This document shows, one piece after another, positions 1 through 64,000 of a stretch of 64,000 nt of DNA; positions within the stretch are counted from its first letter, which is position 1; every line of letters begins with the position of its first letter. The stretch comes from Sulfuricurvum sp. (lineage in GTDB: Bacteria > Campylobacterota > Campylobacteria > Campylobacterales > Sulfurimonadaceae). Under the pieces are notes generated by a model. That model did no database searches. It saw only the letters and a program-made list of their open reading frames with translations, and was not told where the DNA came from. A program made the translations under genes and the position numbers. The stretch spans positions 1 to 64,000 of the forward strand of contig NZ_JAQTUH010000003.1 in the NCBI RefSeq assembly GCF_028710345.1, written 5' to 3'.

Positions 1-62
1 TTAGTTTTCAATGATCTCAAACTCAAACTTAACCCTTCTTTCGAAGCGTCTCATCGTTTGTG
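1..62 (-). other. Probable 5' leader of an rRNA operon leaving the window
   Basis: This stretch lies directly downstream of the strong promoter at 70-98 and is read on the minus strand out of the window. It contains GATCATTGAAAACTAA, which resembles the conserved pre-rRNA/spacer element seen in many rRNA operons. A 17-codon reading frame also fits between positions 54 and 1 but has no ribosome binding site. The 16S gene itself would lie beyond the edge, so the assignment is inference from promoter strength and leader sequence. Confidence 0.45.
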
Positions 63-69
63 GACGGGA

Positions 70-98
70 ATTATAGGGGAAAATGAAATGAATGTCAA
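70..98 (-). promoter_or_regulatory. Consensus sigma70 promoter, likely for an rRNA operon
   Basis: On the minus strand a perfect -35 box TTGACA (93-98) and a perfect -10 box TATAAT (70-75) are separated by exactly 17 bp. The 40 bp upstream (99-140) is rich in A and T tracts, like an UP element. Nothing else in the window matches consensus this closely. Such promoters in this phylum are typical of rRNA operons; the transcript would start near position 63 and run out of the window. Confidence 0.8.
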
Positions 99-158
99 GA
101 GCTTTTCGAAAGAATTTAAAAGAATTTACTAAAAGTTTTCAAATTGACGTTATTTTCA

Positions 159-836
159 CTATTTAGTACCTTGACATTCTCCTGTAGTATTATCTAAGAT
201 GCATACATAACCTGTTTCTGCTTTGACAGTTATAATAGATGTTTGATCATCAGACCCAGTTAAAGTAATATTCATATCTGATGTTAATAATAATTTATGC
301 CAATCATCACCTAAATTTGGTAAAGCATTTCGGTACGGTCTTCCTATATTATCAAAAGCAATCCGAGGTTGACTAGAATCATATGAATTAGTTCCTCCAC
401 TAATAACAATATTCTTAATTCCAAATTTACGTGTTAAATTAATTAATTTATGATCATCTACTGTATTATTGAAAGTGCCATTTCCTAAGGATTCTCCTGT
501 TAAAGGGTCTTTTGCTTCTTCTTGTTCTGTTGAATCACCATCAAAAGATTTATCTGAAAATATTTCGTAAAACCATTCCTTTTCTGAAGCATTATTGTAA
601 TCCTTGACTGATCTGAATCGTATTTGCCATAATTCTGAAGGCCAATTAGCATTAGTTGAATCAAAACGATCATCAACCATAGCTAAATGTTGTGTATAAC
701 GAATATGATTTGCAACTTGTTCAGCTGCGTCTGAAAGAGGATTAGTATTTAAATTTGGAATAGATAATGCAGCTAAAAGACCAATAACAATAATAACAAA
801 TATGAGTTCAAGCATAGAAAAAGCTGTACGTTTCAT
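159..836 (-). CDS. Type II/IV pseudopilin-like protein
   Basis: The N-terminus is a classical prepilin signal: a short basic leader MKRTA, then FSMLEL with Glu at position 5 of the mature protein, followed by about 20 hydrophobic residues. A prepilin peptidase would cut after Ala5. The remaining ~200 residues are a polar, Asn/Asp-rich periplasmic domain without a family I recognise. I start at 836 because AAGG lies 8 bases before that ATG; an in-frame start 7 codons upstream would put extra residues before the basic leader. It stands alone between the rRNA promoter and aclA, with no assembly ATPase nearby, and is visibly more AT-rich than aclBA. It could be a minor pseudopilin of a secretion or transformation system. 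Confidence 0.75.
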   Translation of the reverse strand: MKRTAFSMLELIFVIIVIGLLAALSIPNLNTNPLSDAAEQVANHIRYTQHLAMVDDRFDSTNANWPSELWQIRFRSVKDYNNASEKEWFYEIFSDKSFDGDSTEQEEAKDPLTGESLGNGTFNNTVDDHKLINLTRKFGIKNIVISGGTNSYDSSQPRIAFDNIGRPYRNALPNLGDDWHKLLLTSDMNITLTGSDDQTSIITVKAETGYVCILDNTTGECQGTK

Positions 837-911
837 TATAAGTACCTTATAAAACAAATTTCATTAAAAACGATTATAACAAAATATGGAAAAAAAAGAG
901 GAGAAAAAAAG

Positions 912-945
912 AGGGGATGGATTCCCGCCTTCGCGGGAATGACGA
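912..945. repeat. Dispersed palindromic repeat (ATTCCCGC / GCGGGAAT)
   Basis: An 8-bp perfect stem ATTCCCGC/GCGGGAAT (921-928, 933-940) closes on a CTTC loop and is followed by GACG. This core is the common interspersed element whose translation reads VIPAKAGIHP in many proteobacteria. On the minus strand it follows the aclA stop codon by about 25 bases and is trailed by a CTTTTTTTC tract, so it may also end aclBA transcription. Copy number in the genome cannot be judged from this window. Confidence 0.6.
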
Positions 946-965
946 AAATACACAAAAAGATAGTA

Positions 966-2783
966 TTAAATCTCGTCTGCCAATTCGACGTTGTAAAGAA
1001 TATCATCCGTCGGATGACGATACATTGGCATACCAAGACGTTTTTCATCTAAGATATGACCAATAAATCCGATTGAGCGACCCACTACGAAGAATGCATT
1101 CAATGCACCAGCATCGATGAAACCGTCAATCTCTTCTTCAGAATATCCAAGGGCACGCCACATATCAACCATCAAGATACCGATAGTTCCATCAACGTTC
1201 AAAATAAGGTTATCTTTTTTCGACGTTGTCAATTTTTCTACTTCAAGAGCGAAATCCAACAACGGCGTGCTTGGGAAAAACTCTGCCGCATATTTTTTCA
1301 AACCTGATACACGAAGATCTGGATTACGAACCGATTTGATACGGTGACCGATACCGGAGATTGTTTTACCCTCTTTTTTCATGTAATCGATAAATTCTGC
1401 CGGAGACATTCCACGGTCATTTGCGTATTTGAAATAACGAGCTGCATCATCGATAGCACCACCGAAACGTGGTCCAATAGTTAAAAGTCCAGTTACCAAT
1501 GAGCTGATAACATCTTTTCCTGCACGAGCAGTCACTTTTGCATTGTGTGCACCTGATACCGCTGGACCGTGATCGGCAACGGTTTTGATAACAGTCTCAA
1601 GATAGTCTGTTGCCCATTTCGGATAACGTTTTTTGAACCAGAGAAGTGAAATAACATCGCCGATACCAAAACCAGTATCCGGAGTAGCTACTGAGCTAAT
1701 CGGATAACCGGCATAAGTCGCTTCATCACCACGATCATCAGAAATCGTACAAATAAACTCTTTTTTACGACGTACTTTTGGGACAGCACGAAGTTCAGGC
1801 TCAACGATTTCGCCGATTGTTCCCTCAGAGCGAAGTTTTCCATAAACATCTGCTATGGTGTGTGGAAGATCGTTAAAACTTGCAGGTACATAGATACCTG
1901 CTGCTGCCATAGCAGCATTTTTAGCGGCTGCCGTTTCAGCATCAGCATTTGCCGAAGCACCTGCATGACCAAATTGTACCCCTGAACTAAAATGTTTAGC
2001 AATCGTCCCGATACACCATGCGATGATTGGTTTTTTGATTTGACCGTTTTTGACCGCTTCGATTACTTTGTACTCTTCAGTACCACCGACTTCACCGAGA
2101 AGAACCATGTATTTAACTTCAGGGTTGCTCTCCATACGAAGAAGGTTATCAATAAATACTGATCCTACGAAACGGTCTCCACCGATTGCCACACCCTCAG
2201 CAATACCATCAGCATTGATAGAGATGATGTTGGAAAGTTCATTGAAAAGACCGCCTGAACGCGTTACCAATCCACATGAACCTGCACGGTGAAGTTTAGA
2301 GTTAATGATATTTTCGATAGTTCCACCGACGTTAGCGATTTTGAATCCACCCGGAGCGATTCCACCAACAGTAGCCGGCCCGATAACAACAACACCCGCA
2401 TCACGAGCCGCTTGATTCATTTTACGCGCTAAACGCTCAGGAATCCCCTCAGCGGTTACCATGACGGTTTTGAATTGCCCTTTAAGAGTGATCGCTTCCA
2501 TCGTAACGTCATACGCTGTACGGAATGAGCCGAAGTTTAAAAGAACATCAGCATTAGGAAATGCAGCAGCCGCTTCGGTAGTGTTACGAAAAACCGGAAC
2601 CATGATTTCATCAGGACCGTAGAAAAATTTCTCGAATTTATTCCCAGATGTTGGAGCTACAATCGCTGCAACAGAGGGTTTTGTGCGATTAATAACATAA
2701 TCATAATCCAACATACGTTGAATCGCACTCGCGTTGTTATTCCAGAAAATCGCTTGTGTATCTTTGGTAAATAAAGCACCCAT
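966..2783 (-). CDS. aclA: ATP citrate lyase, large (alpha) subunit
   Basis: Catalyses, with AclB, ATP-dependent cleavage of citrate to oxaloacetate and acetyl-CoA, a key reductive TCA-cycle step in autotrophic Campylobacterota. The first ~330 residues are a succinyl-CoA-synthetase-alpha-like module with CoA-binding fold and the phospho-histidine motif FGHAGA (His273). The C-terminal ~250 residues are the citrate synthase-like/citryl-CoA lyase module, with GAHNAK, GPRFGGA and GIGHRI motifs. Length 605 matches bacterial AclA (about 610). It lies 10 bp downstream of aclB on the same strand, so the two are one operon. No odd residues seen. Identification is secure. Confidence 0.97.
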   Translation of the reverse strand: MGALFTKDTQAIFWNNNASAIQRMLDYDYVINRTKPSVAAIVAPTSGNKFEKFFYGPDEIMVPVFRNTTEAAAAFPNADVLLNFGSFRTAYDVTMEAITLKGQFKTVMVTAEGIPERLARKMNQAARDAGVVVIGPATVGGIAPGGFKIANVGGTIENIINSKLHRAGSCGLVTRSGGLFNELSNIISINADGIAEGVAIGGDRFVGSVFIDNLLRMESNPEVKYMVLLGEVGGTEEYKVIEAVKNGQIKKPIIAWCIGTIAKHFSSGVQFGHAGASANADAETAAAKNAAMAAAGIYVPASFNDLPHTIADVYGKLRSEGTIGEIVEPELRAVPKVRRKKEFICTISDDRGDEATYAGYPISSVATPDTGFGIGDVISLLWFKKRYPKWATDYLETVIKTVADHGPAVSGAHNAKVTARAGKDVISSLVTGLLTIGPRFGGAIDDAARYFKYANDRGMSPAEFIDYMKKEGKTISGIGHRIKSVRNPDLRVSGLKKYAAEFFPSTPLLDFALEVEKLTTSKKDNLILNVDGTIGILMVDMWRALGYSEEEIDGFIDAGALNAFFVVGRSIGFIGHILDEKRLGMPMYRHPTDDILYNVELADEI

Positions 2784-2793
2784 ATTTTTCCCC

Positions 2794-4110
2794 TTACTTC
2801 TCTAAAGCCATACGTACGATATCCGTAACGTGTGTTTCTGGCCCATAAACTTCGATATAGAGACCCAAACGGTCTGCCGCTTCTTTGATATCTTTGAGAC
2901 CTTTTTCGTAGTTCGGTCCGCCACGACGTACATAAATACGTGTTCCAACCGCTTTCATACGATCAGCATAACTCTCAAACGATTGGATAATACCTGTAAA
3001 GGTTTTCGCAACATCGGTAAAGTTCGCAATAGCCCCACCAATGATAAGGATTTTATCGCGGCCTTTTGAATCTTTGTTACGTGTCATCAAATCCAAAACG
3101 GTATCCGCATAGAATTTGGTTTCACCTGTTGTCGGTCCACCTGAGTATTCACCGTAGTTCGCAAGGTCTGATACATTTCCAGACAAATCCGCAATAGTGT
3201 CAGCGTATACAACCGAAGCACCACCACCGGCTACCATCGTCCAAATGCGTCCCATTGGATTGAGAATAGTGAGTTTCAATGAAGCACCCGATTTTGAGTC
3301 TGCTTCTGCAATCGCTTTCTCTTCAGGAGATTGATCTTCCATACCAAACGCTGTTGGGAACTCCGCACCACACCAAGCATCTCCCATCATAAATCCTGCC
3401 GTGTCATCAAGACGTGCAACAAGGTCAAGAATATGCATATCGCTACCCACCATAACGATTGGGTTGATTTCTAAATAAGCAAAGTTTTGATCACGATAAA
3501 ATTTATAAAATTGTTCAGCAAAAGCGATAAAGCGCTCTTTATTCTCTGCTGGAATTCCGGCAGGAACATTTGCACGAATCAAATGAGCAATATTAGTATC
3601 ATTCATAGTAATAGGGATTACTACTTCATTAACTTTCTCTTCCCATCCTTCTTCAACTTCCATACCACCCTCAGCCGATAGATAAAGAACATCATCTTCA
3701 CCAACCGTAGTCGCTGAAATATAGTACTCTTGATCTTGCGAGTGTGGAGTAAACGGCTCAACAATAAAATGGGTCAAAATCCCTTTTTGACCAGAAAGGA
3801 GCGTAGTCTCATTAGCGATTTTTGCATCGATCCACGTTGCAGCTTCTTCAAGTGTGACATCTCCCGGTTTATTAGTACGGAATAAAACTAAGTCATTTTT
3901 ACCGCGTTTACCGAAAAGCATATCCGGTTTTGCAACCAACGCTTCTTGTTTTAGCCATTCAAAACCATGCTCTTGTGCTTTTGCACGAAGTTCATCACCA
4001 TTAGTTACCAATACCGATTTAAAACCGTAATGGAAACCGCTGAAGTATTTTTCCCAATGTTTTGAGAAAATTGCTTTACCATCGTATTCACGAATTGCTC
4101 TTTGAGCCAT
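2794..4110 (-). CDS. aclB: ATP citrate lyase, small (beta) subunit
   Basis: Supplies the ATP-grasp, succinyl-CoA-synthetase-beta-like half of ATP citrate lyase. The N-terminal part (to ~240) has the ATP-grasp fold with LEINPI; the C-terminal ligase part carries a glycine-rich VAGGGASVVYAD segment near residue 290 and GGAIANFTDVA further on. It is 438 residues, in the range of bacterial AclB. The start is backed by AAGGAG 6 bases upstream. First gene of the aclBA pair, with a TATAAT-type -10 box at 4143-4148. Together with AclA it indicates CO2 fixation by the reductive TCA cycle. Confidence 0.97.
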   Translation of the reverse strand: MAQRAIREYDGKAIFSKHWEKYFSGFHYGFKSVLVTNGDELRAKAQEHGFEWLKQEALVAKPDMLFGKRGKNDLVLFRTNKPGDVTLEEAATWIDAKIANETTLLSGQKGILTHFIVEPFTPHSQDQEYYISATTVGEDDVLYLSAEGGMEVEEGWEEKVNEVVIPITMNDTNIAHLIRANVPAGIPAENKERFIAFAEQFYKFYRDQNFAYLEINPIVMVGSDMHILDLVARLDDTAGFMMGDAWCGAEFPTAFGMEDQSPEEKAIAEADSKSGASLKLTILNPMGRIWTMVAGGGASVVYADTIADLSGNVSDLANYGEYSGGPTTGETKFYADTVLDLMTRNKDSKGRDKILIIGGAIANFTDVAKTFTGIIQSFESYADRMKAVGTRIYVRRGGPNYEKGLKDIKEAADRLGLYIEVYGPETHVTDIVRMALEK

Positions 4111-4142
4111 TGCAACTCCTTCGAAAAATCTATTTGAGAATA

Positions 4143-4173
4143 ATTATAACCAATATGGAGTATAGAAATACTC
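4143..4173 (-). promoter_or_regulatory. Candidate aclBA promoter with overlapping palindrome
   Basis: On the minus strand TATAAT (4143-4148) sits 32 bp before the aclB start. Just upstream, GAGTAT-AGAA-ATACTC (4158-4173) is a perfect 6-bp inverted repeat placed where RNA polymerase would contact the -35 region, a usual position for a repressor or activator site. No regulator can be named from sequence. Confidence 0.45.
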
Positions 4174-4204
4174 AATCACTACTATTTTAAAGAGTTGAAA
4201 AGGT

Positions 4205-5386
4205 TTATTTGTTTACTTTTGTAACATATATAGTATATATGGGAATATTAGTGTAACTAATTGTAACTTTATTGCTTCCATATTCTTTATTATTACTCAA
4301 AAGTGTTGAACGACACTCACCAATTCCATAAAAGCGGAGACGTAATTGCATTTTTTCATTCGTAGTTACACAGGCAATATTCTCTTCTTTAAGAGCTTTT
4401 GCTAAATCTTTAGCAACATGCATCGTATAAGAAAAATGGTCTTGCGGTTTTTTGATCCATTGATAAAACCAATGATTAAGCAACACTGCTAAAGCATTTA
4501 GAACAAGAAGGGTAAAGGCAGTATAAAACAGTAGTCGATAACGACGACGAAACATCGATAAGCGTATACGATACGTATGTAAAAATGTTTGTGCGGCAAG
4601 CGGTAACGCTACCATCACATAAGGTGCAAAATCTTGTATATTCACTTTTTGACGAAACGACAATAAAAGAGAAACAATGAACATACTGGATGCAATCACC
4701 CATAAAAGGTCACGTTCGTTGGCAATAAAACGACGATAGAGTACATAAAAAAGATAAATAAAAACCAACGGTGAAAAAATTGCCGCATATATCCCAAGCG
4801 CATCTAAAAAGTGACCTTTTGGAACACCTCCGATAGCAGGGTCAAAATAGATGATTGACGCAATAAATAATAGTGAAGAGAATAGTATTAAAAGATAGTT
4901 TTTCCGTATAAATGCGTATAAAACTAAAGAGAGGAAAAAATATATAGAGGTAGAATCAAGAAATAAAAAAAATGGCAAAACGATTAATGACCAATTTGCG
5001 TATCTCAAATAGAGATAGACGAAGGTAAATATAATGGCTATTTTCAATCCTGCTACGTTTACCAAAAGAGCAGCGCTTGTTACCCCCGGTAAAAGGAGGT
5101 ATATCGCCATAATCCATGCTCGATCGTACTTTCGTGAAACATAATAACCTGAAATAAGATACAAAAGGATTGCGGAATAGAGATGGATGAAAATCATCGG
5201 TAATCGTAAAGCGTAATCGTTATACCCGAATGAATTTAGGAAAAAAGTAACTAAACTCTTGATAAGAGAAAAATCGCCATATACTATTTTTGCCTCAGAA
5301 TAACTGATTGAAAGTCCTTGGATTTGTGCCAACAAGATAAGGAGGTTAACCCCTAGCAGTGTTGCAAAAATCTTTCGTTCACTCAT
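4205..5386 (-). CDS. Polytopic membrane protein, GT-C glycosyltransferase-like
   Basis: 393 residues with roughly ten hydrophobic segments spread from residue 8 to ~300 and a short polar C-terminal domain. The first loop has the acidic SYSEAK segment and is followed by NDYALRLPM, the arrangement of ArnT/PMT-type (GT-C, family 39-like) transferases that use polyprenyl-phosphate sugars at the periplasmic face. The catalytic acidic residue would lie in that first loop. The start overlaps the pabA stop by 4 bp (ATGA), so it is the last gene of an mqnE-pabA-this operon. Substrate is unknown; it may be only a structural relative of GT-C enzymes. Confidence 0.55.
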   Translation of the reverse strand: MSERKIFATLLGVNLLILLAQIQGLSISYSEAKIVYGDFSLIKSLVTFFLNSFGYNDYALRLPMIFIHLYSAILLYLISGYYVSRKYDRAWIMAIYLLLPGVTSAALLVNVAGLKIAIIFTFVYLYLRYANWSLIVLPFFLFLDSTSIYFFLSLVLYAFIRKNYLLILFSSLLFIASIIYFDPAIGGVPKGHFLDALGIYAAIFSPLVFIYLFYVLYRRFIANERDLLWVIASSMFIVSLLLSFRQKVNIQDFAPYVMVALPLAAQTFLHTYRIRLSMFRRRYRLLFYTAFTLLVLNALAVLLNHWFYQWIKKPQDHFSYTMHVAKDLAKALKEENIACVTTNEKMQLRLRFYGIGECRSTLLSNNKEYGSNKVTISYTNIPIYTIYVTKVNK

Positions 5387-5952
5387 AATTTGAGAAAATT
5401 ATCCAATATTTCGTGACCGTACTCGCTCATAATCGATTCTGGGTGGAACTGAACCCCATAGATAGGTTTATCTTTGATTTCCAATGCCATTATCTCATGG
5501 TCATCTTCACTGTACGCCGTGGGAATAATCACCTCAGGAAGATTCTCTTGCTGTACAATCAGTGAGTGATAACGGGTAGCGGTGAACATCTCCGGCAGTT
5601 TGTTGAAAATCGGGCTCTCCCCTTCGCGGATCATTCTCGATGTTTTACCGTGCATCATCCGATTTGCCCGTACTACTTCGCCACCAAATACCTGTGCAAT
5701 GCTTTGGTGCCCTAAACAAATACCTAAAATAGGGATTTTATCGGCAAAATATCGGATCGCTTCGAGGGTTACTCCCGCATCATCGGGTGTTGCAGGACCA
5801 GGAGAGATGATGAGTTTTTCAGGGTGCAGTGCTTCGATTTCTTCTACACTCATCTCATCATTACGAATAATTTTCAAATCAGCACCTAATTCGAGACAAT
5901 ACTGGACAATGTTATAGGTAAAACTGTCATAATTATCAATCATTACTATCAT
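5383..5952 (-). CDS. pabA: Aminodeoxychorismate/anthranilate synthase glutaminase subunit
   Basis: Class I glutamine amidotransferase that feeds ammonia to a chorismate-using partner, giving p-aminobenzoate (folate) or anthranilate (tryptophan). The N-terminus MIDNYDSFTYN, the nucleophile motif GICLGHQ (Cys79) and the C-terminal FHPES histidine-glutamate pair are all intact; 189 residues is standard. TrpG and PabA cannot be told apart by sequence alone. No trpE is adjacent, and the operon contains a chorismate-derived menaquinone gene (mqnE), so I favour PabA or an amphibolic enzyme. RBS GGAG lies 7 bases before the first ATG. Confidence 0.88.
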   Translation of the reverse strand: MIVMIDNYDSFTYNIVQYCLELGADLKIIRNDEMSVEEIEALHPEKLIISPGPATPDDAGVTLEAIRYFADKIPILGICLGHQSIAQVFGGEVVRANRMMHGKTSRMIREGESPIFNKLPEMFTATRYHSLIVQQENLPEVIIPTAYSEDDHEIMALEIKDKPIYGVQFHPESIMSEYGHEILDNFLKL

Positions 5953-5961
5953 ATTTTTCTC

Positions 5962-7023
5962 CTACCACTCTTTAATAACATTATACAAGCTATCGCGCTC
6001 AACGGGGATAAATCCACTGTTTTTAATCAAAGCGACATATTCATCGAGTTTGACACCGTGTGCACTTGCGGCACCTGCTGCAGAGTTAATCGACTCGCGC
6101 TCAATTGTACCATCCAAATCATTCGCCCCGAACTCTTGTGCCACCAATGCCAAGTTTACGGTTGACGTAACCCAATAGGCTTTAAGGTTCGGAACATTAT
6201 CCAAAACGATGCGACTAATCGCCATGGTTTTTAGAATCTCATGTGCCGTGATGTACTCTTTTACATTCAAATAGTTGTTTTCACTTTGATATACGAGAGG
6301 TATAAAACAGTTAAATCCCCCACTAACGTCTTGTAAATCGCGGATTCGGAACATATGATCGATTCGGTGAGAACGTTCTTCAACATGACCGAATAGCATC
6401 GTGACATTTGATTTCATCCCACGTTCGTGCCATTTACGATGAATCTCGAGCCATTGTGCGGAAGTAACTTTGCCTTTACAGATGTAATCGCGTACTTTTT
6501 CATCGAAAATCTCCGCACCCCCGCCTGGCATCGAATCAACCCCATTGCTTATCATCAAATCGAGTATCTCATCGTAGCTTTTACCATACTCTTCGGCTAA
6601 AAAGTGGACTTCTGCCGCTGTGAGGGCTTTGATGTGGAGTTCTGGATGACGTGATTTAATTTTGCTAAATACTTCCAAATACCATTCTAATCCCGTATCA
6701 GGATTGTGGGCGGAGACGATATGGACTTCACGAATCCCGCGTGAAACGATGTCATCGGTAATCGCTAAAATCTCTTCATGGCTCATCGCATAAGGGTTCG
6801 GATTTTTACGACTCGCACTGTAGGCGCAGAATTTACAGACGTCTTTACAGATATTGGTCGGGTTGATATGGCGATTGATATTAAAATAGGTGCGTTTACC
6901 GTGCAATGATTGCCGCTTTTCATCAGCTAATTCACCAAGTGTAAAGAGATCTAAATCGTATAAAGAGACCGCTTCATCAAAGGATAAACGGATATTTTGT
7001 TTTACTTTTTCGATAATATTCAT
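5962..7023 (-). CDS. mqnE: Aminofutalosine synthase (radical SAM)
   Basis: Joins 3-[(1-carboxyvinyl)oxy]benzoate to adenosine using radical SAM chemistry, giving 6-amino-6-deoxyfutalosine in the futalosine route to menaquinone. The cluster motif CKDVCKFC (CxxxCxxC, near residue 57-64) is preceded by NPTNI, typical of MqnE and not of the related MqnC; MPGGGAEIF near residue 165 is the second family hallmark. 353 residues is normal. First gene of an operon with pabA (9-bp gap) and the membrane protein. Menaquinone is the respiratory quinone expected in this phylum. Divergent from glnD across a 78-bp promoter region. Confidence 0.92.
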   Translation of the reverse strand: MNIIEKVKQNIRLSFDEAVSLYDLDLFTLGELADEKRQSLHGKRTYFNINRHINPTNICKDVCKFCAYSASRKNPNPYAMSHEEILAITDDIVSRGIREVHIVSAHNPDTGLEWYLEVFSKIKSRHPELHIKALTAAEVHFLAEEYGKSYDEILDLMISNGVDSMPGGGAEIFDEKVRDYICKGKVTSAQWLEIHRKWHERGMKSNVTMLFGHVEERSHRIDHMFRIRDLQDVSGGFNCFIPLVYQSENNYLNVKEYITAHEILKTMAISRIVLDNVPNLKAYWVTSTVNLALVAQEFGANDLDGTIERESINSAAGAASAHGVKLDEYVALIKNSGFIPVERDSLYNVIKEW

Positions 7024-7054
7024 GAAAAATCTTTAATTCTATATTTTGACGCGC

Positions 7055-7063
7055 ATTATAGCA
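7055..7063 (-). promoter_or_regulatory. Extended -10 promoter for mqnE operon
   Basis: The minus strand reads TGCTATAAT, a perfect extended -10 element, 32 bp before the mqnE ATG, with no good -35 box. The same nine-base string precedes fbaA and hemW, so it looks like the usual housekeeping promoter form of this genome. Confidence 0.55.
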
Positions 7064-7101
7064 AAAGAAAAACGATACAATATCTTTAAAAAGTAGTTCC
7101 T

Positions 7102-9609
7102 ATGAGTATCACAGAACAAATAGAAGACCTCATCGAGCGTAAAGCAAGTGATTTTGAGATTTCCAAACTCTTTAAAGCGCATATCAGCGATTATAAAAAT
7201 TCACTTCCTGAACTTTTTGAACGTAATCAAGGAAAAGATTTTCTCGTCATTCACACCAAAACTCTCGATTCGATTATTGGATTGATGTATAAAACAATCC
7301 TAAGACGCCTTTTTGGTAACTATCTTCCGATGCGGGGGAATATTCCTATCGCCCTCATAGCCTTAGGTAGTTACGGACGCGAACAGCTCTGCGTTCACAG
7401 TGACATCGATTTGATGATCGTCTATGAAAAAAACGAGGGGTATAACACTGCCGCTATTATCGAAAAGTTTCTCTATCTCGCATGGGATGCAGGGCTAAAA
7501 CTCGGTCATCGCGTCCATGAAGTGAGCGATTTGTTTAACTCTTCACGTGAAGATATTACGATTAAAACTGCGATGATGGAATCACGTCTCATCATCGGCT
7601 CCCCCTTTACATGGAATGCGACCCAAAATCGACTCACCCTCATCCGCCATGATAATCCCAAAGCGTTTGTGTTAGCAAAAATCGAAGAGGCGCAAAGCCG
7701 TCGTACAAAATACCCTTTTTCAATGCAACCCAATATCAAAGAGGGTGTAGGAGGCTTACGAGATTCTCAGCTCCTTTATTGGATAGCTAAAACTGTGTAT
7801 GGGGTTAATACGCTGCGAGAACTGACAGGGAGACTTTTTAGTGAAGAGCAGTATCGAGAATACCGAATCGCGCTAGAACTGCTATTTCGGGTACGCAGTG
7901 CACTGCATCTGCTCGCCAACAAACAGCAAGATCAGCTTGCCCTCGATTTTATGCCGACTATCGCGAGGATGCTCGGATTTAGTGATGAGAGACGACTCGT
8001 TACCAAGCTTCTAGAAGCGCAATGGCGTATTAATAATTTCACCCAAATTTACGTCAAAAAAATGGCGCGACATTATCTCAATGATAGTTCACAAACCTCA
8101 ACAATCCGCTCAAGTCGTTTGAGTAAAGGGTTTTACGGAATCGACGGAACCCTGTATAGCTCGTTTCATCTCCCAACCCCATCGATAGACACCCTCCTAG
8201 AACTACTCGTTAGTCTCGAAGATCGTGAGTGGAAGTTTGATGCAAGTGTTTTATTCCATTTCACCTATGTTACTATCAAACACCCTCTCAAAGTCAAAAC
8301 CCATGCACTAATCCGTAAACTGTTTGAACGTAACCATCTCTATGTGATTCTCAAACTCTTTTATGATGCGGGGATTTTGCACCACCTCATCGGTGCGTTC
8401 AAAAAAGTACTCCACCTTCCACAGTTTGACGGATACCACCACTACCCTGTCGATTTGCACTCCATCAAATGTATTGAGGCGTTAGAGAATATCAAAGACC
8501 CCAATGTTGAGATGCTCTATACACCACTCCCTCTGAGTGATAAAGTGCTTCTTAAAGCGGTTATTTTACTCCACGATACCGGCAAAGGTCGAAAACAAGA
8601 TCATAGTGAAGTGGGGGCGAAACTGATTGTCCCTTTTATAAAAAGTATTAAACTACCTCAACCGACCCATGAGCGCGCCGCTCTTTTAGTTCGTCATCAC
8701 GTTACTATGAGCAACGTCGCCTATCGTGAAAATCTCTACAGTGAAAAAACGCTGTACCAGTTCATGTCCAAAATCAAAACACCTGAAAATCTGAAACTCC
8801 TCTATATTTTAACCTACGCCGATATCAACGGTGTCGGTGCGGGTACCTATACCAGTTTTGGAGCCAATCTTCTCCATGAACTCTACGAAGCATCCCTCGA
8901 AATCGCCTCTCAGAATGATCGTTTAACCGATGCCATTAAACGGCAAAACAAAGAGAAACGGTTGGTAAATGATTTTAATTTTACGCAGCTCAATAAAGCG
9001 GAACAAAAAAAGATTCTCTCAGTCGAATCAAACCTTTTCTTTTTTAAACATACCCCTGATGAGATTATCGAGCTCTCAAAAGAGGCATTTGAATGCCAAA
9101 CATTTACCTATCAGCTCAATATCGATGGGGGGCTTATCATCCATATTTTCCGCCGAATCCCCCTCAATCTCGGCTATTTGCTCGGAAAACTCAGCTACCT
9201 TGATGTCGCGTCGATGGATATTTTTACCCTTTTTGATGATATCAAATATTTTAAAATCGAGTTTTTACAACGACCACGTGAGGGGACAATGGAGCAAATC
9301 GAACTTATCGTTGAAGAGGCATTTGATATGTCTAAAAAACTCGATCTCCCAAAACCGATCATCAAACCCAGCGAAATCACCCTCGATTGTGACCACTCTC
9401 TCAACTACGCACAGCTCAATCTCAACACTACCAATCAACGGGGATTACTCGCCTATTTTGTCCAACTTTTCGACGAAGCCAATATCAATATCGCCACGGC
9501 GAAAATCCATACCGATAAAAATAGAGCCAGAGACCACTTCTTAATCGAAAAACAAAACAGGATGTGCGATAATGCGCACGAAATTATTGCTATATTAACA
9601 GGAGCGTAA
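7102..9609 (+). CDS. glnD: Bifunctional uridylyltransferase/uridylyl-removing enzyme (PII regulator)
   Basis: Senses glutamine and adds or removes UMP on PII proteins. The nucleotidyltransferase site is intact (ALGSYGR at 88-93, SDIDL with Asp101 and Asp103). An HD phosphohydrolase domain follows with LLHDTGKG near residue 490, and the C-terminal ~150 residues look like ACT domains (last one ~765-825). 835 residues fits GlnD. glmS begins 3 bp after the stop, so the two are co-transcribed: nitrogen status sensing next to a glutamine-consuming enzyme. No glnB or glnK is in the window. Confidence 0.94.
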   Translation: MSITEQIEDLIERKASDFEISKLFKAHISDYKNSLPELFERNQGKDFLVIHTKTLDSIIGLMYKTILRRLFGNYLPMRGNIPIALIALGSYGREQLCVHSDIDLMIVYEKNEGYNTAAIIEKFLYLAWDAGLKLGHRVHEVSDLFNSSREDITIKTAMMESRLIIGSPFTWNATQNRLTLIRHDNPKAFVLAKIEEAQSRRTKYPFSMQPNIKEGVGGLRDSQLLYWIAKTVYGVNTLRELTGRLFSEEQYREYRIALELLFRVRSALHLLANKQQDQLALDFMPTIARMLGFSDERRLVTKLLEAQWRINNFTQIYVKKMARHYLNDSSQTSTIRSSRLSKGFYGIDGTLYSSFHLPTPSIDTLLELLVSLEDREWKFDASVLFHFTYVTIKHPLKVKTHALIRKLFERNHLYVILKLFYDAGILHHLIGAFKKVLHLPQFDGYHHYPVDLHSIKCIEALENIKDPNVEMLYTPLPLSDKVLLKAVILLHDTGKGRKQDHSEVGAKLIVPFIKSIKLPQPTHERAALLVRHHVTMSNVAYRENLYSEKTLYQFMSKIKTPENLKLLYILTYADINGVGAGTYTSFGANLLHELYEASLEIASQNDRLTDAIKRQNKEKRLVNDFNFTQLNKAEQKKILSVESNLFFFKHTPDEIIELSKEAFECQTFTYQLNIDGGLIIHIFRRIPLNLGYLLGKLSYLDVASMDIFTLFDDIKYFKIEFLQRPREGTMEQIELIVEEAFDMSKKLDLPKPIIKPSEITLDCDHSLNYAQLNLNTTNQRGLLAYFVQLFDEANINIATAKIHTDKNRARDHFLIEKQNRMCDNAHEIIAILTGA

Positions 9610-9612
9610 CAT

Positions 9613-11427
9613 ATGTGTGGAATCGTAGGATATATCGGAACTAAACCGGTCAAACAAATTTTGGTTGACGGATTACGTGAGTTAGAATATCGGGGATACG
9701 ATTCAGCAGGAATAGCAGTCTTGCAAAACCACCAATTCTCTTTGTTTAAAGCGGTAGGAAAGTTAGTCAATCTTGAAGAAAAAGCGCAAAATTTCGAGAG
9801 TACAGGGTTTTCCGTTGGGATTGGGCATACCCGTTGGGCAACTCACGGTAAACCGACAGAGCTGAACGCTCACCCCCATCTGGGAGAAAATTCGTATGTT
9901 GTCCATAACGGTATCATCGAAAATTATGCAGAGCTCAAACACAAACTGACTTCACTAGGGACACAATTTCTTAGCCAAACGGATACCGAAGTTATCGTCC
10001 ACCTTTTTGAACACCATCTCAAAACCTCGACGACCCCATTCGAAGCTTTTCAGAAAACACTCAATGAGCTCGAAGGGGCTTATGCCATCCTCCTCGTCAA
10101 TGCTTCAGCCGATGATACTATCTTTTTTGCCAAACACGGCTCACCGATGATTGTCGGACGAAATAGTGAGAATGAGACCCTTTTTGGCTCATCCGATGCG
10201 GCATTGATTGGAAAATGTCACGAAGTAATCTACCTCGAAGATGGTCATTATGGATACGCAACAAAAGAATCTATTTATTTGTATGACACCCATAACACCC
10301 TTCTGTCACTCAAATTTACACCGTTAAGTGAAAACAAACTCTCCGCTCAAAAAGAGGGATACCGCTTTTTTATGGAAAAAGAGATTTATGAGCAAAGCAC
10401 TGTTTTAGGTGACACCTTGATGGGGCGGTTACGAGAAGAGAGTGTCTATTTCGAAGAGCTCAACCCTACTCTCTTTGAAGGGATCAATGAGATTAAACTT
10501 TGTGCCTGTGGGACAAGTTATCATGCCGCAATGGTCTCTACTTATCTGCTAGAGCGTCACGCAAAAATCAAAACCTCTGTCGAAATCGCCAGTGAGTTCC
10601 GATACCGTGAACCCCTTTTATCACCCGACACTCTCTTTGTGGTCATCTCTCAGAGTGGTGAAACGGCAGATACCTTAGAATCACTCAAAATGGCGAAAAA
10701 AGCGGGACTCAAAACCCTCGTTATCTGTAATGTCGATAACTCCTCTATGGTTCGTCTCGCCGATGCCTCTATCCTCACCCGTGCAGGGATTGAAAAAGGG
10801 GTTGCCTCTACTAAAGCATTCGCTACTCAAGTAAGTGTATTGTGGATGCTCAGCCTCTATCTCGCTGGCGAGCGTAAAACACTCAATAATACTGAGATAG
10901 CGCGCCAAATAAAACTACTTCGTACCCTTCCATCCGTTGTAGCTGTAGATAATAATATTCATGAACAACTTCGTCGTCTAAGTAAACGTTACCTCCATGG
11001 ACACGGCTTTTTCTTTATTGGACGCGATGTATTTTTCCCACTTGCACTAGAAGGGGCACTCAAACTCAAAGAGATCAGCTATCTCCATGCCGAAGGGTAC
11101 CCAAGCGGTGAGATGAAACACGGACCTATCGCATTAGCCGATCCAGAGCTCTTTACTATCGCCCTCCTTCCGCAACATAAACTGTATGATAAAACCAAAA
11201 GTAATGTGGAAGAGCTCAGCGCACGCGATTCGACGATTTGCTCAATCAGTCCCCTCGATTTTGATAAAGCAGATGACCATATCCGTACCCATCATCATGA
11301 TGATTATATGCTTGAATTTTTTGAAATGATGGTGGTACTCCAGCTCCTCTCAATGGAGATTGCTATCCGACTGGGAAATGATGTCGATATGCCTCGTAAT
11401 CTCGCCAAAAGTGTTACTGTAGAGTAA
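9613..11427 (+). CDS. glmS: Glucosamine-6-phosphate synthase
   Basis: Makes glucosamine-6-phosphate from fructose-6-phosphate and glutamine, entry to UDP-GlcNAc, peptidoglycan and LPS. Starts MCGIVGYIG, so Cys2 becomes the N-terminal glutaminase nucleophile; RYDSAG-type EYRGYDSAG and GIGHTRWATHG motifs follow. Two SIS sugar-isomerase domains carry CGTSYHA, SQSGETADT and EGALKLKE; the end PRNLAKSVTVE is the conserved catalytic tail. 604 residues is standard. GGAG lies about 10 bases before the ATG, inside the 3' end of glnD. No glmS ribozyme is expected in this phylum and none is seen. Confidence 0.97.
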   Translation: MCGIVGYIGTKPVKQILVDGLRELEYRGYDSAGIAVLQNHQFSLFKAVGKLVNLEEKAQNFESTGFSVGIGHTRWATHGKPTELNAHPHLGENSYVVHNGIIENYAELKHKLTSLGTQFLSQTDTEVIVHLFEHHLKTSTTPFEAFQKTLNELEGAYAILLVNASADDTIFFAKHGSPMIVGRNSENETLFGSSDAALIGKCHEVIYLEDGHYGYATKESIYLYDTHNTLLSLKFTPLSENKLSAQKEGYRFFMEKEIYEQSTVLGDTLMGRLREESVYFEELNPTLFEGINEIKLCACGTSYHAAMVSTYLLERHAKIKTSVEIASEFRYREPLLSPDTLFVVISQSGETADTLESLKMAKKAGLKTLVICNVDNSSMVRLADASILTRAGIEKGVASTKAFATQVSVLWMLSLYLAGERKTLNNTEIARQIKLLRTLPSVVAVDNNIHEQLRRLSKRYLHGHGFFFIGRDVFFPLALEGALKLKEISYLHAEGYPSGEMKHGPIALADPELFTIALLPQHKLYDKTKSNVEELSARDSTICSISPLDFDKADDHIRTHHHDDYMLEFFEMMVVLQLLSMEIAIRLGNDVDMPRNLAKSVTVE

Positions 11428-11536
11428 CACCTTTCACCTATTTCCTCTTTTAAAATTCTTTTAATCCTTATTTAGTTATGCTAAGTGCTTATTATTAAAA
11501 AACAAAAATAATTTAATTTTAAAGCAGGTCTTCTTC

Positions 11537-13378
11537 ATGAATACAAATCGACGAATCCAATTTATAGTTTTCCTAATGCTTATAGGTCTGACCGCAGCAA
11601 CAATCACCAATGTTGCACTTAATTTTAGGGATTATGGGTATAACAATGCTATAGAAAAATCTAAAATGACCGCTGAAATCGTCCGTGACGGTCTTACGGC
11701 ACACATGGTTAACGGTATTATGGACAAACGTGATTTTTTTCTAGGAAATATTGCCAATATTAAAGATGTAGAGAATCTTTGGGTTGTTCGCGCCGATAAT
11801 GTTATTAAGCAATACGGCGAGGGACTGCAAAATGAAAAACCACGAGATAACATTGATAAAAAAGTTTTAAAAGAGGGGATAACATTACGTCAAAGCAAAG
11901 AAGACGCCAATAGTGCGATTTTACGTGTCACTATCCCTTACATTGCTACTTCATACGGTAATCCAAACTGCCTTAGCTGCCACAATGTCCGAGAGGGGGA
12001 TGTCCTAGGTGCAATCAGTATGGAATTTAACATTAATAATGTTCGCCAAACCGGAGCAATGACCATTGCAAAAATACTTGGTATTAATCTCTTTTTCATA
12101 GTGGTCGCCCTTTGGGTTACCCATCATTACTTTAAGCCGTACATGCAATTATTTGAGAACCTTCAACAAGGGATTAAGCGGGCACGCACCGGTGATTTCT
12201 CTTTCCGCTTCACCACAACACTCAAAGATGGTGGAAATGAAGTTGCCGAACAGATGAATACACTTTTTGAAAAAATAGACGATACCTTTGGAGGTATTAA
12301 ACATGATCTTGGAACGTTTATGACTCGATCAAATATCTCCTGCAGTGATCCACTAAATACTGCCGGAACCATTATTAGAGAACTCTCTGATGTTTATAAA
12401 TTTAAAAAAACCATCGAACTTGATAATACCAAGGATGAAATTTATGCACGATTTATTTATATACTCAAAGAGAAATTTAATTTTGACCATTTTGCACTGT
12501 ATGAAGTTGATAAAACAGCCAAAATACGTCGTCTCGTCTACATTACCGATCACCAAAGTTTTTGTCTACCAGGTGTGGATAATAATTCCTTAGAGTGCCG
12601 AGCATATCGAACTAATAGCGATATTTACTCTACCGATTTTCCCCATGTTTGCCAAAACTGCTCAGTTAATGATAAACAATATACCTGTATCCCATTTAAT
12701 ATCAACGATGATTTAGCTCTCACCTTATCATTTTCAGCAAAAGATATGCAAACCATTGAAGCCTTGAATTTTGATATTCCAAGTATCAAAAACTACTTTG
12801 AAGCGGCTAAAGCGGTCATAGAGAGTCGAACATTAATGGATAAACTTCGTGATTCATCCTTACGAGACGGGGCCACACACCTTTACAATCGACGATTTTT
12901 AGAAGAGTTTATCGACCACAGTGCCAACCAAGCGACTCGTATTCATGTCAGTTACTCAATTTTAATGATCGACATTGACTTTTTCAAAATGATCAACGAC
13001 ACTTTTGGTCATGATGCTGGAGATATTGTTATCAAATCGCTTGCAGAAATTCTTCAGACATCAGTCCGAAAAATCGATCTCCCTATCCGTTATGGCGGAG
13101 AAGAGTTTTTACTCCTCCTCCACAACACAACACAAGAGGGTGCACTTATGGTTGCTGAAAAAATACGTACTACTTTTTCTGAAAAGAAATTCCAATTTGG
13201 TAGCGAGACTATCAACAAAACACTCAGTATAGGGGTTTCTCATTTCCCATCCCAAGCAGATTCCATTTGGAAAGTCATTAAGTTTGCTGATTTAGCACTT
13301 TATGAAGCAAAAAACACAGGGCGAAATCGTGTAATAGAGTTTGAAGATAGAATGTTTACTGGTGGAGATAGTTTTTAA
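11537..13378 (+). CDS. Membrane diguanylate cyclase with periplasmic CxxCH sensor domain
   Basis: Predicted c-di-GMP synthase controlled by a periplasmic redox or ligand sensor. A TM helix at ~8-28 is followed by a ~150-residue periplasmic domain ending in CLSCH (145-149), a covalent haem c attachment motif, then a second TM (~178-195) and a HAMP-like linker. A cytoplasmic GAF-like region (~290-420) contains a cysteine cluster (LECRAY, HVCQNCS, YTCIPF). The C-terminal GGDEF domain has GGEEF at 520-524 and an RxxD inhibitory site (RKID) five residues before it, so an active, product-inhibited enzyme is expected. It converges on and overlaps by 4 bp a paralogue built the same way (13375-15177). 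Confidence 0.85.
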   Translation: MNTNRRIQFIVFLMLIGLTAATITNVALNFRDYGYNNAIEKSKMTAEIVRDGLTAHMVNGIMDKRDFFLGNIANIKDVENLWVVRADNVIKQYGEGLQNEKPRDNIDKKVLKEGITLRQSKEDANSAILRVTIPYIATSYGNPNCLSCHNVREGDVLGAISMEFNINNVRQTGAMTIAKILGINLFFIVVALWVTHHYFKPYMQLFENLQQGIKRARTGDFSFRFTTTLKDGGNEVAEQMNTLFEKIDDTFGGIKHDLGTFMTRSNISCSDPLNTAGTIIRELSDVYKFKKTIELDNTKDEIYARFIYILKEKFNFDHFALYEVDKTAKIRRLVYITDHQSFCLPGVDNNSLECRAYRTNSDIYSTDFPHVCQNCSVNDKQYTCIPFNINDDLALTLSFSAKDMQTIEALNFDIPSIKNYFEAAKAVIESRTLMDKLRDSSLRDGATHLYNRRFLEEFIDHSANQATRIHVSYSILMIDIDFFKMINDTFGHDAGDIVIKSLAEILQTSVRKIDLPIRYGGEEFLLLLHNTTQEGALMVAEKIRTTFSEKKFQFGSETINKTLSIGVSHFPSQADSIWKVIKFADLALYEAKNTGRNRVIEFEDRMFTGGDSF

Positions 13379-15177
13379 CGTTCCAGTAAACGAGGATGAA
13401 ATTTAGTAACTAGATTTCCACCCTCACGTTTAGACTCAGCCATTGCAATACGAGCATATACAACACATTCTTGGATATCTTTATGATATTCTGGGAAAAT
13501 AGAACTACCGATACTCACCGTCATAATAATACCGCTTGGGTGGGATTTTAATTTTTTATTTGCCAATAATGAGCGTACTCGCTCTCCCACACTCGCCGAA
13601 TAGATCGGATCACAATCGTAAAGCAATACAATAAATTCATCACCTGATGAACGGACAACTAAATCACTCTCCCTTAGTACATCTAATAAAGTATGTCCAA
13701 TCAAAGCAATAGTTTCATCTCCTGTTTTTTTGTCATATACCTCATTAATCACACCCAATTTATCTACATTAATAACTAAAATACCATAAGGGATTACTGC
13801 ACGTTTTGACTCTTTAAGTATTTGGAACATCCGTTCACTTAAATAACTTTGATTATACAGTCCGGTTAATGAATCAATTCGCTCTAATCGCTTCAGCCTA
13901 TCACCCATTTGATATTGCGCTAAATGGCCTTTAATCTCTACCATTGTTTGCTTAATGGCATCTTCATTTGTACGTACAAAATGGTGACGTTGTCTATTCT
14001 CATTAAGTATTGAAACGACCATAGTATTCGTGCTGGAAATCGAACAAGGAAAACAAATATAATTTTCATCAGGAGAGATCATTTTAGGACATACTCTATC
14101 AGGTTGAGAAGAATCAACAACTTCTAATGATTTAGCAGCACGGCATCCACTGGTAGCATCACATAAAATTTGGTTTTTTTCATAAACAATATCGATCTCG
14201 TTAGCAAGTACCTCATGTTCAATAATATTAATATCGTTGATAGAAAAAACTTTACTAAAATATGATCCTATATGTGAATACATTTCAGTTTTATCTGTAT
14301 CTTTTTTCAGTAAACGCAACAGATGCTGAATACTGTTGTACTGTCTTGTTGCCATATCCAATGCCGTCAGTGAATCTTGGGTATTATTGATAGCCATAGA
14401 AGGTGAAAGATTGACTTTAATCGATTCTATTGATTGCTGAATTTTTTCTATCAGTCGATTAAGGGATGCTGCATCGTGATCTTTTGAGAGAGATTCTGGC
14501 ACACGGGCTGAAAAATTACCCTTTTCAACCAAACGTACACACTCTCCGATTGCTTCAAAACGGTTAAAATAGATCATTATATTTTTATAGAGAAAATAAC
14601 TTATTGCGCCAAACAATAGAACAAGAACAGCTATTCCTATAAGAATCGTATACAGATTCAATGTTTTTAGATCATTAGTACTCATCTCTAAAGATATAAC
14701 CCCAAGGGTGTCCCCTACTTTAACATCATGACAACTAAGACAATCAACCTCTTTGGTTGTAGTAGCTTTATAGGGGTAGGAAAAACGTACCGTTGAATCT
14801 TCAAAGACACCCCCTTTACTAACAATAACTCTCTCTCCACTCTCCAATACCGATTTATCAATTCCATCGTATGCTTCTTCAGTAAACGGCCCTTCTCCAT
14901 ATTGATTGGATACTTTTCTTGATCGAACAACCCATAGATTTTTCATCCCATCCAAAGATGTGACCAGTTTCAAAAATTCATCACGATGTTCCATGTTTCC
15001 ATTAATCATATGAGCTGTTAAACCAGCCTCAATAACTTTTACAACGGAATGAGCTTGAACTTCGGTACTTTTTAGGGAATTTTTTCGTAAAACTATGACA
15101 CCACTAATAGTAATAAAAATAAAAAAAACTGCTAAAGAGGAAAATAAAAGGAGAAAAATTTTTGTTTTTAGTTGCAT
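13375..15177 (-). CDS. Membrane diguanylate cyclase-like protein with periplasmic CxxCH sensor, SGDEF variant
   Basis: Paralogue of the gene that converges on it: TM helix, periplasmic domain with conserved LTAHMINGNM and NLWVVR segments, CLSCH motif (~146-150), second TM, HAMP-like linker, cysteine-bearing GAF-like region (CDATSGC, RVCPKM, YICFPC), and a GGDEF domain. The active-site motif reads SGDEF instead of GGDEF, with an RESD inhibitory site in front; SGDEF enzymes are sometimes active, so activity is uncertain. I start at 15177 because AAGGG lies 9 bases upstream; a GTG three codons earlier has no RBS spacing. The stop codon overlaps that of its neighbour. Confidence 0.83.
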   Translation of the reverse strand: MQLKTKIFLLLFSSLAVFFIFITISGVIVLRKNSLKSTEVQAHSVVKVIEAGLTAHMINGNMEHRDEFLKLVTSLDGMKNLWVVRSRKVSNQYGEGPFTEEAYDGIDKSVLESGERVIVSKGGVFEDSTVRFSYPYKATTTKEVDCLSCHDVKVGDTLGVISLEMSTNDLKTLNLYTILIGIAVLVLLFGAISYFLYKNIMIYFNRFEAIGECVRLVEKGNFSARVPESLSKDHDAASLNRLIEKIQQSIESIKVNLSPSMAINNTQDSLTALDMATRQYNSIQHLLRLLKKDTDKTEMYSHIGSYFSKVFSINDINIIEHEVLANEIDIVYEKNQILCDATSGCRAAKSLEVVDSSQPDRVCPKMISPDENYICFPCSISSTNTMVVSILNENRQRHHFVRTNEDAIKQTMVEIKGHLAQYQMGDRLKRLERIDSLTGLYNQSYLSERMFQILKESKRAVIPYGILVINVDKLGVINEVYDKKTGDETIALIGHTLLDVLRESDLVVRSSGDEFIVLLYDCDPIYSASVGERVRSLLANKKLKSHPSGIIMTVSIGSSIFPEYHKDIQECVVYARIAMAESKREGGNLVTKFHPRLLER

Positions 15178-15184
15178 ACAATAC

Positions 15185-15210
15185 ACCCTTCATTAGAAGG
15201 GTAGATTATA
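15185..15210 (-). promoter_or_regulatory. -10 box and palindrome overlapping the ribosome binding site
   Basis: Upstream of the SGDEF-type cyclase the minus strand shows TATAAT (15205-15210), then ACCCTT-CTAATG-AAGGGT (15185-15202), a perfect 6-bp inverted repeat whose second arm is the Shine-Dalgarno sequence. If transcription starts further upstream, the hairpin would hide the ribosome site; if it starts from this -10 box, the first arm would be cut, and the palindrome would more likely act as an operator. Confidence 0.35.
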
Positions 15211-15237
15211 ACTAAATTTTTAGTAAAAGTTGATCTC

Positions 15238-16410
15238 TTAGTGACAACCACATCCTGTGCCGCAACTTCCGCTACTTGCCGGAGCCTCTTGTTTCGGTGC
15301 AGCAGCAGTAGAACATGCCGATACCCCTGGAGGTGTGTTTGGTTGGATCGCTTGGTTATCCACCCCACCCTCTTCGTTGATTTTCTCGATAGTTGCCCAA
15401 AGATCTTCTGCCGCTTTCATGTAGCGTTTTGCTGTTTCAGAGGTCGGTGCGTAATAGGTTACCGGTTTCCCCTCATCTCCCCCCGTTCGGATGGCAGGCT
15501 CGATAGGGATTTCAGCAAGGATACAAGTATCAAACTGATCCGCCATCGCTTTGGATGTCCCTTTTCCGAAAATATCGTATTCTACCCCTGTATCGGGAGC
15601 GATAAATCCAGACATGTTTTCGACCACACCCGCGATAGGGATATGAAGTTTTTTGAACATATCGAGGCTACGGCGTGAATCATCCAATGATACCATTTGA
15701 GGAGTGGTTACCGTTACACCTACAGTAACAGGTACGCTTTGAGCCAACGTGAGTTGCGCATCCCCTGTACCCGGAGGCATATCGATAACCAAACAATCCA
15801 AATCTGACCACAGGATATCACGCAAGAACTGCTCTATCGCTTTCATAATCATCGCACCACGCCAAATAAGCGATTGCCCCTCATCCATGAGTGAGCCCAT
15901 CGACATCACTTCGACACCGTATGCACTCAATGGGAGAACTTTATTACCAACCACTTCAGGTTTTTGACCATCCAGCCCCATCATACGAGGGATATTCGGT
16001 CCATAGATATCGGCATCCAAAAGTCCCACTTTTTTCCCTTGCATCGCCAAAGCAACTGCAAGATTAACCGAAGTAGTCGATTTACCGACCCCCCCTTTTC
16101 CTGAACTTACCATAATAAAATTTTTCACTTGAGGGGCAATATTTTTACCCTTAGAAGAGCTTTCACGAGGCATTTTAGGTGCAGTAATATTGACCACCAC
16201 CTCATTGGCACCGACACGTTTTAACTCATCAGTTGCTTCAGTAGTAATCTGATGAGCAACTTCAGGGGCACTGGAGGTAATATCAACGGTAACACTCACG
16301 TTCTTTCCATCAATTTTAATCTCTTTTACAAATCCAAACGCAATAATATCTTTAGTAAATCCCGGATAGGTCACTTTTGATAATGCTGATTTTACAATTT
16401 CTTCTGTCAT
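15238..16410 (-). CDS. mrp: Mrp/NBP35-family iron-sulfur carrier ATPase, cysteine-tailed variant
   Basis: ATP-dependent scaffold/carrier in Fe-S cluster delivery. An N-terminal MIP18/DUF59-like domain (~1-85) is followed by the deviant Walker A SSGKGGVGKST (102-112) and DADIYGPNIPRM. In most bacterial Mrp proteins a CPxC motif follows VENMS; here the stretch reads GFIAPDTG and has no cysteine. Instead the last ~25 residues hold a cysteine-rich tail (ACSTA ... SCGTGCGCH) that may replace it. 390 residues. It lies upstream of ispDF as in C. jejuni, with thiC inserted. Good RBS (GGAG, 7 bases) supports the ATG. Confidence 0.92.
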   Translation of the reverse strand: MTEEIVKSALSKVTYPGFTKDIIAFGFVKEIKIDGKNVSVTVDITSSAPEVAHQITTEATDELKRVGANEVVVNITAPKMPRESSSKGKNIAPQVKNFIMVSSGKGGVGKSTTSVNLAVALAMQGKKVGLLDADIYGPNIPRMMGLDGQKPEVVGNKVLPLSAYGVEVMSMGSLMDEGQSLIWRGAMIMKAIEQFLRDILWSDLDCLVIDMPPGTGDAQLTLAQSVPVTVGVTVTTPQMVSLDDSRRSLDMFKKLHIPIAGVVENMSGFIAPDTGVEYDIFGKGTSKAMADQFDTCILAEIPIEPAIRTGGDEGKPVTYYAPTSETAKRYMKAAEDLWATIEKINEEGGVDNQAIQPNTPPGVSACSTAAAPKQEAPASSGSCGTGCGCH

Positions 16411-16438
16411 AATTTTTCTCCTTATATTTTATATCATT

Positions 16439-16512
16439 GGTCATTGCGGACTCGATCCGCAATCTAAAGATCCTGAATCTACCCTAAAGGGCACGTGAAG
16501 TTCAGGATGACG
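16439..16512. repeat. Dispersed palindromic repeat with two stem-loops
   Basis: Between mrp and thiC lie two perfect 8-bp stems: ATTGCGGA/TCCGCAAT (16443-16450, 16456-16463) and ATCCTGAA/TTCAGGAT (16470-16477, 16501-16508), the second enclosing a smaller CCCTAAAGGG palindrome. The block is bounded by GTCAT and ATGAC, i.e. short terminal inverted repeats. This build is typical of small non-coding interspersed elements. On the minus strand it sits after the thiC stop and may also terminate thiC. Confidence 0.6.
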
Positions 16513-16517
16513 AACCT

Positions 16518-17968
<1,451 letters not shown>

Positions 17969-18115
17969 TTAATGTAGATTGAAAATTTCAAGAATATTTA
18001 GGAATACGATCTTAGAATTTTTGTCTCTTATAGAGTTAGAATTTATCACAAACAAGATAAAAAAAAGCTTTTTATGTGTATACTTTCGTAACAGTTTACA
18101 TAAATAGGATATATT

Positions 18116-19237
18116 TTGTCTGATTTGACACTTATTCTACTCGCAGCAGGTAACTCTACCCGTTTTCAAACGGCAGTAAAAAAACAGTGGTTACGAATAG
18201 ATCATGATCCTTTGTGGTTATATGTTACTAACCGTATCACAGCAATGAAAAACTTTTCAAAAGTGATAATTGTTGCCCATCCTGATGAGATCTCCTTTAT
18301 GAGTTCTATGTGTGACTACGCTATTGTTGCAGGTGGTGAAACACGCCAAGAATCTCTCACGAATGCGATGGAATACGTCAATTCCCCTTATGTTTTAGTA
18401 ACCGATATTGCGCGATCCTGTATACCTAATGAGCTTATCGAACGACTCATTGCCTCTAAAGATATAGCAGATTGCATCGTCCCTTCACTTCCACTTAGTG
18501 ATACGATTGTCTATGTTAATACGACGATTGATCGAGATCAAGTCAAACGGATTCAAACTCCGCAGCTTTCTAAAACATCGGTTCTTAAAGCTGCACTGCA
18601 AACCACTCTGCACTATACCGATGAGAGCAGTGCTATTGTGGCACACGGAGGAACACGTTATTTTATTGACGGTGATGAATCAGGGCATAAAATCACCCAC
18701 ACCCATGACCTTTCCTCCTTGACATGTCTTAAAGCACCATCGAATGCAATCTTTACCGGTAACGGTTTCGACGTTCACGGATTTGAAGAAGGAAAACCGA
18801 TGGTACTCGGTGGAGTAGAAATAGAGAGCCCGTTTGGATTTTTAGCACATAGTGATGGTGATGTTGCTATCCATGCCCTTATCGATGCATTGCTCGGTGC
18901 GGCATGTATGGGAGATATCGGAATGTTATTTCCCGATACCGATAGTACCTATAAAAATGCCGATTCCAAAGAGTTATTACGCCAATGTGTTTTAAAATTA
19001 CACCAATTCGGGTTTGTTATCCTCCATGCCGATATCACTATCATCGCACAAACTCCAAAAGTTGCCTCTTATAAAGATGCAATGCGCCGTATACTTTGTC
19101 AGCTGTTACAGATACCTCTCTCCCGAGTGAACATCAAAGCAACGACAACAGAGCATCTTGGCTTTATAGGGCGCAAAGAGGGAGTTGGCGTACTTGCTAC
19201 CGCTTCATTACACTATTTTGATTGGAAAAACGGATGA
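18116..19237 (+). CDS. ispDF: Bifunctional IspD/IspF of the MEP isoprenoid pathway
   Basis: One polypeptide carries two non-consecutive MEP-pathway activities: IspD (2-C-methylerythritol 4-phosphate cytidylyltransferase, residues ~1-210; LLAAGNSTRF signature) and IspF (MECDP synthase, ~215-373; GFDVHGF zinc-site motif, HSDGDVAIHALIDALLG, DIGMLFPDTD). The fusion is normal in Campylobacterota. It starts with TTG; AGGA lies 7 bases upstream. Its stop overlaps the start of the HP1021-like regulator (ATGA), and the order ispDF-regulator-sat-like-pgpA is the same as in C. jejuni Cj1607-Cj1610. Confidence 0.95.
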   Translation: MSDLTLILLAAGNSTRFQTAVKKQWLRIDHDPLWLYVTNRITAMKNFSKVIIVAHPDEISFMSSMCDYAIVAGGETRQESLTNAMEYVNSPYVLVTDIARSCIPNELIERLIASKDIADCIVPSLPLSDTIVYVNTTIDRDQVKRIQTPQLSKTSVLKAALQTTLHYTDESSAIVAHGGTRYFIDGDESGHKITHTHDLSSLTCLKAPSNAIFTGNGFDVHGFEEGKPMVLGGVEIESPFGFLAHSDGDVAIHALIDALLGAACMGDIGMLFPDTDSTYKNADSKELLRQCVLKLHQFGFVILHADITIIAQTPKVASYKDAMRRILCQLLQIPLSRVNIKATTTEHLGFIGRKEGVGVLATASLHYFDWKNG

Positions 19238-20121
19238 ATGTCTTAATTATCGAAAACGAGATCTATCTCGCTCAAAGTATCGCTTCCAAACTAAGTGATC
19301 TAAACCATAACTGTGATATCAGCAGTTCAACCAAAGAGGCACTAAAAGGGATTCACTACGATGTAGTACTCCTCTCTACCAACATCAACGGACAAGATAT
19401 TTATCCCGTAATCGATGCGTATAAAGATGCAGTTGTTATTTTAATGGTATCGTATGTCAGTAATGATACTGTTTCTAAACCACTTGCAGCAGGGGCAAAA
19501 GATTATATTTTGAAACCATTTATGATAGAAGAGCTGATTCGAAAAATTCAACATTTCCAGAATCATGAAAAGCTTCGCCGTCAAAACCAAACGTATGAGC
19601 GCTACCTCAACTATACCTTTAGCGGTGTCAAAATCGATGAGGATTTTGACAAAACTGAATTACCTTTAATGATTTGCAGTGCTTACCAAAAATATGCCGA
19701 TTCTTTTGCGTTTAGATATGCTCAACACACGAACAAAGCACTCCATTTTATATCTTTTAATTCACCCAAAGCACTCCAAGATATCGCTGCATTTTCAAGC
19801 AATGATATCCTCTATATTACCGATTTTCAGAATCTCAAAAAAAGCGATATCAAACACTTTTTAGAATTGATAGAAAAGCGATCTTGCATTATTTCAGGCA
19901 CCGATAGTGTAGAAAATTTTCCGTTTCGCGTCATAGAAATCGAAAGTGAAAATCACCTTTTTGATCAAAGCGATATTTTACCCATCGAAGAGTACGTTAA
20001 ATACATTATGACCAATTTCCAAAATCGCTTTCCAGATACGGAGCTCTCTAAAAAATTAGGTATTTCACGAAAAAGCTTATGGGAAAAGAGAAAGAAATAT
20101 GGCATCGTCAAGAAAAAATAA
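19234..20121 (+). CDS. HP1021/Cj1608-type atypical orphan response regulator
   Basis: Receiver domain (~1-120) joined to a C-terminal helix-turn-helix with LGISRKSLWEKRKKYGI near the end. The position that should hold the phospho-accepting Asp reads DVVLLS, with Ser48, so phosphorylation is not expected; H. pylori HP1021 likewise has Ser there. HP1021 family members bind oriC and many promoters and act in a redox-linked way independent of a kinase. Synteny (directly after ispDF, before a sat-like gene and pgpA) matches Cj1608. I use the ATG at 19234, which overlaps the ispDF stop; a TTG 12 bases earlier is less likely. 295 residues. Confidence 0.85.
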   Translation: MNVLIIENEIYLAQSIASKLSDLNHNCDISSSTKEALKGIHYDVVLLSTNINGQDIYPVIDAYKDAVVILMVSYVSNDTVSKPLAAGAKDYILKPFMIEELIRKIQHFQNHEKLRRQNQTYERYLNYTFSGVKIDEDFDKTELPLMICSAYQKYADSFAFRYAQHTNKALHFISFNSPKALQDIAAFSSNDILYITDFQNLKKSDIKHFLELIEKRSCIISGTDSVENFPFRVIEIESENHLFDQSDILPIEEYVKYIMTNFQNRFPDTELSKKLGISRKSLWEKRKKYGIVKKK

Positions 20122-21289
20122 ATCACTTTATATTGACCAAGAAGCTCTTAGTGCGTTGATGCTACTTAAAGCAGGTATGCTCTCTCCTATTACACAACTC
20201 ATGAATGAGCAAGAGTGTAATGATGTTTTAACCACAGGTCTTTATAAAGGGTCTACCTTCCCTTTTCCTTTAATCCTATCACCAAGCGGTAAGATAAATG
20301 AAACAGTCTTAGTCGCTGCAAAAAAAGGAGATTGCCTTGACCTTGTTTGTGACAATACCATTGTAGGAGAGATTTGCATCGATGAAATATTTCCTATCAA
20401 TCCGCAAGAGCGTCTTCGCCAAATTTACGGAACCGAAGATCTCTCTCACCCCGGTGTCAATGCTACTTATAAACGACTCGGTAAATATGCCGTTTGCGGT
20501 GAATATTCTATCTCTATAACCCCTATTCAAGAGATTCAATCTACCATTCAAGAGGCTAAAGAGCGAATAGGTGCTCAACATACTACCGCGATGTTTATGG
20601 CGGCTAATCCACTTCATCGTGCCCATGAACGTCTCATCCGCCAAAGCTTGGAAAAAAGTGATTTGATTGTTATTTTTCTCCTTAAACCCTACAACAGCAG
20701 TGATTTACGCTATGAACTTCGCCACGAAGTATTAGAATTTTTTATTCAAAACTACCTCCCCCAAGGGAGAGTTATCGTGGTTCCATTGGAGAGTAGTTAT
20801 ATTTTTGCGGGAAATAACGAAGTAATCCTCGATGCTATTGTAGCTATGAACTATGGATGTAATCGCCTGATGATCGGGCAAAATCATGCCGGAATCGGAA
20901 TGTACTATGATCATAATGCCAATAAATCAGTAGTAGACCGCCTTGTTGGACTCAATATCGAAGTATCTATTGCCAGTGAATACGTTTATTGTAACCTTTG
21001 TAATACTTTGGTCAGCGTACAAACCTGCCCCCATGGTCACCATCACCATATCTCTTATAACTCAGAGTCTATTTTAGAGCTAATGAAGCAAGGGCTTCTC
21101 CCCCCTGCCGTTCTGGTACGCAAAGAGGTATCCTCAATGATTGTTGCATCACTATATCCAAACCGATTTAAAAATCTAGCGAAACTCTATTACGACATTA
21201 TGCCGGTCAACGGATTGCTCGAAGAGCACAGTGAAAGAGATTTTTACATCGAACTGATGAAGCTCTATCAGACGACGTCACTAACATAA
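20099..21289 (+). CDS. ATP sulfurylase-like protein with altered active site
   Basis: The fold is that of sulfate adenylyltransferase: PUA-like N-domain, then HxxH in PLHRAHE (171-177), and a zinc-type site YCNLC ... CPHGHHHH typical of dissimilatory enzymes. But key substrate-binding positions differ. The usual FQTRNP reads FMAANP (166-171), losing the sulfate-binding Gln and Arg; GRDHAG reads GQNHAG (260-265); the SGTxxR segment reads YNSESI. So sulfate activation is doubtful. Frame is intact over 396 residues. Its start overlaps the HP1021-like gene by 23 bp and pgpA begins 9 bp after it; C. jejuni keeps a sat-like gene in the same place. A regulatory or nucleotide-binding role is possible. 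Confidence 0.8.
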   Translation: MASSRKNKSLYIDQEALSALMLLKAGMLSPITQLMNEQECNDVLTTGLYKGSTFPFPLILSPSGKINETVLVAAKKGDCLDLVCDNTIVGEICIDEIFPINPQERLRQIYGTEDLSHPGVNATYKRLGKYAVCGEYSISITPIQEIQSTIQEAKERIGAQHTTAMFMAANPLHRAHERLIRQSLEKSDLIVIFLLKPYNSSDLRYELRHEVLEFFIQNYLPQGRVIVVPLESSYIFAGNNEVILDAIVAMNYGCNRLMIGQNHAGIGMYYDHNANKSVVDRLVGLNIEVSIASEYVYCNLCNTLVSVQTCPHGHHHHISYNSESILELMKQGLLPPAVLVRKEVSSMIVASLYPNRFKNLAKLYYDIMPVNGLLEEHSERDFYIELMKLYQTTSLT

Positions 21290-21298
21290 GGGATATAA

Positions 21299-21805
21299 AT
21301 GAATTGGTTTTTTCTCACCCTCTTTTACAGTGGTCACGCCCCTAAAGCACCCGGAACGGTTGGGACACTCGTCGCTCTTCCTATCGGCGTAGTTCTTTTA
21401 ATGTTTTTTGGATCGCAAACCCTCTTTATGCTCTCTATCCTCATTACACTCATAGCTATTAAGGGTATCGATAAACATGAAGCCTCTTCGGATGAACATG
21501 ATGATTCACGCATTGTTATCGATGAGTTGGTAGGGATGTGGATTGCGTTGGCTATTGCACCGGGGATTATGTTCCATTGTAATGACCTCAGTGTATGGAG
21601 TAATGGATTAGCTGTTCAAATCATTTTGAGCTTTATCTTTTTTCGCCTTTACGATATTAAAAAACCCTCTATCATCGGACGAATCGACCGTGAAACAAAA
21701 GGGGGATTGGGTGTTATGGGAGATGATATCCTCGCAGGATTTGCTGCAGGAATCACCACTGCCATCGTGTGGCAAGTTATTCTCAAAAGTGGATTTATCA
21801 ATTAG
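21299..21805 (+). CDS. pgpA: Phosphatidylglycerophosphatase A
   Basis: Removes phosphate from phosphatidylglycerol phosphate at the inner membrane. Recognised by the N-terminal SGHAPKAPGTVGTL segment, the DELVGMWIA motif with two acidic residues, and KGGLGVMGDDILAG near the end; several hydrophobic helices lie between. 168 residues is normal. AGGGAT lies 6 bases before the ATG. Last gene of the ispDF-regulator-sat-like-pgpA run. Confidence 0.93.
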   Translation: MNWFFLTLFYSGHAPKAPGTVGTLVALPIGVVLLMFFGSQTLFMLSILITLIAIKGIDKHEASSDEHDDSRIVIDELVGMWIALAIAPGIMFHCNDLSVWSNGLAVQIILSFIFFRLYDIKKPSIIGRIDRETKGGLGVMGDDILAGFAAGITTAIVWQVILKSGFIN

Positions 21806-21857
21806 ACCTTCATTAATATTGATATTTTCCTGACACGATCTGCGCTACACTTCTGCC

Positions 21858-23921
21858 ATGAAAAAGACACTTTTAATTTATATGGCATTAATCCTTTTCT
21901 TCGGGATCGCCATCGCTGGAATCCTCCATTACGGAACGCTTTTAGAGAGCCATCTATTCTCTGAAGTCATAGCCCCTGCGGCTTCGTCGCTACCAACAAC
22001 AATCAGTGATACGTTTCTTAAGCAACTCCACCATCCACTCCCTTTGTTACTGATTCAGTTTATCGTTATCATGATTGTCACACGGCTGTTTGGCTATCTG
22101 GTCTCCTTTGTTGCTCAACCTACCGTTGTAGGTGAGATTGTTGCGGGAATTATCCTCGGTCCCTCACTTATGGGTGCGTTGTTTCCCGATATGTTTATCA
22201 CCCTCTTTCCTAAAGAATCCCTCGGTAATCTTCACCTCATCAGTCAACTCGGGTTGATCTTTTTTATGTTTGTCGTAGGGATGGAACTCGATTTTGATAA
22301 AATCAAAAAACAATCGAGTGCTTCAGTGTTTATCAGCCATGTCAGTATCATCTTCCCCTTTTTCTTAGGGGTGGCATTAGCGTATTGGCTCTATCCTATC
22401 TTTGCACCCAAAAAAATATCGTTTATCCCTTTTGCCCTTTTTATCGGTATCGCGATGAGTATCACTGCATTTCCAGTATTGGCGCGAATTATTAAAGAGA
22501 AAAATATTGGTGATACCCGTTATGGCTCCATGGCAATCACCTGTGCTGCTGCCGATGATATTACGGCATGGTATATTTTGGCTCTGATTATCGCCATTTC
22601 CGTTTCGGGTTCGCTCAGTTCCTCTTTCGTGTTATTGCTCCTCATCGCCTTGTATGTCACTGTTATGTTTTACGTCATACGCCCCCTTTTCGCCAGAATC
22701 GGACGCTCTCAGAGTGAACGGCTCAGCATGAACGGAATGTCGTTCATCATCGTCTTACTACTCCTCTCATCTCTTGCCACCGAAGCGATAGGGGTACATG
22801 CACTTTTCGGTGCATTTATGGCGGGGGCAATGATGCCCTCATCGGCACTATCGAGACTCAAAGAGCTCATCGCGCCGCGTTTAGAATACGTCAGCCTTTT
22901 GGTATTATTGCCCCTCTTTTTCGCCCTAACGGGATTGCGCAGTGAAATTGGTTTGCTCAATAGTGTAGATGCATGGTTGATTTGCGGCGGAATCATCGTA
23001 CTTGCAGTGTTCGGCAAACTCTTCGGAAGTGCCCTTGCCTCTAAATACATGGGATTTAGTTGGAGGGATTCTTTCGCCCTTGGAGTATTGATGAATACAC
23101 GAGGACTCATGGAGTTAGTTGTTCTTAATATCGGATATGAGATGGGAATACTCTCAACTGAACTGTTTACCATGTTTGTAGTTATGGCACTAGCAACAAC
23201 AATTATGACAGGACCAATGCTCAATCTGATTACAAGAGGGTTTAAAGAGAATAAGGTTGTCGAAACAATGCAAAAAAGTTTAATTGATCTTCTCTCGCAT
23301 GAACTACGAACCCCACTCACCCTAATACGGGGTGCTGCCAGTAATCTCTCTAATCCAAACTTTAACCTTGCAGACAAAGATAAAGAAGAGATGGTACAAA
23401 CTATCGTTGAAGGGTCACGCCGTATGGAAAAAGTGATTGATAATCTGCTAGTCAATGCCCGTTTTCGCGAAGGAAAAACACCCCTAAACAAGACAATGCT
23501 TAGGCTAGAAGATATTATATCATCAGCGTTAGCTATAGCTGAAAATGACTGGAATCGACAAGCAAAACTCTCTATTTCACCTGATCTTCCACCTCTGAAT
23601 GGCGATACGGCATTGCTTCAACTTGCTATCGGTAATCTACTCGATAATGCATTTAAATACGGTCATGAAGTGAATTTAGAAGTTTCTTCGGCATTTAGTG
23701 AAATAACCCTTACCCTCTGTAATAACGGTGATCTTCCACCTCCAGATACAATTGCAACTTTAGGTACTCTCCCCGGTAGACTCGATAATTCAGAGGGGAA
23801 ACCCGGTTCGGGAATCGGGTTGAGATTATCAAAAAATATCATTGAAGTACACGGGGGTACGTTATCGATTACCTTAGAAGATAACTATTTTTGTGTCCGT
23901 GTGACTTTGCGGAGCGAATGA
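21858..23921 (+). CDS. Cation/proton antiporter fused to a histidine kinase
   Basis: Residues ~1-465 form a CPA2 (KefB/NapA-like) antiporter with about 13 TM segments, including TVVGEIVAGIILGPS, ITAFPVLARI and AAADDITAW; the double Asp is the pattern of electrogenic Na+/H+ exchangers. Directly after the last TM follows a complete kinase: SHELRTPLT (His481), NLLDNAFKYG N-box and GSGIGLRLS G-box. The kinase half resembles KdpD C-termini. Nothing suggests a sequencing join: the frame is continuous through the junction. The partner response regulator overlaps its stop (ATGA). A transporter that reports its own ion state to a KdpE-like regulator is a reasonable inference. Confidence 0.9.
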   Translation: MKKTLLIYMALILFFGIAIAGILHYGTLLESHLFSEVIAPAASSLPTTISDTFLKQLHHPLPLLLIQFIVIMIVTRLFGYLVSFVAQPTVVGEIVAGIILGPSLMGALFPDMFITLFPKESLGNLHLISQLGLIFFMFVVGMELDFDKIKKQSSASVFISHVSIIFPFFLGVALAYWLYPIFAPKKISFIPFALFIGIAMSITAFPVLARIIKEKNIGDTRYGSMAITCAAADDITAWYILALIIAISVSGSLSSSFVLLLLIALYVTVMFYVIRPLFARIGRSQSERLSMNGMSFIIVLLLLSSLATEAIGVHALFGAFMAGAMMPSSALSRLKELIAPRLEYVSLLVLLPLFFALTGLRSEIGLLNSVDAWLICGGIIVLAVFGKLFGSALASKYMGFSWRDSFALGVLMNTRGLMELVVLNIGYEMGILSTELFTMFVVMALATTIMTGPMLNLITRGFKENKVVETMQKSLIDLLSHELRTPLTLIRGAASNLSNPNFNLADKDKEEMVQTIVEGSRRMEKVIDNLLVNARFREGKTPLNKTMLRLEDIISSALAIAENDWNRQAKLSISPDLPPLNGDTALLQLAIGNLLDNAFKYGHEVNLEVSSAFSEITLTLCNNGDLPPPDTIATLGTLPGRLDNSEGKPGSGIGLRLSKNIIEVHGGTLSITLEDNYFCVRVTLRSE

Positions 23922-24601
23922 TGAATCCGAATATTTTAATCGTAGACGATGACCCCTCTATACGTCGATTATTAGCGATGACATTAGCGTTTGCAGGCTT
24001 TATGACCACGACAGTATCAACAGCCAAAGAGGGATTAAAAAAAGGGTCTGATGAGCATTTCCATTTGATTTTGCTCGATTTAGGATTACCCGACATGAGC
24101 GGAGTACAATTTCTAGAACGTTATAGAGAGGATGAACAAACACCCGTCATTGTCGTTTCCGCTATCCATGATCAAACAGATAAAATCGCCGCTCTCAATG
24201 CAGGAGCGGATGATTATGTCACCAAACCTTTCAATGCTGATGAACTGATTGCCCGTATCCATGCTAATCTGCGCCGTGTCCCTCCACCACAAGAGAAGTT
24301 ATCCATACTGATTGTGAGTGATATGCGTATGGATATCTCCAATCATATAGTGAGTATTGCAGATAACCCTATCAAATTAACTCCAAAAGAGTTTAAACTT
24401 CTTCATATTTTCATGGAAAATCAGGGGAAAGCATTGACTCATGCATGGTTGCTAAAAGCAGTCTGGGGTGTTGGGTATCAGCATGAAACCCACTATCTAC
24501 GTGTTTTTATCAACCAACTGCGTCAAAAGATTGAAACTGACCCTGCCCGGCCAAAATGGATTCTCACCGAAACAGGGATTGGATATCGTTTTGTCGGGTA
24601 A
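23918..24601 (+). CDS. OmpR/KdpE-family response regulator
   Basis: Receiver domain (~1-120) with acidic pocket IVDDD and phospho-acceptor Asp54 in LILLDLGLPD, conserved Lys in VTKPF, followed by a winged-helix DNA-binding domain ending in LTETGIGYRFVG. GGAG lies 6 bases before the ATG at 23918, which overlaps the kinase stop. A longer frame from a TTG at 23891 would run inside the kinase gene and is unlikely. It is the cognate regulator of the antiporter-kinase. Targets unknown; by analogy with KdpE, potassium or sodium homeostasis genes. Confidence 0.92.
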   Translation: MMNPNILIVDDDPSIRRLLAMTLAFAGFMTTTVSTAKEGLKKGSDEHFHLILLDLGLPDMSGVQFLERYREDEQTPVIVVSAIHDQTDKIAALNAGADDYVTKPFNADELIARIHANLRRVPPPQEKLSILIVSDMRMDISNHIVSIADNPIKLTPKEFKLLHIFMENQGKALTHAWLLKAVWGVGYQHETHYLRVFINQLRQKIETDPARPKWILTETGIGYRFVG

Positions 24602-24615
24602 TATAATACCCCCTT

Positions 24616-25110
24616 CTAAATCATCATCGGATCATCGGTCGCTTCAATCTCTTCGAAATCCATCACAATCTGATCAAGCATTTTTTGAGTTTTTCTAATT
24701 TTGGCAATATGGGAATCAAAAATTGGTTTTGAGGCAGGAAATGCTTCGGACAACTCCGTGTAAATCAAAATACGTCCTCCGAAATGGCGATTAAATTCAT
24801 TAAACGCATCTTGAAGATAACTACGACGAGTAGTATGACGAAAAAGTGCTTTCACCATTTTTTTACGCTCTTTAATCGGTATCGATTCATCAATCGCCTC
24901 AGCAACCCGTTTAATATCCATACGAGACAAATAGACACCGCTATGATACGGAGCAAGTAATTTATCTCCTAACTCATCAACAAACCCTGGTACATATTGA
25001 TTTTCTTCACTGTTCTCATCGCTAGAAGTATCACAACTCTCAGTATCACATTTTTCCCGTACAAACGCATCAAATTCAGCTCTTAAATCGCTAAAATCAC
25101 TTGTTTTCAT
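24616..25110 (-). CDS. Uncharacterised acidic protein of the molybdoenzyme operon
   Basis: 164 residues, no signal peptide or TM segment. An acidic, Ser/Asp/Glu-rich linker (~20-40, with two Cys in CDTESCD) precedes a predicted all-helical domain (~45-155). I recognise no family. Its start overlaps the upstream gene by 4 bp with GGGAGAA before the ATG, so it is translated with the shikimate-dehydrogenase-like small protein and is the last gene of the operon. The position suggests an assembly or targeting factor for the molybdoenzyme; that is inference. Confidence 0.7.
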   Translation of the reverse strand: MKTSDFSDLRAEFDAFVREKCDTESCDTSSDENSEENQYVPGFVDELGDKLLAPYHSGVYLSRMDIKRVAEAIDESIPIKERKKMVKALFRHTTRRSYLQDAFNEFNRHFGGRILIYTELSEAFPASKPIFDSHIAKIRKTQKMLDQIVMDFEEIEATDDPMMI

Positions 25111-25544
25111 TTCATTTCTCCCGTTATTAATTCATAAAAATAGCGTGCCATTGAGTGCATCGCAATATCCTCTTCAAAGTCATTCGAGTATTTCACTAAA
25201 GCACGCTCTGCAATTAAATCACCCACTAATAACCCATCCACAATCTCGATAAAATCACATATATCCTCATCGTTAGCATCATTCAAAGAGCGATCAAGTA
25301 ATGCAAACGCCTCCTCTTGATATTCTCTCGAAATGACAGCACCGTTAAGTTTGGAACTGCGCATCTGTGAAATGGTAAATACCAAATCATCAGGACGGAT
25401 ATTCATCGGTATGACCATCGCATTAATATTATTCGCCTTAAACAGTTTATTGACCGTAGCGGAAAAACGATTTTTATGCGCCTCCTCACCAATAAACCCA
25501 TACAACTTAGTCTCCGTTGTTATACTATTATCGTTGTTCATCAT
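25107..25544 (-). CDS. Small cytoplasmic protein resembling the N-domain of shikimate dehydrogenase
   Basis: 145 residues. The first ~85 residues follow the AroE substrate-binding domain pattern: LYGFIGEEAHKNRFSATVNKLF, then the spacing of INAMVIPMNI, LNGAVISREYQEEAFALLD. The catalytic Lys of the NVTxPxK motif and the paired serines are replaced, and there is no NADP domain, so it is not a dehydrogenase. It lies between the multi-cluster ferredoxin and the 164-residue unknown, overlapping the latter by 4 bp. An accessory role in molybdoenzyme maturation is inferred from context only. The fold assignment is by eye and moderate. Confidence 0.65.
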   Translation of the reverse strand: MMNNDNSITTETKLYGFIGEEAHKNRFSATVNKLFKANNINAMVIPMNIRPDDLVFTISQMRSSKLNGAVISREYQEEAFALLDRSLNDANDEDICDFIEIVDGLLVGDLIAERALVKYSNDFEEDIAMHSMARYFYELITGEMK

Positions 25545-25558
25545 ATCATATTCCTAAC

Positions 25559-25635
25559 GCCAAATGAGCAAAGCCCATCTTGGCTACGCTAACGCTGAGT
25601 TCTCTTTGGCAGAGTGCCCACGCACACTGGTGTGC
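25559..25635 (-). other. Structured spacer inside the molybdoenzyme operon
   Basis: Between the ferredoxin stop and the next gene, GCACAC-TG-GTGTGC (25622-25635) forms a perfect 6-bp hairpin immediately after the stop codon, and GCCAAA/TTTGGC (25559-25564, 25605-25610) can close a larger structure. GC content is clearly above the flanks. It may be a processing or attenuation site, or a dispersed repeat. No open frame or T-tract is present. Confidence 0.4.
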
Positions 25636-25636
25636 T

Positions 25637-26737
25637 TTATTTTTCATTTAATCCCCACAATTCTAATGCTTCTTCCTCTTCAAGTTGACAGCGACGGCAT
25701 ATTTTCTCGCCTGCAACAGAGCTAAATAATCCACCGCATTCATCACACGGACGCACCAAATACGTAACTAAATTTTGAACTGTTGGGGCGTACCACTCTT
25801 TTAAATTGTATGATGAGGATAAGGTAATCGCATCAGTTTCACAGACATCATGGCATAGATGGCATTTGATACATAAAAAAGGGTCAAAATCGATTTTAGA
25901 ATTACGCACATCTGAACTCAATGCCGCTGTTGGGCAAATACGATAGCACATTTGACACGCAGTGCATTTTGATTCATCCAACAGTTTTTGCGATGTGAAG
26001 CTCATTTTTGTACTATCCACAACATGAAAAATTGTTGGTTCACTTGAGCGTTTTATCGCAGTAAAAAAAAGTTTTCTTCGGTCCGTTATTTTTTTTGCCC
26101 GCAGTAATGCTGTATGAGAACTGTCTGTCGTATAAGTAACAAATTCATCGGTAGATTTTTGCACCTCTTTCTCAAAGTCCCCTTTGATAGATCCAATCTT
26201 TTTAAGATGAAATGTTTTAAAAAAATCACGACGACCGACTTCTACACCTAGTTCCTCTTCTTTGTAGGCAATCTCTTTGGTTAGCACCTGAGAACTGCAC
26301 TGTGTTGCTTCGAGCAGATAGTTTACATCCTCTATCATTGGATAAAAATGGTGCAAAACCTTCTCCCCAATAGCACACTGATGACAATGCCCAATATCAC
26401 ATACGATATCACCTTTTAATTGTGCAAGTGCAATCAACTGCTCAGGACTCATCGATGCAAGACACGGCACATTTTTTTGACAGGATAGGATGATTTCGTC
26501 CTGTGACACCAATGAAAAAAACAGCTCATTCGGGTCGAAATCATCGAGTTTCAATGCCTCAGTGGGACACACCGCAACACATCCTCCACACCCGACACAC
26601 TGTGATTGATTAATCGAGGGTAGCCTCTCAGATATCACAATAGCATTAACAGGGCACGAAGTTTCACAATGCAGGCATGCAGAGTTAACACTCAATGCCC
26701 GTACACAACTTTGTGGAGAGAGGATTAAAAAACTCAT
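25637..26737 (-). CDS. Multi-cluster 4Fe-4S ferredoxin-type protein
   Basis: 366 residues with two ferredoxin halves: residues ~16-62 (CLHCETSCP and CVGCGGCVAVCP) and ~255-310 (CTACQMCYRICP and CIKCHLCHDVC), so up to four [4Fe-4S] clusters, plus a C-terminal zinc-ribbon-like CDECG ... CRRCQ. An RRDFFK motif sits in the middle (~178) but no hydrophobic stretch follows, so it is not an export signal there. Start overlaps the torD-like stop by 4 bp. Probably a cytoplasmic electron carrier or maturation factor for the molybdoenzyme; function unproven. Confidence 0.8.
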   Translation of the reverse strand: MSFLILSPQSCVRALSVNSACLHCETSCPVNAIVISERLPSINQSQCVGCGGCVAVCPTEALKLDDFDPNELFFSLVSQDEIILSCQKNVPCLASMSPEQLIALAQLKGDIVCDIGHCHQCAIGEKVLHHFYPMIEDVNYLLEATQCSSQVLTKEIAYKEEELGVEVGRRDFFKTFHLKKIGSIKGDFEKEVQKSTDEFVTYTTDSSHTALLRAKKITDRRKLFFTAIKRSSEPTIFHVVDSTKMSFTSQKLLDESKCTACQMCYRICPTAALSSDVRNSKIDFDPFLCIKCHLCHDVCETDAITLSSSYNLKEWYAPTVQNLVTYLVRPCDECGGLFSSVAGEKICRRCQLEEEEALELWGLNEK

Positions 26738-27351
26738 CCGATAGTGCTGGTGCTCAACATCTCATTATCGGAGAGGATAAACTCCAATGCCATCTCCGCC
26801 ACATCATAATAGAGTGGTGTACGTGCCTCATACTTCATATTAATAAGATACAATGGTGCCCACTGCAAAAGATGCTTGTTTAAAAAAGTATGTTGCACTG
26901 CTTGAAGCTCTTTAACCGCATCGCTATCGTTTTCTTGAAAAGCTTTCAGTTCTGCTTGAACTAAATGGTGCATAAATTCCATCTCTATTCCGATATGATC
27001 GGCAGAAACAACTCGTGCGACTTCGTAATCGACGATAAAATCGTACGCGCTGTACATGTCAGTTACCGGATTAGCACCACCCGTTTCGATCATTTGATCT
27101 TCACGTGTATAAAACGTTTCATACGGCACTAGATGTAAAATAGCCAAATTTGTAAAATCGGGATTCAAATACTCTTCTAAAAGTTTTTGAGGAGGAGTGC
27201 TCAGACGCACTTCCCAATCATGCCAATGGGGGAGAAACTCTAAAATTATCGGATCGCTATTTAACGTCTCTAAAATATCGGTATCTAACTCTTGGAGAAG
27301 TATTCGTGAAAGGAGTGCATAGTTATTGCTTCGTGCAATGATCTCATCCAT
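26734..27351 (-). CDS. TorD/DmsD-family molybdoenzyme chaperone
   Basis: 205 residues, all-helical pattern of redox-enzyme maturation proteins that bind the Tat signal of the catalytic subunit and help insert the molybdopterin cofactor. Family traits: YETFYT near residue 80, DHIGIEMEFMHHL near residue 120, and an aromatic-rich C-terminal half. It lies directly downstream of the Tat-exported catalytic subunit, with a hairpin between (27393-27412), and overlaps the ferredoxin gene by 4 bp. Its client is presumably the 27445-30840 product. Confidence 0.88.
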   Translation of the reverse strand: MDEIIARSNNYALLSRILLQELDTDILETLNSDPIILEFLPHWHDWEVRLSTPPQKLLEEYLNPDFTNLAILHLVPYETFYTREDQMIETGGANPVTDMYSAYDFIVDYEVARVVSADHIGIEMEFMHHLVQAELKAFQENDSDAVKELQAVQHTFLNKHLLQWAPLYLINMKYEARTPLYYDVAEMALEFILSDNEMLSTSTIG

Positions 27352-27392
27352 AATATGTTGACCTTTAATGATTGATTACGAGATTGTAACTA

Positions 27393-27412
27393 AAAGGGCT
27401 GAAAAGCCCTTT
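27393..27412 (-). terminator. Hairpin between catalytic subunit and chaperone genes
   Basis: A perfect 8-bp stem AAAGGGCT/AGCCCTTT with a 4-base loop lies 33 bp after the catalytic subunit stop and is followed on the minus strand by a short TTTT. It may partly terminate, giving more structural than accessory protein, or protect the upstream mRNA. Confidence 0.6.
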
Positions 27413-27444
27413 AGAACTCCCTATTAGAAAGAGAAGTGAGGAAA

Positions 27445-30400
27445 TTATCCCTTGATTGTTACATCGTATGACGATGGGTCAAGTTTAACCCAAGGTCGGA
27501 AGATGTGGCGAGGACGACGGAGTTTAGAGTTAGAATCCAACCCGCGTGAAAGCTTATCTCTCCATGCTTGATACACTTTAAGATTATTGTCATAGTTGAC
27601 AAAAATATCACCGATTTTATCACCCGCTTGTGCTGGTTCTAGTAATACTTTGTGGTGCCAGCAGTGCATTCCCGAAACTGGATCAGGATGTGGTGCTGCA
27701 ACGGCATTTTGCCATGAACCTGAAAGCCCATCCCACCATACGTTTTCAGAATCACGATTATATTCAGGGAAGCGTTCTGCTTTAAACCCTTTAATCCCCT
27801 CAACGTATTTGAGTTTACCCACTTTACCGTCCATTTGAATCTCAGCAACAGGAACCCCGAAGCTATTGATACCGGCTGTTCCGCTGTAATCATCAATCTT
27901 CGTTTGCGCCCCTGCTTTACCGACATTGTCCGGAGATTCTTTAAGGAACTCTTTGTTACTCAAATCACGCGGAGCAGCACCGGTTGCTACTTTACCATCA
28001 CTAACACCATTAGGAATAGTAACCGCATTGGTAAGTTTCCAACGCCCACCATGGTGTGAACACGCGAGCGTTCCAGGAAGAACTCCCTCTGTCGGAACCG
28101 CCATAGCAACGAAATGTCCGCTCTCCAATCCTGAAACCGTATCAACGATTTTAACACGGATAGCATCACCACGTTTAAATCCAAGACGCTTAGCATCCCC
28201 CGTACTGATCCAGATCGGGTCATGGTTTTGGCTGATCTCCATTAGGTGTTTGGAGTTCGCAGAACGGGTGTGAATGTTGTACGGTAAACGGAATACCGTA
28301 TTAAGGGCAAACGAGTTATCCTCTTTCATATAGAAATGGTTGACATGAGAAAGGACATGAACCATCTCCTCTTTCTCTTTGTCATTACGCGGATAGATTG
28401 CCATCGCGTATTCCGGCCACTTCCAATCTTTAGCTACCCATTGGGTATAAACATCCAACTTACGGGTTGGAGTGGTATATCCTTGGAGTCTTTTGCCATC
28501 CATCATAATACCGATTTTTTTCGATTCACCGTGATCATTGACCGCAGAGATAATACCGTCTCCATCAACACTCATTGAGCCTGCATCAAATTTATGCTCA
28601 TAGGATTCTACTTTCCCCTCTTCGATTTTGAGTTCACGCTCTTGAACACTGTAGATTTTATCTTCTTCGAGCCATACACCGTGATCGCGCATATAAGAAT
28701 ACACAGGGAACTCTTCTTTTACATAACGGTCATCATTCATAACCGTCTCATAAAGCTTCGGCAAGTTGTCACCGAACGCCGCATCATACCATTCAGCGAT
28801 TGTGACCGGTTTACCTGGATGACGTTTAGACTCCCACATTTTTTTGATATTCAAACTACCATCAGGATCAATAAAATCGGTACACAATTGGAACCAGAAT
28901 TCATTCTCTTCCCACACTTCACCAAGACCTGCTTTAATATGCGCTTCGAGCGTTGCACGGTTAGGATTTTTTGGTTTCCATCCCGATTTTTCGAGTGCTA
29001 CGCGCAATACCGGTTGACGAAACGTTGTCCATCGCGCAGGAAGAGTTGCCTCGGAATGTTGGTCATGACGCTCTCCCGCAAGCCCTACAGGGAGAACATA
29101 GTCCATATACCAGTTTGTCTCAGACCATACAGGAGAGAGATTGAAACTCAATTCCATGATTTCTTCGTTTTTCAACACTTCTATCCAACGGAATCCATCT
29201 GGATTAATCCACACCGGATTGTACATACGTGGTGCATAAACTGAAAGTTTAGATGGTACTTGTAACCCTCGATCATTCCATTTTTTCTGCCACTCTTTGT
29301 CACTCAATAGGTGAGGAAGCAAGAATGACATCTCATAGGTTGAAAGCGGCCATTCAGGTGGCCAAGTAAGCTCATTCCATGCTTTTACTTTTGGAACGTC
29401 TTTACCCGATTTACCTTGACCGACAGTAGAACTTCCCCCTTTTCCACCGACAGCGATATCGTGCCAGTGGTACCAACCGGTTCCACCGACATTTCCGATT
29501 GCTCCACGTAGAGCAGTGACAAAGAATACCGATTTACCGGCCATCCATCCACCACGGTTACCCGCAGCTGTTGCGCGCCAAACATACGTAGAGATTGCAT
29601 CTTCTGCCCAAATAAACATCTCATAGAGTTTTTCGAGTTTGTATGCCGGAATATGGGTCTCTTTTACTGCAAATTCAAGTGTATACGGTGCATACATCTC
29701 TTTGAGAAGCTCTAAATAGCTCTCAAAATCACGCCCTTCCGGAACTTTCGAAATATACGTTTTCTCTACCATATAATTCAAATAGTCGGTATCTTTCATC
29801 AGCGTATCCCAGTTAAACCAACGTTTAACAAACGCTTTATTCACCAAATTGTCATTCAAAATACGACTTGCTAAATAGAGATAAATAACCGATTCAGTTC
29901 CCGGCCATGGTGCCAACCAAAGATCAGCAATCCCTGCAGAGTTAGAGAGGCGCGGGTCCATAACGACCATTTTCGCACCTTTTTTACGTGCATCGGCAAT
30001 ATACGCTGCCGCTTGGGCAAAATAGTGCCCTGCATCAGCTGCATGCGATGAGTTGAGGAAAATGAGCTTAGCATTTCCCCAATCCGGACTGGTACGGTCA
30101 TCATTGATAAAATGAATTGACGGGGTGCGACCGTTAGCCGAACAGATATTAGTATGAGAGTTATACGAATCAAGACCCAAACTCTCCCAAACTTTCGGAA
30201 CAAAACCGTTTTCATTCGGGCGACCGACGTGATACATTACCGATTTTTTAGAGAGTTCATCTCCGATTCGGATCGTATCTCCCATCTTTTTACCGATTGT
30301 GGTCATCGCCTCATCCCACGTCGTACGAATCCATTTACCTTCACCCCGTTTTGAACCAGGAGCGCGTTTGAGTGGGAATGGGATACGGTCTGGGTCATAC

Positions 30401-30840
30401 ATTTGTGATTGTACAGCATACCCTTTGGCACAGTTACGTCCGCGTGAGCCAGGATGCAATGGATTCCCCATATATTTACGAACCGTCAATGTTTTCTTAT
30501 CCACCCATGCCGTCAATCCGCACGAAGCTTCACAGTTCGAACATGCTGTCGGAATAACCATATAGTCATGCACTAAAATACCATCTGGATTCTCTTCACT
30601 TTGGACACCGTGACGTTTAATACCACCACGTTTCCAATCTGTCCCATCAAGCTCTTGGAAATGATCCCATTGATCGAGTGGAGGATAAAACGATAACGTA
30701 TCCGGAGTATTGGTAAATTTACTTTTTTCGATTGATTCAGCTACAGCATCGGTTGTAAAAACCCCTTTTGCAATCGCTGCGCCGGCTACGGTAAATGCCG
30801 CACCCTTTAAAAATGTTCTTCTGCTTTCTAAATACATCAT
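27445..30840 (-). CDS. Tat-exported molybdopterin oxidoreductase, catalytic subunit (Psr/Ttr/Soe-type family)
   Basis: 1131-residue member of the DMSO-reductase superfamily. The N-terminus has a twin-arginine signal (SRRTFLKG, hydrophobic to ~27). A [4Fe-4S] site is formed by Cys100, Cys103, Cys107 and Cys137; Cys233 in NICSANGR is the likely Mo ligand. The C-terminal molybdopterin-binding domain is present (~850-980). With a four-cluster FeS subunit and NrfD-like anchor upstream it forms a periplasm-facing quinone-linked complex of the kind that handles polysulfide, thiosulfate, tetrathionate, sulfite or arsenic oxyanions. It is longer than usual PsrA (~750-800) and nearer TtrA/SreA size. 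Substrate and direction cannot be read from sequence. Confidence 0.9.
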   Translation of the reverse strand: MMYLESRRTFLKGAAFTVAGAAIAKGVFTTDAVAESIEKSKFTNTPDTLSFYPPLDQWDHFQELDGTDWKRGGIKRHGVQSEENPDGILVHDYMVIPTACSNCEASCGLTAWVDKKTLTVRKYMGNPLHPGSRGRNCAKGYAVQSQMYDPDRIPFPLKRAPGSKRGEGKWIRTTWDEAMTTIGKKMGDTIRIGDELSKKSVMYHVGRPNENGFVPKVWESLGLDSYNSHTNICSANGRTPSIHFINDDRTSPDWGNAKLIFLNSSHAADAGHYFAQAAAYIADARKKGAKMVVMDPRLSNSAGIADLWLAPWPGTESVIYLYLASRILNDNLVNKAFVKRWFNWDTLMKDTDYLNYMVEKTYISKVPEGRDFESYLELLKEMYAPYTLEFAVKETHIPAYKLEKLYEMFIWAEDAISTYVWRATAAGNRGGWMAGKSVFFVTALRGAIGNVGGTGWYHWHDIAVGGKGGSSTVGQGKSGKDVPKVKAWNELTWPPEWPLSTYEMSFLLPHLLSDKEWQKKWNDRGLQVPSKLSVYAPRMYNPVWINPDGFRWIEVLKNEEIMELSFNLSPVWSETNWYMDYVLPVGLAGERHDQHSEATLPARWTTFRQPVLRVALEKSGWKPKNPNRATLEAHIKAGLGEVWEENEFWFQLCTDFIDPDGSLNIKKMWESKRHPGKPVTIAEWYDAAFGDNLPKLYETVMNDDRYVKEEFPVYSYMRDHGVWLEEDKIYSVQERELKIEEGKVESYEHKFDAGSMSVDGDGIISAVNDHGESKKIGIMMDGKRLQGYTTPTRKLDVYTQWVAKDWKWPEYAMAIYPRNDKEKEEMVHVLSHVNHFYMKEDNSFALNTVFRLPYNIHTRSANSKHLMEISQNHDPIWISTGDAKRLGFKRGDAIRVKIVDTVSGLESGHFVAMAVPTEGVLPGTLACSHHGGRWKLTNAVTIPNGVSDGKVATGAAPRDLSNKEFLKESPDNVGKAGAQTKIDDYSGTAGINSFGVPVAEIQMDGKVGKLKYVEGIKGFKAERFPEYNRDSENVWWDGLSGSWQNAVAAPHPDPVSGMHCWHHKVLLEPAQAGDKIGDIFVNYDNNLKVYQAWRDKLSRGLDSNSKLRRPRHIFRPWVKLDPSSYDVTIKG

Positions 30841-30848
30841 TTACCTCT

Positions 30849-31748
30849 TTAGCTCATGTTTAACAATTGTGGGATAACAAGCCAAACGTGTTTAGCCACC
30901 CATAAACCGATCAATGCTGATACAGCAGCGATTTTCAACAAATAATAAGACTCTTTTTTGATGCTCAAACACACCAAAACCATCGGAACGATAAACGCCA
31001 TCACTTGACCGATCCAAAACATAATGGTGTATTGACCACCTTTGATAGCTTCCAATGTCGCTTGAACTTCTTCAGCTTTCATTCCGCCAAAGATGTACTC
31101 TGACATGTAAAGGATAAAAGAGGCAAACGCACTCAATCCTAGAATAATTCCAAGATCTTTTTTGATAGTATTATCAAATTTATTGCCACCCAATAAAATC
31201 ATCGTAGCTGATCCCGCCAAAAGAGCGGCTAAAATCATTTGCGCTGATTCTGTTGGCATTTGCCACAACTCACGCGCAGTTGATTCAGCCATCAATCCTG
31301 CCGTATACAACGTTACCGGAATCGCCAACAAAACAGTGTAGTTCAACAATTTATCGTACATCGCAACATCTTTTTTCATAAAAATGAAATACGCCATACC
31401 CAAAATGAGCCCTACAAACCCTGTCGCCATCCATGCACCAACGGTGATTGCCGATGTTAAATGAGGATAGAAAAAGATGTGCCAAAAACGGAACATTTGA
31501 TGCAAATCAATAACCGTAAAAAATAAGAAAAGGTGAATAAATACGATTGATACCATTACGGCAGGAAAACGTATAAAGCCTGTTTGTTCAGGATATTTTT
31601 TCAACAAGAAGAATGTGAGAAAAATAATACCGGTACCGATACTTTTCGCCCACATATTCATGGTGATAATCCATCCCCATACAATACCCGGAAGTGCGAC
31701 GTCTAAAACAACGATAGCATTCGTTGCTGCAATCATTTCATGTGCCAT
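30849..31748 (-). CDS. NrfD/PsrC-like quinone-linked membrane subunit
   Basis: 299 residues, mostly hydrophobic, with eight or nine predicted TM helices. It starts MAHEMIAATNAIVVLDVALPGIVW, the acidic/helical start usual in NrfD-family anchors, and exchanges electrons with menaquinone for the FeS subunit. No haem-ligating His pattern is needed in this family. The start overlaps the FeS subunit stop by one base (TAATG) and the catalytic subunit begins 8 bp after its stop, so the three are tightly co-translated. Confidence 0.88.
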   Translation of the reverse strand: MAHEMIAATNAIVVLDVALPGIVWGWIITMNMWAKSIGTGIIFLTFFLLKKYPEQTGFIRFPAVMVSIVFIHLFLFFTVIDLHQMFRFWHIFFYPHLTSAITVGAWMATGFVGLILGMAYFIFMKKDVAMYDKLLNYTVLLAIPVTLYTAGLMAESTARELWQMPTESAQMILAALLAGSATMILLGGNKFDNTIKKDLGIILGLSAFASFILYMSEYIFGGMKAEEVQATLEAIKGGQYTIMFWIGQVMAFIVPMVLVCLSIKKESYYLLKIAAVSALIGLWVAKHVWLVIPQLLNMS

Positions 31749-32386
31749 TAGTGATGACCTCCTAGTGGAAGATGGGTAAGCTTGTTAAAGAGATTATGCC
31801 CCTCGCCACGGAACGATGCCAATGGGTTCAATGTTACATTTCCTCCACCAACGTAAAAATGGTGTGGATCGGTCCCTTTTTCAGGTTTACGCACTTGAAC
31901 ATCACCTTGATGTTGTTGAATGTATTTGCTGATATTCGAAGTCGGATCATCCAAATCACCAAAAATATTTGCTTCTACCGGACATGCAACCACACACGAT
32001 GGCATCATAGAACTCGCTATACGGTGAGCACAATAGGTACATTTATCCGCTGTTTGTGTTTGTGGATCGATATAGATAGCACCGTAAGGACATGCCATAA
32101 TACAACCGGCACAACCAATACAACGCTCTTTATCAATATTTACAATTCCATTCTCAAGATAGTGCAATGCACTAACCGGACAAATGCGTTCACACGGTGC
32201 ATTTGCACAATGGTTACAGCGAAGCGGTGTAAAGGTCCGCTTCGTTTCCGGAAACGATCCTACATCTATATATTTAACACGTAAACGCCATGTAGAAAGG
32301 GGAACCTCATTTTCCACTTTACATGCGATCTCACAGCCCTTACACCCCATACAAAGGTGAAGGTCTACCAAGAAGCCCAACTGCAT
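31748..32386 (-). CDS. Four-cluster ferredoxin subunit of the molybdoenzyme (PsrB/TtrB/DmsB-like)
   Basis: 212 residues with four cysteine groups: CMGCKGCEIAC, CNHCANAPCERICP, CIGCAGCIMACP and CTYCAHRI ... CVVACP, the standard electron wire between NrfD-type anchor and catalytic subunit. No signal peptide; such subunits are exported with their Tat-bearing partner. I use the ATG at 32386 (MQLGFLVDL) because AAGGAG lies 6 bases upstream; an upstream in-frame start at 32419 would add 11 residues with no RBS. First gene of the seven-gene operon. Confidence 0.92.
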   Translation of the reverse strand: MQLGFLVDLHLCMGCKGCEIACKVENEVPLSTWRLRVKYIDVGSFPETKRTFTPLRCNHCANAPCERICPVSALHYLENGIVNIDKERCIGCAGCIMACPYGAIYIDPQTQTADKCTYCAHRIASSMMPSCVVACPVEANIFGDLDDPTSNISKYIQQHQGDVQVRKPEKGTDPHHFYVGGGNVTLNPLASFRGEGHNLFNKLTHLPLGGHH

Positions 32387-32404
32387 ATATTCTCCTTGAA
32401 TTCC

Positions 32405-32458
32405 TATTGTGTAATACAATAATAATTATTTAGCACCGTTATAATGGAGTTATAACGG
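32405..32458 (-). promoter_or_regulatory. Two inverted repeats before the molybdoenzyme operon
   Basis: TATTGT-GTAAT-ACAATA (32405-32421) and CCGTTATAA-TGGAG-TTATAACGG (32436-32458, perfect 9-bp arms) lie 19 and 50 bp upstream of the first gene. They look like protein-binding operators; the second could also end hisD transcription but lacks a T-tract. A third, GTTAC-N6-GTAAC, lies near 32555. No -35/-10 pair is convincing. No match to an FNR or NssR consensus. Confidence 0.5.
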
Positions 32459-32588
32459 CATTAATGCTGTATTGATAGTAGCTAAAATAGCTTTAATGAA
32501 AACTAAATAAGTGACGAATTTTTGACAAAATCTTAATAAAAGAGGAGAAGGTTACATAATGGTAACAAATAAATGTGGAGGAGAGGAA

Positions 32589-33881
32589 TTAATCCTCTAA
32601 ACGGCATCTGACCGATGCTTCGTGGGCACCGAGACCTTCAGTATGTGCAATCAAAGCACACGCTTCGCCGATTTCATGAATCCCTTGTTTTGAAAACGCA
32701 ATAATAGAAGATTTTTTCATAAAATTTTCAACACCTAACGGTGAGTAAAATTTAGCAGTCCCACCGGTTGGCAACGTGTGATTTGGACCGGCAACATAAT
32801 CACCAATCGCTTCAGGAGTATAATGACCTAAAAAGATTGCTCCAGCATGTTTAATCGATGCTAATAACTCAAAAGGGTTATTTGTTGCTACCTCAAGATG
32901 TTCTGGAGCAATACAGTTCATTAGTTTTACCGCTTCATCCATATTTTGAGTCACAATAATAGCGGCACGCTCATTAATCGATTTACGTGCTATCTCTTCA
33001 CGAGGGAGTTGTTGTAACCAATTTTCAATCTCTATCGCACACGCATCCGCAAATTTTTGTGAGGGGGTAATCAAGATAGAACTTGCCATCTCATCGTGTT
33101 CGGCTTGAGAGAGTAAATCAATTGCAATGTGATTCGGGTTTGCCGAATCATCCGCTAAAACACCAATTTCACTTGGTCCTGCAATCATATCAATGTTCAC
33201 TTCCCCAAACACCATCTTTTTCGCCGTCGCAACAAAAATATTTCCCGGTCCCGTAATCACATCCACTTTGGGGATAGTTTGTGTCCCATATGCCATTGCA
33301 GCTATCGCACTTGCCCCGCCGACCTTAAAGACTTCCGAAACACCACACAGATGGCACGCCGCCAAAAGAAGTGCATTGGGCTCATTATCAGGGGTTGGTG
33401 TACAGACAATGATTTGCTCTACTCCCGCCACTTGTGCAGGAATCACATTCATCAACAATGAACTCGGATATGCAGCTTTACCTCCAGGAATATAGAGACC
33501 TGCCCGATCGACTGGAGTTACTTTTTGCCCCAATATCGTCCCGTTTGCTTCAGTATCAAACCAACTACGCGGAAGTTGTTTTTCATGGTAGGCACGAATT
33601 CGATCATACGCCAAATGGAGTGCTGACTTTAATGGTGCATCGAGTTCATCGTAAGCATTTTTCATATCTATTGTCGAAATTCGTAAGGCTTCTCCACTCT
33701 CAGGTGTCCACCGATCGAATTTTGTAATATGGTGAATCAAAGCATCATCTTTATCGGAACGAATCTCATCTATCAACCCCTTGACGATAGAAGAGACATG
33801 CTCCATATCCATCTTACCGCGATTTAATAGTTCGTCAAATACAGCCTCAAAATGTGTATCGCTTGTTTGAATTGTTACCAT
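32589..33881 (-). CDS. hisD: Histidinol dehydrogenase
   Basis: Oxidises histidinol to histidine in two NAD-dependent steps. Motifs: GLYIPGGKAAYPS, ITGPGNIFVA, IAGPSEI, the zinc-ligand segment LLSQAEHDE, APEHLE and GPNHTLPTGG. 430 residues is normal. Last gene of an aroK-thioredoxin-hisD operon (8-bp gap after the thioredoxin gene); no other his genes nearby, as is common where his genes are scattered. Confidence 0.96.
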   Translation of the reverse strand: MVTIQTSDTHFEAVFDELLNRGKMDMEHVSSIVKGLIDEIRSDKDDALIHHITKFDRWTPESGEALRISTIDMKNAYDELDAPLKSALHLAYDRIRAYHEKQLPRSWFDTEANGTILGQKVTPVDRAGLYIPGGKAAYPSSLLMNVIPAQVAGVEQIIVCTPTPDNEPNALLLAACHLCGVSEVFKVGGASAIAAMAYGTQTIPKVDVITGPGNIFVATAKKMVFGEVNIDMIAGPSEIGVLADDSANPNHIAIDLLSQAEHDEMASSILITPSQKFADACAIEIENWLQQLPREEIARKSINERAAIIVTQNMDEAVKLMNCIAPEHLEVATNNPFELLASIKHAGAIFLGHYTPEAIGDYVAGPNHTLPTGGTAKFYSPLGVENFMKKSSIIAFSKQGIHEIGEACALIAHTEGLGAHEASVRCRLED

Positions 33882-33889
33882 ATAATCCT

Positions 33890-34309
33890 CTATTTTTTTA
33901 CTGAACTTTTTTTGTATTCTTGTGTGACTATAGTAAGCGCTTTGAGAAAATCTTCACTTCCTACTGCCCCCATCAACGGTTCAAACATCGGATCTCCATT
34001 GCTTGATATAAACCATGTTGCCGGTGTTCCACCCACGTATAAATCTCTTGGGAAGATAGGAGATTCGTCAACATAAACGATAGTAGGAATATACTCAGCA
34101 TTAAGCTTTTGAATCACCTTCGGATCTTTGAGTGTCGTATTTTCCAACTGAACACAATAGTGACAGCTGTGACTAGAGATAATAAACATCATTGGCTTAT
34201 GGAGTTTTTTTGCACTTTGAAGTGCCGTGGCATAATCTTTTTGCCATTTAATCCCATCCGCAACCATTGTGCTAGCAACTAGTAAAAAAAGCAATACTAA
34301 TTTTTTCAT
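33890..34309 (-). CDS. Periplasmic thioredoxin-fold protein
   Basis: 139 residues. Signal peptide (~1-17, MKKLVLLFLLVASTMVADG) followed by a thioredoxin-like domain with the redox pair CHYC (~49-52) and the cis-proline loop in GGTPATWF. Resembles SoxW/thioredoxin_7-type proteins that reduce periplasmic disulfides. Start overlaps the aroK stop by 4 bp. Partner unknown. Confidence 0.85.
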   Translation of the reverse strand: MKKLVLLFLLVASTMVADGIKWQKDYATALQSAKKLHKPMMFIISSHSCHYCVQLENTTLKDPKVIQKLNAEYIPTIVYVDESPIFPRDLYVGGTPATWFISSNGDPMFEPLMGAVGSEDFLKALTIVTQEYKKSSVKK

Positions 34310-34815
34310 TTTTTGACCTTTTTTAGAATCTCTTTAGCGATAGAATCTATCTCTTTATTACTCACATCGATAACAATGTTTGCTACTTTTAAGTACTGAG
34401 GAAGCCTCTCTTCGTATAATGCACGCGCTTTTTCAAGATCTTGCAAAAGTGGTCGCTTTTTCAACTTTTTTGGTGCATCTACATGAGATAAAATTCGTTC
34501 ATAAATTGTATCAAAAGGGGCATTTAACAATACGATTGTCCCTACTTTTCGCAATGCAGGAACCTTATAAAAACCTCCACCCGTAGAGATAATCGTATTT
34601 TCAACACTTTTTTTTAGCCAACGGGCTGTTTTTCTCTCTAAGTTACGAAAATACTCTTCGCCCTCTTCGGCAAATATTTTTTTTATGGGACGATTTTCAA
34701 TGCTTTCAATAATATCATCGGTATCAAGTGCAATAAATTTACTCCGTTTGACCATAGCTCTCGCAACTGAGCCTTTACCGACACCCATAAACCCAATTAA
34801 TACAATATTTTTCAT
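34306..34815 (-). CDS. aroK: Shikimate kinase
   Basis: Phosphorylates shikimate in aromatic amino acid synthesis. P-loop GFMGVGKGS (8-16), substrate Asp in ALDTDD, Arg in FRNLER, and ISTGGG are in place; 169 residues is normal. Two 4-8 bp junctions tie it to the thioredoxin and hisD genes. The minus strand upstream shows TGCTATGAT, an extended -10-like element, about 35 bp before the start. Confidence 0.95.
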   Translation of the reverse strand: MKNIVLIGFMGVGKGSVARAMVKRSKFIALDTDDIIESIENRPIKKIFAEEGEEYFRNLERKTARWLKKSVENTIISTGGGFYKVPALRKVGTIVLLNAPFDTIYERILSHVDAPKKLKKRPLLQDLEKARALYEERLPQYLKVANIVIDVSNKEIDSIAKEILKKVKK

Positions 34816-34874
34816 AACGTTCCAAAGTTAAAAGTCTAATAACGCAATCATAGCATAGGCTAACTTAGTCACGT

Positions 34875-36461
34875 CTAGCTTTTAAATTCATCAATATGCG
34901 CTTGAAGCGATTTTGCGACACTTAAAAGCTTCTCAGAATCCCCTTCAATATTTTCAACACTTATTTTATTCGATTCAGAGACATCATTTATTTGAGAAAT
35001 TTGAGCAATGATCCATTCAATGTTTTCGACCATTTCGATCGAATCTTTATACGATTTTTGCGCAATAGATACAGAATTTTCCATCTCCATAGAGGTAGCT
35101 GATATTTTGCTTTCTACTTCATGAGAGATACTGGTCAATGCATTCATACTTGTTGCATTTTCGCTAATCGTATCGCTCACATCATTAATCGACTGAACAA
35201 TAGTATTCACACTCACTTCGATCTCATTTAAACTTTTTTGGGTTCTCTCAGCCAGTTTTCGTACTTCATCCGCAACAACGGCAAATCCTCGTCCATGCTC
35301 GCCTGCACGCGCTGCTTCAATAGCAGCATTTAACGCAAGGAGATTGGTTTGATCGGCAATATCTTTAATCACACTCAAAACACTTTTTACTTGATCAGCA
35401 TCATCACGAAGTCCCATTAATCGATGAGAAGTCTCATTTTCGGTTTGTATATATCCCTCAACCTCATAAACCAAACTATCCAGTGCACCTTTAGCGGTTA
35501 TGAGCTCTCGATTTGCATTGGTAATATTATTTTGTGTCCGTTCTGAAACCGTAATAGCCGCTGAAAGGATTTCTTTGATTGATTGACTTTTTAGCGTGGT
35601 AGCCTCAACAATCGTACGCTCTTTAGCAACACCAACCAAAATATTTTGAGTTGCATTTGTAATCGCTGAAGCAATGCTCATATTTTGCTTCCCGAGCGCT
35701 TTAACTTCGTTTACTGTTCCTTGAACCATCTCTACAAAATTATTAACCGCTTTTGCTGCTTGGGAAAACTCATCTTTTTTGACTACTTCAAGCCGTGCAG
35801 TAAGATCTTTGTCCCCACTTACTAATTCAGATATACGCTTACGTAAACCCGTTAGAGGCATTAAAACCTCTTTTCCAAAGAAAATATTGAGCACAGATAC
35901 AAAAATAATAACAACTATACTAAGAGCAATTAATAAAATTGTTTGGGTTTTATTGATCTCTTCATCATTTTTTTCGAGTGAAACCACCAAATCCATCACC
36001 CCTATTACATCCCCTTTTTGGAGATTTGTATGACAGGCTATACATTTATCTTCTGCAATAAGTGGCTGTAATAAGCGAATCGTATGCATTCCATCGGTGT
36101 TTTCAATCACTTCTGGTTTTTTGTTTTTAAAGATTGCTTGAACCATCGGCTCATCACTAAATTTAGCGTCCAATCCAAATAAATCAATCACGGCTTGAGA
36201 TTTTTCGATTTTCAGATTTTTAATCCCCTCTATCTCTTGGGCATGAGAAATTGCCTCAGCAACCACCTTCGGGTCACCCGCTAGCATACTTCCCGACATT
36301 GTTTGGAAAATCGACTGACTCAACATCGTCAAAGAACGTTTTGCCGTATCGTTCGAAAAATTATGAAATGTGGAGGTTAAATACCAATATATAGCCCCTA
36401 ACCCCAAAAAGCTAAACATTAACGTTGTAAAAATGATTTTTGATTTTACTGTTTCAAACAT
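34875..36461 (-). CDS. Methyl-accepting chemotaxis protein with periplasmic CxxCH sensor domain
   Basis: 528 residues: TM1 (~8-28), periplasmic domain ending in CIACH (140-144), a haem c attachment motif, TM2 (~172-190), HAMP, then a signalling domain with the hairpin tip [31 protein letters not shown]. The sensor module is related to those of the two cyclases at 11537-15177 (same position of the CxxCH, followed by GDVIGVMDL like their GDVLGAIS and GDTLGVIS). Likely redox, NO or O2 taxis. Receptor half and tip are complete; no CheB/CheR tether pentapeptide. Confidence 0.9.
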
Positions 36462-36522
36462 GACTATTCTCCAAATTTTCCTTATTGATTATTGTACACA
36501 ATTGTAACCATAATTATGACCT

Positions 36523-37878
36523 TTATTGTACCGTATAATATTCCCCTTCGTGAGGATTTGTGACGATTCCTTGTAGAGTTTGCATTTTTATGGGTAAATT
36601 CATCGGACGACGCATCGATACGGGGTCCACTTTACTCACACTAAAATGTAAATGTGGTGCGGTGGTATAACCTGTATTTCCCGAATACGCTATCAGTTGT
36701 CCCTTGGTAACTTTATCCCCTATTTTTACTACTGTTCCACCATATTTTAGATGATAATAATTCCCTAATGTCCCATCGGAATGGCGTATATTGACATAAT
36801 TCATATAAGCTCGATATGCTGGCGATGCTCCACCATAATTACTACTCACATCTATTCCAACCACTTCACCTTCTCGCGCGGCATACACAGGAGTTCCTAT
36901 TGGAAGTGAGAAATCAACCGCATAAGCTGAGAGACCTTTATGTGAAAATCCACCATTGTACCCTTGTGATACCCGTACGGTAGAGCCTTTAGTAAACGGG
37001 AGAGCATATATATAATTATCATCATGTTGAGCAAATGCAGACCCTTTTACCCATCCATACGATGCGACGTGATTGGTTCGTCCATTTAGTGTAATAGGGG
37101 CCAATCTCACAATCTCTTTTTTGGATTTTCCTGCTAATTCGACGTATAACGGAAGAGATTTATCGGCTTTTAGATTATCCAATGTGTCAAAATCTAACGC
37201 AAGAGTGACCATAAATGGGTTTAAGTTTTCCGCTTCAAAAATAATTTCACCATTTTTTCCCATCTCCTCTACCACAATAACACTGTTTCGAGAGCCGATA
37301 GTAACACCTCGTTTAATCTTGGAAGCATCTGCACGGTTCAAAGTTTTAAGATGCTCCTCGTACGCTTTTTCCTGCTCTATTGCGAATTGAATACTTTTAG
37401 CTTCAATAGCTTCTTCTTTGCAAAGAGAATCAAGCGTTTTAATCGGTTGACCTGAAAAATTTTTTTGGTAAAAAGCAATTGCTTCCGAACGTACTCGAGG
37501 TTGATGCAATGGTTCTAATTCTATAGTGGCAAGATGGGCAAATTTTTGTTTATCATTTGCCACAATAGCGTTTAATAAAGATTTTTGGTAAAGCCAATGA
37601 ATTTCTTCTTGTCGCTTGGAGAGTGAACGTAATTTAATGAGATAATTGTTTAACACTTCAGCATCAGGTTTTGATGCAATCTCTTCACCAAGAGAGAGTG
37701 TATGTTGAACATCCGAACAAAAATTTTCGACAATACGAGGCTCATCCGCCTCTAAATAAATTTCATTTAAATGTGCCAGTTTGGTAGAATCATTTTTTAA
37801 AGGTTCAGCGAGTGTATCAAAAGGTAATGGAGTTTGTGCACATAATAAGATACTCACAGATAGTAAACATAATATTTT
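36523..37878 (-). CDS. M23 (LytM-type) zinc metallopeptidase, exported
   Basis: Peptidoglycan endopeptidase. Signal peptide VKILCLLSVSILLCA with cleavage near Ala15, a helical region, then a C-terminal M23 domain with zinc ligands in SHKGLSAYAVDF and HLHF. In Campylobacterota such enzymes shape the cell. Start choice: GTG at 37878, with AGGG 9 bases upstream, gives a normal signal peptide; an ATG at 37926 would add a charged 16-residue extension. Both are possible. Confidence 0.88.
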   Translation of the reverse strand, partial: KILCLLSVSILLCAQTPLPFDTLAEPLKNDSTKLAHLNEIYLEADEPRIVENFCSDVQHTLSLGEEIASKPDAEVLNNYLIKLRSLSKRQEEIHWLYQKSLLNAIVANDKQKFAHLATIELEPLHQPRVRSEAIAFYQKNFSGQPIKTLDSLCKEEAIEAKSIQFAIEQEKAYEEHLKTLNRADASKIKRGVTIGSRNSVIVVEEMGKNGEIIFEAENLNPFMVTLALDFDTLDNLKADKSLPLYVELAGKSKKEIVRLAPITLNGRTNHVASYGWVKGSAFAQHDDNYIYALPFTKGSTVRVSQGYNGGFSHKGLSAYAVDFSLPIGTPVYAAREGEVVGIDVSSNYGGASPAYRAYMNYVNIRHSDGTLGNYYHLKYGGTVVKIGDKVTKGQLIAYSGNTGYTTAPHLHFSVSKVDPVSMRRPMNLPIKMQTLQGIVTNPHEGEYYTVQ

Positions 37879-37966
37879 CACTCGTTTTAACCCTTTTTTA
37901 AAATAATGTTTCTCATTAATTATCATCTCTATTTTAACATACCTAAAGTACAACTAGGCTCAACCT

Positions 37967-37975
37967 TGCTATAAT
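37967..37975 (+). promoter_or_regulatory. Extended -10 promoter for fbaA
   Basis: TGCTATAAT lies 33 bp before the fbaA ATG, identical to the element of mqnE and hemW, without a clear -35 box. Confidence 0.55.
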
Positions 37976-38008
37976 AAAAGATATTTTATTCCAAACCATG
38001 AGGTATTC

Positions 38009-39091
38009 ATGTCCAAGCGTATATTAGAATCTATCAAGCCCGGTGTTGTTTTCGGTGAGGATTTAAAAACCCTTTTTGCTATTGCCAAAGAAGAGGGGTA
38101 TGCCCTTCCTGCGGTTAATGTTGTCGGAACCGATTCAATCAATGGGGTTCTCGAAGCAGCAAAGCTGGTTAATTCTCCAGTAATTATCCAATTTTCTAAC
38201 GGCGGCGCAAGCTATTATGCCGGAAAAGGGTTAAGTAACGAAAACGAAAAAGCGGCGATTGCCGGAGCAATCAGTGGAGCAATGCATGTCCATATGATGG
38301 CAGAAGCTTACGGACTACCTGTTGTGCTACATACCGACCATGCCGCACGTCATCTTCTCCCATGGATTGATGCCCTCCTCGATGCAGGAGAAAAACATTT
38401 TGCACAAACCGGTAAACCCCTCTTTAGTTCCCATATGCTCGATCTCTCTGAAGAGAGTTTGGAACAAAATGTCGCTACATGTGTAGAATACATGAAACGG
38501 ATGGCTAAAATCGGGATGACATTGGAGATTGAACTTGGTGTCACCGGTGGAGAAGAAGACGGCGTCGATAACACCAATATTGATAATGCCCTCCTCTATA
38601 CTCAACCTGAAGATGTCGCTTATGCGTATGAAAAATTAATGGCAGTGAGTGAAAACTTTACTGTAGCAGCATCATTCGGTAACGTTCATGGCGTCTACAA
38701 ACCGGGTAATGTCGTACTCACCCCAATCATCCTCAATAACTCTCAAAAATACATCCAAGAAAAATTTAATACGATATCTTCTAAACCGGTGAACTTCGTA
38801 TTTCATGGTGGATCAGGTTCTACCCTCGCTGAAATTCGTGAAGCGATTAGCTATGGCGTCATCAAAATGAATCTCGATACCGACACCCAATGGGCAACCT
38901 GGGAAGGGGTAAAAGATTATTATGAAAAATACAAAGATTATCTCCAAGGGCAAATCGGAAACCCAGAGGGTGAAGAGAAACCAAATAAAAAATATTATGA
39001 TCCACGTAAATGGCTACAAGCAGGGCAAAAAACATTGATTAATCGTGTAAAAATAGCGTTTGAAGATTTGAATGCGATAGATAGAAATTAA
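38009..39091 (+). CDS. fbaA: Fructose-bisphosphate aldolase, class II
   Basis: Zinc-dependent aldolase for gluconeogenesis/glycolysis. Motifs: FSNGGASYYAGKG, zinc ligands in HTDHA, ELGVTGGEEDG, GNVHGVYKPGN and FHGGSGS. 360 residues, class IIA size. Faces peb4 with a shared hairpin between them; C. jejuni has the same pair (Cj0596/Cj0597). In an autotroph it mainly works toward hexose synthesis. Confidence 0.96.
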   Translation: MSKRILESIKPGVVFGEDLKTLFAIAKEEGYALPAVNVVGTDSINGVLEAAKLVNSPVIIQFSNGGASYYAGKGLSNENEKAAIAGAISGAMHVHMMAEAYGLPVVLHTDHAARHLLPWIDALLDAGEKHFAQTGKPLFSSHMLDLSEESLEQNVATCVEYMKRMAKIGMTLEIELGVTGGEEDGVDNTNIDNALLYTQPEDVAYAYEKLMAVSENFTVAASFGNVHGVYKPGNVVLTPIILNNSQKYIQEKFNTISSKPVNFVFHGGSGSTLAEIREAISYGVIKMNLDTDTQWATWEGVKDYYEKYKDYLQGQIGNPEGEEKPNKKYYDPRKWLQAGQKTLINRVKIAFEDLNAIDRN

Positions 39092-39107
39092 GTATATTAA
39101 GTACTAC

Positions 39108-39128
39108 ATTCCCGATTTAATCGGGAAT
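39108..39128. terminator. Shared hairpin between convergent fbaA and peb4
   Basis: A perfect 9-bp stem ATTCCCGAT/ATCGGGAAT with a TTA loop lies between the two convergent stop codons. No strong T-tract on either side, so it may work as a factor-assisted or 3'-end-protecting hairpin. Confidence 0.55.
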
Positions 39129-39147
39129 ATAACGAAGATGTTCTCTA

Positions 39148-39990
39148 TTATTTTGCGTAAGTAATTTTTGCTTTTGATTTAAGTGTTGCCATTTTTTTCT
39201 CCATGAACGCCTTAAACTTATCCATTTTCAAACGTTGTTCAATAAAGTTTTTGACTTCCTCGAAACTCATTTTTTTCGCTACAACCTTATCTTCAAGATA
39301 GATAACATGGTATCCAAATTGACTTTGAACCGGATCTGATGAAATCGTCCCCTCTTTCATAGCAAATACAGCATCATTAAAAGATGGAACCATTTGTCCG
39401 CGTGGGAAATAACCTAAATCACCACCTTTAGCTGCACTTGGACCAGTTGATTTAGATTTTGCTTGCGCGATAAACTCTGTTTTGAGCTTATCACCGCTTA
39501 AGCCTTTCATACTTTTAATAACTGCATCAGCTTCTTCTGTTGTTTTAACTAGAATATGGCGCGCATGTACTTTTTCTTTATCAACAAATTCATCTGGGTT
39601 TTTATCATAATAATCTTTAACCTCTTTTGGATCAACTTTGATTGTATCAAATTGTTGTTGTTCCCATACCTTTGCTGCAAGCTGCGTTTTCATTCGGTCT
39701 GCAAGTTTTTGGTATTCAGATTTAAACTCTTTGGATTCCAAAATACCGCTTTTTTTTGCATCATCAAATACAAGCTCTTGGGCGATCATCCCCTCGATAA
39801 TTCGTTGACGCAATTCATTTTGTTTATCTGAAGGGAGAGAATCAAAACGACCTTGAGTCCCTTCCATAAGAACATTGTTGACCTCATCGGATGTGATATT
39901 TGCCCCATTTACTGTTGCTAATACAGCTGCGTTTGCAAATGATGCACTCAATAAAACTCCCAGTGCCCAAATCGTAAATTGTCGTCTCAT
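39148..39990 (-). CDS. peb4: Periplasmic SurA-like chaperone / parvulin isomerase (Peb4 type)
   Basis: 280 residues: signal peptide (to ~21, ASFANA), an N-terminal helical chaperone domain (~25-125), then a PpiC rotamase domain with ARHILVKT, GGDLGYFPRGQMVPSF and FGYHVIYLED, and a short C-terminal helix. Family members in Campylobacter (Peb4/Cbf2) help outer-membrane protein assembly and adhesion. Position next to fbaA agrees. In C. jejuni nth is next; here two histidine kinases intervene. Confidence 0.9.
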   Translation of the reverse strand: MRRQFTIWALGVLLSASFANAAVLATVNGANITSDEVNNVLMEGTQGRFDSLPSDKQNELRQRIIEGMIAQELVFDDAKKSGILESKEFKSEYQKLADRMKTQLAAKVWEQQQFDTIKVDPKEVKDYYDKNPDEFVDKEKVHARHILVKTTEEADAVIKSMKGLSGDKLKTEFIAQAKSKSTGPSAAKGGDLGYFPRGQMVPSFNDAVFAMKEGTISSDPVQSQFGYHVIYLEDKVVAKKMSFEEVKNFIEQRLKMDKFKAFMEKKMATLKSKAKITYAK

Positions 39991-40064
39991 TGTATTCCTT
40001 GTATGGTTTCGATTGTTGGAATTATAGTATAAATAAAAGCATACACAAAAGAAATTAATCGATG

Positions 40065-41978
40065 TTAAACGATCCCACTATTCTTTTTCTCATTTGCCAT
40101 TTTTAAATATCTCTCTATTGTCTGCAAAAGGAAGCTTTTATCAATAGGTTTTGCTAAATGGGCATCTAACCCCGCTTTTATAATCCGTTCTCGATCACCG
40201 ATAAGGGCATGTGCGGTAAGGGCGATCACAGGGACAAAACCTCGTGAATCGTGTTTATCTATCTCTTTTATTAATCGATTAGCGGTCAAACCATCCATTA
40301 CCGGCATATCGATGTCCATCAATACTAGATCAAATTTCTCTTTTAGATACGAATCAACAGCTTTTTGTCCATTTTCAACCCCTTTGACAATATAAGCATT
40401 TTGCTCCAAAATGGTTTCAAGCAGTTTTAAATTGATAGGATTGTCCTCTGCTACCAAAATTTTTGCATTTTTGACAGGTTGGATCAACCCTTCTGCATTT
40501 ATTTTTTCAAAAATGTTCTCTGCGACAGTCTTTTCTAAATTGGAAAGTGCTTTATGAAGATTTGTTGGTAACAACGGAGGGGTAATAATTGCTTTTAAGA
40601 GTCCTCGTAGAAATTGTTCTCTTTCATGATAGTCCTTATCAACAACGGCAACAATCTGTAAATGTGGATAAATGGATTTTATAGTTTCTACTTGCGATGA
40701 TGATAAATGAGGGACATCAATGAGTAAAACATCACATTGATTCAAATTAGGATTGATTAATGAGGCAATAGGTGTCATTTGAAGCTCAAAGAGTTCTAAA
40801 TATTTTTCTAATAAAACACTTTGAGTCGAAAGAGGTTCATACGCATATAAAGCAACCCGTTTCCCTTCGATCACTTCCAAATAGGTTGGATCATTGATAG
40901 GATGAACCAGTCTGAACGAGAAACGTGAACCACGACCAACCTCTGATGCCAACATTAAGCTAGAGTCCATCATTTCAATGTATTTATGACTCAGACTAAG
41001 GCCTACCCCCATACCATCTTGTCCGTTACGCTGATTTTCCCATGCTGACGAAAACGGTCGAAGTAATGTTTTCATCCTTGCACTATCAATACCGATACCC
41101 GTATCACTGATCGCATATTCCACTTCGATTGATACATGGTTTTTCTTAACCATCATAATCTCTAAAAGGACTTGTCCCGATACAGGGGTAAATTTAATCG
41201 CATTTTGGATGAGATTTCGTAAAATAGTTACAATCTTATCTTGGTCGCCCATCATCTCCAGTGGAAGTCGCGGATCAATCAATACACTCCACTGAATCTC
41301 TTTGGATTCAATCTGTTCTTCAAACTGCAATGAAAATGATTCAAACACATCAAAAGGGTTAAACTCACGCATATGCGTTTGAATTCCACCACTTTCTACC
41401 TGCATTAGCTCCAAAAGATTTTCAATATTGCTCATCATTGAGTGGGCACTTTTACCTGCCAAGTCAACATATTCTTGCTGCCAAGAACTCAATGGGCTAG
41501 AAGAAAGTAAATCGACGAATCCAATAATCGCGTTCATTGGAGTTCGAAATTCATGCGAAATATTAGTTAAAAGTTTCTTTTTAAATTTATCGAAATAACG
41601 TTCAGCTGCTTTTGCCCGTTCTAGTGCCGAGGTGTCTCTCAATACCATTGCAATAATAAATTCATCTCCCAGTGCAAATACCTCTGTTCGAAGTGCCATA
41701 TCATACATTTTGGATTCAAATATCACCTTAGCACGATAGTGTCCAGGTTGAGAAAGAACAGTAGAGAGCTCCATCCCTTGTGGATCAAGCCACTCTTCCA
41801 GTAGTGGTATTTCCTCAACATTTTTAAAGCCAAAAATATCCATAAATATAGGGTTCACGCCAACAATTTCACCTACCAAATTGGCATAAATAAACGGGTC
41901 ACTGTGTGTTTTAGCACATGAAGTAAGTATCCCTAAAGATGGAACTAATAATGGGTTAAACAGACGTGTATATATCAT
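40065..41978 (-). CDS. Hybrid sensor histidine kinase
   Basis: 637 residues, without a clear TM segment. PAS-like domain (~30-130, GEIVGVNPIFMDIFGF), HisKA with SHEFRTPMN, HATPase (NLIQNAIKFTP, DTGIGID, GMGVGLSLS), a degenerate receiver-like domain (~385-490), and a full C-terminal receiver with phospho-acceptor in LVLMDIDMPVMDG. AAGAGGAG precedes the ATG. It follows a closely similar kinase by 13 bp; the two look like a tandem duplication. Input signal and output unknown. Confidence 0.9.
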   Translation of the reverse strand: MIYTRLFNPLLVPSLGILTSCAKTHSDPFIYANLVGEIVGVNPIFMDIFGFKNVEEIPLLEEWLDPQGMELSTVLSQPGHYRAKVIFESKMYDMALRTEVFALGDEFIIAMVLRDTSALERAKAAERYFDKFKKKLLTNISHEFRTPMNAIIGFVDLLSSSPLSSWQQEYVDLAGKSAHSMMSNIENLLELMQVESGGIQTHMREFNPFDVFESFSLQFEEQIESKEIQWSVLIDPRLPLEMMGDQDKIVTILRNLIQNAIKFTPVSGQVLLEIMMVKKNHVSIEVEYAISDTGIGIDSARMKTLLRPFSSAWENQRNGQDGMGVGLSLSHKYIEMMDSSLMLASEVGRGSRFSFRLVHPINDPTYLEVIEGKRVALYAYEPLSTQSVLLEKYLELFELQMTPIASLINPNLNQCDVLLIDVPHLSSSQVETIKSIYPHLQIVAVVDKDYHEREQFLRGLLKAIITPPLLPTNLHKALSNLEKTVAENIFEKINAEGLIQPVKNAKILVAEDNPINLKLLETILEQNAYIVKGVENGQKAVDSYLKEKFDLVLMDIDMPVMDGLTANRLIKEIDKHDSRGFVPVIALTAHALIGDRERIIKAGLDAHLAKPIDKSFLLQTIERYLKMANEKKNSGIV

Positions 41979-41991
41979 TAAAAAACTCCTC

Positions 41992-43938
41992 TTATCTTAC
42001 CCCATGTAAATATTTTTGCAGAATAAACTCTAGCTTTTCACGTGTCAACGGTTTAGAGATATAATCATCTAACCCTTTTTCCAAAATATACTCACGATCA
42101 CCCTCCATTGCCAATGCCGTCAAAGCAATAATCGGCATTCGCCCAATTTTTGCTGGCCCTTCTTCCGCTTTAATCTCTTGAGTAGCCAAAATACCATCTT
42201 TAATTGGCATATCAATATCCATAAAGACAATATCAAACTTCTGATTTCGACACGCCTCTACCGCTTCATCTCCATTGGAAGTGCAGAGAACATTTAACCC
42301 GTACTCTTTTAACAATAATTTAATAAGACGTTGATTGATAAGATTGTCTTCAACCACCAATGCACGGATTCCATGTTGTAAGTTAGCCATGACTGGCTCT
42401 GCCACATCTTTGAGCCCTAGTATTTTCACCAAATGGTTCAATAATGTTGTCGGCAATAACGGTTTACTTAGCGCTGTGTCAATCACATGCATAGTACGCG
42501 CCAAAAGTTTCTCGTTTTGTTCTACCAAGAGAACCGTTTTACACGTACGTTTAAAAGTAGAAAGTTTTAAAATCCAATCGCTCTTATTTTGTGAAGCAAT
42601 AAAATAGACAAGATCGGTGTCATTAAAAATAGTTTCGTCAATCAAATGCGCTTTGGTGACACTTATTCCAAAACTACGGAGATAATTGGTCAAATGGTTA
42701 GCATCTTCCAATTTTTTTTCATCAAGTAATACCACTTTTGCACTGTTCGCATTAATCATTCTCATTGCTTGATCTGAAGATCCATCGAGGGTTAGCGAAA
42801 AACCGAATGAAGAACCACGTCCCTCCTCACTTGCTATTTTAAGCTCACCACCCATTAGATTAACCAGTCCATGAGATAAACTCAAACCGACACCGAGACG
42901 ATTATCGGCATGATCTCCAGATACGAATGGACGTGTGATAAGCCCTAGCTCATTTTTATTAATCCCTTTACCGGTATCTTTGACACTAAACCCTACATTA
43001 CAACTTCCGTTTGTATTACGCTTTAGAAGTTTAATCTCAATCGTAATACGACCTTCGGGAGCAGTAAATTTAAGTGCATTATTATAAAGATTACTAAGCG
43101 CCTGTTTGATTTTACGAATATCTCCATTTAAATGAGTCGGAAGTTTTGGATCGATAAAAACTAAAACACCAACACCCTTATCTACACCAAGAGATGCCCA
43201 TCCTCGAGCAAATTCTTCCATTTCAGTAATAATATTAAAATCAACCTTGCTAATGTTCAATCGTCCTGTTTGCATCTGCGCTAGATCAAGTAAATTTTCA
43301 ATATTAGACATTAGATTTCGAGCAGAACCTTGCACGGATTGGATATATTCTATTTGTGTATCGCTGGGAGAAGTTTTTGATAGAAGTTCAATAAATCCAA
43401 GTATCCCATTCATTGGTGTACGAAATTCATGCCCAATATTGGCTAAAAATTTTGTTTTCAACGCTTCAACCTGAACTACCTCTTCTTTGAGTGCAACCAT
43501 ACTGGTTTTATCTTCCAATCGAAGCAAATAAAAATCTTTAGCACCTTGCTTTAGAACCACAGAGGTGGCAGACATTGCATGGCGTTTCCCTTTTGCATCA
43601 ACAATACCTAATCCATAGCCGTTAGGGCAATGGGTACGAATATAATCCAGCCAACTTTTATCGTATTCAGTAAATACCTCTTCATCCTCATCGCTAAAAA
43701 GCTCACGTATACTCTCATACGATTTTTTTAGTTCCTCGATAGATTTAATTTGTACCAAATTAAAAAATGCTTTATTCGCACCAATCCACCCATTCTCTTT
43801 GGTAAAAAACAAAATCGCACAAGGATCTGTGTCTAAAATTTCATAGAATAAACCTTTATCTATATTATGATCTACTTCATCCACAGAAACGATTCGACCG
43901 CCACCGAATAAATTTGATAACCATTTTGTAAGTTCCAA
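41992..43938 (-). CDS. Hybrid sensor histidine kinase, paralogue
   Basis: 648 residues with the same order as its downstream neighbour: PAS-like (~30-140), HisKA with GHEFRTPMNGILGF, HATPase (NLYNNALKFT, DTGKGIN, GVGLSLS), a receiver-like domain lacking the Asp (~395-500), and a C-terminal receiver with FMDIDMPIKDG. Starts with TTG, with GGAG 6 bases upstream. No TM segment. First gene of the two-kinase operon; the promoter region to nth (43939-44103) holds an imperfect 10-bp inverted repeat at 44030-44063. Confidence 0.9.
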   Translation of the reverse strand: MELTKWLSNLFGGGRIVSVDEVDHNIDKGLFYEILDTDPCAILFFTKENGWIGANKAFFNLVQIKSIEELKKSYESIRELFSDEDEEVFTEYDKSWLDYIRTHCPNGYGLGIVDAKGKRHAMSATSVVLKQGAKDFYLLRLEDKTSMVALKEEVVQVEALKTKFLANIGHEFRTPMNGILGFIELLSKTSPSDTQIEYIQSVQGSARNLMSNIENLLDLAQMQTGRLNISKVDFNIITEMEEFARGWASLGVDKGVGVLVFIDPKLPTHLNGDIRKIKQALSNLYNNALKFTAPEGRITIEIKLLKRNTNGSCNVGFSVKDTGKGINKNELGLITRPFVSGDHADNRLGVGLSLSHGLVNLMGGELKIASEEGRGSSFGFSLTLDGSSDQAMRMINANSAKVVLLDEKKLEDANHLTNYLRSFGISVTKAHLIDETIFNDTDLVYFIASQNKSDWILKLSTFKRTCKTVLLVEQNEKLLARTMHVIDTALSKPLLPTTLLNHLVKILGLKDVAEPVMANLQHGIRALVVEDNLINQRLIKLLLKEYGLNVLCTSNGDEAVEACRNQKFDIVFMDIDMPIKDGILATQEIKAEEGPAKIGRMPIIALTALAMEGDREYILEKGLDDYISKPLTREKLEFILQKYLHGVR

Positions 43939-44103
43939 TAGAGACTCCTAATAATAAATATATTTCACCAATAATATTTGAGCGAATATTGTAACACATA
44001 ATTGTCACCTATGCTTTATAATTCAAAAATTTTACTTACATATTATTTTTAAAGTGAGTAAAAGTTAATGGTACAATGTTATAAAAAAATGGATTATTGG
44101 TAG

Positions 44104-44754
44104 ATGACAAAAAAAGCAACAAAAAATGAGTGTAATGCAATCAAATCTGCTCTTTTAGAAAAATATACTGATGCAGTCACCGAACTCACCTACACCAATG
44201 CTTATGAATTAGTTATCGCAGTAGCACTATCAGCTCAATGTACGGATAAACGGGTTAATCTCATCACTCCTGAGCTTTTTAAAGCCTATCCAACTGCACA
44301 TACTTTAGCAAAAGCGGATTTAAATCATATCAAAAGCCTCATTCAAAGCTGTTCTTTTTTTAATAACAAAGCAGTTAATCTTATTGCCATGGCTACTCGA
44401 GTGGTAGATGTTTATAACGGGGAAATACCTTTAGATGAAAAAGAGTTAATAACCCTCGCAGGTGTCGGGCAAAAAACGGCACATGTTGTGTTAATCGAAT
44501 ACACAGGAGCAAATCTCATGGCAGTCGATACGCATGTATTTCGTGTCAGCCATCGGCTAGGGCTTAGCGATGATCTCACCCCTGCAACCACAGAAGCAAC
44601 TTTGGTCAAAAAATTTAAAACCAATCTCCATCAACTCCATCAGGGGATGGTACTTTTTGGTCGCTATATCTGTACCGCTAAAAATCCAAAATGCGATACG
44701 GAGTGTTTTTTACGCGAATATTGCAAAACTACGGAAAGCTTTAAAGCACGATAA
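44104..44754 (+). CDS. nth: Endonuclease III
   Basis: Base-excision repair glycosylase/AP lyase for oxidised pyrimidines. The helix-hairpin-helix LAGVGQKTAHVV carries the catalytic Lys, and AVDTHVFRVSHRLG the catalytic Asp. The C-terminal [4Fe-4S] loop is CTAKNPKCDTECFLREYC, i.e. C-x6-C-x3-C-x5-C, one residue longer in the middle than the E. coli pattern. 216 residues. Start at ATG 44104 with a weak RBS. Neighbourhood recalls C. jejuni Cj0595. Confidence 0.94.
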   Translation: MTKKATKNECNAIKSALLEKYTDAVTELTYTNAYELVIAVALSAQCTDKRVNLITPELFKAYPTAHTLAKADLNHIKSLIQSCSFFNNKAVNLIAMATRVVDVYNGEIPLDEKELITLAGVGQKTAHVVLIEYTGANLMAVDTHVFRVSHRLGLSDDLTPATTEATLVKKFKTNLHQLHQGMVLFGRYICTAKNPKCDTECFLREYCKTTESFKAR

Positions 44755-44768
44755 GGTACAATATTTTC

Positions 44769-45014
44769 ATGATGAAACATACACTGCTTTTAACGATAGT
44801 ATTACTAATAGTATCGGGATGTTTTAATGAGCGCGGAATAAGTATGCGCTATTATAACGACTGCGAAGAATACTATGATGCACAGGGCTATTACCACAAA
44901 AAATGTGGTGAAAACCTTCTTGATTATAAAGATACCCAAAAAATTTATGATAACGTCAAAGAGTCCATTACTCCGGAAGACACCTCTCCAAAAGGACTTG
45001 GAAAAGTTTGGTAG
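44769..45014 (+). CDS. Small lipoprotein
   Basis: 81 residues. The N-terminus is a lipoprotein signal with lipobox VSGC (Cys18), so the mature ~64-residue chain is lipid-anchored. The rest is Tyr/Asp-rich with two further cysteines (NDCEEYYD, HKKCGEN), possibly a disulfide. It begins 14 bp after nth. No known family. Confidence 0.7.
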   Translation: MMKHTLLLTIVLLIVSGCFNERGISMRYYNDCEEYYDAQGYYHKKCGENLLDYKDTQKIYDNVKESITPEDTSPKGLGKVW

Positions 45015-45021
45015 TTATCCT

Positions 45022-45738
45022 CTATTTCATAGCAATAAACGTCGCAAAATTTGCCCATTGAAAAAGTACGTCACAGCTTTTAAATCCACATTTTTTTGCC
45101 ATAGCACCGTTCTCTTCAACCGTATAAGGGATCAATACATTTTCTAATGCTTCCCGCTTTTGAACGATTTCGTATTCACTGTACCCTTGTATTTTTTTGT
45201 AATCATAATAACAATCAATTAGCTGTTTATTGAGAGTTGCATTTTCACTTAACACTTTTTCGCTAAAAATAAATACGCCGCCATCTTCTAACGAATCAAC
45301 AATTTTTCGTACCAGTTGTTCACGTAACATCGGACGGATAAACTGTAATGTGTAATTGCAGAGTATGACTTTGGATTTTTCAAAAGGGTACTCTAAAATA
45401 TCCCCCTCGACCAATAATATTTTTGAGCCGAATGCTTCGATTTTTTTATGCGCATGACTAATCATCGCTGCAGAGTTATCTACACCGATAAGCTCTATCG
45501 TATCATTTCCCTTAGCACCGCGTTCAATCTCTAAAAGCAATGATGCTGTTGAGCAACCCAAATCAATAACTCTTCCCCCATTCTCTAGTGCATTTAAGGC
45601 GAAACGGACACTTAATTGCTGAGATTCTTTGTAATAAGGGACAGAACGGATAAGCATATCGTCAAATACTGCTGCAACATCGGCATCAAATTCAAACTGT
45701 TTTGAAATAGGTCTGGTAAAAAGTGTGTCGGTTTTCAT
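45022..45738 (-). CDS. cmoA: Carboxy-S-adenosylmethionine synthase
   Basis: Makes carboxy-SAM from SAM and prephenate for wobble uridine cmo5U in tRNA. Rossmann methyltransferase fold with VIDLGCSTASLL (motif I) and GVDNSAAM; C-terminal KIQGYSEYEI and FKSCDVLFQWANF are family segments. I start at MKTDTLF (45738); a longer frame from 45786 lacks family similarity in its first 16 residues. 238 residues. CmoB is not in the window. The 111 bp to pyk hold nothing I can name. Confidence 0.9.
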   Translation of the reverse strand: MKTDTLFTRPISKQFEFDADVAAVFDDMLIRSVPYYKESQQLSVRFALNALENGGRVIDLGCSTASLLLEIERGAKGNDTIELIGVDNSAAMISHAHKKIEAFGSKILLVEGDILEYPFEKSKVILCNYTLQFIRPMLREQLVRKIVDSLEDGGVFIFSEKVLSENATLNKQLIDCYYDYKKIQGYSEYEIVQKREALENVLIPYTVEENGAMAKKCGFKSCDVLFQWANFATFIAMK

Positions 45739-45849
45739 AAATCGTATTGTAGCGTATTTGAGGGAAGGGTCGCGACGAAACAACACATTGTTCCCCCCTC
45801 AACACCATTTTCAAAGCAAATGGCGTACCAAGCACTCAATTGAAAATTA

Positions 45850-47295
45850 TTATTTTATCTTTCCAAAAAAGTTTATCTCATGTTCTCGTAGAATGCGGAT
45901 TAGATTGGTTGTCCCTTTCACTCCGATAGGATCACCGGCAGTAAAAATATAGGTTTGTGTTTTATCGATAATCCCACGCTCTAAGCCACGTATGATAATA
46001 TCTTCCAACATCTCATCTAACTTCCCTTTTTTAGGAAAATATGCAGGAACTACTCCCCAAACCAATGTTAAAACTCTCGCGATATGATCATCATGTGTCG
46101 CAGCATAAATAGTCATTTTTGGACGATAGCGAGAAAGTTTCTTAGCAGAGCTTCCCGATGTTGTCATGGCAATAATCCCAGCTGCATGTAACGCATCACC
46201 TAGCCGTACAGCTGATTCATTGATAGTATCCATCGTATCATAGTATTGAAATTCAGAAAACTTATCAAACGGGTATATTTTCTCAATCGATTGAATCGTA
46301 TTGACCATTGTCTCTACAACTAACACAGGATTATGCCCCACAGCTGATTCTTCAGAGAGCATGACCGCATCGGTACCATCTAATACTGCATTGGCAACAT
46401 CACTGATTTCAGCACGTGTCGCACTCTCTTTTTCAGTCATGGAAAGGAGCATCTGCGTAGCAGTAATGACAGGTTTTGAGTATTCATTTGCTTTACGTAT
46501 CAACATTTTTTGAATAATCGGAACTTCATGATAAGGGACTTCAATTCCCAAATCTCCCCGTGCCACCATCAATCCATCCGAATGTTCTAAAATTGCATCA
46601 ATATTTTCTACTGCGTCAAATTTTTCAATCTTTGCAATCAATTGCACTTTGCCACCTAAAGAGGTGATAATCTCTCTCGCCTGTATCATATCATTTCCAT
46701 CTTGGACGAAAGAGATTGCCATATAATCAACCCCATTTGCAACACCCCACGCCATATCAGTTCTATCTTTGGCAGTCAAAATATCTATCCCTAAACGGGT
46801 ATTTGGAAAATTCACCCCTTTTCGTGATGTTAACGTCCCTTTATTATCGATGATGGCACTCACAAATTCCTCACCGGTACTTATAATCGTCGCTTTTATA
46901 ATTCCGTCATAAAGATAAATCGCATCATCAACAGTAAGTATTTTTAAAATAGAGCTCTCATTGATCGATGTTCGATAATGATTTTCTCCAACCTTTTCCC
47001 CCTCTATGGTCTCATAATAAAAATCGATTCTATCTCCGGATGAAAGATAAAAAGGCTCTTTTAAATTACCTATTCGCACTTTTGGTCCGGAAATATCTTG
47101 TAAAATTCCTACTATAAGCCCAGTCTCTTTGATGGCTTGACGGATATTAGTTAATACTTCACTATGATATTCATGGCTTCCGTGTGAAAAATTCAGACGA
47201 AATACATTGACACCTGCTCGTATCATTGCAGACAATATCTCCACACTTTGTGAAGCTGGACCGACGGTTGCTAAGATTTTGGTTCTTTTTTGCAT
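45850..47295 (-). CDS. pyk: Pyruvate kinase
   Basis: Transfers phosphate from PEP to ADP. Motifs: KILATVGPAS, FRLNFSHGSH, IAKIEKF (catalytic Lys), MVARGDLGIE and TATQMLLSM; C-terminal allosteric domain ends at 481. Complete. It is monocistronic, divergent from the cyclase-like gene across 138 bp that contain an ACCTCT/AGAGGT inverted repeat. In a reductive TCA autotroph its role is anaplerotic balance. Confidence 0.96.
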   Translation of the reverse strand: MQKRTKILATVGPASQSVEILSAMIRAGVNVFRLNFSHGSHEYHSEVLTNIRQAIKETGLIVGILQDISGPKVRIGNLKEPFYLSSGDRIDFYYETIEGEKVGENHYRTSINESSILKILTVDDAIYLYDGIIKATIISTGEEFVSAIIDNKGTLTSRKGVNFPNTRLGIDILTAKDRTDMAWGVANGVDYMAISFVQDGNDMIQAREIITSLGGKVQLIAKIEKFDAVENIDAILEHSDGLMVARGDLGIEVPYHEVPIIQKMLIRKANEYSKPVITATQMLLSMTEKESATRAEISDVANAVLDGTDAVMLSEESAVGHNPVLVVETMVNTIQSIEKIYPFDKFSEFQYYDTMDTINESAVRLGDALHAAGIIAMTTSGSSAKKLSRYRPKMTIYAATHDDHIARVLTLVWGVVPAYFPKKGKLDEMLEDIIIRGLERGIIDKTQTYIFTAGDPIGVKGTTNLIRILREHEINFFGKIK

Positions 47296-47433
47296 TATGA
47301 CACCTTTAACTACACATCAATTTTGGTAAGATAGTAACATATTTTTATTACCTCTGTGTTAATCTCAGGGAATTTAGAGGTGGTTTCTATTAAAATGAGC
47401 ACTATATTCGTAAATTAGGCAGAAACAATAAAA

Positions 47434-48099
47434 ATGATTAAAAGAGCGATTGAAGCCGATATAGTGTTAGTAGATATCATCGATTTTTCACGTCTAAGTA
47501 TGCCTCAGCAACTTGAGATTATTACGTATCTTTCACAAAGCTACAAAAAAATGATCAATAAAATGCTGAAAAATTCGGGAATTCCTCTGGAAAAAATGCT
47601 TCAAGGCATGATCCCTACGGGGGATGGTTTTTATTGTATCTTACACCCTAGTTTAAAAGGATTCGGTCCTATTTTAGGATTATCATTTATCCATTTTTCC
47701 GATTTAATCGCCAAAGAATACTCCTATTTTTTAGGGATACGTGTCGCAGTACACACGGGAAAAATATATCGCTTTGAAGATATTTTGGGACATGATAATT
47801 TTGTCGGTGATGGTTTAAACGAATGTGCCCGATATGTTGAAATAAAAAATTTCATTGTTAGCACTGTTTTTATCTCTGATACAGCGTATAAATCACTGCA
47901 ATCTTTTTTAGAAGATCACCAAGATTTTGCCGAATTACTACAACAACGTGAATTTAAACACAGCTCACTGCATACTTTTATCGACAAACATAAAATTGAA
48001 CGACAAGGATACCTCATTTGGATGAGGCAAGGCGGTATTATTACGCCGCCAAAATTAGATTGGTTATTTACTTCAAAAAGGAAAACTAATGCGCTTTAG
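47434..48099 (+). CDS. Class III nucleotidyl cyclase-like protein
   Basis: 221 residues, one soluble domain with the class III adenylyl/guanylyl cyclase homology pattern: first metal Asp14 in VLVDIIDFS, second Asp64 in IPTGDGF, GIRVAVHTG (101-109), and VGDGLNECAR with the Asn129/Arg133 pair that stabilises the transition state. The Lys that normally recognises adenine four residues before the second Asp is missing (Ile60), so substrate is open. No receptor or membrane part. The downstream HTH/coiled-coil gene overlaps by 11 bp, so they are made together. Could be an active unusual cyclase or a nucleotide-binding regulator. Confidence 0.7.
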   Translation: MIKRAIEADIVLVDIIDFSRLSMPQQLEIITYLSQSYKKMINKMLKNSGIPLEKMLQGMIPTGDGFYCILHPSLKGFGPILGLSFIHFSDLIAKEYSYFLGIRVAVHTGKIYRFEDILGHDNFVGDGLNECARYVEIKNFIVSTVFISDTAYKSLQSFLEDHQDFAELLQQREFKHSSLHTFIDKHKIERQGYLIWMRQGGIITPPKLDWLFTSKRKTNAL

Positions 48100-48754
48100 C
48101 ATTGATGAATACGCTAAAACTTTCAAAATGTCCAAAGAGATGATACATAATAAGTTAAAATCTAAAAAATTAAACTATATTATCGAAGGGGGAGTAACTT
48201 ATATCATTGTCCCTCGCAACTCACTCAATGATACTCAAAAAACAGCAGTAGAGACACCCATAAAACCCTCTCCACCTGCACCGAATAAAACAAGTATCGG
48301 AATGGTGATCTCGCTCTATCAAAAAGAGAACCTACATCTAAAACTAAAAATCAAAGAACTCGAAGCTAAAATCGATGCACTCGTCAACGACAAAGAACAA
48401 ATGCTTATTGCTGAACGTAACCGCATTGAAGAGATTTACACCGCTAAAGATGAACAACTTAAAAGTATTCTCGAAGTTCTCAGCACAAAACTGCTCCTTA
48501 CTCAAAATAACAATACCATTCATGATGTGGATGTCTCACACCAGCAGCAGCAACCACAACCGAGTATCTCATTAGGTTCCAGCGGTTTAATAGAGCTAAA
48601 ACGGTATCTTAAATTTATTGGGATCGGAAGCGAAGGTCGGAAACTTGTTCGAAACCGTTTTTCAGAACGTTATGGCAGTGATGTTCGCATTATCCAAAAA
48701 GAGGGTGAATTTTACGTTGACCTCTCAAAATATGACTACACAGACCTTTTATAG
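48089..48754 (+). CDS. HTH/coiled-coil protein paired with the cyclase-like gene
   Basis: 221 residues: an N-terminal winged or MerR-like helix-turn-helix (~1-45, YAKTFKMSKEMIHNKLKS), a Pro-rich linker, a long coiled coil (~75-135), a Gln-rich hinge (HQQQQPQP), and a C-terminal ~50-residue domain (GSEGRKLVRNRFSERYG) that looks nucleic-acid-binding. It resembles the DUF3972-type proteins of Campylobacterota by N-terminal layout only. Start ATG lies inside the end of the cyclase-like gene. Probably a DNA-binding partner whose activity is tied to the cyclase-like protein. Confidence 0.65.
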   Translation: MRFSIDEYAKTFKMSKEMIHNKLKSKKLNYIIEGGVTYIIVPRNSLNDTQKTAVETPIKPSPPAPNKTSIGMVISLYQKENLHLKLKIKELEAKIDALVNDKEQMLIAERNRIEEIYTAKDEQLKSILEVLSTKLLLTQNNNTIHDVDVSHQQQQPQPSISLGSSGLIELKRYLKFIGIGSEGRKLVRNRFSERYGSDVRIIQKEGEFYVDLSKYDYTDLL

Positions 48755-49076
48755 GTCTCCACCCACTCTTCATTCACTACAAAACTCTTAAACTTTAACC
48801 ATAACCCAATCAACTAGGATTTTACCGATTCTAAACGACAACTTTTTTATCATGCATCAGTCTGATTTGATTAATATTTTAAATAAAATTATTAACATTA
48901 TACGTTTTTCTGTATAAACTAATATTTTTACTGTTTATTACTAAACAAATAATTAATATTGACGATATAAAAACGTTTATTTATTCATTTTTATTGATTA
49001 TAAATACTATATTACTCTTAATTAATACGTTTTAATGTTTATTTTAAGGTTTTAACTCTACAATGGGGAAATGGAA
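48755..49076. other. Very AT-rich spacer with inverted repeat
   Basis: 322 bp with no gene. GC content falls well below the flanks in 48860-49050. TTATAC-N8-GTATAA (48898-48917) is a perfect 6-bp inverted repeat, and ACGTTT recurs three times (48903, ~48971, ~49028). This could be the operator region of the small HTH gene that follows. No DnaA-box cluster, tRNA or terminator seen. Confidence 0.5.
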
Positions 49077-49316
49077 ATGACTGACCTTTTTAATCTTCTT
49101 CACAATGCCGTAGAGGCACAACACAACGGGAAGAAGATTTCTCAAAAAGAGATGGCAGAAAAACTAGGAATTTCAATGAGAGCGTATCAAGATTGGCGAT
49201 TGGGAAATGCTAAACCGCAAGCTGCCAAAGCCGTTTTGGATATGCTAGGGATGCTTGAAGATGATGAGTTGATTAGGGTAGTTAGAAAAATAAATAAATT
49301 GGGAAAACAATCATGA
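49077..49316 (+). CDS. Small Cro/CI-type helix-turn-helix protein
   Basis: 79 residues. HTH from ISQKEMAEKLGISMRAYQDWRLG (~20-42), followed by a short helical tail. I choose the ATG at 49077, which has GGGG about 8 bases upstream; an ATG two codons earlier is too close to that site. It overlaps the next small gene by 4 bp. No toxin domain is evident in the pair. A local transcription regulator, possibly self-controlled from the AT-rich spacer. Confidence 0.75.
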   Translation: MTDLFNLLHNAVEAQHNGKKISQKEMAEKLGISMRAYQDWRLGNAKPQAAKAVLDMLGMLEDDELIRVVRKINKLGKQS

Positions 49317-49558
49317 GTACACTCACGAATCAAGAACGTCATGCCCTCGATGATGTCTTTATGTCTATTTCATCTTCACAACCTTCATACTTAAAATTAA
49401 AATTTTCATACTATCATGCTTATCTATCTTTACATCTCAAAGGGCGTTTAAAAGCCCTGTCTTTGCATACTCACGTGATAAAAAAAGTAAAAAACACGCT
49501 AAAAATCACATTTTTGCAAAAGAATTCACAAAAAAACAAGAAAACAAGAAAAATTTAA
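49313..49558 (+). CDS. Small basic protein of unknown function
   Basis: 81 residues, start overlapping the HTH gene stop (ATGA). The first 40 residues are helical with NQERHALDDVFMSI; the last 30 are strongly basic (KKVKNTLK, QKNKKTRK), suggesting nucleic-acid contact. No family recognised. The base composition matches the HTH gene, so the two probably travel together. Confidence 0.55.
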   Translation: MSTLTNQERHALDDVFMSISSSQPSYLKLKFSYYHAYLSLHLKGRLKALSLHTHVIKKVKNTLKITFLQKNSQKNKKTRKI

Positions 49559-49663
49559 GCTAAGAGATATTAAAGTATTCGCGTTTGAATCGTTGCACTC
49601 TCCTTATTTTCAAATACTAAGGGACTTTAACGAATTTCACAGATCTTTATCCAAGGGAAATAT

Positions 49664-49948
49664 ATGAACAAAGCACAATTCGTTGAGTTGGTACAAAAAA
49701 GCGGTAGTTACAAAACTAAAGTAGAAGCTGAAACAGCTATCAAAGCATTTACAGAAGCTGTAACTGCAGCGCTTGTTGCTAAAGAAGAAGTTTCATTGGT
49801 TGGTTTCGGTAGTTTTGCAGCTTCTCTTCAAAAAGGTAAAAGCGGTAAAGTACCAGGTACAGACAAAACTTATAGCACAGCAGATAAAATGGTTCCAAAA
49901 TTCAAACCAGGCAAAAGTCTTAAAGATAGTATTGCTGCTGGCAAATAA
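49664..49948 (+). CDS. hup: HU-family DNA-binding protein
   Basis: 94-residue nucleoid protein. MNKAQFVELV start, LVGFGSF turn, and KPGKSLKD end identify the HU/IHF family; the arm region contains KVPGTDKTY. AAGGG lies 7 bases before the ATG. Monocistronic, with a clear terminator after it. Confidence 0.95.
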   Translation: MNKAQFVELVQKSGSYKTKVEAETAIKAFTEAVTAALVAKEEVSLVGFGSFAASLQKGKSGKVPGTDKTYSTADKMVPKFKPGKSLKDSIAAGK

Positions 49949-49958
49949 TTTCTCTTTA

Positions 49959-49987
49959 TTCTCGAAGTTTTCTTCGAGAACATTTTT
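49959..49987 (+). terminator. Rho-independent terminator of hup
   Basis: Perfect 9-bp stem TTCTCGAAG/CTTCGAGAA with a TTTT loop, 11 bp after the stop, followed by CATTTTT. Confidence 0.85.
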
Positions 49988-50061
49988 ATCCCTCTTTCAC
50001 TCATTATTTCACACTAAATAGGTTATAATATAGATCAATACATTGTAAGAGGATTATTAAC

Positions 50062-51510
50062 TTGTTATCTTCATTTTTATCACGTATTTTGCCATCTAAA
50101 TCCCCTAAAGCCTTACCAACATTAGAAGAACCAAAGCGAATAAAAAATATTAATCCCATAGAGATATTAAACCATTCTGTTTTGGATGCCAATGGTGTAT
50201 TTCTCAACAATTTCAATCTTTTTCATCATGAGCAAACCCATACCATTGATCTACTCCTCTTTTTCCCTCATTACGGTCTCTTCTTTGGTGAAAAAATAGG
50301 TTGGAAATCTGATGAACTCAAAGGGGCAAGCGTTGAGCGCTCTTCACGACAAAGTAAAAAAACACCCGCAACGAAATTAGAATCAACAGAATATGCTCTT
50401 CATCAAAAACTTGAAGATGTTTTATCGTTCGATTCGACACCCATTGAGCGCTTTTTTTTATTAGAATATTTAAGTGAAGTAGAATTTGATGCCCTTGATT
50501 CTTCATTTCATCGATTATTACCGAAAGAACGACTTATTTTTTGCGATGATGATATTCAAAGTATTCAAGAAAAACTCTTAAGTCTTGGAACCTATCACGA
50601 CAATCCCTATTCAAAACTCAAAGTATTGGGTTCACTCAATGCACATACCTTGTTACTTCCCACACACAGTGAGCCCTTTGGAGTATTCTTGTCCGAAGAA
50701 CAGCACGCACTCCTAAATGCTCCGCTCAATCAAGCAAAAATTGTTTTGAAAGGTGCAGAGGGTAGTGGAAAAAGTACCATTCTTGTTCGTAAAGTTCTAA
50801 AATCACTATTAGAAGATCCCAAATCAAAAGTGATGATTGTTACCCCTACATTGGTCAGCGGAGAGCTTTTTCGAAGAGAACTCATTGCTTTATGTGACTT
50901 TGCAATGGTACACATTGATTTTGGGAGAGTAACCTTTATTAATCCTCCAACCCCAACCGAAGCGATTGATTTCAAAGAACTGCTTCATGATATTAGCCTT
51001 ATAATTTTGGATGACTATAATTTTTATTTTTTCATCAATACTATCAATTTGGATAAACAATCAATCATTATAAGCAGTAAATCCGAAATCAAAGATATCT
51101 ATACCTACCCACTTTCTGATGTCTATCGTATTCCAAGTGTGAACTTTGTTTATTATGTACAACAAGGTGGGCCATTATTTGCTCTTCTGTCAAAACTTCG
51201 TGAACAATTTGAACAAAAAGCAAACACCCCTATTTTAATCGTTTTATCTGATGAAGCACAACTTCAACAATATAAAAATGCTATTGATGAATATCTCAAA
51301 ATCGAATGTCGTATATTAAATTCATCTTTTAGTCTTCAATACAAAAATTTAGATCCTATTACCCTCTCTACCACAGAATATATCGTAGGATTAAGTGTTC
51401 CACATACCTATATCATCAATATTGCGTCCGATACCGATGCGTATAGCCTAGCATTAAGCAGAGCATCAGAAACAGCTACTATAATCACCGAAGAAATTCA
51501 ATCATTTTAA
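50062..51510 (+). CDS. NERD-like domain protein with reduced SF1 helicase ATPase
   Basis: 482 residues. Residues ~55-160 resemble the NERD nuclease-related domain (IDLLLFFPHYGLFFGEKIGW), though the usual ExK is changed. Then LSEEQ (Q-motif-like), Walker A GAEGSGKST (~231-239), Walker B LIILDD, and a C-terminal LALSRASETATII resembling SF1 motif VI. It lacks the length for full 1B/2B domains of UvrD/Rep helicases. Starts with TTG, AGAGGA upstream. Possible DNA repair or defence ATPase, or a dead derivative; frame is intact. Cyclophilin follows by 14 bp. Confidence 0.6.
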   Translation: MLSSFLSRILPSKSPKALPTLEEPKRIKNINPIEILNHSVLDANGVFLNNFNLFHHEQTHTIDLLLFFPHYGLFFGEKIGWKSDELKGASVERSSRQSKKTPATKLESTEYALHQKLEDVLSFDSTPIERFFLLEYLSEVEFDALDSSFHRLLPKERLIFCDDDIQSIQEKLLSLGTYHDNPYSKLKVLGSLNAHTLLLPTHSEPFGVFLSEEQHALLNAPLNQAKIVLKGAEGSGKSTILVRKVLKSLLEDPKSKVMIVTPTLVSGELFRRELIALCDFAMVHIDFGRVTFINPPTPTEAIDFKELLHDISLIILDDYNFYFFINTINLDKQSIIISSKSEIKDIYTYPLSDVYRIPSVNFVYYVQQGGPLFALLSKLREQFEQKANTPILIVLSDEAQLQQYKNAIDEYLKIECRILNSSFSLQYKNLDPITLSTTEYIVGLSVPHTYIINIASDTDAYSLALSRASETATIITEEIQSF

Positions 51511-51524
51511 TCTAAGGATTTACC

Positions 51525-52055
51525 ATGCGTTCACTCGTTGCTTTTTTACTCTGTTCTAGTCTTGCTTTTGCAGCTCATCCTCAAGTCTCACTTCAAACTA
51601 CTCAAGGTGAATTAATTCTTGAGCTTTATGAGGACGTAGCTCCACTGGCAGTTGAAAACTTCACAACACATGTCAAAGATGGCTATTACAATGGCTTAAC
51701 ATTTCATCGTATTATCAAAAACTTTATGGTTCAAGGGGGAGATCCTACAGGAACAGGTATGGGAGGAGAATCCATTTGGAAAAAGCCGTTCAAAGATGAG
51801 TTTAAATCAGGAGTTGTTTTTGATAAAGCAGGGGTTTTAGCTATGGCGAATGGAGGTCCGCGCACCAATGGAAGCCAGTTTTTTATTACAACTGCACCGA
51901 CACCATGGCTCAATGGATATCATACTATTTTCGGTAAAGTGATTAAAGGTAGTGATACTCTCTCAAAGCTCAATAACGTCCAAACCAACGGTCAGCAAAA
52001 TGGTGACCGTCCTCTTCAAATTCAAAAAATCATCAAAGCAACGGTATTACCATAA
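51525..52055 (+). CDS. ppiA: Periplasmic cyclophilin-type peptidyl-prolyl isomerase
   Basis: 176 residues: signal peptide (MRSLVAFLLCSSLAFA), then a compact bacterial cyclophilin domain with FHRIIKNFMVQGGDP, LAMANGGPRTNGSQFFIT and WLNGYHTIFGKV; the catalytic Arg in FHRII is present. AAGGAT precedes the ATG. Its stop abuts that of convergent motB, without a spacer. PpiA rather than cytoplasmic PpiB because of the signal. Confidence 0.9.
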   Translation: MRSLVAFLLCSSLAFAAHPQVSLQTTQGELILELYEDVAPLAVENFTTHVKDGYYNGLTFHRIIKNFMVQGGDPTGTGMGGESIWKKPFKDEFKSGVVFDKAGVLAMANGGPRTNGSQFFITTAPTPWLNGYHTIFGKVIKGSDTLSKLNNVQTNGQQNGDRPLQIQKIIKATVLP

Positions 52056-52898
52056 TTATTTTTTTAGTTTAGCCATCGAGTCAAGGACATTTTTTTGTGT
52101 CCCTTGATCTAATTTTTTATCATTACTCACGAACATATAAAATTCAACACGTCTATTTTTTGCACGGTTAGCTTCTGTAGTGTTTGATGCTAGAGGTTTT
52201 CCAGCACCAAATCCCGCACTTGACAATCTCTCAGGTGGCACACCATCTTGAACGAGTTCACGTACGACCGTGCTAGCACGAGCACTTGATAGTTCAAGAT
52301 TATCTCGATATGCAGATCCTGCTGGAAGAGTTTGATTATCTGTATAACCACGAACCGATATATCAACGGTTGGTGGAAGAGTTTTGATAATGTCAGCTAC
52401 CCGCTTAACGAAACGGTGCATCTCTTCATCATCTAACGTTGCATTCGAACCTCTAAAAGTGATTGTTGCCGGTAGCTTTAATAAAACACCATCCATGCTT
52501 TGATCAAGCGCCCCTTCACCTACTGAAGCATTTTGCATCTGCTCATCTTCTTGTTGAGAAGAAGCTTCTGTTTTACCATCATTCAAAGATGCCGTTGTAT
52601 CCAAAACAGCACCCCCCTGTGAAACAGGGAGTTTACCGCTGCTTCCTTGATCGGATGGCTCTTCTGAAGAGACAGGATCCATTGGTGTTACAGGACTAAT
52701 CTCTTGAGGTGCTGGTGCATAATCGTAAATTTTTACAAATTCCTCTTTTACTGCACGCATTTTCTCTTTATTGACAGAAGCAAGAGCATACAATGCGATA
52801 AATAATGCCAAAAGAAGACTGAAAAAGTCTGCTGTCGGAACTGCCCATTTCTCTCCGGCTGCACACTCACACGGCTTACATTTTTTTTTCTTAGCCAT
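52056..52898 (-). CDS. motB: Flagellar stator protein MotB
   Basis: 280 residues. A short basic N-terminus with several Cys (CKPCEC), one TM helix (~22-42) with the proton-binding Asp24 at its start (PTADFF), a Pro/Ser-rich linker (~65-125), and a C-terminal OmpA-like peptidoglycan-binding domain (TITFRGSNATL ... VRGYTDN ... LSSARA). motA ends 11 bp upstream. With MotA forms the proton-driven stator. Confidence 0.95.
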   Translation of the reverse strand: MAKKKKCKPCECAAGEKWAVPTADFFSLLLALFIALYALASVNKEKMRAVKEEFVKIYDYAPAPQEISPVTPMDPVSSEEPSDQGSSGKLPVSQGGAVLDTTASLNDGKTEASSQQEDEQMQNASVGEGALDQSMDGVLLKLPATITFRGSNATLDDEEMHRFVKRVADIIKTLPPTVDISVRGYTDNQTLPAGSAYRDNLELSSARASTVVRELVQDGVPPERLSSAGFGAGKPLASNTTEANRAKNRRVEFYMFVSNDKKLDQGTQKNVLDSMAKLKK

Positions 52899-52909
52899 CT
52901 ATATGCTCA

Positions 52910-53680
52910 TCAGTTGAATTGGCTGTGTTTCTCTTCCGCTGGGGAGAGGAAATTGAGGAGTTTCGCCTCAAGTGTACGCGGATTATCGCCATGAACGATG
53001 CCAATAATCCCCTCTAGCATCACTTTTTGCTCTTTGACTATATGATGCGATTTAGCTTTCATCTTATTTCCCATCGGACCGATCAAAACGTATGCACCGA
53101 AGATCCCTGTAACGGTTGCAGTAAATGCCCCAGCAATCCCTTCAGCCATTTCTGCCGGGTTGTCAAGTTTTTGAAGAGCAAGAATAAGACCCAAAACTGC
53201 CCCTACTAGCCCCATAACGGGTGAAGTTTCTCCTGCGAGAATCCAATAGTGCGCACACCCATGATAATAATGTTCCGTCTCTTCAATCACTGCTTCAAGG
53301 GTTTCTGAAATTGTATCGATCTCATTTCCATCAACAGCCATACTAAGCCCTTGCTTCAAAAACTCATTATCAAGTTCCGCAACCCTTTTTTCTAACGAAA
53401 GAAGTCCATCACGTCGTGCCATGAGTGCTAATTCAATAATCTCTTTAATACGCTCTTCTAAATTAACGGGAGATTTTTTAAAATTCATCCCTACATTTTT
53501 CCAAGCCCCTTTGATGTATTCGGGGTCTGTACTCACCATTGAAGCCAAGAGTGTCGTTGGAATAATAATAATCAAAGAGGTAATATGGACAACATGGACA
53601 GGATTTCCCCCCTCCATCAAATCTCCGATAGAGATGGATGCCATAGCCCCTAATATCCCCAAAATCGTCGTTAAATCCAC
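52910..53680 (-). CDS. motA: Flagellar stator protein MotA
   Basis: 256 residues with four TM helices; large cytoplasmic loop carrying charged residues for rotor contact (RRDGLLSLEKRV), and the TM3-4 segment GETSPVMGLVGAVLGL. GTG start with AAGGAG 5 bases upstream. First gene of motAB; minus strand upstream has an AT-rich promoter region (53681-53767) with TATTATAA. Confidence 0.95.
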   Translation of the reverse strand: MDLTTILGILGAMASISIGDLMEGGNPVHVVHITSLIIIIPTTLLASMVSTDPEYIKGAWKNVGMNFKKSPVNLEERIKEIIELALMARRDGLLSLEKRVAELDNEFLKQGLSMAVDGNEIDTISETLEAVIEETEHYYHGCAHYWILAGETSPVMGLVGAVLGLILALQKLDNPAEMAEGIAGAFTATVTGIFGAYVLIGPMGNKMKAKSHHIVKEQKVMLEGIIGIVHGDNPRTLEAKLLNFLSPAEEKHSQFN

Positions 53681-53767
53681 AGGAACTCCTTCTCCACTAG
53701 ACTAATGTATATTTGTATTTTCTTTATAATAGCTAATTGGTTGATTGTACCTTGTTTTTGCTGAAAA

Positions 53768-54937
53768 TTATGATTTTTTTCCATTTTCTGAATAGAAAAA
53801 GTTGTAAAGCAACTTGATTAAAATCATTATAAAAATTCCACTTCCCATACTCGCAACGATAAAAGAATAATATTCATCATGAGTAATCGCTGCGGCATCA
53901 TAACCTAATGTTGCGATAGCGACGGTAAAGGTTAACGGCATAGAATCACTAAGAGAAAAAAGAATAGTATTTTTAATCCCCAAATATCCAGAATAGGCGA
54001 CAAACGAGCTAACGAGACGAATACCGATAATGGCACTCGCAATGTATAAAGCCATCATTAAAATTTTAGGATCTAAAAATGCATCTAACGCTAGAGTTGA
54101 GCCAACATGGATAAAAAAGATAGGGACTAAAAATCCAAATCCAAAGGATGAAAGTTTATGTGGTAACTCTGTTTTATGTTTAAAATAGGAAGCGATAAAA
54201 ACACCCGCTAAAAAAGCCCCTAATACCACGTCAATTTTCAGATAAAGCATCACAGCAATCATCATAAACATCAAGGCCATTGAGAAACGGACATCTTGAT
54301 CTTTTCCATCATCATGCGGCATTATCAAAACTTTTAAACTTGGATACCACCAAAAAAGGATGCGAATTCCTTTAAAGACCAATACAAAGCCGATCATAAA
54401 AGCGAACAATCCCCCAAGAGTAAAAGCAAATTCACGGTTATACCCATGTTCTAATCCTCCACTGAGAATTGTTAAAGCTAAAATACTAACCAATTCCCCA
54501 ATAATTCCAATGTTAAGTGCTAACGCAAGCCATGGCTGATTTTTTCCATACTCTTTTACCAATGCCATCAACATTCCCAATGAAAAAATAGGAAAAGCAA
54601 CCAAATAAACAGCACTAAGGTGAAAATACAAGAAAAGTGTGAGTGAACACCCATATAACATTGTAAAATAGATAATTGTCCGTCGTAAAAGAGATGATTT
54701 AGCAAATCCGAACTCTTTGAGATTCACCTCCATACCTGCTAAAAACATGAGGTACAAAAATCCTACTTTTGCAATAATTTTAAAAAGTTCATTCTCTTCT
54801 AAAAAGCCAAAATAACCGGCAAGACTCCCCATCAATATCTCAATAACAACCACCGGTACTTTAGTAACACGTGATAAAAATGGGGAAAAAATCACCAATA
54901 GCGATAAGGTTATAATTACAATACTGGTACTACTCAT
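53768..54937 (-). CDS. CPA2-family cation/proton antiporter
   Basis: 389 residues, about 12 TM helices, no regulatory C-domain. Family features: VPVVVIEILMGSLAG, LYLMFLAGMEVNL and VVLGAFLAGVF. The acidic ion-site segment reads IGELVS with a single Glu, unlike the double Asp of the antiporter-kinase in this window. I start at 54937, with AAAAGGG 6 bases before; an upstream frame would overlap folP by 22 bp. Follows folP directly. Confidence 0.88.
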   Translation of the reverse strand: MSSTSIVIITLSLLVIFSPFLSRVTKVPVVVIEILMGSLAGYFGFLEENELFKIIAKVGFLYLMFLAGMEVNLKEFGFAKSSLLRRTIIYFTMLYGCSLTLFLYFHLSAVYLVAFPIFSLGMLMALVKEYGKNQPWLALALNIGIIGELVSILALTILSGGLEHGYNREFAFTLGGLFAFMIGFVLVFKGIRILFWWYPSLKVLIMPHDDGKDQDVRFSMALMFMMIAVMLYLKIDVVLGAFLAGVFIASYFKHKTELPHKLSSFGFGFLVPIFFIHVGSTLALDAFLDPKILMMALYIASAIIGIRLVSSFVAYSGYLGIKNTILFSLSDSMPLTFTVAIATLGYDAAAITHDEYYSFIVASMGSGIFIMILIKLLYNFFYSENGKKS

Positions 54938-54939
54938 AA

Positions 54940-56079
54940 CTACCCTTTTAGTGCTTTCCACACTGCTATTGCTTGAACATGTTCTTGTACATCGTGAACC
55001 CGAACGATGCTTGCACCCTCTTCTATCGCTTTGAGATGCAAGGCAATAGTTCCAGCCAAACGATCATTAGCAGATGTTGGAGAGATTTGATCAATCATCG
55101 ATTTTCGACTTGCTCCCACCAAAAGAGGTTTACCAAACGGTAAAAAATGTTGTTGATGGCGTATCAAAGCACAATTGTCTTCAAGAGTTTTACCAAATCC
55201 AATACCACAATCTAATACACACTTCGCAATACCGAATTTTTCAGCCCTCTCCAAACGCTCTGTAAAAAATTGCTCTATTTCAGATAATACAGAATCGTAA
55301 TGAGGAGTATTTTGCATCGACTCAGGTGTCCCTTTCATATGCATAATCACTGCCGTAGCCCCATATTCTCCACATAACCGCGCGACCTCGTCATTCGCCA
55401 ATCCGGTAATATCATTGACTATGCGAAATCCTCGCTCTAGCGCATACGAAATAACACTCGGTGCATAACTGTCAAGGCTAAGAGAAATTTTTTCATACGT
55501 TTTATGCTCATAGAGAGCATCAATAATCGGACGAACTCGTTGCATCTCTTCTTCTTCGCTAATCGCAATACTACCAGGACGGGAAGAGACTCCCCCGATA
55601 TCAATGATATCGGCCCCCTCGGCAATCATTTGATCAATTTTTCGAATTGCATCGACACCGTTAAAACGGCTTTGCGGGTAAAAGCTATCATCATTAGCAT
55701 TGATAATCCCCATCACCTCTATTTTTTTTGGCATTTCACAACCACAAAAACGTTCCAACACTTTTGATAGGTTTTTTAATCCAAAAGGCTGTGACTTCTC
55801 TTTACGTACTAATTCTCGCAACTGACGTTCATTTGCAATAAGCATTACATCCACTTGGGGAATTGAAGCGATAACCGTCCCTCTTGGGACTGCTAAGTCA
55901 CATCCTATAGAGAGGGCATCTTGCTTCAGTATATTAGCCGCTCCGACATGCAAATCTCTAATTTTAAAAATATGGAGCTTTCCTTTATCACTCAAAATAG
56001 AGATACCACCTCCATCAACACCCAACTCCACCAAAGCACTGCGCAGATCAAAGGTAGAGGAAAGATGCTCAACGACCAC
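54940..56079 (-). CDS. folP: Dihydropteroate synthase with N-terminal extension
   Basis: Condenses pterin pyrophosphate with p-aminobenzoate in folate synthesis. The TIM-barrel core starts near residue 120: MGIINANDDSF (canonical MGILNVTPDSF), IIDIGGVSSRPG, DCGIGFGKT, LVGASRKS and IVRVHDV. About 115 residues precede it, without a recognisable domain; similar extensions occur in this phylum. The start lies inside holB by 11 bp. Order folP-holB-hobA-lysC-rppH matches H. pylori HP1232-HP1228. Confidence 0.94.
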   Translation of the reverse strand: MVVEHLSSTFDLRSALVELGVDGGGISILSDKGKLHIFKIRDLHVGAANILKQDALSIGCDLAVPRGTVIASIPQVDVMLIANERQLRELVRKEKSQPFGLKNLSKVLERFCGCEMPKKIEVMGIINANDDSFYPQSRFNGVDAIRKIDQMIAEGADIIDIGGVSSRPGSIAISEEEEMQRVRPIIDALYEHKTYEKISLSLDSYAPSVISYALERGFRIVNDITGLANDEVARLCGEYGATAVIMHMKGTPESMQNTPHYDSVLSEIEQFFTERLERAEKFGIAKCVLDCGIGFGKTLEDNCALIRHQQHFLPFGKPLLVGASRKSMIDQISPTSANDRLAGTIALHLKAIEEGASIVRVHDVQEHVQAIAVWKALKG

Positions 56080-56692
56080 GAGGTGCCTCTTTAAGAAAAT
56101 TCATCAAAACCATCACGAGAACACTCTGAAAACGGCTATTAAGCTCGATTAAACGATACGCTTTTTCAAATCCTTCAAGCTGAGATGTATTTAAAACCAA
56201 CCCCTCACTATAAACAGCATGATGGAAAAGTCTCTCAATCAACTCTTTTGCCTCATGCTTTTTGAGTCTGTCGTTAGCTTTTACCCACGTAAAAAGCCCA
56301 TTTAAATCGAGTTGTCGTAATGATATATCGAGTTTTTCATACTCTTTTATCTCTTTTTCCACATGGAGCGTCAGTCGGGAACGGATAGTAGGGAGAAAGG
56401 TACTTTTATTGGGAGCCATCAACACAAAAACAATATTTCGCGGAGGCTCTTCGAGGATTTTTAAAAGAGCATTTTGCGCCGGAATCGTAAAACTTTTCGC
56501 CCCTAATATCAAAGTCTTGGTCGTCTCTTCTGCTTTATACGCTTCGGCAATCACCTCTTTGGCATCTTCAATCTTAAAATCATCACATACAAAACTAATT
56601 GCTCTTTGAGGTGCAACTTGCTGTACAATCTCAAGTGCACGCTCTTCATAGTTTGGCGTGATAAGGATTCCACCGCGCTCAAGCGTGAACAT
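56069..56692 (-). CDS. holB: DNA polymerase III delta' subunit (short form)
   Basis: 208 residues of an AAA+-like clamp-loader subunit; ALLKILEEPP and TIRSR segments identify delta'. Lacks the P-loop and the C-terminal third found in E. coli HolB, as is usual in Campylobacterota. I use ATG 56692, with GGGGAG close upstream. Overlaps hobA by 14 bp. Confidence 0.88.
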   Translation of the reverse strand: MFTLERGGILITPNYEERALEIVQQVAPQRAISFVCDDFKIEDAKEVIAEAYKAEETTKTLILGAKSFTIPAQNALLKILEEPPRNIVFVLMAPNKSTFLPTIRSRLTLHVEKEIKEYEKLDISLRQLDLNGLFTWVKANDRLKKHEAKELIERLFHHAVYSEGLVLNTSQLEGFEKAYRLIELNSRFQSVLVMVLMNFLKEAPRGR

Positions 56693-57230
56693 CAATCTCC
56701 CCAAATAACACTGCGGCCAAAGTACGATCGAAGAGGCGATACAATTGTAACAATTTGATATCTATATGGGAGTCATACGAGCGGAGACTAAGGGCATTTG
56801 GATAGTTTTCATCCATCATCCACATTAGTGCATTATCGCTTCGCTTTACGATATCGGAGCGTCTCTCATCGCCCCCTTTACCAATATACCAAAAAAAGTA
56901 TTCTCCCTTAAATGAAAGGTCCAACATATCGATTAAGGTATCCATTCCATCAACATCATCAAGCCTATTAAGGTGGGGATAGAGTGCATCCAAAGAAGCA
57001 ATGGGAATCAGAGGACGTTCTTTGAGCTTTTTATTAATTGTGTCTAAAATATAATGCGAAAACCATTGTCGATCATGGTCACAAACCAAGACGATAGTAC
57101 GCCCACTCATGATTTGATCCATCGCATTGATAATTTGAGGGATCCAATCAAATCGCTGTTCTTCAAACCAGCTCATAGGAGCCCCCTCAGCACGTATTGC
57201 GTCAAGAGTCCACTGGTCAAATAGACGCAT
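56679..57230 (-). CDS. hobA: DnaA-binding initiation factor HobA
   Basis: 183 residues, SIS-like fold protein specific to Campylobacterota that binds DnaA domain I and promotes orisome assembly. Recognised by WTLDAIRAEG, MSWFEEQRFDWIP, and position between lysC and holB as in HP1230. Overlaps lysC by one base (TAATG). Confidence 0.88.
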   Translation of the reverse strand: MRLFDQWTLDAIRAEGAPMSWFEEQRFDWIPQIINAMDQIMSGRTIVLVCDHDRQWFSHYILDTINKKLKERPLIPIASLDALYPHLNRLDDVDGMDTLIDMLDLSFKGEYFFWYIGKGGDERRSDIVKRSDNALMWMMDENYPNALSLRSYDSHIDIKLLQLYRLFDRTLAAVLFGEIDVHA

Positions 57231-58441
57231 TATTGATCCAACGAATAAGCGCTGTGCAATGAGCGTACTGAGAGCTCCGAATATTTCTCTGCAATCACCA
57301 TCGATACTTTGATTTCAGAGGTAGAAATCATCATGATATTAATATTTTCTCGTGCCATCGTTTGGAATGCTTTCGCCGCAACACCTGTATGGGACTTCAT
57401 CCCGACACCGACGATAGAGACTTTGCAGATATTCTCATCGTAAGAGGCTTCAGAGATTTCACCCTCCCCAATAAACTGTTCTACAACATGTTTTGCGTCC
57501 AAGAGTTCAGTTTTAGGTACGGTAAAATCAAGATTTGTTTTCCCATCATGCCCAAGTGTTTGAATAATCATATCAATATTGACACTGCTATCGGCCAAAC
57601 GGGTAAAAATATCGGATGCAATTCCTGGGCGATCAATCACCCCTGAAAGTGAAACACGTGCTTGATTTTTATCGAGTGCGATACCGCTAACGAGTGGTTT
57701 TTCCATAATATTCTCTTCCTTTGTGATTAGTGTACCCTCTGCATCGCTAAAGCTAGAGCGAGTTACGAGATTTACATTGAGTTTTTTTGCCAATTCAACA
57801 GAACGGTTTTGGAGCACTTTGGCTCCCAGAGATGCGAGTTCTAGCATCTCGTCATAGCTAATTTTATCCATCTTTTTAGCTTTTGGCTCGATACGGGGAT
57901 CGGTCGTATAGATACCATCAACGTCAGTATAAATTTCACATAAATCGGCTTGTAATGCACCCGCAAGTGCAACCGCAGAGAGATCCGATCCACCACGTCC
58001 CAACGTGGTAACATTCCCTTCTTCACTCACCCCTTGAAACCCTGCAACAACAACCACTTTGCCTTTAGCTAATTCTGCATGCATGGCACTAGGGTCGATA
58101 CTCTCAATCCGTGCTTTCGTATGGACACTATCAGTCACAATACCTGCACGTCGTCCACTCATCGAAGTAGCCGGATGCCCCATTGAATTAAGTGCAATAG
58201 AAAGAAGTGCCGCCGTTACCCGCTCACCTGAGCTTAGCAACATATCGACTTCACTGCGTTCCGGTGAAGGAGTATAATGCTCTGCATAGGCGATAAGCTT
58301 GTTAGTTTCACCGCTCATTGCCGAAACAACGACAACAACTTGATGCCCCTCATTAAGAGTTTTAGAGACACGGTTGGCGACATTTTGGATGCGATCCAAA
58401 TCACCGACACTGGTCCCTCCAAACTTTTGTACAATAACCAT
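57230..58441 (-). CDS. lysC: Aspartate kinase
   Basis: First step of lysine, threonine and methionine synthesis, and DAP for peptidoglycan. Begins VQKFGGTSVGD; GRGGSDLSAVALA and YTDVDGIYTTDPR in the kinase domain; two C-terminal ACT domains (~270-400) for feedback control. 403 residues. One-base overlaps on both sides (rppH, hobA). Confidence 0.96.
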   Translation of the reverse strand: MVIVQKFGGTSVGDLDRIQNVANRVSKTLNEGHQVVVVVSAMSGETNKLIAYAEHYTPSPERSEVDMLLSSGERVTAALLSIALNSMGHPATSMSGRRAGIVTDSVHTKARIESIDPSAMHAELAKGKVVVVAGFQGVSEEGNVTTLGRGGSDLSAVALAGALQADLCEIYTDVDGIYTTDPRIEPKAKKMDKISYDEMLELASLGAKVLQNRSVELAKKLNVNLVTRSSFSDAEGTLITKEENIMEKPLVSGIALDKNQARVSLSGVIDRPGIASDIFTRLADSSVNIDMIIQTLGHDGKTNLDFTVPKTELLDAKHVVEQFIGEGEISEASYDENICKVSIVGVGMKSHTGVAAKAFQTMARENINIMMISTSEIKVSMVIAEKYSELSVRSLHSAYSLDQ

Positions 58442-58911
58442 TATAGATACCCCTCGGCTTTGAAATAGGTGATTACTTGCTCGTATATCGGTTTTTTGAA
58501 ATGGGCAATATGATTAAACAATGAGTCCACTTCGACAAATCGATACGCACTAAATTCAGGATGTTCCGTCTCCAAATCGATCTTTGCATTATCCTTTAAA
58601 CGGACAAGATAATAACGCTGTTTTTGTCCTGCATACGGTGCCATTTTGGTTGCAATATGGGTCGGAAAATCGTAAGAAATCCATTCCGGATATTCAGCAA
58701 TGATTTCCACTTTTTTTGTCCCGATCTCCTCTTTGAGTTCTCTGAAAAGTGCCTCTTCGCTCGATTCTCCTTCGTCAATTCCCCCTTGAGGAAATTGCCA
58801 AATAGCGTTAAGATCATTACGCTCGGCAATAAAAATCTCTTTTTTTTCGGGGTATGCTGATGAGACAATCACCGCAGCAACATTAGGACGATAAAATTTT
58901 GATTGGCTCAT
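58441..58911 (-). CDS. rppH: RNA pyrophosphohydrolase (Nudix)
   Basis: 156 residues. Nudix box GGIDEGESSEEALFRELKEE is intact, IWQFPQGG lies before it. Converts 5'-triphosphate RNA to monophosphate to start decay; homologue of HP1228/Cj0581. First gene of the five-gene operon; a TATACT-like -10 box lies upstream at about 58962. Confidence 0.92.
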   Translation of the reverse strand: MSQSKFYRPNVAAVIVSSAYPEKKEIFIAERNDLNAIWQFPQGGIDEGESSEEALFRELKEEIGTKKVEIIAEYPEWISYDFPTHIATKMAPYAGQKQRYYLVRLKDNAKIDLETEHPEFSAYRFVEVDSLFNHIAHFKKPIYEQVITYFKAEGYL

Positions 58912-59035
58912 TCAATCCATCTTTTTTTGCGGTATTGTAAGCTATTGCTTATTAAAAAAAGTATAATTGAAAATGGTTTTACAGATTAGATCTTTCTTTT
59001 AATTCACTTAGATGAATTTATTGATACTAAAACCG

Positions 59036-60664
59036 CTATTGCGTTTTAAAAACTGAAATCTGATTGGTAAGCTGTTCGGTTAATTTATGCAGATGCTCCG
59101 CAGATTCTGCAATCTCCTCTACACTTCGAGCATTACGACTTGAAAGAGTGTTAATCTCTTTTATTTTATGGATGATATTATCGGTTGTTGAAGCATTTCC
59201 ATTCATATCATGAGATAATTTGTCAATCGCGTCTACAGTCATATTCAGCGCTTCAACAGCGGTTTGCGTATATGTGTCCACCTCTGATGATGCGCTGGAT
59301 AAACTTTCAATCCGTGCAGTATTATGGTTCATTTGATCGGTTATGTCATTAATCGATTGAACGATAACATTGACCGTAGCATTGGTTTCTTGCAAACTTT
59401 TTTGAGTGCGTTCCGCTAACTTACGTACTTCATCCGCTACAACTGCGAATCCTCGTCCATGTTCCCCCGCACGTGCTGCTTCTATAGCGGCGTTGAGTGC
59501 TAAAAGATTTGTTTGATCAGCGATATCGGCAATTACCGAAAGAACCGATTGAATTTGTGTTGCTTCTTGCGAAAGAGCATTGAGCCGATTGTTGATCTCA
59601 CTTTCAGATTGAACCGTTAGCGAGAGCTTATCCATAGTATTTTGAAGAGCATTTTGGGCATTTTGGAGATTTTCTCGTGCATTGATTGCTTTTTGTTGAA
59701 CCGATTGCATTTCGGATATAGATGCTTTCACTGCCTCTTTCATGTGATCAGACTCTGACGTTGTTGTGGTGACAATAGCAACTTCTTCTTCGGCTGATTT
59801 GCCTATGGAAAGAGTTGTCGTCGAAAGTTGCGCCGAAATTGAAAGATTTTCGTTTGATGCAGATTGTATGGATTTGAATGTATTACGTAATAATGTAACT
59901 AAGTCATCAATTCCATAACTCATATGTGAGAGTTCATCATCTCCATTAATACGGACACTATGAGAAAGATTATGATTAGTCGATATTTCATTGATAGTTT
60001 CGTTAAACGCAATAATACGGTGCAAAATATGATTCGATGTTACTACTAAAAACCATAATAGTACAACTATCCCCACTACAATAACAACTATAAGCGTTGT
60101 AAATCCGTTCGAAACAACGGAATCTGAATGCTCTTCACCTTTTTTTGCGTAGCCATTCGCCCTTTGTACCAAGGTATCGATACTTTCTCTATGTTTTTTA
60201 TAAAGCTTCTCTAAATCGCCGTGGACAAGTTTTCTTGCTTCCTCATAGCGACCTTGATGGATGAGCGGAAATAGCTCATTTTTAACACTTTTAAAATAGG
60301 ATTCGGCACTGGATTTCACTCCGTTTGCAATAACACTTTTCATATCAGAATCTAAATTGCTATTTTTCCAATAGAGTTGACGATCCTTAAAATCTTGTTC
60401 CAAATGATTAAATTGAGCTTCTAGTGGCTCGTATTGAGCCGCATTTTGAGCTTCTATAATCTCTAAACTTATTAGACGCGCTTCGATGATGTATTCGGGA
60501 GGAGGCAAGATGTCAGCAATCAAATCTTTCGTCAAAATTATTTCATTATAAGTTTCTCCTTTGATACGCACTGCATCAACGACCCAATAGGAAAAAATAC
60601 CAATTACCATGATTACCGAAGATGCTAAAAGAGATGTAAGTTGGAGTCGGGCTTTAATCGTCAT
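59036..60664 (-). CDS. Methyl-accepting chemotaxis protein, four-helix-bundle sensor
   Basis: 542 residues: TM1 (~8-29), a helical periplasmic domain (~30-185; [13 protein letters not shown] is typical), TM2 (~188-208), HAMP, and signalling domain with tip [31 protein letters not shown]. No CxxCH, unlike the receptor at 34875. The signalling tip is almost identical between the two. Upstream, an 11-bp-spaced repeat array (60766-60804) may regulate it. Inserted between rppH and hemW, which are neighbours in C. jejuni. Confidence 0.9.
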
Positions 60665-60765
60665 AAGATACCCCTTTTTGACAACAAAATAAAATTATTA
60701 AATCGCTATCAAGTTAATATATAACTCATTATATACTATAAAAAGTATAATTTATCCTTAAATTT

Positions 60766-60804
60766 ATGACCAAAACATGACTTTAATATGACCATATCAT
60801 GACC
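60766..60804. repeat. Four direct repeats of ATGACY at exact 11-bp spacing
   Basis: ATGACC, ATGACT, ATGACC and ATGACC start at 60766, 60777, 60788 and 60799, one per helical turn, 100-140 bp from the MCP start and 67-105 bp from hemW. A separate TATACT-N6-AGTATA palindrome lies at 60732-60749. Such phasing is typical of a multi-subunit DNA-binding regulator. Confidence 0.6.
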
Positions 60805-60856
60805 TATGATAAATAAAACTAATTTACCTACCTCCCACACTATCTTGGACTCACAA

Positions 60857-60865
60857 TGCTATAAT
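60857..60865 (+). promoter_or_regulatory. Extended -10 promoter directly before hemW
   Basis: TGCTATAAT ends 5 bases before the hemW ATG, so transcription would begin at or within one base of the start codon: a leaderless mRNA. No Shine-Dalgarno sequence lies before the ATG. Confidence 0.6.
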
Positions 60866-60870
60866 GGCAT

Positions 60871-61932
60871 ATGCTTTTATACATTCACATCCCTTTTTGC
60901 GACAGCAAATGCTCCTACTGTGCATTTAACTCTTACGTCGATAAATTCTCACAACGTGAGCGCTATATGGATGCCCTCAGTGTTCAACTTTCTTATGAGT
61001 TAGAGCGTTTTAATGTCACTGAATTAAACCTCATCGAAACTGTCTTTATAGGGGGAGGAACCCCCTCAACAGTTGATCCAAAACTCTACCAAACACTGTT
61101 TGAAACCATTCGCCCTTTTTTAGCCCCTAATGCTGAAATCACTACCGAAGCAAACCCCAACAGTGCCACCTATGAATGGCTAGAGGGGATGAAAAAGCTA
61201 GGAGTAAATCGAATCAGCTTCGGTGTTCAAAGTTTTAATGATGAAAAACTTAAAACTCTTGGTCGGGCGCACAATACTTCTCATGCACTTCAATCCATCC
61301 AAAACGCTCAGAAGATAGGATTCAAGCACCTCTCTATCGACCTCATTTATGGCGTATCCGGTGATACCCAAGAGCTTTTATTAAGCGACATAAATCAAGC
61401 CTTTTCTCTCCCAATAGATCATCTCAGCCTCTATGCACTTACTATCGAAGAAAACACCGTATTTGAAAAAACACCTGAACGTTCACACGAAGAACTTGAA
61501 CTAACCCAATGGCTCTTTAATGAGGTTTCTGCACATGGTTTTGAGCACTATGAAATCTCCAACTTCGGTAAATACAAATCAGCCCATAACTTAGGGTATT
61601 GGGAAGGAAAAAGCTACATTGGGCTCGGTGCGGGTGCGGTAGGATTTTTAGATACAAAACGTTTTTACCCCTCAACCGATGTTGAATATTATATTTCTCA
61701 TCCATGTGAAATACAGGAAGAATTGTTAGAAAAATATGAACTTTCTAGTGAAAAACTTTTTTTGGGATGGCGTAGTTCTGTAGGGGTTGATGAAACCATA
61801 TTAAACCCTCGACAAAAAAACGAAGCCGATTTATTAACCGCTGAAAAGATACTTTTTTATGAAAATGGCCGCTATTTTAATCCAAATTTTCTCCTTGCGG
61901 ATGAAATTGCTCTCAGGGTTGAGGGATATTAA
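60871..61932 (+). CDS. hemW: HemW-like radical SAM protein (haem chaperone)
   Basis: 353 residues. IHIPFCDSKCSYC gives the radical SAM cluster motif CxxxCxxC (Cys10, 14, 17), followed by GGGTPS and the SFGVQSF segment. Sequence and size match HemW, a haem-binding protein related to HemN, rather than true coproporphyrinogen oxidase; homologue of Cj0580. Start is fixed by the family N-terminus MLLYIHIPFC. Confidence 0.92.
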   Translation: MLLYIHIPFCDSKCSYCAFNSYVDKFSQRERYMDALSVQLSYELERFNVTELNLIETVFIGGGTPSTVDPKLYQTLFETIRPFLAPNAEITTEANPNSATYEWLEGMKKLGVNRISFGVQSFNDEKLKTLGRAHNTSHALQSIQNAQKIGFKHLSIDLIYGVSGDTQELLLSDINQAFSLPIDHLSLYALTIEENTVFEKTPERSHEELELTQWLFNEVSAHGFEHYEISNFGKYKSAHNLGYWEGKSYIGLGAGAVGFLDTKRFYPSTDVEYYISHPCEIQEELLEKYELSSEKLFLGWRSSVGVDETILNPRQKNEADLLTAEKILFYENGRYFNPNFLLADEIALRVEGY

Positions 61933-61942
61933 CCCTTTTTTT
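61915..61942 (+). terminator. Terminator overlapping the hemW stop codon
   Basis: AGGGTT/AACCCT stem (61915-61920, 61931-61936) with a 10-base loop and a run of about seven T. The hairpin contains the hemW TAA, so termination occurs right at the gene end; tatB has its own promoter. Confidence 0.65.
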
Positions 61943-61950
61943 GCTAGAAT
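61942..61950 (+). promoter_or_regulatory. Extended -10 promoter for tatBC
   Basis: TGCTAGAAT, one mismatch from the extended -10 element, 31 bp before the tatB ATG and immediately after the hemW terminator. Confidence 0.5.
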
Positions 61951-61980
61951 TGCCTCATCTTTAGCATTAGGTAAATAAAT

Positions 61981-62400
61981 ATGTTTGGTATGGGTCTTGG
62001 TGAAATCTTTTTAATCGCGATTATTGCGGTACTATTTTTAGGACCCGATAAACTCCCCTCAACAATGGTCGAAATTGCTAAATTTTTCAAAAGTGTCAAA
62101 GGGACAGTTAACAGTGCCAAAGCCACACTCGAAGAAGAGATGAAATTTTCCGAAATGAAACAAGAAGCTTTATCATACAGAGATGAACTTTTAAGTGCAA
62201 GCAGTGACCTAGAAAGACTTACTAACGTCACCGAAATCGGTAATGAAATTCACTCTATCAAAAATGATCTTGATTTCAACACCATTACAACAGCCCAAGC
62301 TCCTATTGCACCAAAAGAGGCTGAAGTAATTACTTTCGCCCCTAAAGCAAAAGAGATTGTTCCTGCAATATCAACCGAAATTCCAAAAGAGAATGTCTAA
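61981..62400 (+). CDS. tatB: Sec-independent translocase protein TatB
   Basis: 139 residues: N-terminal TM with MFGMGLGEIFLIAIIAVLFLGPDKLP and an amphipathic helix, then a charged coiled tail. The Glu8 before the TM is the Tat signature. Part of tatBC-queA; exports, among others, the RR-signal molybdoenzyme at 27445-30840. Confidence 0.92.
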   Translation: MFGMGLGEIFLIAIIAVLFLGPDKLPSTMVEIAKFFKSVKGTVNSAKATLEEEMKFSEMKQEALSYRDELLSASSDLERLTNVTEIGNEIHSIKNDLDFNTITTAQAPIAPKEAEVITFAPKAKEIVPAISTEIPKENV

Positions 62401-63182
62401 TGTTTGATGATTTAAAACCTCACATAGCCGAGCTACGTAAACGACTCGGCATCAGTGTTGCCGCTATTATTCTTTTATTTTTTGTTATGTGGAATTTCCA
62501 TGATGCAATACTTGCTTGGATTACTCAGCCACTTATCACTGCATTAACCTCTGTAGGTAAAATTTCGCCGAAAGCCGCACAAGGGATGCTGGTCACTAAA
62601 GAGCTCTCCGAAGCTTTTTTTGTTGCTATGAAAGTATCCTTTTTTGCTTCTATCATTGCAGCACTTCCTATCATACTTGCACAAATATGGCTTTTTATCG
62701 CTCCGGGACTTTATTCGAACGAAAAAAAGATGATTATCCCCATCGTCATAGGGGGGACAGTCATGTTCCTTGTCGGCGGTGCATTCGCTTATTATCTGGT
62801 AACACCGTTAGGTTTTGCTTTTTTTATTGAATTTGGTAGTGCCTCTTTTGTACCGATGTACAATATCAGTGAATACGTTGAATTTTTCACTAAAATTATT
62901 TTCGGATTTGGATTAGCCTTTGAGCTTCCGGTATTTTGTTATTTTCTTGCCCTATTAGGGTTAATCGATGATCGGATGATGATCGGATTTTTTCGCTATG
63001 CCATTGTCCTTATCTTCATTATTGCCGCTATCCTCACTCCACCGGATGTTCTTAGCCAAATTATGATGGCACTCCCATTGATCCTTTTGTACGGTATCTC
63101 TATATTGATCGTCAAAGCGGTCAATCCTGCACCAAAAGAGGAAGCCTATATCGAAGAAGATGAAGAAGAGACGATTGATTAA
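62400..63182 (+). CDS. tatC: Sec-independent translocase protein TatC
   Basis: 260 residues, six TM helices; N-terminal HIAELRKRL and the FWNFHDA region bind Tat signals; ALLGLIDDRMMIGFFRYAIV and ILTPPDVLSQ are conserved. C-tail is acidic. One-base overlap with tatB (TAATG). Confidence 0.95.
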   Translation: MFDDLKPHIAELRKRLGISVAAIILLFFVMWNFHDAILAWITQPLITALTSVGKISPKAAQGMLVTKELSEAFFVAMKVSFFASIIAALPIILAQIWLFIAPGLYSNEKKMIIPIVIGGTVMFLVGGAFAYYLVTPLGFAFFIEFGSASFVPMYNISEYVEFFTKIIFGFGLAFELPVFCYFLALLGLIDDRMMIGFFRYAIVLIFIIAAILTPPDVLSQIMMALPLILLYGISILIVKAVNPAPKEEAYIEEDEEETID

Positions 63183-64000
63183 AAACCCTCTTCTCACTTC
63201 CAGTTATCACTATGAGCTCCCCGATGAGCTTATAGCAACTCATCCCATTCATCCCAGAGATCATGCACGCCTCCTCGTCTATAACCGTGCCGATAAGAGT
63301 ATCACCCATGCACGTTTTGACGCACTCGAATTGTTTCTCCCAAAAAACTGCGGAATCATCTTTAACGATACCAAAGTTATCAAAGCAAGACTCTACGGTC
63401 ATAAAGAGAGCGGTGGTGCGATAGAGTTACTTATTAACCGCCCTCACGATGCCTACACCATCAATGTTTATATCAAAGGACGGGTCAAAGTCGATACTAG
63501 GTTAGTTTTTGAAGAACAACTCAGTGTCCATGTTATTGCATTGTATGAGGATGGTTCGCGTGATGTCAATTTTTATCTTCACGATACCCTCATCCGATTC
63601 GAAGAGCTTCTTCCTATATTGGAACGTGTCGGTCATATCCCTCTTCCACCCTATTTAGGTCGTGAAGATAACTCTGAGGATGAGCGGGAGTACCAAAGCG
63701 TTTTTGCCCACTATGAGGGGGCTGTAGCCGCACCAACAGCATCACTCCATTTTACCGATGAGCTGTTTGATGCCGTATGTTCACATCATCCATATGCCTT
63801 TGTCACCCTCCATGTCGGCTCAGGCACCTTTAAGCCCGTCGAAGCAGAGATTATCACCGATCATCCGATGCACTCGGAGTATTTTGATATTAGTCCATCG
63901 GCACTAGAACTACTCCGCAGCGATATCCCCCTCCTCTCTATCGGAACAACTTCCACCCGTACGGTAGAGTATCACGCCCGTACTGAGGAGACACATGGGG
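63160..64000 (+). CDS. queA: S-adenosylmethionine:tRNA ribosyltransferase-isomerase, partial
   Basis: Queuosine synthesis; adds the epoxycyclopentane moiety to tRNA. ELPDELIATHPI, VFAHYEGAVAAPTASLHF, and LHVGSGTFKPV are QueA hallmarks. Runs off the window after TTSTRTVEYHAR, missing about 60 residues. ATG 63160 overlaps tatC by 23 bp; a TTG at 63175 is equally possible. Confidence 0.93.
   Translation, partial: MKKRRLIKNPLLTSSYHYELPDELIATHPIHPRDHARLLVYNRADKSITHARFDALELFLPKNCGIIFNDTKVIKARLYGHKESGGAIELLINRPHDAYTINVYIKGRVKVDTRLVFEEQLSVHVIALYEDGSRDVNFYLHDTLIRFEELLPILERVGHIPLPPYLGREDNSEDEREYQSVFAHYEGAVAAPTASLHFTDELFDAVCSHHPYAFVTLHVGSGTFKPVEAEIITDHPMHSEYFDISPSALELLRSDIPLLSIGTTSTRTVEYHARTEETHG

Follow-up and report, generated by a model that had tools for sequence, protein, structure and literature searches.

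The systems closest to the locus described here are class III nucleotidyl cyclases and nucleotide-linked proteins that work with a DNA-binding partner. Class III cyclases (PF00211) carry two metal-binding aspartates spaced 44 residues apart, an asparagine/arginine pair for the transition state, a phosphate-binding lysine and two base-reading residues, which are Lys/Asp in the ATP type and Glu/Cys in the GTP type. In mycobacteria, the cyclase–HTH fusion Rv0386 joins a DNA-binding module to a class III cyclase whose substrate pair is unusual, in one fused polypeptide that also bears an AAA ATPase domain. The PycC enzymes of Pycsar are short stand-alone class III cyclases with a non-canonical pocket. 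A different arrangement is found in the YajQ proteins, which act through a transcription factor: the nucleotide-responsive XC_3703 modulates a DNA-binding partner, the LysR regulator XC_2801 (PMC4199771).

The window analysed here is a stretch of 64,000 nucleotides from the sulfur-oxidizing bacterium Sulfuricurvum sp. (contig NZ_JAQTUH010000003.1). It contains two overlapping genes, A and B, whose features are collected in Table 1. The original prediction, made from the letters alone, described A as an orphan class III cyclase-like gene and B as its HTH/coiled-coil partner, with a nucleotide made or bound by A controlling the DNA binding of B. Both reading frames and their overlap were found as described. 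In comparison with Rv0386, the A/B system consists of two genes, has a different type of HTH and lacks an AAA ATPase domain.

Table 1. Features of the A/B locus (window positions; residue numbers refer to each protein).
Feature	Position	Strand	Basis
Gene A, single-domain class III nucleotidyl cyclase-like protein, 221 aa, ATG start	47434..48099	+	ORF; AlphaFold; Foldseek; VIA-align
D14 codon, first metal Asp	47473..47475	+	Invariant, 58 rows; aligned by hhalign to FSDI, the metal-Asp motif in own-genome cyclases
I60 codon, position of base-reading Lys (4 before D64)	47611..47613	+	I in 45, V in 13 of 58 rows; motif spacing
D64 codon, second metal Asp (TGDGF)	47623..47625	+	Invariant, 58 rows
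N122 codon, position of base-reading Asp (7 before N129)	47797..47799	+	Invariant, 58 rows; motif spacing
N129 to R133 codons, transition-state Asn/Arg motif (NECAR)	47818..47832	+	N129, C131 and R133 invariant
K185 codon, likely phosphate-binding Lys (DKH turn, last two strands)	47986..47988	+	Invariant, 58 rows
A/B overlap, 11 nt	48089..48099	+	Sequence; shared by most close orthologues, the rest having gaps of up to 161 nt
Gene B, wHTH / coiled-coil / small alpha-beta protein, 221 aa	48089..48754	+	ORF; AlphaFold (pLDDT 86); orthologues across family
B winged helix-turn-helix, predicted, residues 1-42	48089..48214	+	AlphaFold; VIA-align
B long coiled-coil helix, predicted, residues 70-141 (72 residues)	48296..48511	+	AlphaFold
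B C-terminal strand-helix-helix-strand-strand domain, predicted, residues 165-211	48581..48721	+	AlphaFold

By its predicted structure, A is a class III cyclase, as first proposed. The AlphaFold model (pLDDT 88, pTM 0.85) matched 3et6 in Foldseek (E 2.9e-8), while VIA-align superposed it on soluble guanylate cyclase beta (Z 18.1, 176 residues, 2.4 A) and on the Anabaena uridylate cyclase AnPycC 8jsz (Z 15.3). All the top-listed structural matches were class III cyclases, with which A shares the whole fold along its length, although it carries no fused sensor domain. Unlike the class III cyclases recognized by PF00211, A is missed by Pfam, where the search returned zero matches; NCBIfam gave a single weak, irrelevant match, and neither A nor its profile found anything useful among the sequences of solved structures. 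The PF00211 profile matched only 4 of 26 members of the A family (best E 0.027). An hhalign comparison of A with the three cyclases of its own genome reached E 9e-4 at a probability of merely 22%, and placed D14, D64, N129 and R133 in register with their catalytic residues. Furthermore, a longer homologue from another family (L053 in genome G161) matched the A profile at 2.2e-14 and also scored above the PF00211 cut-off, thus forming a bridge between A and the PF00211 cyclases. The term orphan is accurate as regards the databases, but not as regards the relatives, since orthologues of A were found in 74 of 200 of them.

The locus of G161 (L053:5390-7140) is of separate interest. There, a ThsB-type TIR gene is directly followed by a gene whose 384-aa product is class III cyclase-like, and a Cas6 gene lies close by; the TIR and cyclase-like genes possibly represent a new TIR/cyclase defence pair.

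The catalytic residues of A were analysed in an alignment of 58 orthologues, with identity down to 52% and 39 invariant columns. The four residues named in the original prediction (D14, D64, N129 and R133) are unchanged in all the rows and across 47 family members. K185 is the likely equivalent of the mammalian phosphate lysine, judging from its location between the final two strands of the model (180-183 and 189-197). The probability that these five residues would all be invariant by chance is 1.4e-4. The metal aspartates are 50 residues apart in A, compared with 44 in the class III cyclases. The base pocket is altered: the adenine-recognizing lysine is missing, as had been noticed, with I or V at position 60 in every row, and N122 stands where the base-reading aspartate would be. 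A thus has neither the ATP-type nor the GTP-type pair. L12 and T62, at sites lining the pocket of the pyrimidine cyclases PycC (PMC11224242), are also invariant. Judged by its pocket, A falls outside the canonical adenylyl and guanylyl cyclases, and its residues suggest an active enzyme whose base preference is different or looser. The replacement of both base-reading residues would also suit a catalytically dead protein that merely binds a nucleotide or B. This seems unlikely, since the metal, transition-state and phosphate-site residues are all invariant over deep divergence, and cyclases with other pocket residues, such as the pyrimidine cyclases, are active (PMC11224242). Together with its kin, A probably forms a subfamily of active, non-canonical cyclases that has a DNA-binding partner.

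A resembles PycC in being a short stand-alone class III cyclase with a non-canonical pocket, and AnPycC is among its structural matches. However, its pocket residues differ from those of PycC (PMC11224242), no cNMP-binding transmembrane or TIR effector lies beside it, and its locus is chromosomal and vertically inherited. The phage, plasmid and viral contigs searched yielded no A. A Pycsar defence pair was therefore rejected, given a neighbour without a cNMP-binding domain and the lack of mobile or viral copies.

The architecture predicted for B from its sequence was recovered in the AlphaFold model, with a winged HTH, a long coiled-coil helix and a small alpha/beta domain. A Pro-rich linker follows the winged helix and a disordered stretch precedes the C-terminal domain. 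In VIA-align, the putative DNA-binding domain (residues 1-42) showed modest similarity to Xis, BldC and MerR-type domains (Z 4 to 6 across 42-49 residues), and the best Foldseek E for it was 0.09. Pfam detected neither a cNMP-binding nor any other known nucleotide-binding domain in B, and a CRP-type receptor was rejected on this ground. An origin of the two end domains by internal duplication was likewise rejected, as they share no profile similarity. DUF3972 (PF13118), a Campylobacterota protein family, aligns weakly with residues 7-79 of B; the score of 14.6 bits lies below the cut-off of 26.2, and B was not assigned to it. A distinct protein of the same genome does pass, and PF13118 marks a further protein across the phylum, in 256 of 298 genomes. 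A literature search covering DUF3972 and cyclic nucleotides in these bacteria found nothing on function.

The conservation of the pair was studied in the closest relatives, Sulfuricurvum and Sulfurimonas, and in the family formed by these and their allies (121 genomes, including the source genome). A and B occur together in 68 genomes, A without B in 1, B alone in 40 and neither in 10, while an intact B lies beside a remnant of A in 2. The pair is therefore kept in 68 of the 69 A-bearing genomes, the exception being a broken A at a contig end. In 47 of 47 family loci, A immediately precedes B on the same strand, with gaps of -11 to 161 nt, and a search of genome contigs found B as the neighbour of A in 78 of 80 loci; the genome-set and contig-collection counts share some members and are not additive. 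The A and B distances are correlated overall (r 0.93), within the genus (0.81) and in other genera (0.74), with 0 of 9999 permutations in each of the three sets, although such a correlation is expected for co-inherited genes, coupled or not. Moreover, synteny extends over the entire block (methyltransferase, pyk or fba, A, B, HU), which leaves the adjacency of A and B supportive but weak by itself. A scan for promoters and terminators at the locus gave results near chance.

The genes flanking the pair have features of their own. The gene before A (window positions 45850-47295) is pyk in Sulfuricurvum, but most Sulfurimonas-type genomes have fba there, an exchange of one glycolysis gene for another at the same site. 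After HU, a 482-aa P-loop helicase-like ORF (50062-51510) has weak Pfam matches only and is conserved in the block.

The tree of B requires at least 10 changes in the presence of A. Three intermediates (genomes G087, G039 and G037; loci L223, L224 and L225) indicate the direction of these changes: in G087 the middle of A, including D64 to R133, is deleted and B is intact; in G039 approximately the last 31 codons of A are left before an intact B; and in G037 A has acquired a frameshift and a stop. The direction is thus loss of A. The retention of B where A is lost or decayed indicates that B has a role of its own, with A as an add-on. The 40 family genomes with B alone count against control of B by A, and so does the absence of a known nucleotide-binding domain in B. 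Control of B by a nucleotide from A, as originally suggested, is a possibility rather than an established result.

The rest of the genome may offer other candidates for reading a nucleotide signal. The search for cNMP-binding domains encoded elsewhere, which had been recommended, found seven of them, together with three PF00211 cyclases of the ordinary type. PF00211 cyclases also occur in 48 of 120 relatives, and the remark that cyclic nucleotide signalling is hardly known in this phylum does not fit the present genome and needs correction. The main rival to A acting on B is that A is an active cyclase whose diffusible product is read elsewhere, by CRP/FNR-type or other cNMP-binding proteins, with B as a mere operon neighbour. 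Although rather doubtful in our assessment, this alternative fits the cNMP-binding domains of the genome, the synteny of the whole block and the frequent occurrence of B without A. At least one cNMP-binding domain is present in 120 of 120 relatives, which fits it as well but makes these domains uninformative as a marker of a receptor, a use that was rejected; many of the proteins are probably FNR-like and need not bind a cNMP. A diffusible messenger is also difficult to reconcile with the persistence of a short gap or an overlap between the two genes while the preceding gene switches between pyk and fba, and with the finding of no intact A without B in the family. As a side observation, locus L222 (G034) encodes a membrane protein of approximately 730 aa with a C-terminal cNMP-binding domain, which is apparently, judged by eye, a SulP/STAS transporter; proteins of similar length occur in many Sulfuricurvum genomes.

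A link between A and flagella emerged from the data, without a prior prediction. In the family, A never occurs without flagellin: 69 genomes have both, none has A alone, 32 have flagellin alone and 20 have neither. The Fisher p of 3.6e-9 is uncorrected for kinship, in a data set where only about five of the flagellar losses are independent. Beyond the family, the contexts of the two nearest relatives of A were examined. In G124 (L051:401-6393), the relative comes first, immediately ahead of flagellin-like, flaG, fliD and fliS genes, while in G140 (L052:4509-6636) it has an extra C-terminal coiled coil and lies directly before neuC. Both contexts would agree with A being a flagellum- or motility-linked cyclase or nucleotide-binding regulator whose transcriptional output is B, but they are two single cases, tree-based independent pairs did not decide, and B persists without flagellin. 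This explanation is improbable as it stands: the association is suggestive only, and was dropped as proof of function.

A parallel for A and B is provided by a B paralogue in the same genome (33% identity, a figure taken from the orthologue compared). It overlaps an HD-domain gene located just downstream of yajQ (L229:4431-6542, C4), and the paralogue directly follows yajQ in four genomes sampled from other genera. Locus L083 has another HD-domain gene after the first. DUF3972-like proteins may have a connection with c-di-GMP proteins. The YajQ system likewise consists of a nucleotide-linked protein with a DNA-binding partner; nevertheless, YajQ is a c-di-GMP-binding protein rather than a cyclase, and XC_2801 is a LysR-type regulator.

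The reading that we favour, with a confidence somewhat short of even, is that A is an active, non-canonical cyclase which regulates a dimeric B, by contact or through its product, and that B has a basic role alone. B would be a dimeric wHTH coiled-coil DNA-binding protein, made together with A. A would serve as an optional regulator that changes the DNA binding of B, much as YajQ does with its partner regulator, and B would keep its basic role where A has been lost. This regulation is suggested by the occurrence of A without an adjacent B only at a contig end, by the distance correlation, by the location of the B paralogue beside yajQ and an HD gene, and by the action of YajQ through a transcription factor. 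We infer the activity and product of A, the dimerization of B, the A–B contact and every step from product to DNA.

A broader proposal is a long shot: the product of A would be neither cAMP nor cGMP but another cyclic nucleotide, serving as a chromosomally encoded messenger outside defence, and the wHTH coiled-coil proteins of DUF3972-like type would be a new class of nucleotide-signal outputs, linked to flagellar motility in Campylobacterota. The output proteins, on an equally speculative footing, would be B with A, and the B paralogue with YajQ and HD proteins.

A is the most conserved class III cyclase of Sulfuricurvum, and is missed by domain search: it is present in 37 of 41 genomes of the genus (one of them with a broken copy), whereas PF00211 cyclases are detected in 9 of 41. 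Its altered base pocket makes the identity of its product a direct question, and the A/B pair offers a concrete test of nucleotide control over an uncharacterized, lineage-restricted family of putative DNA-binding coiled-coil proteins.
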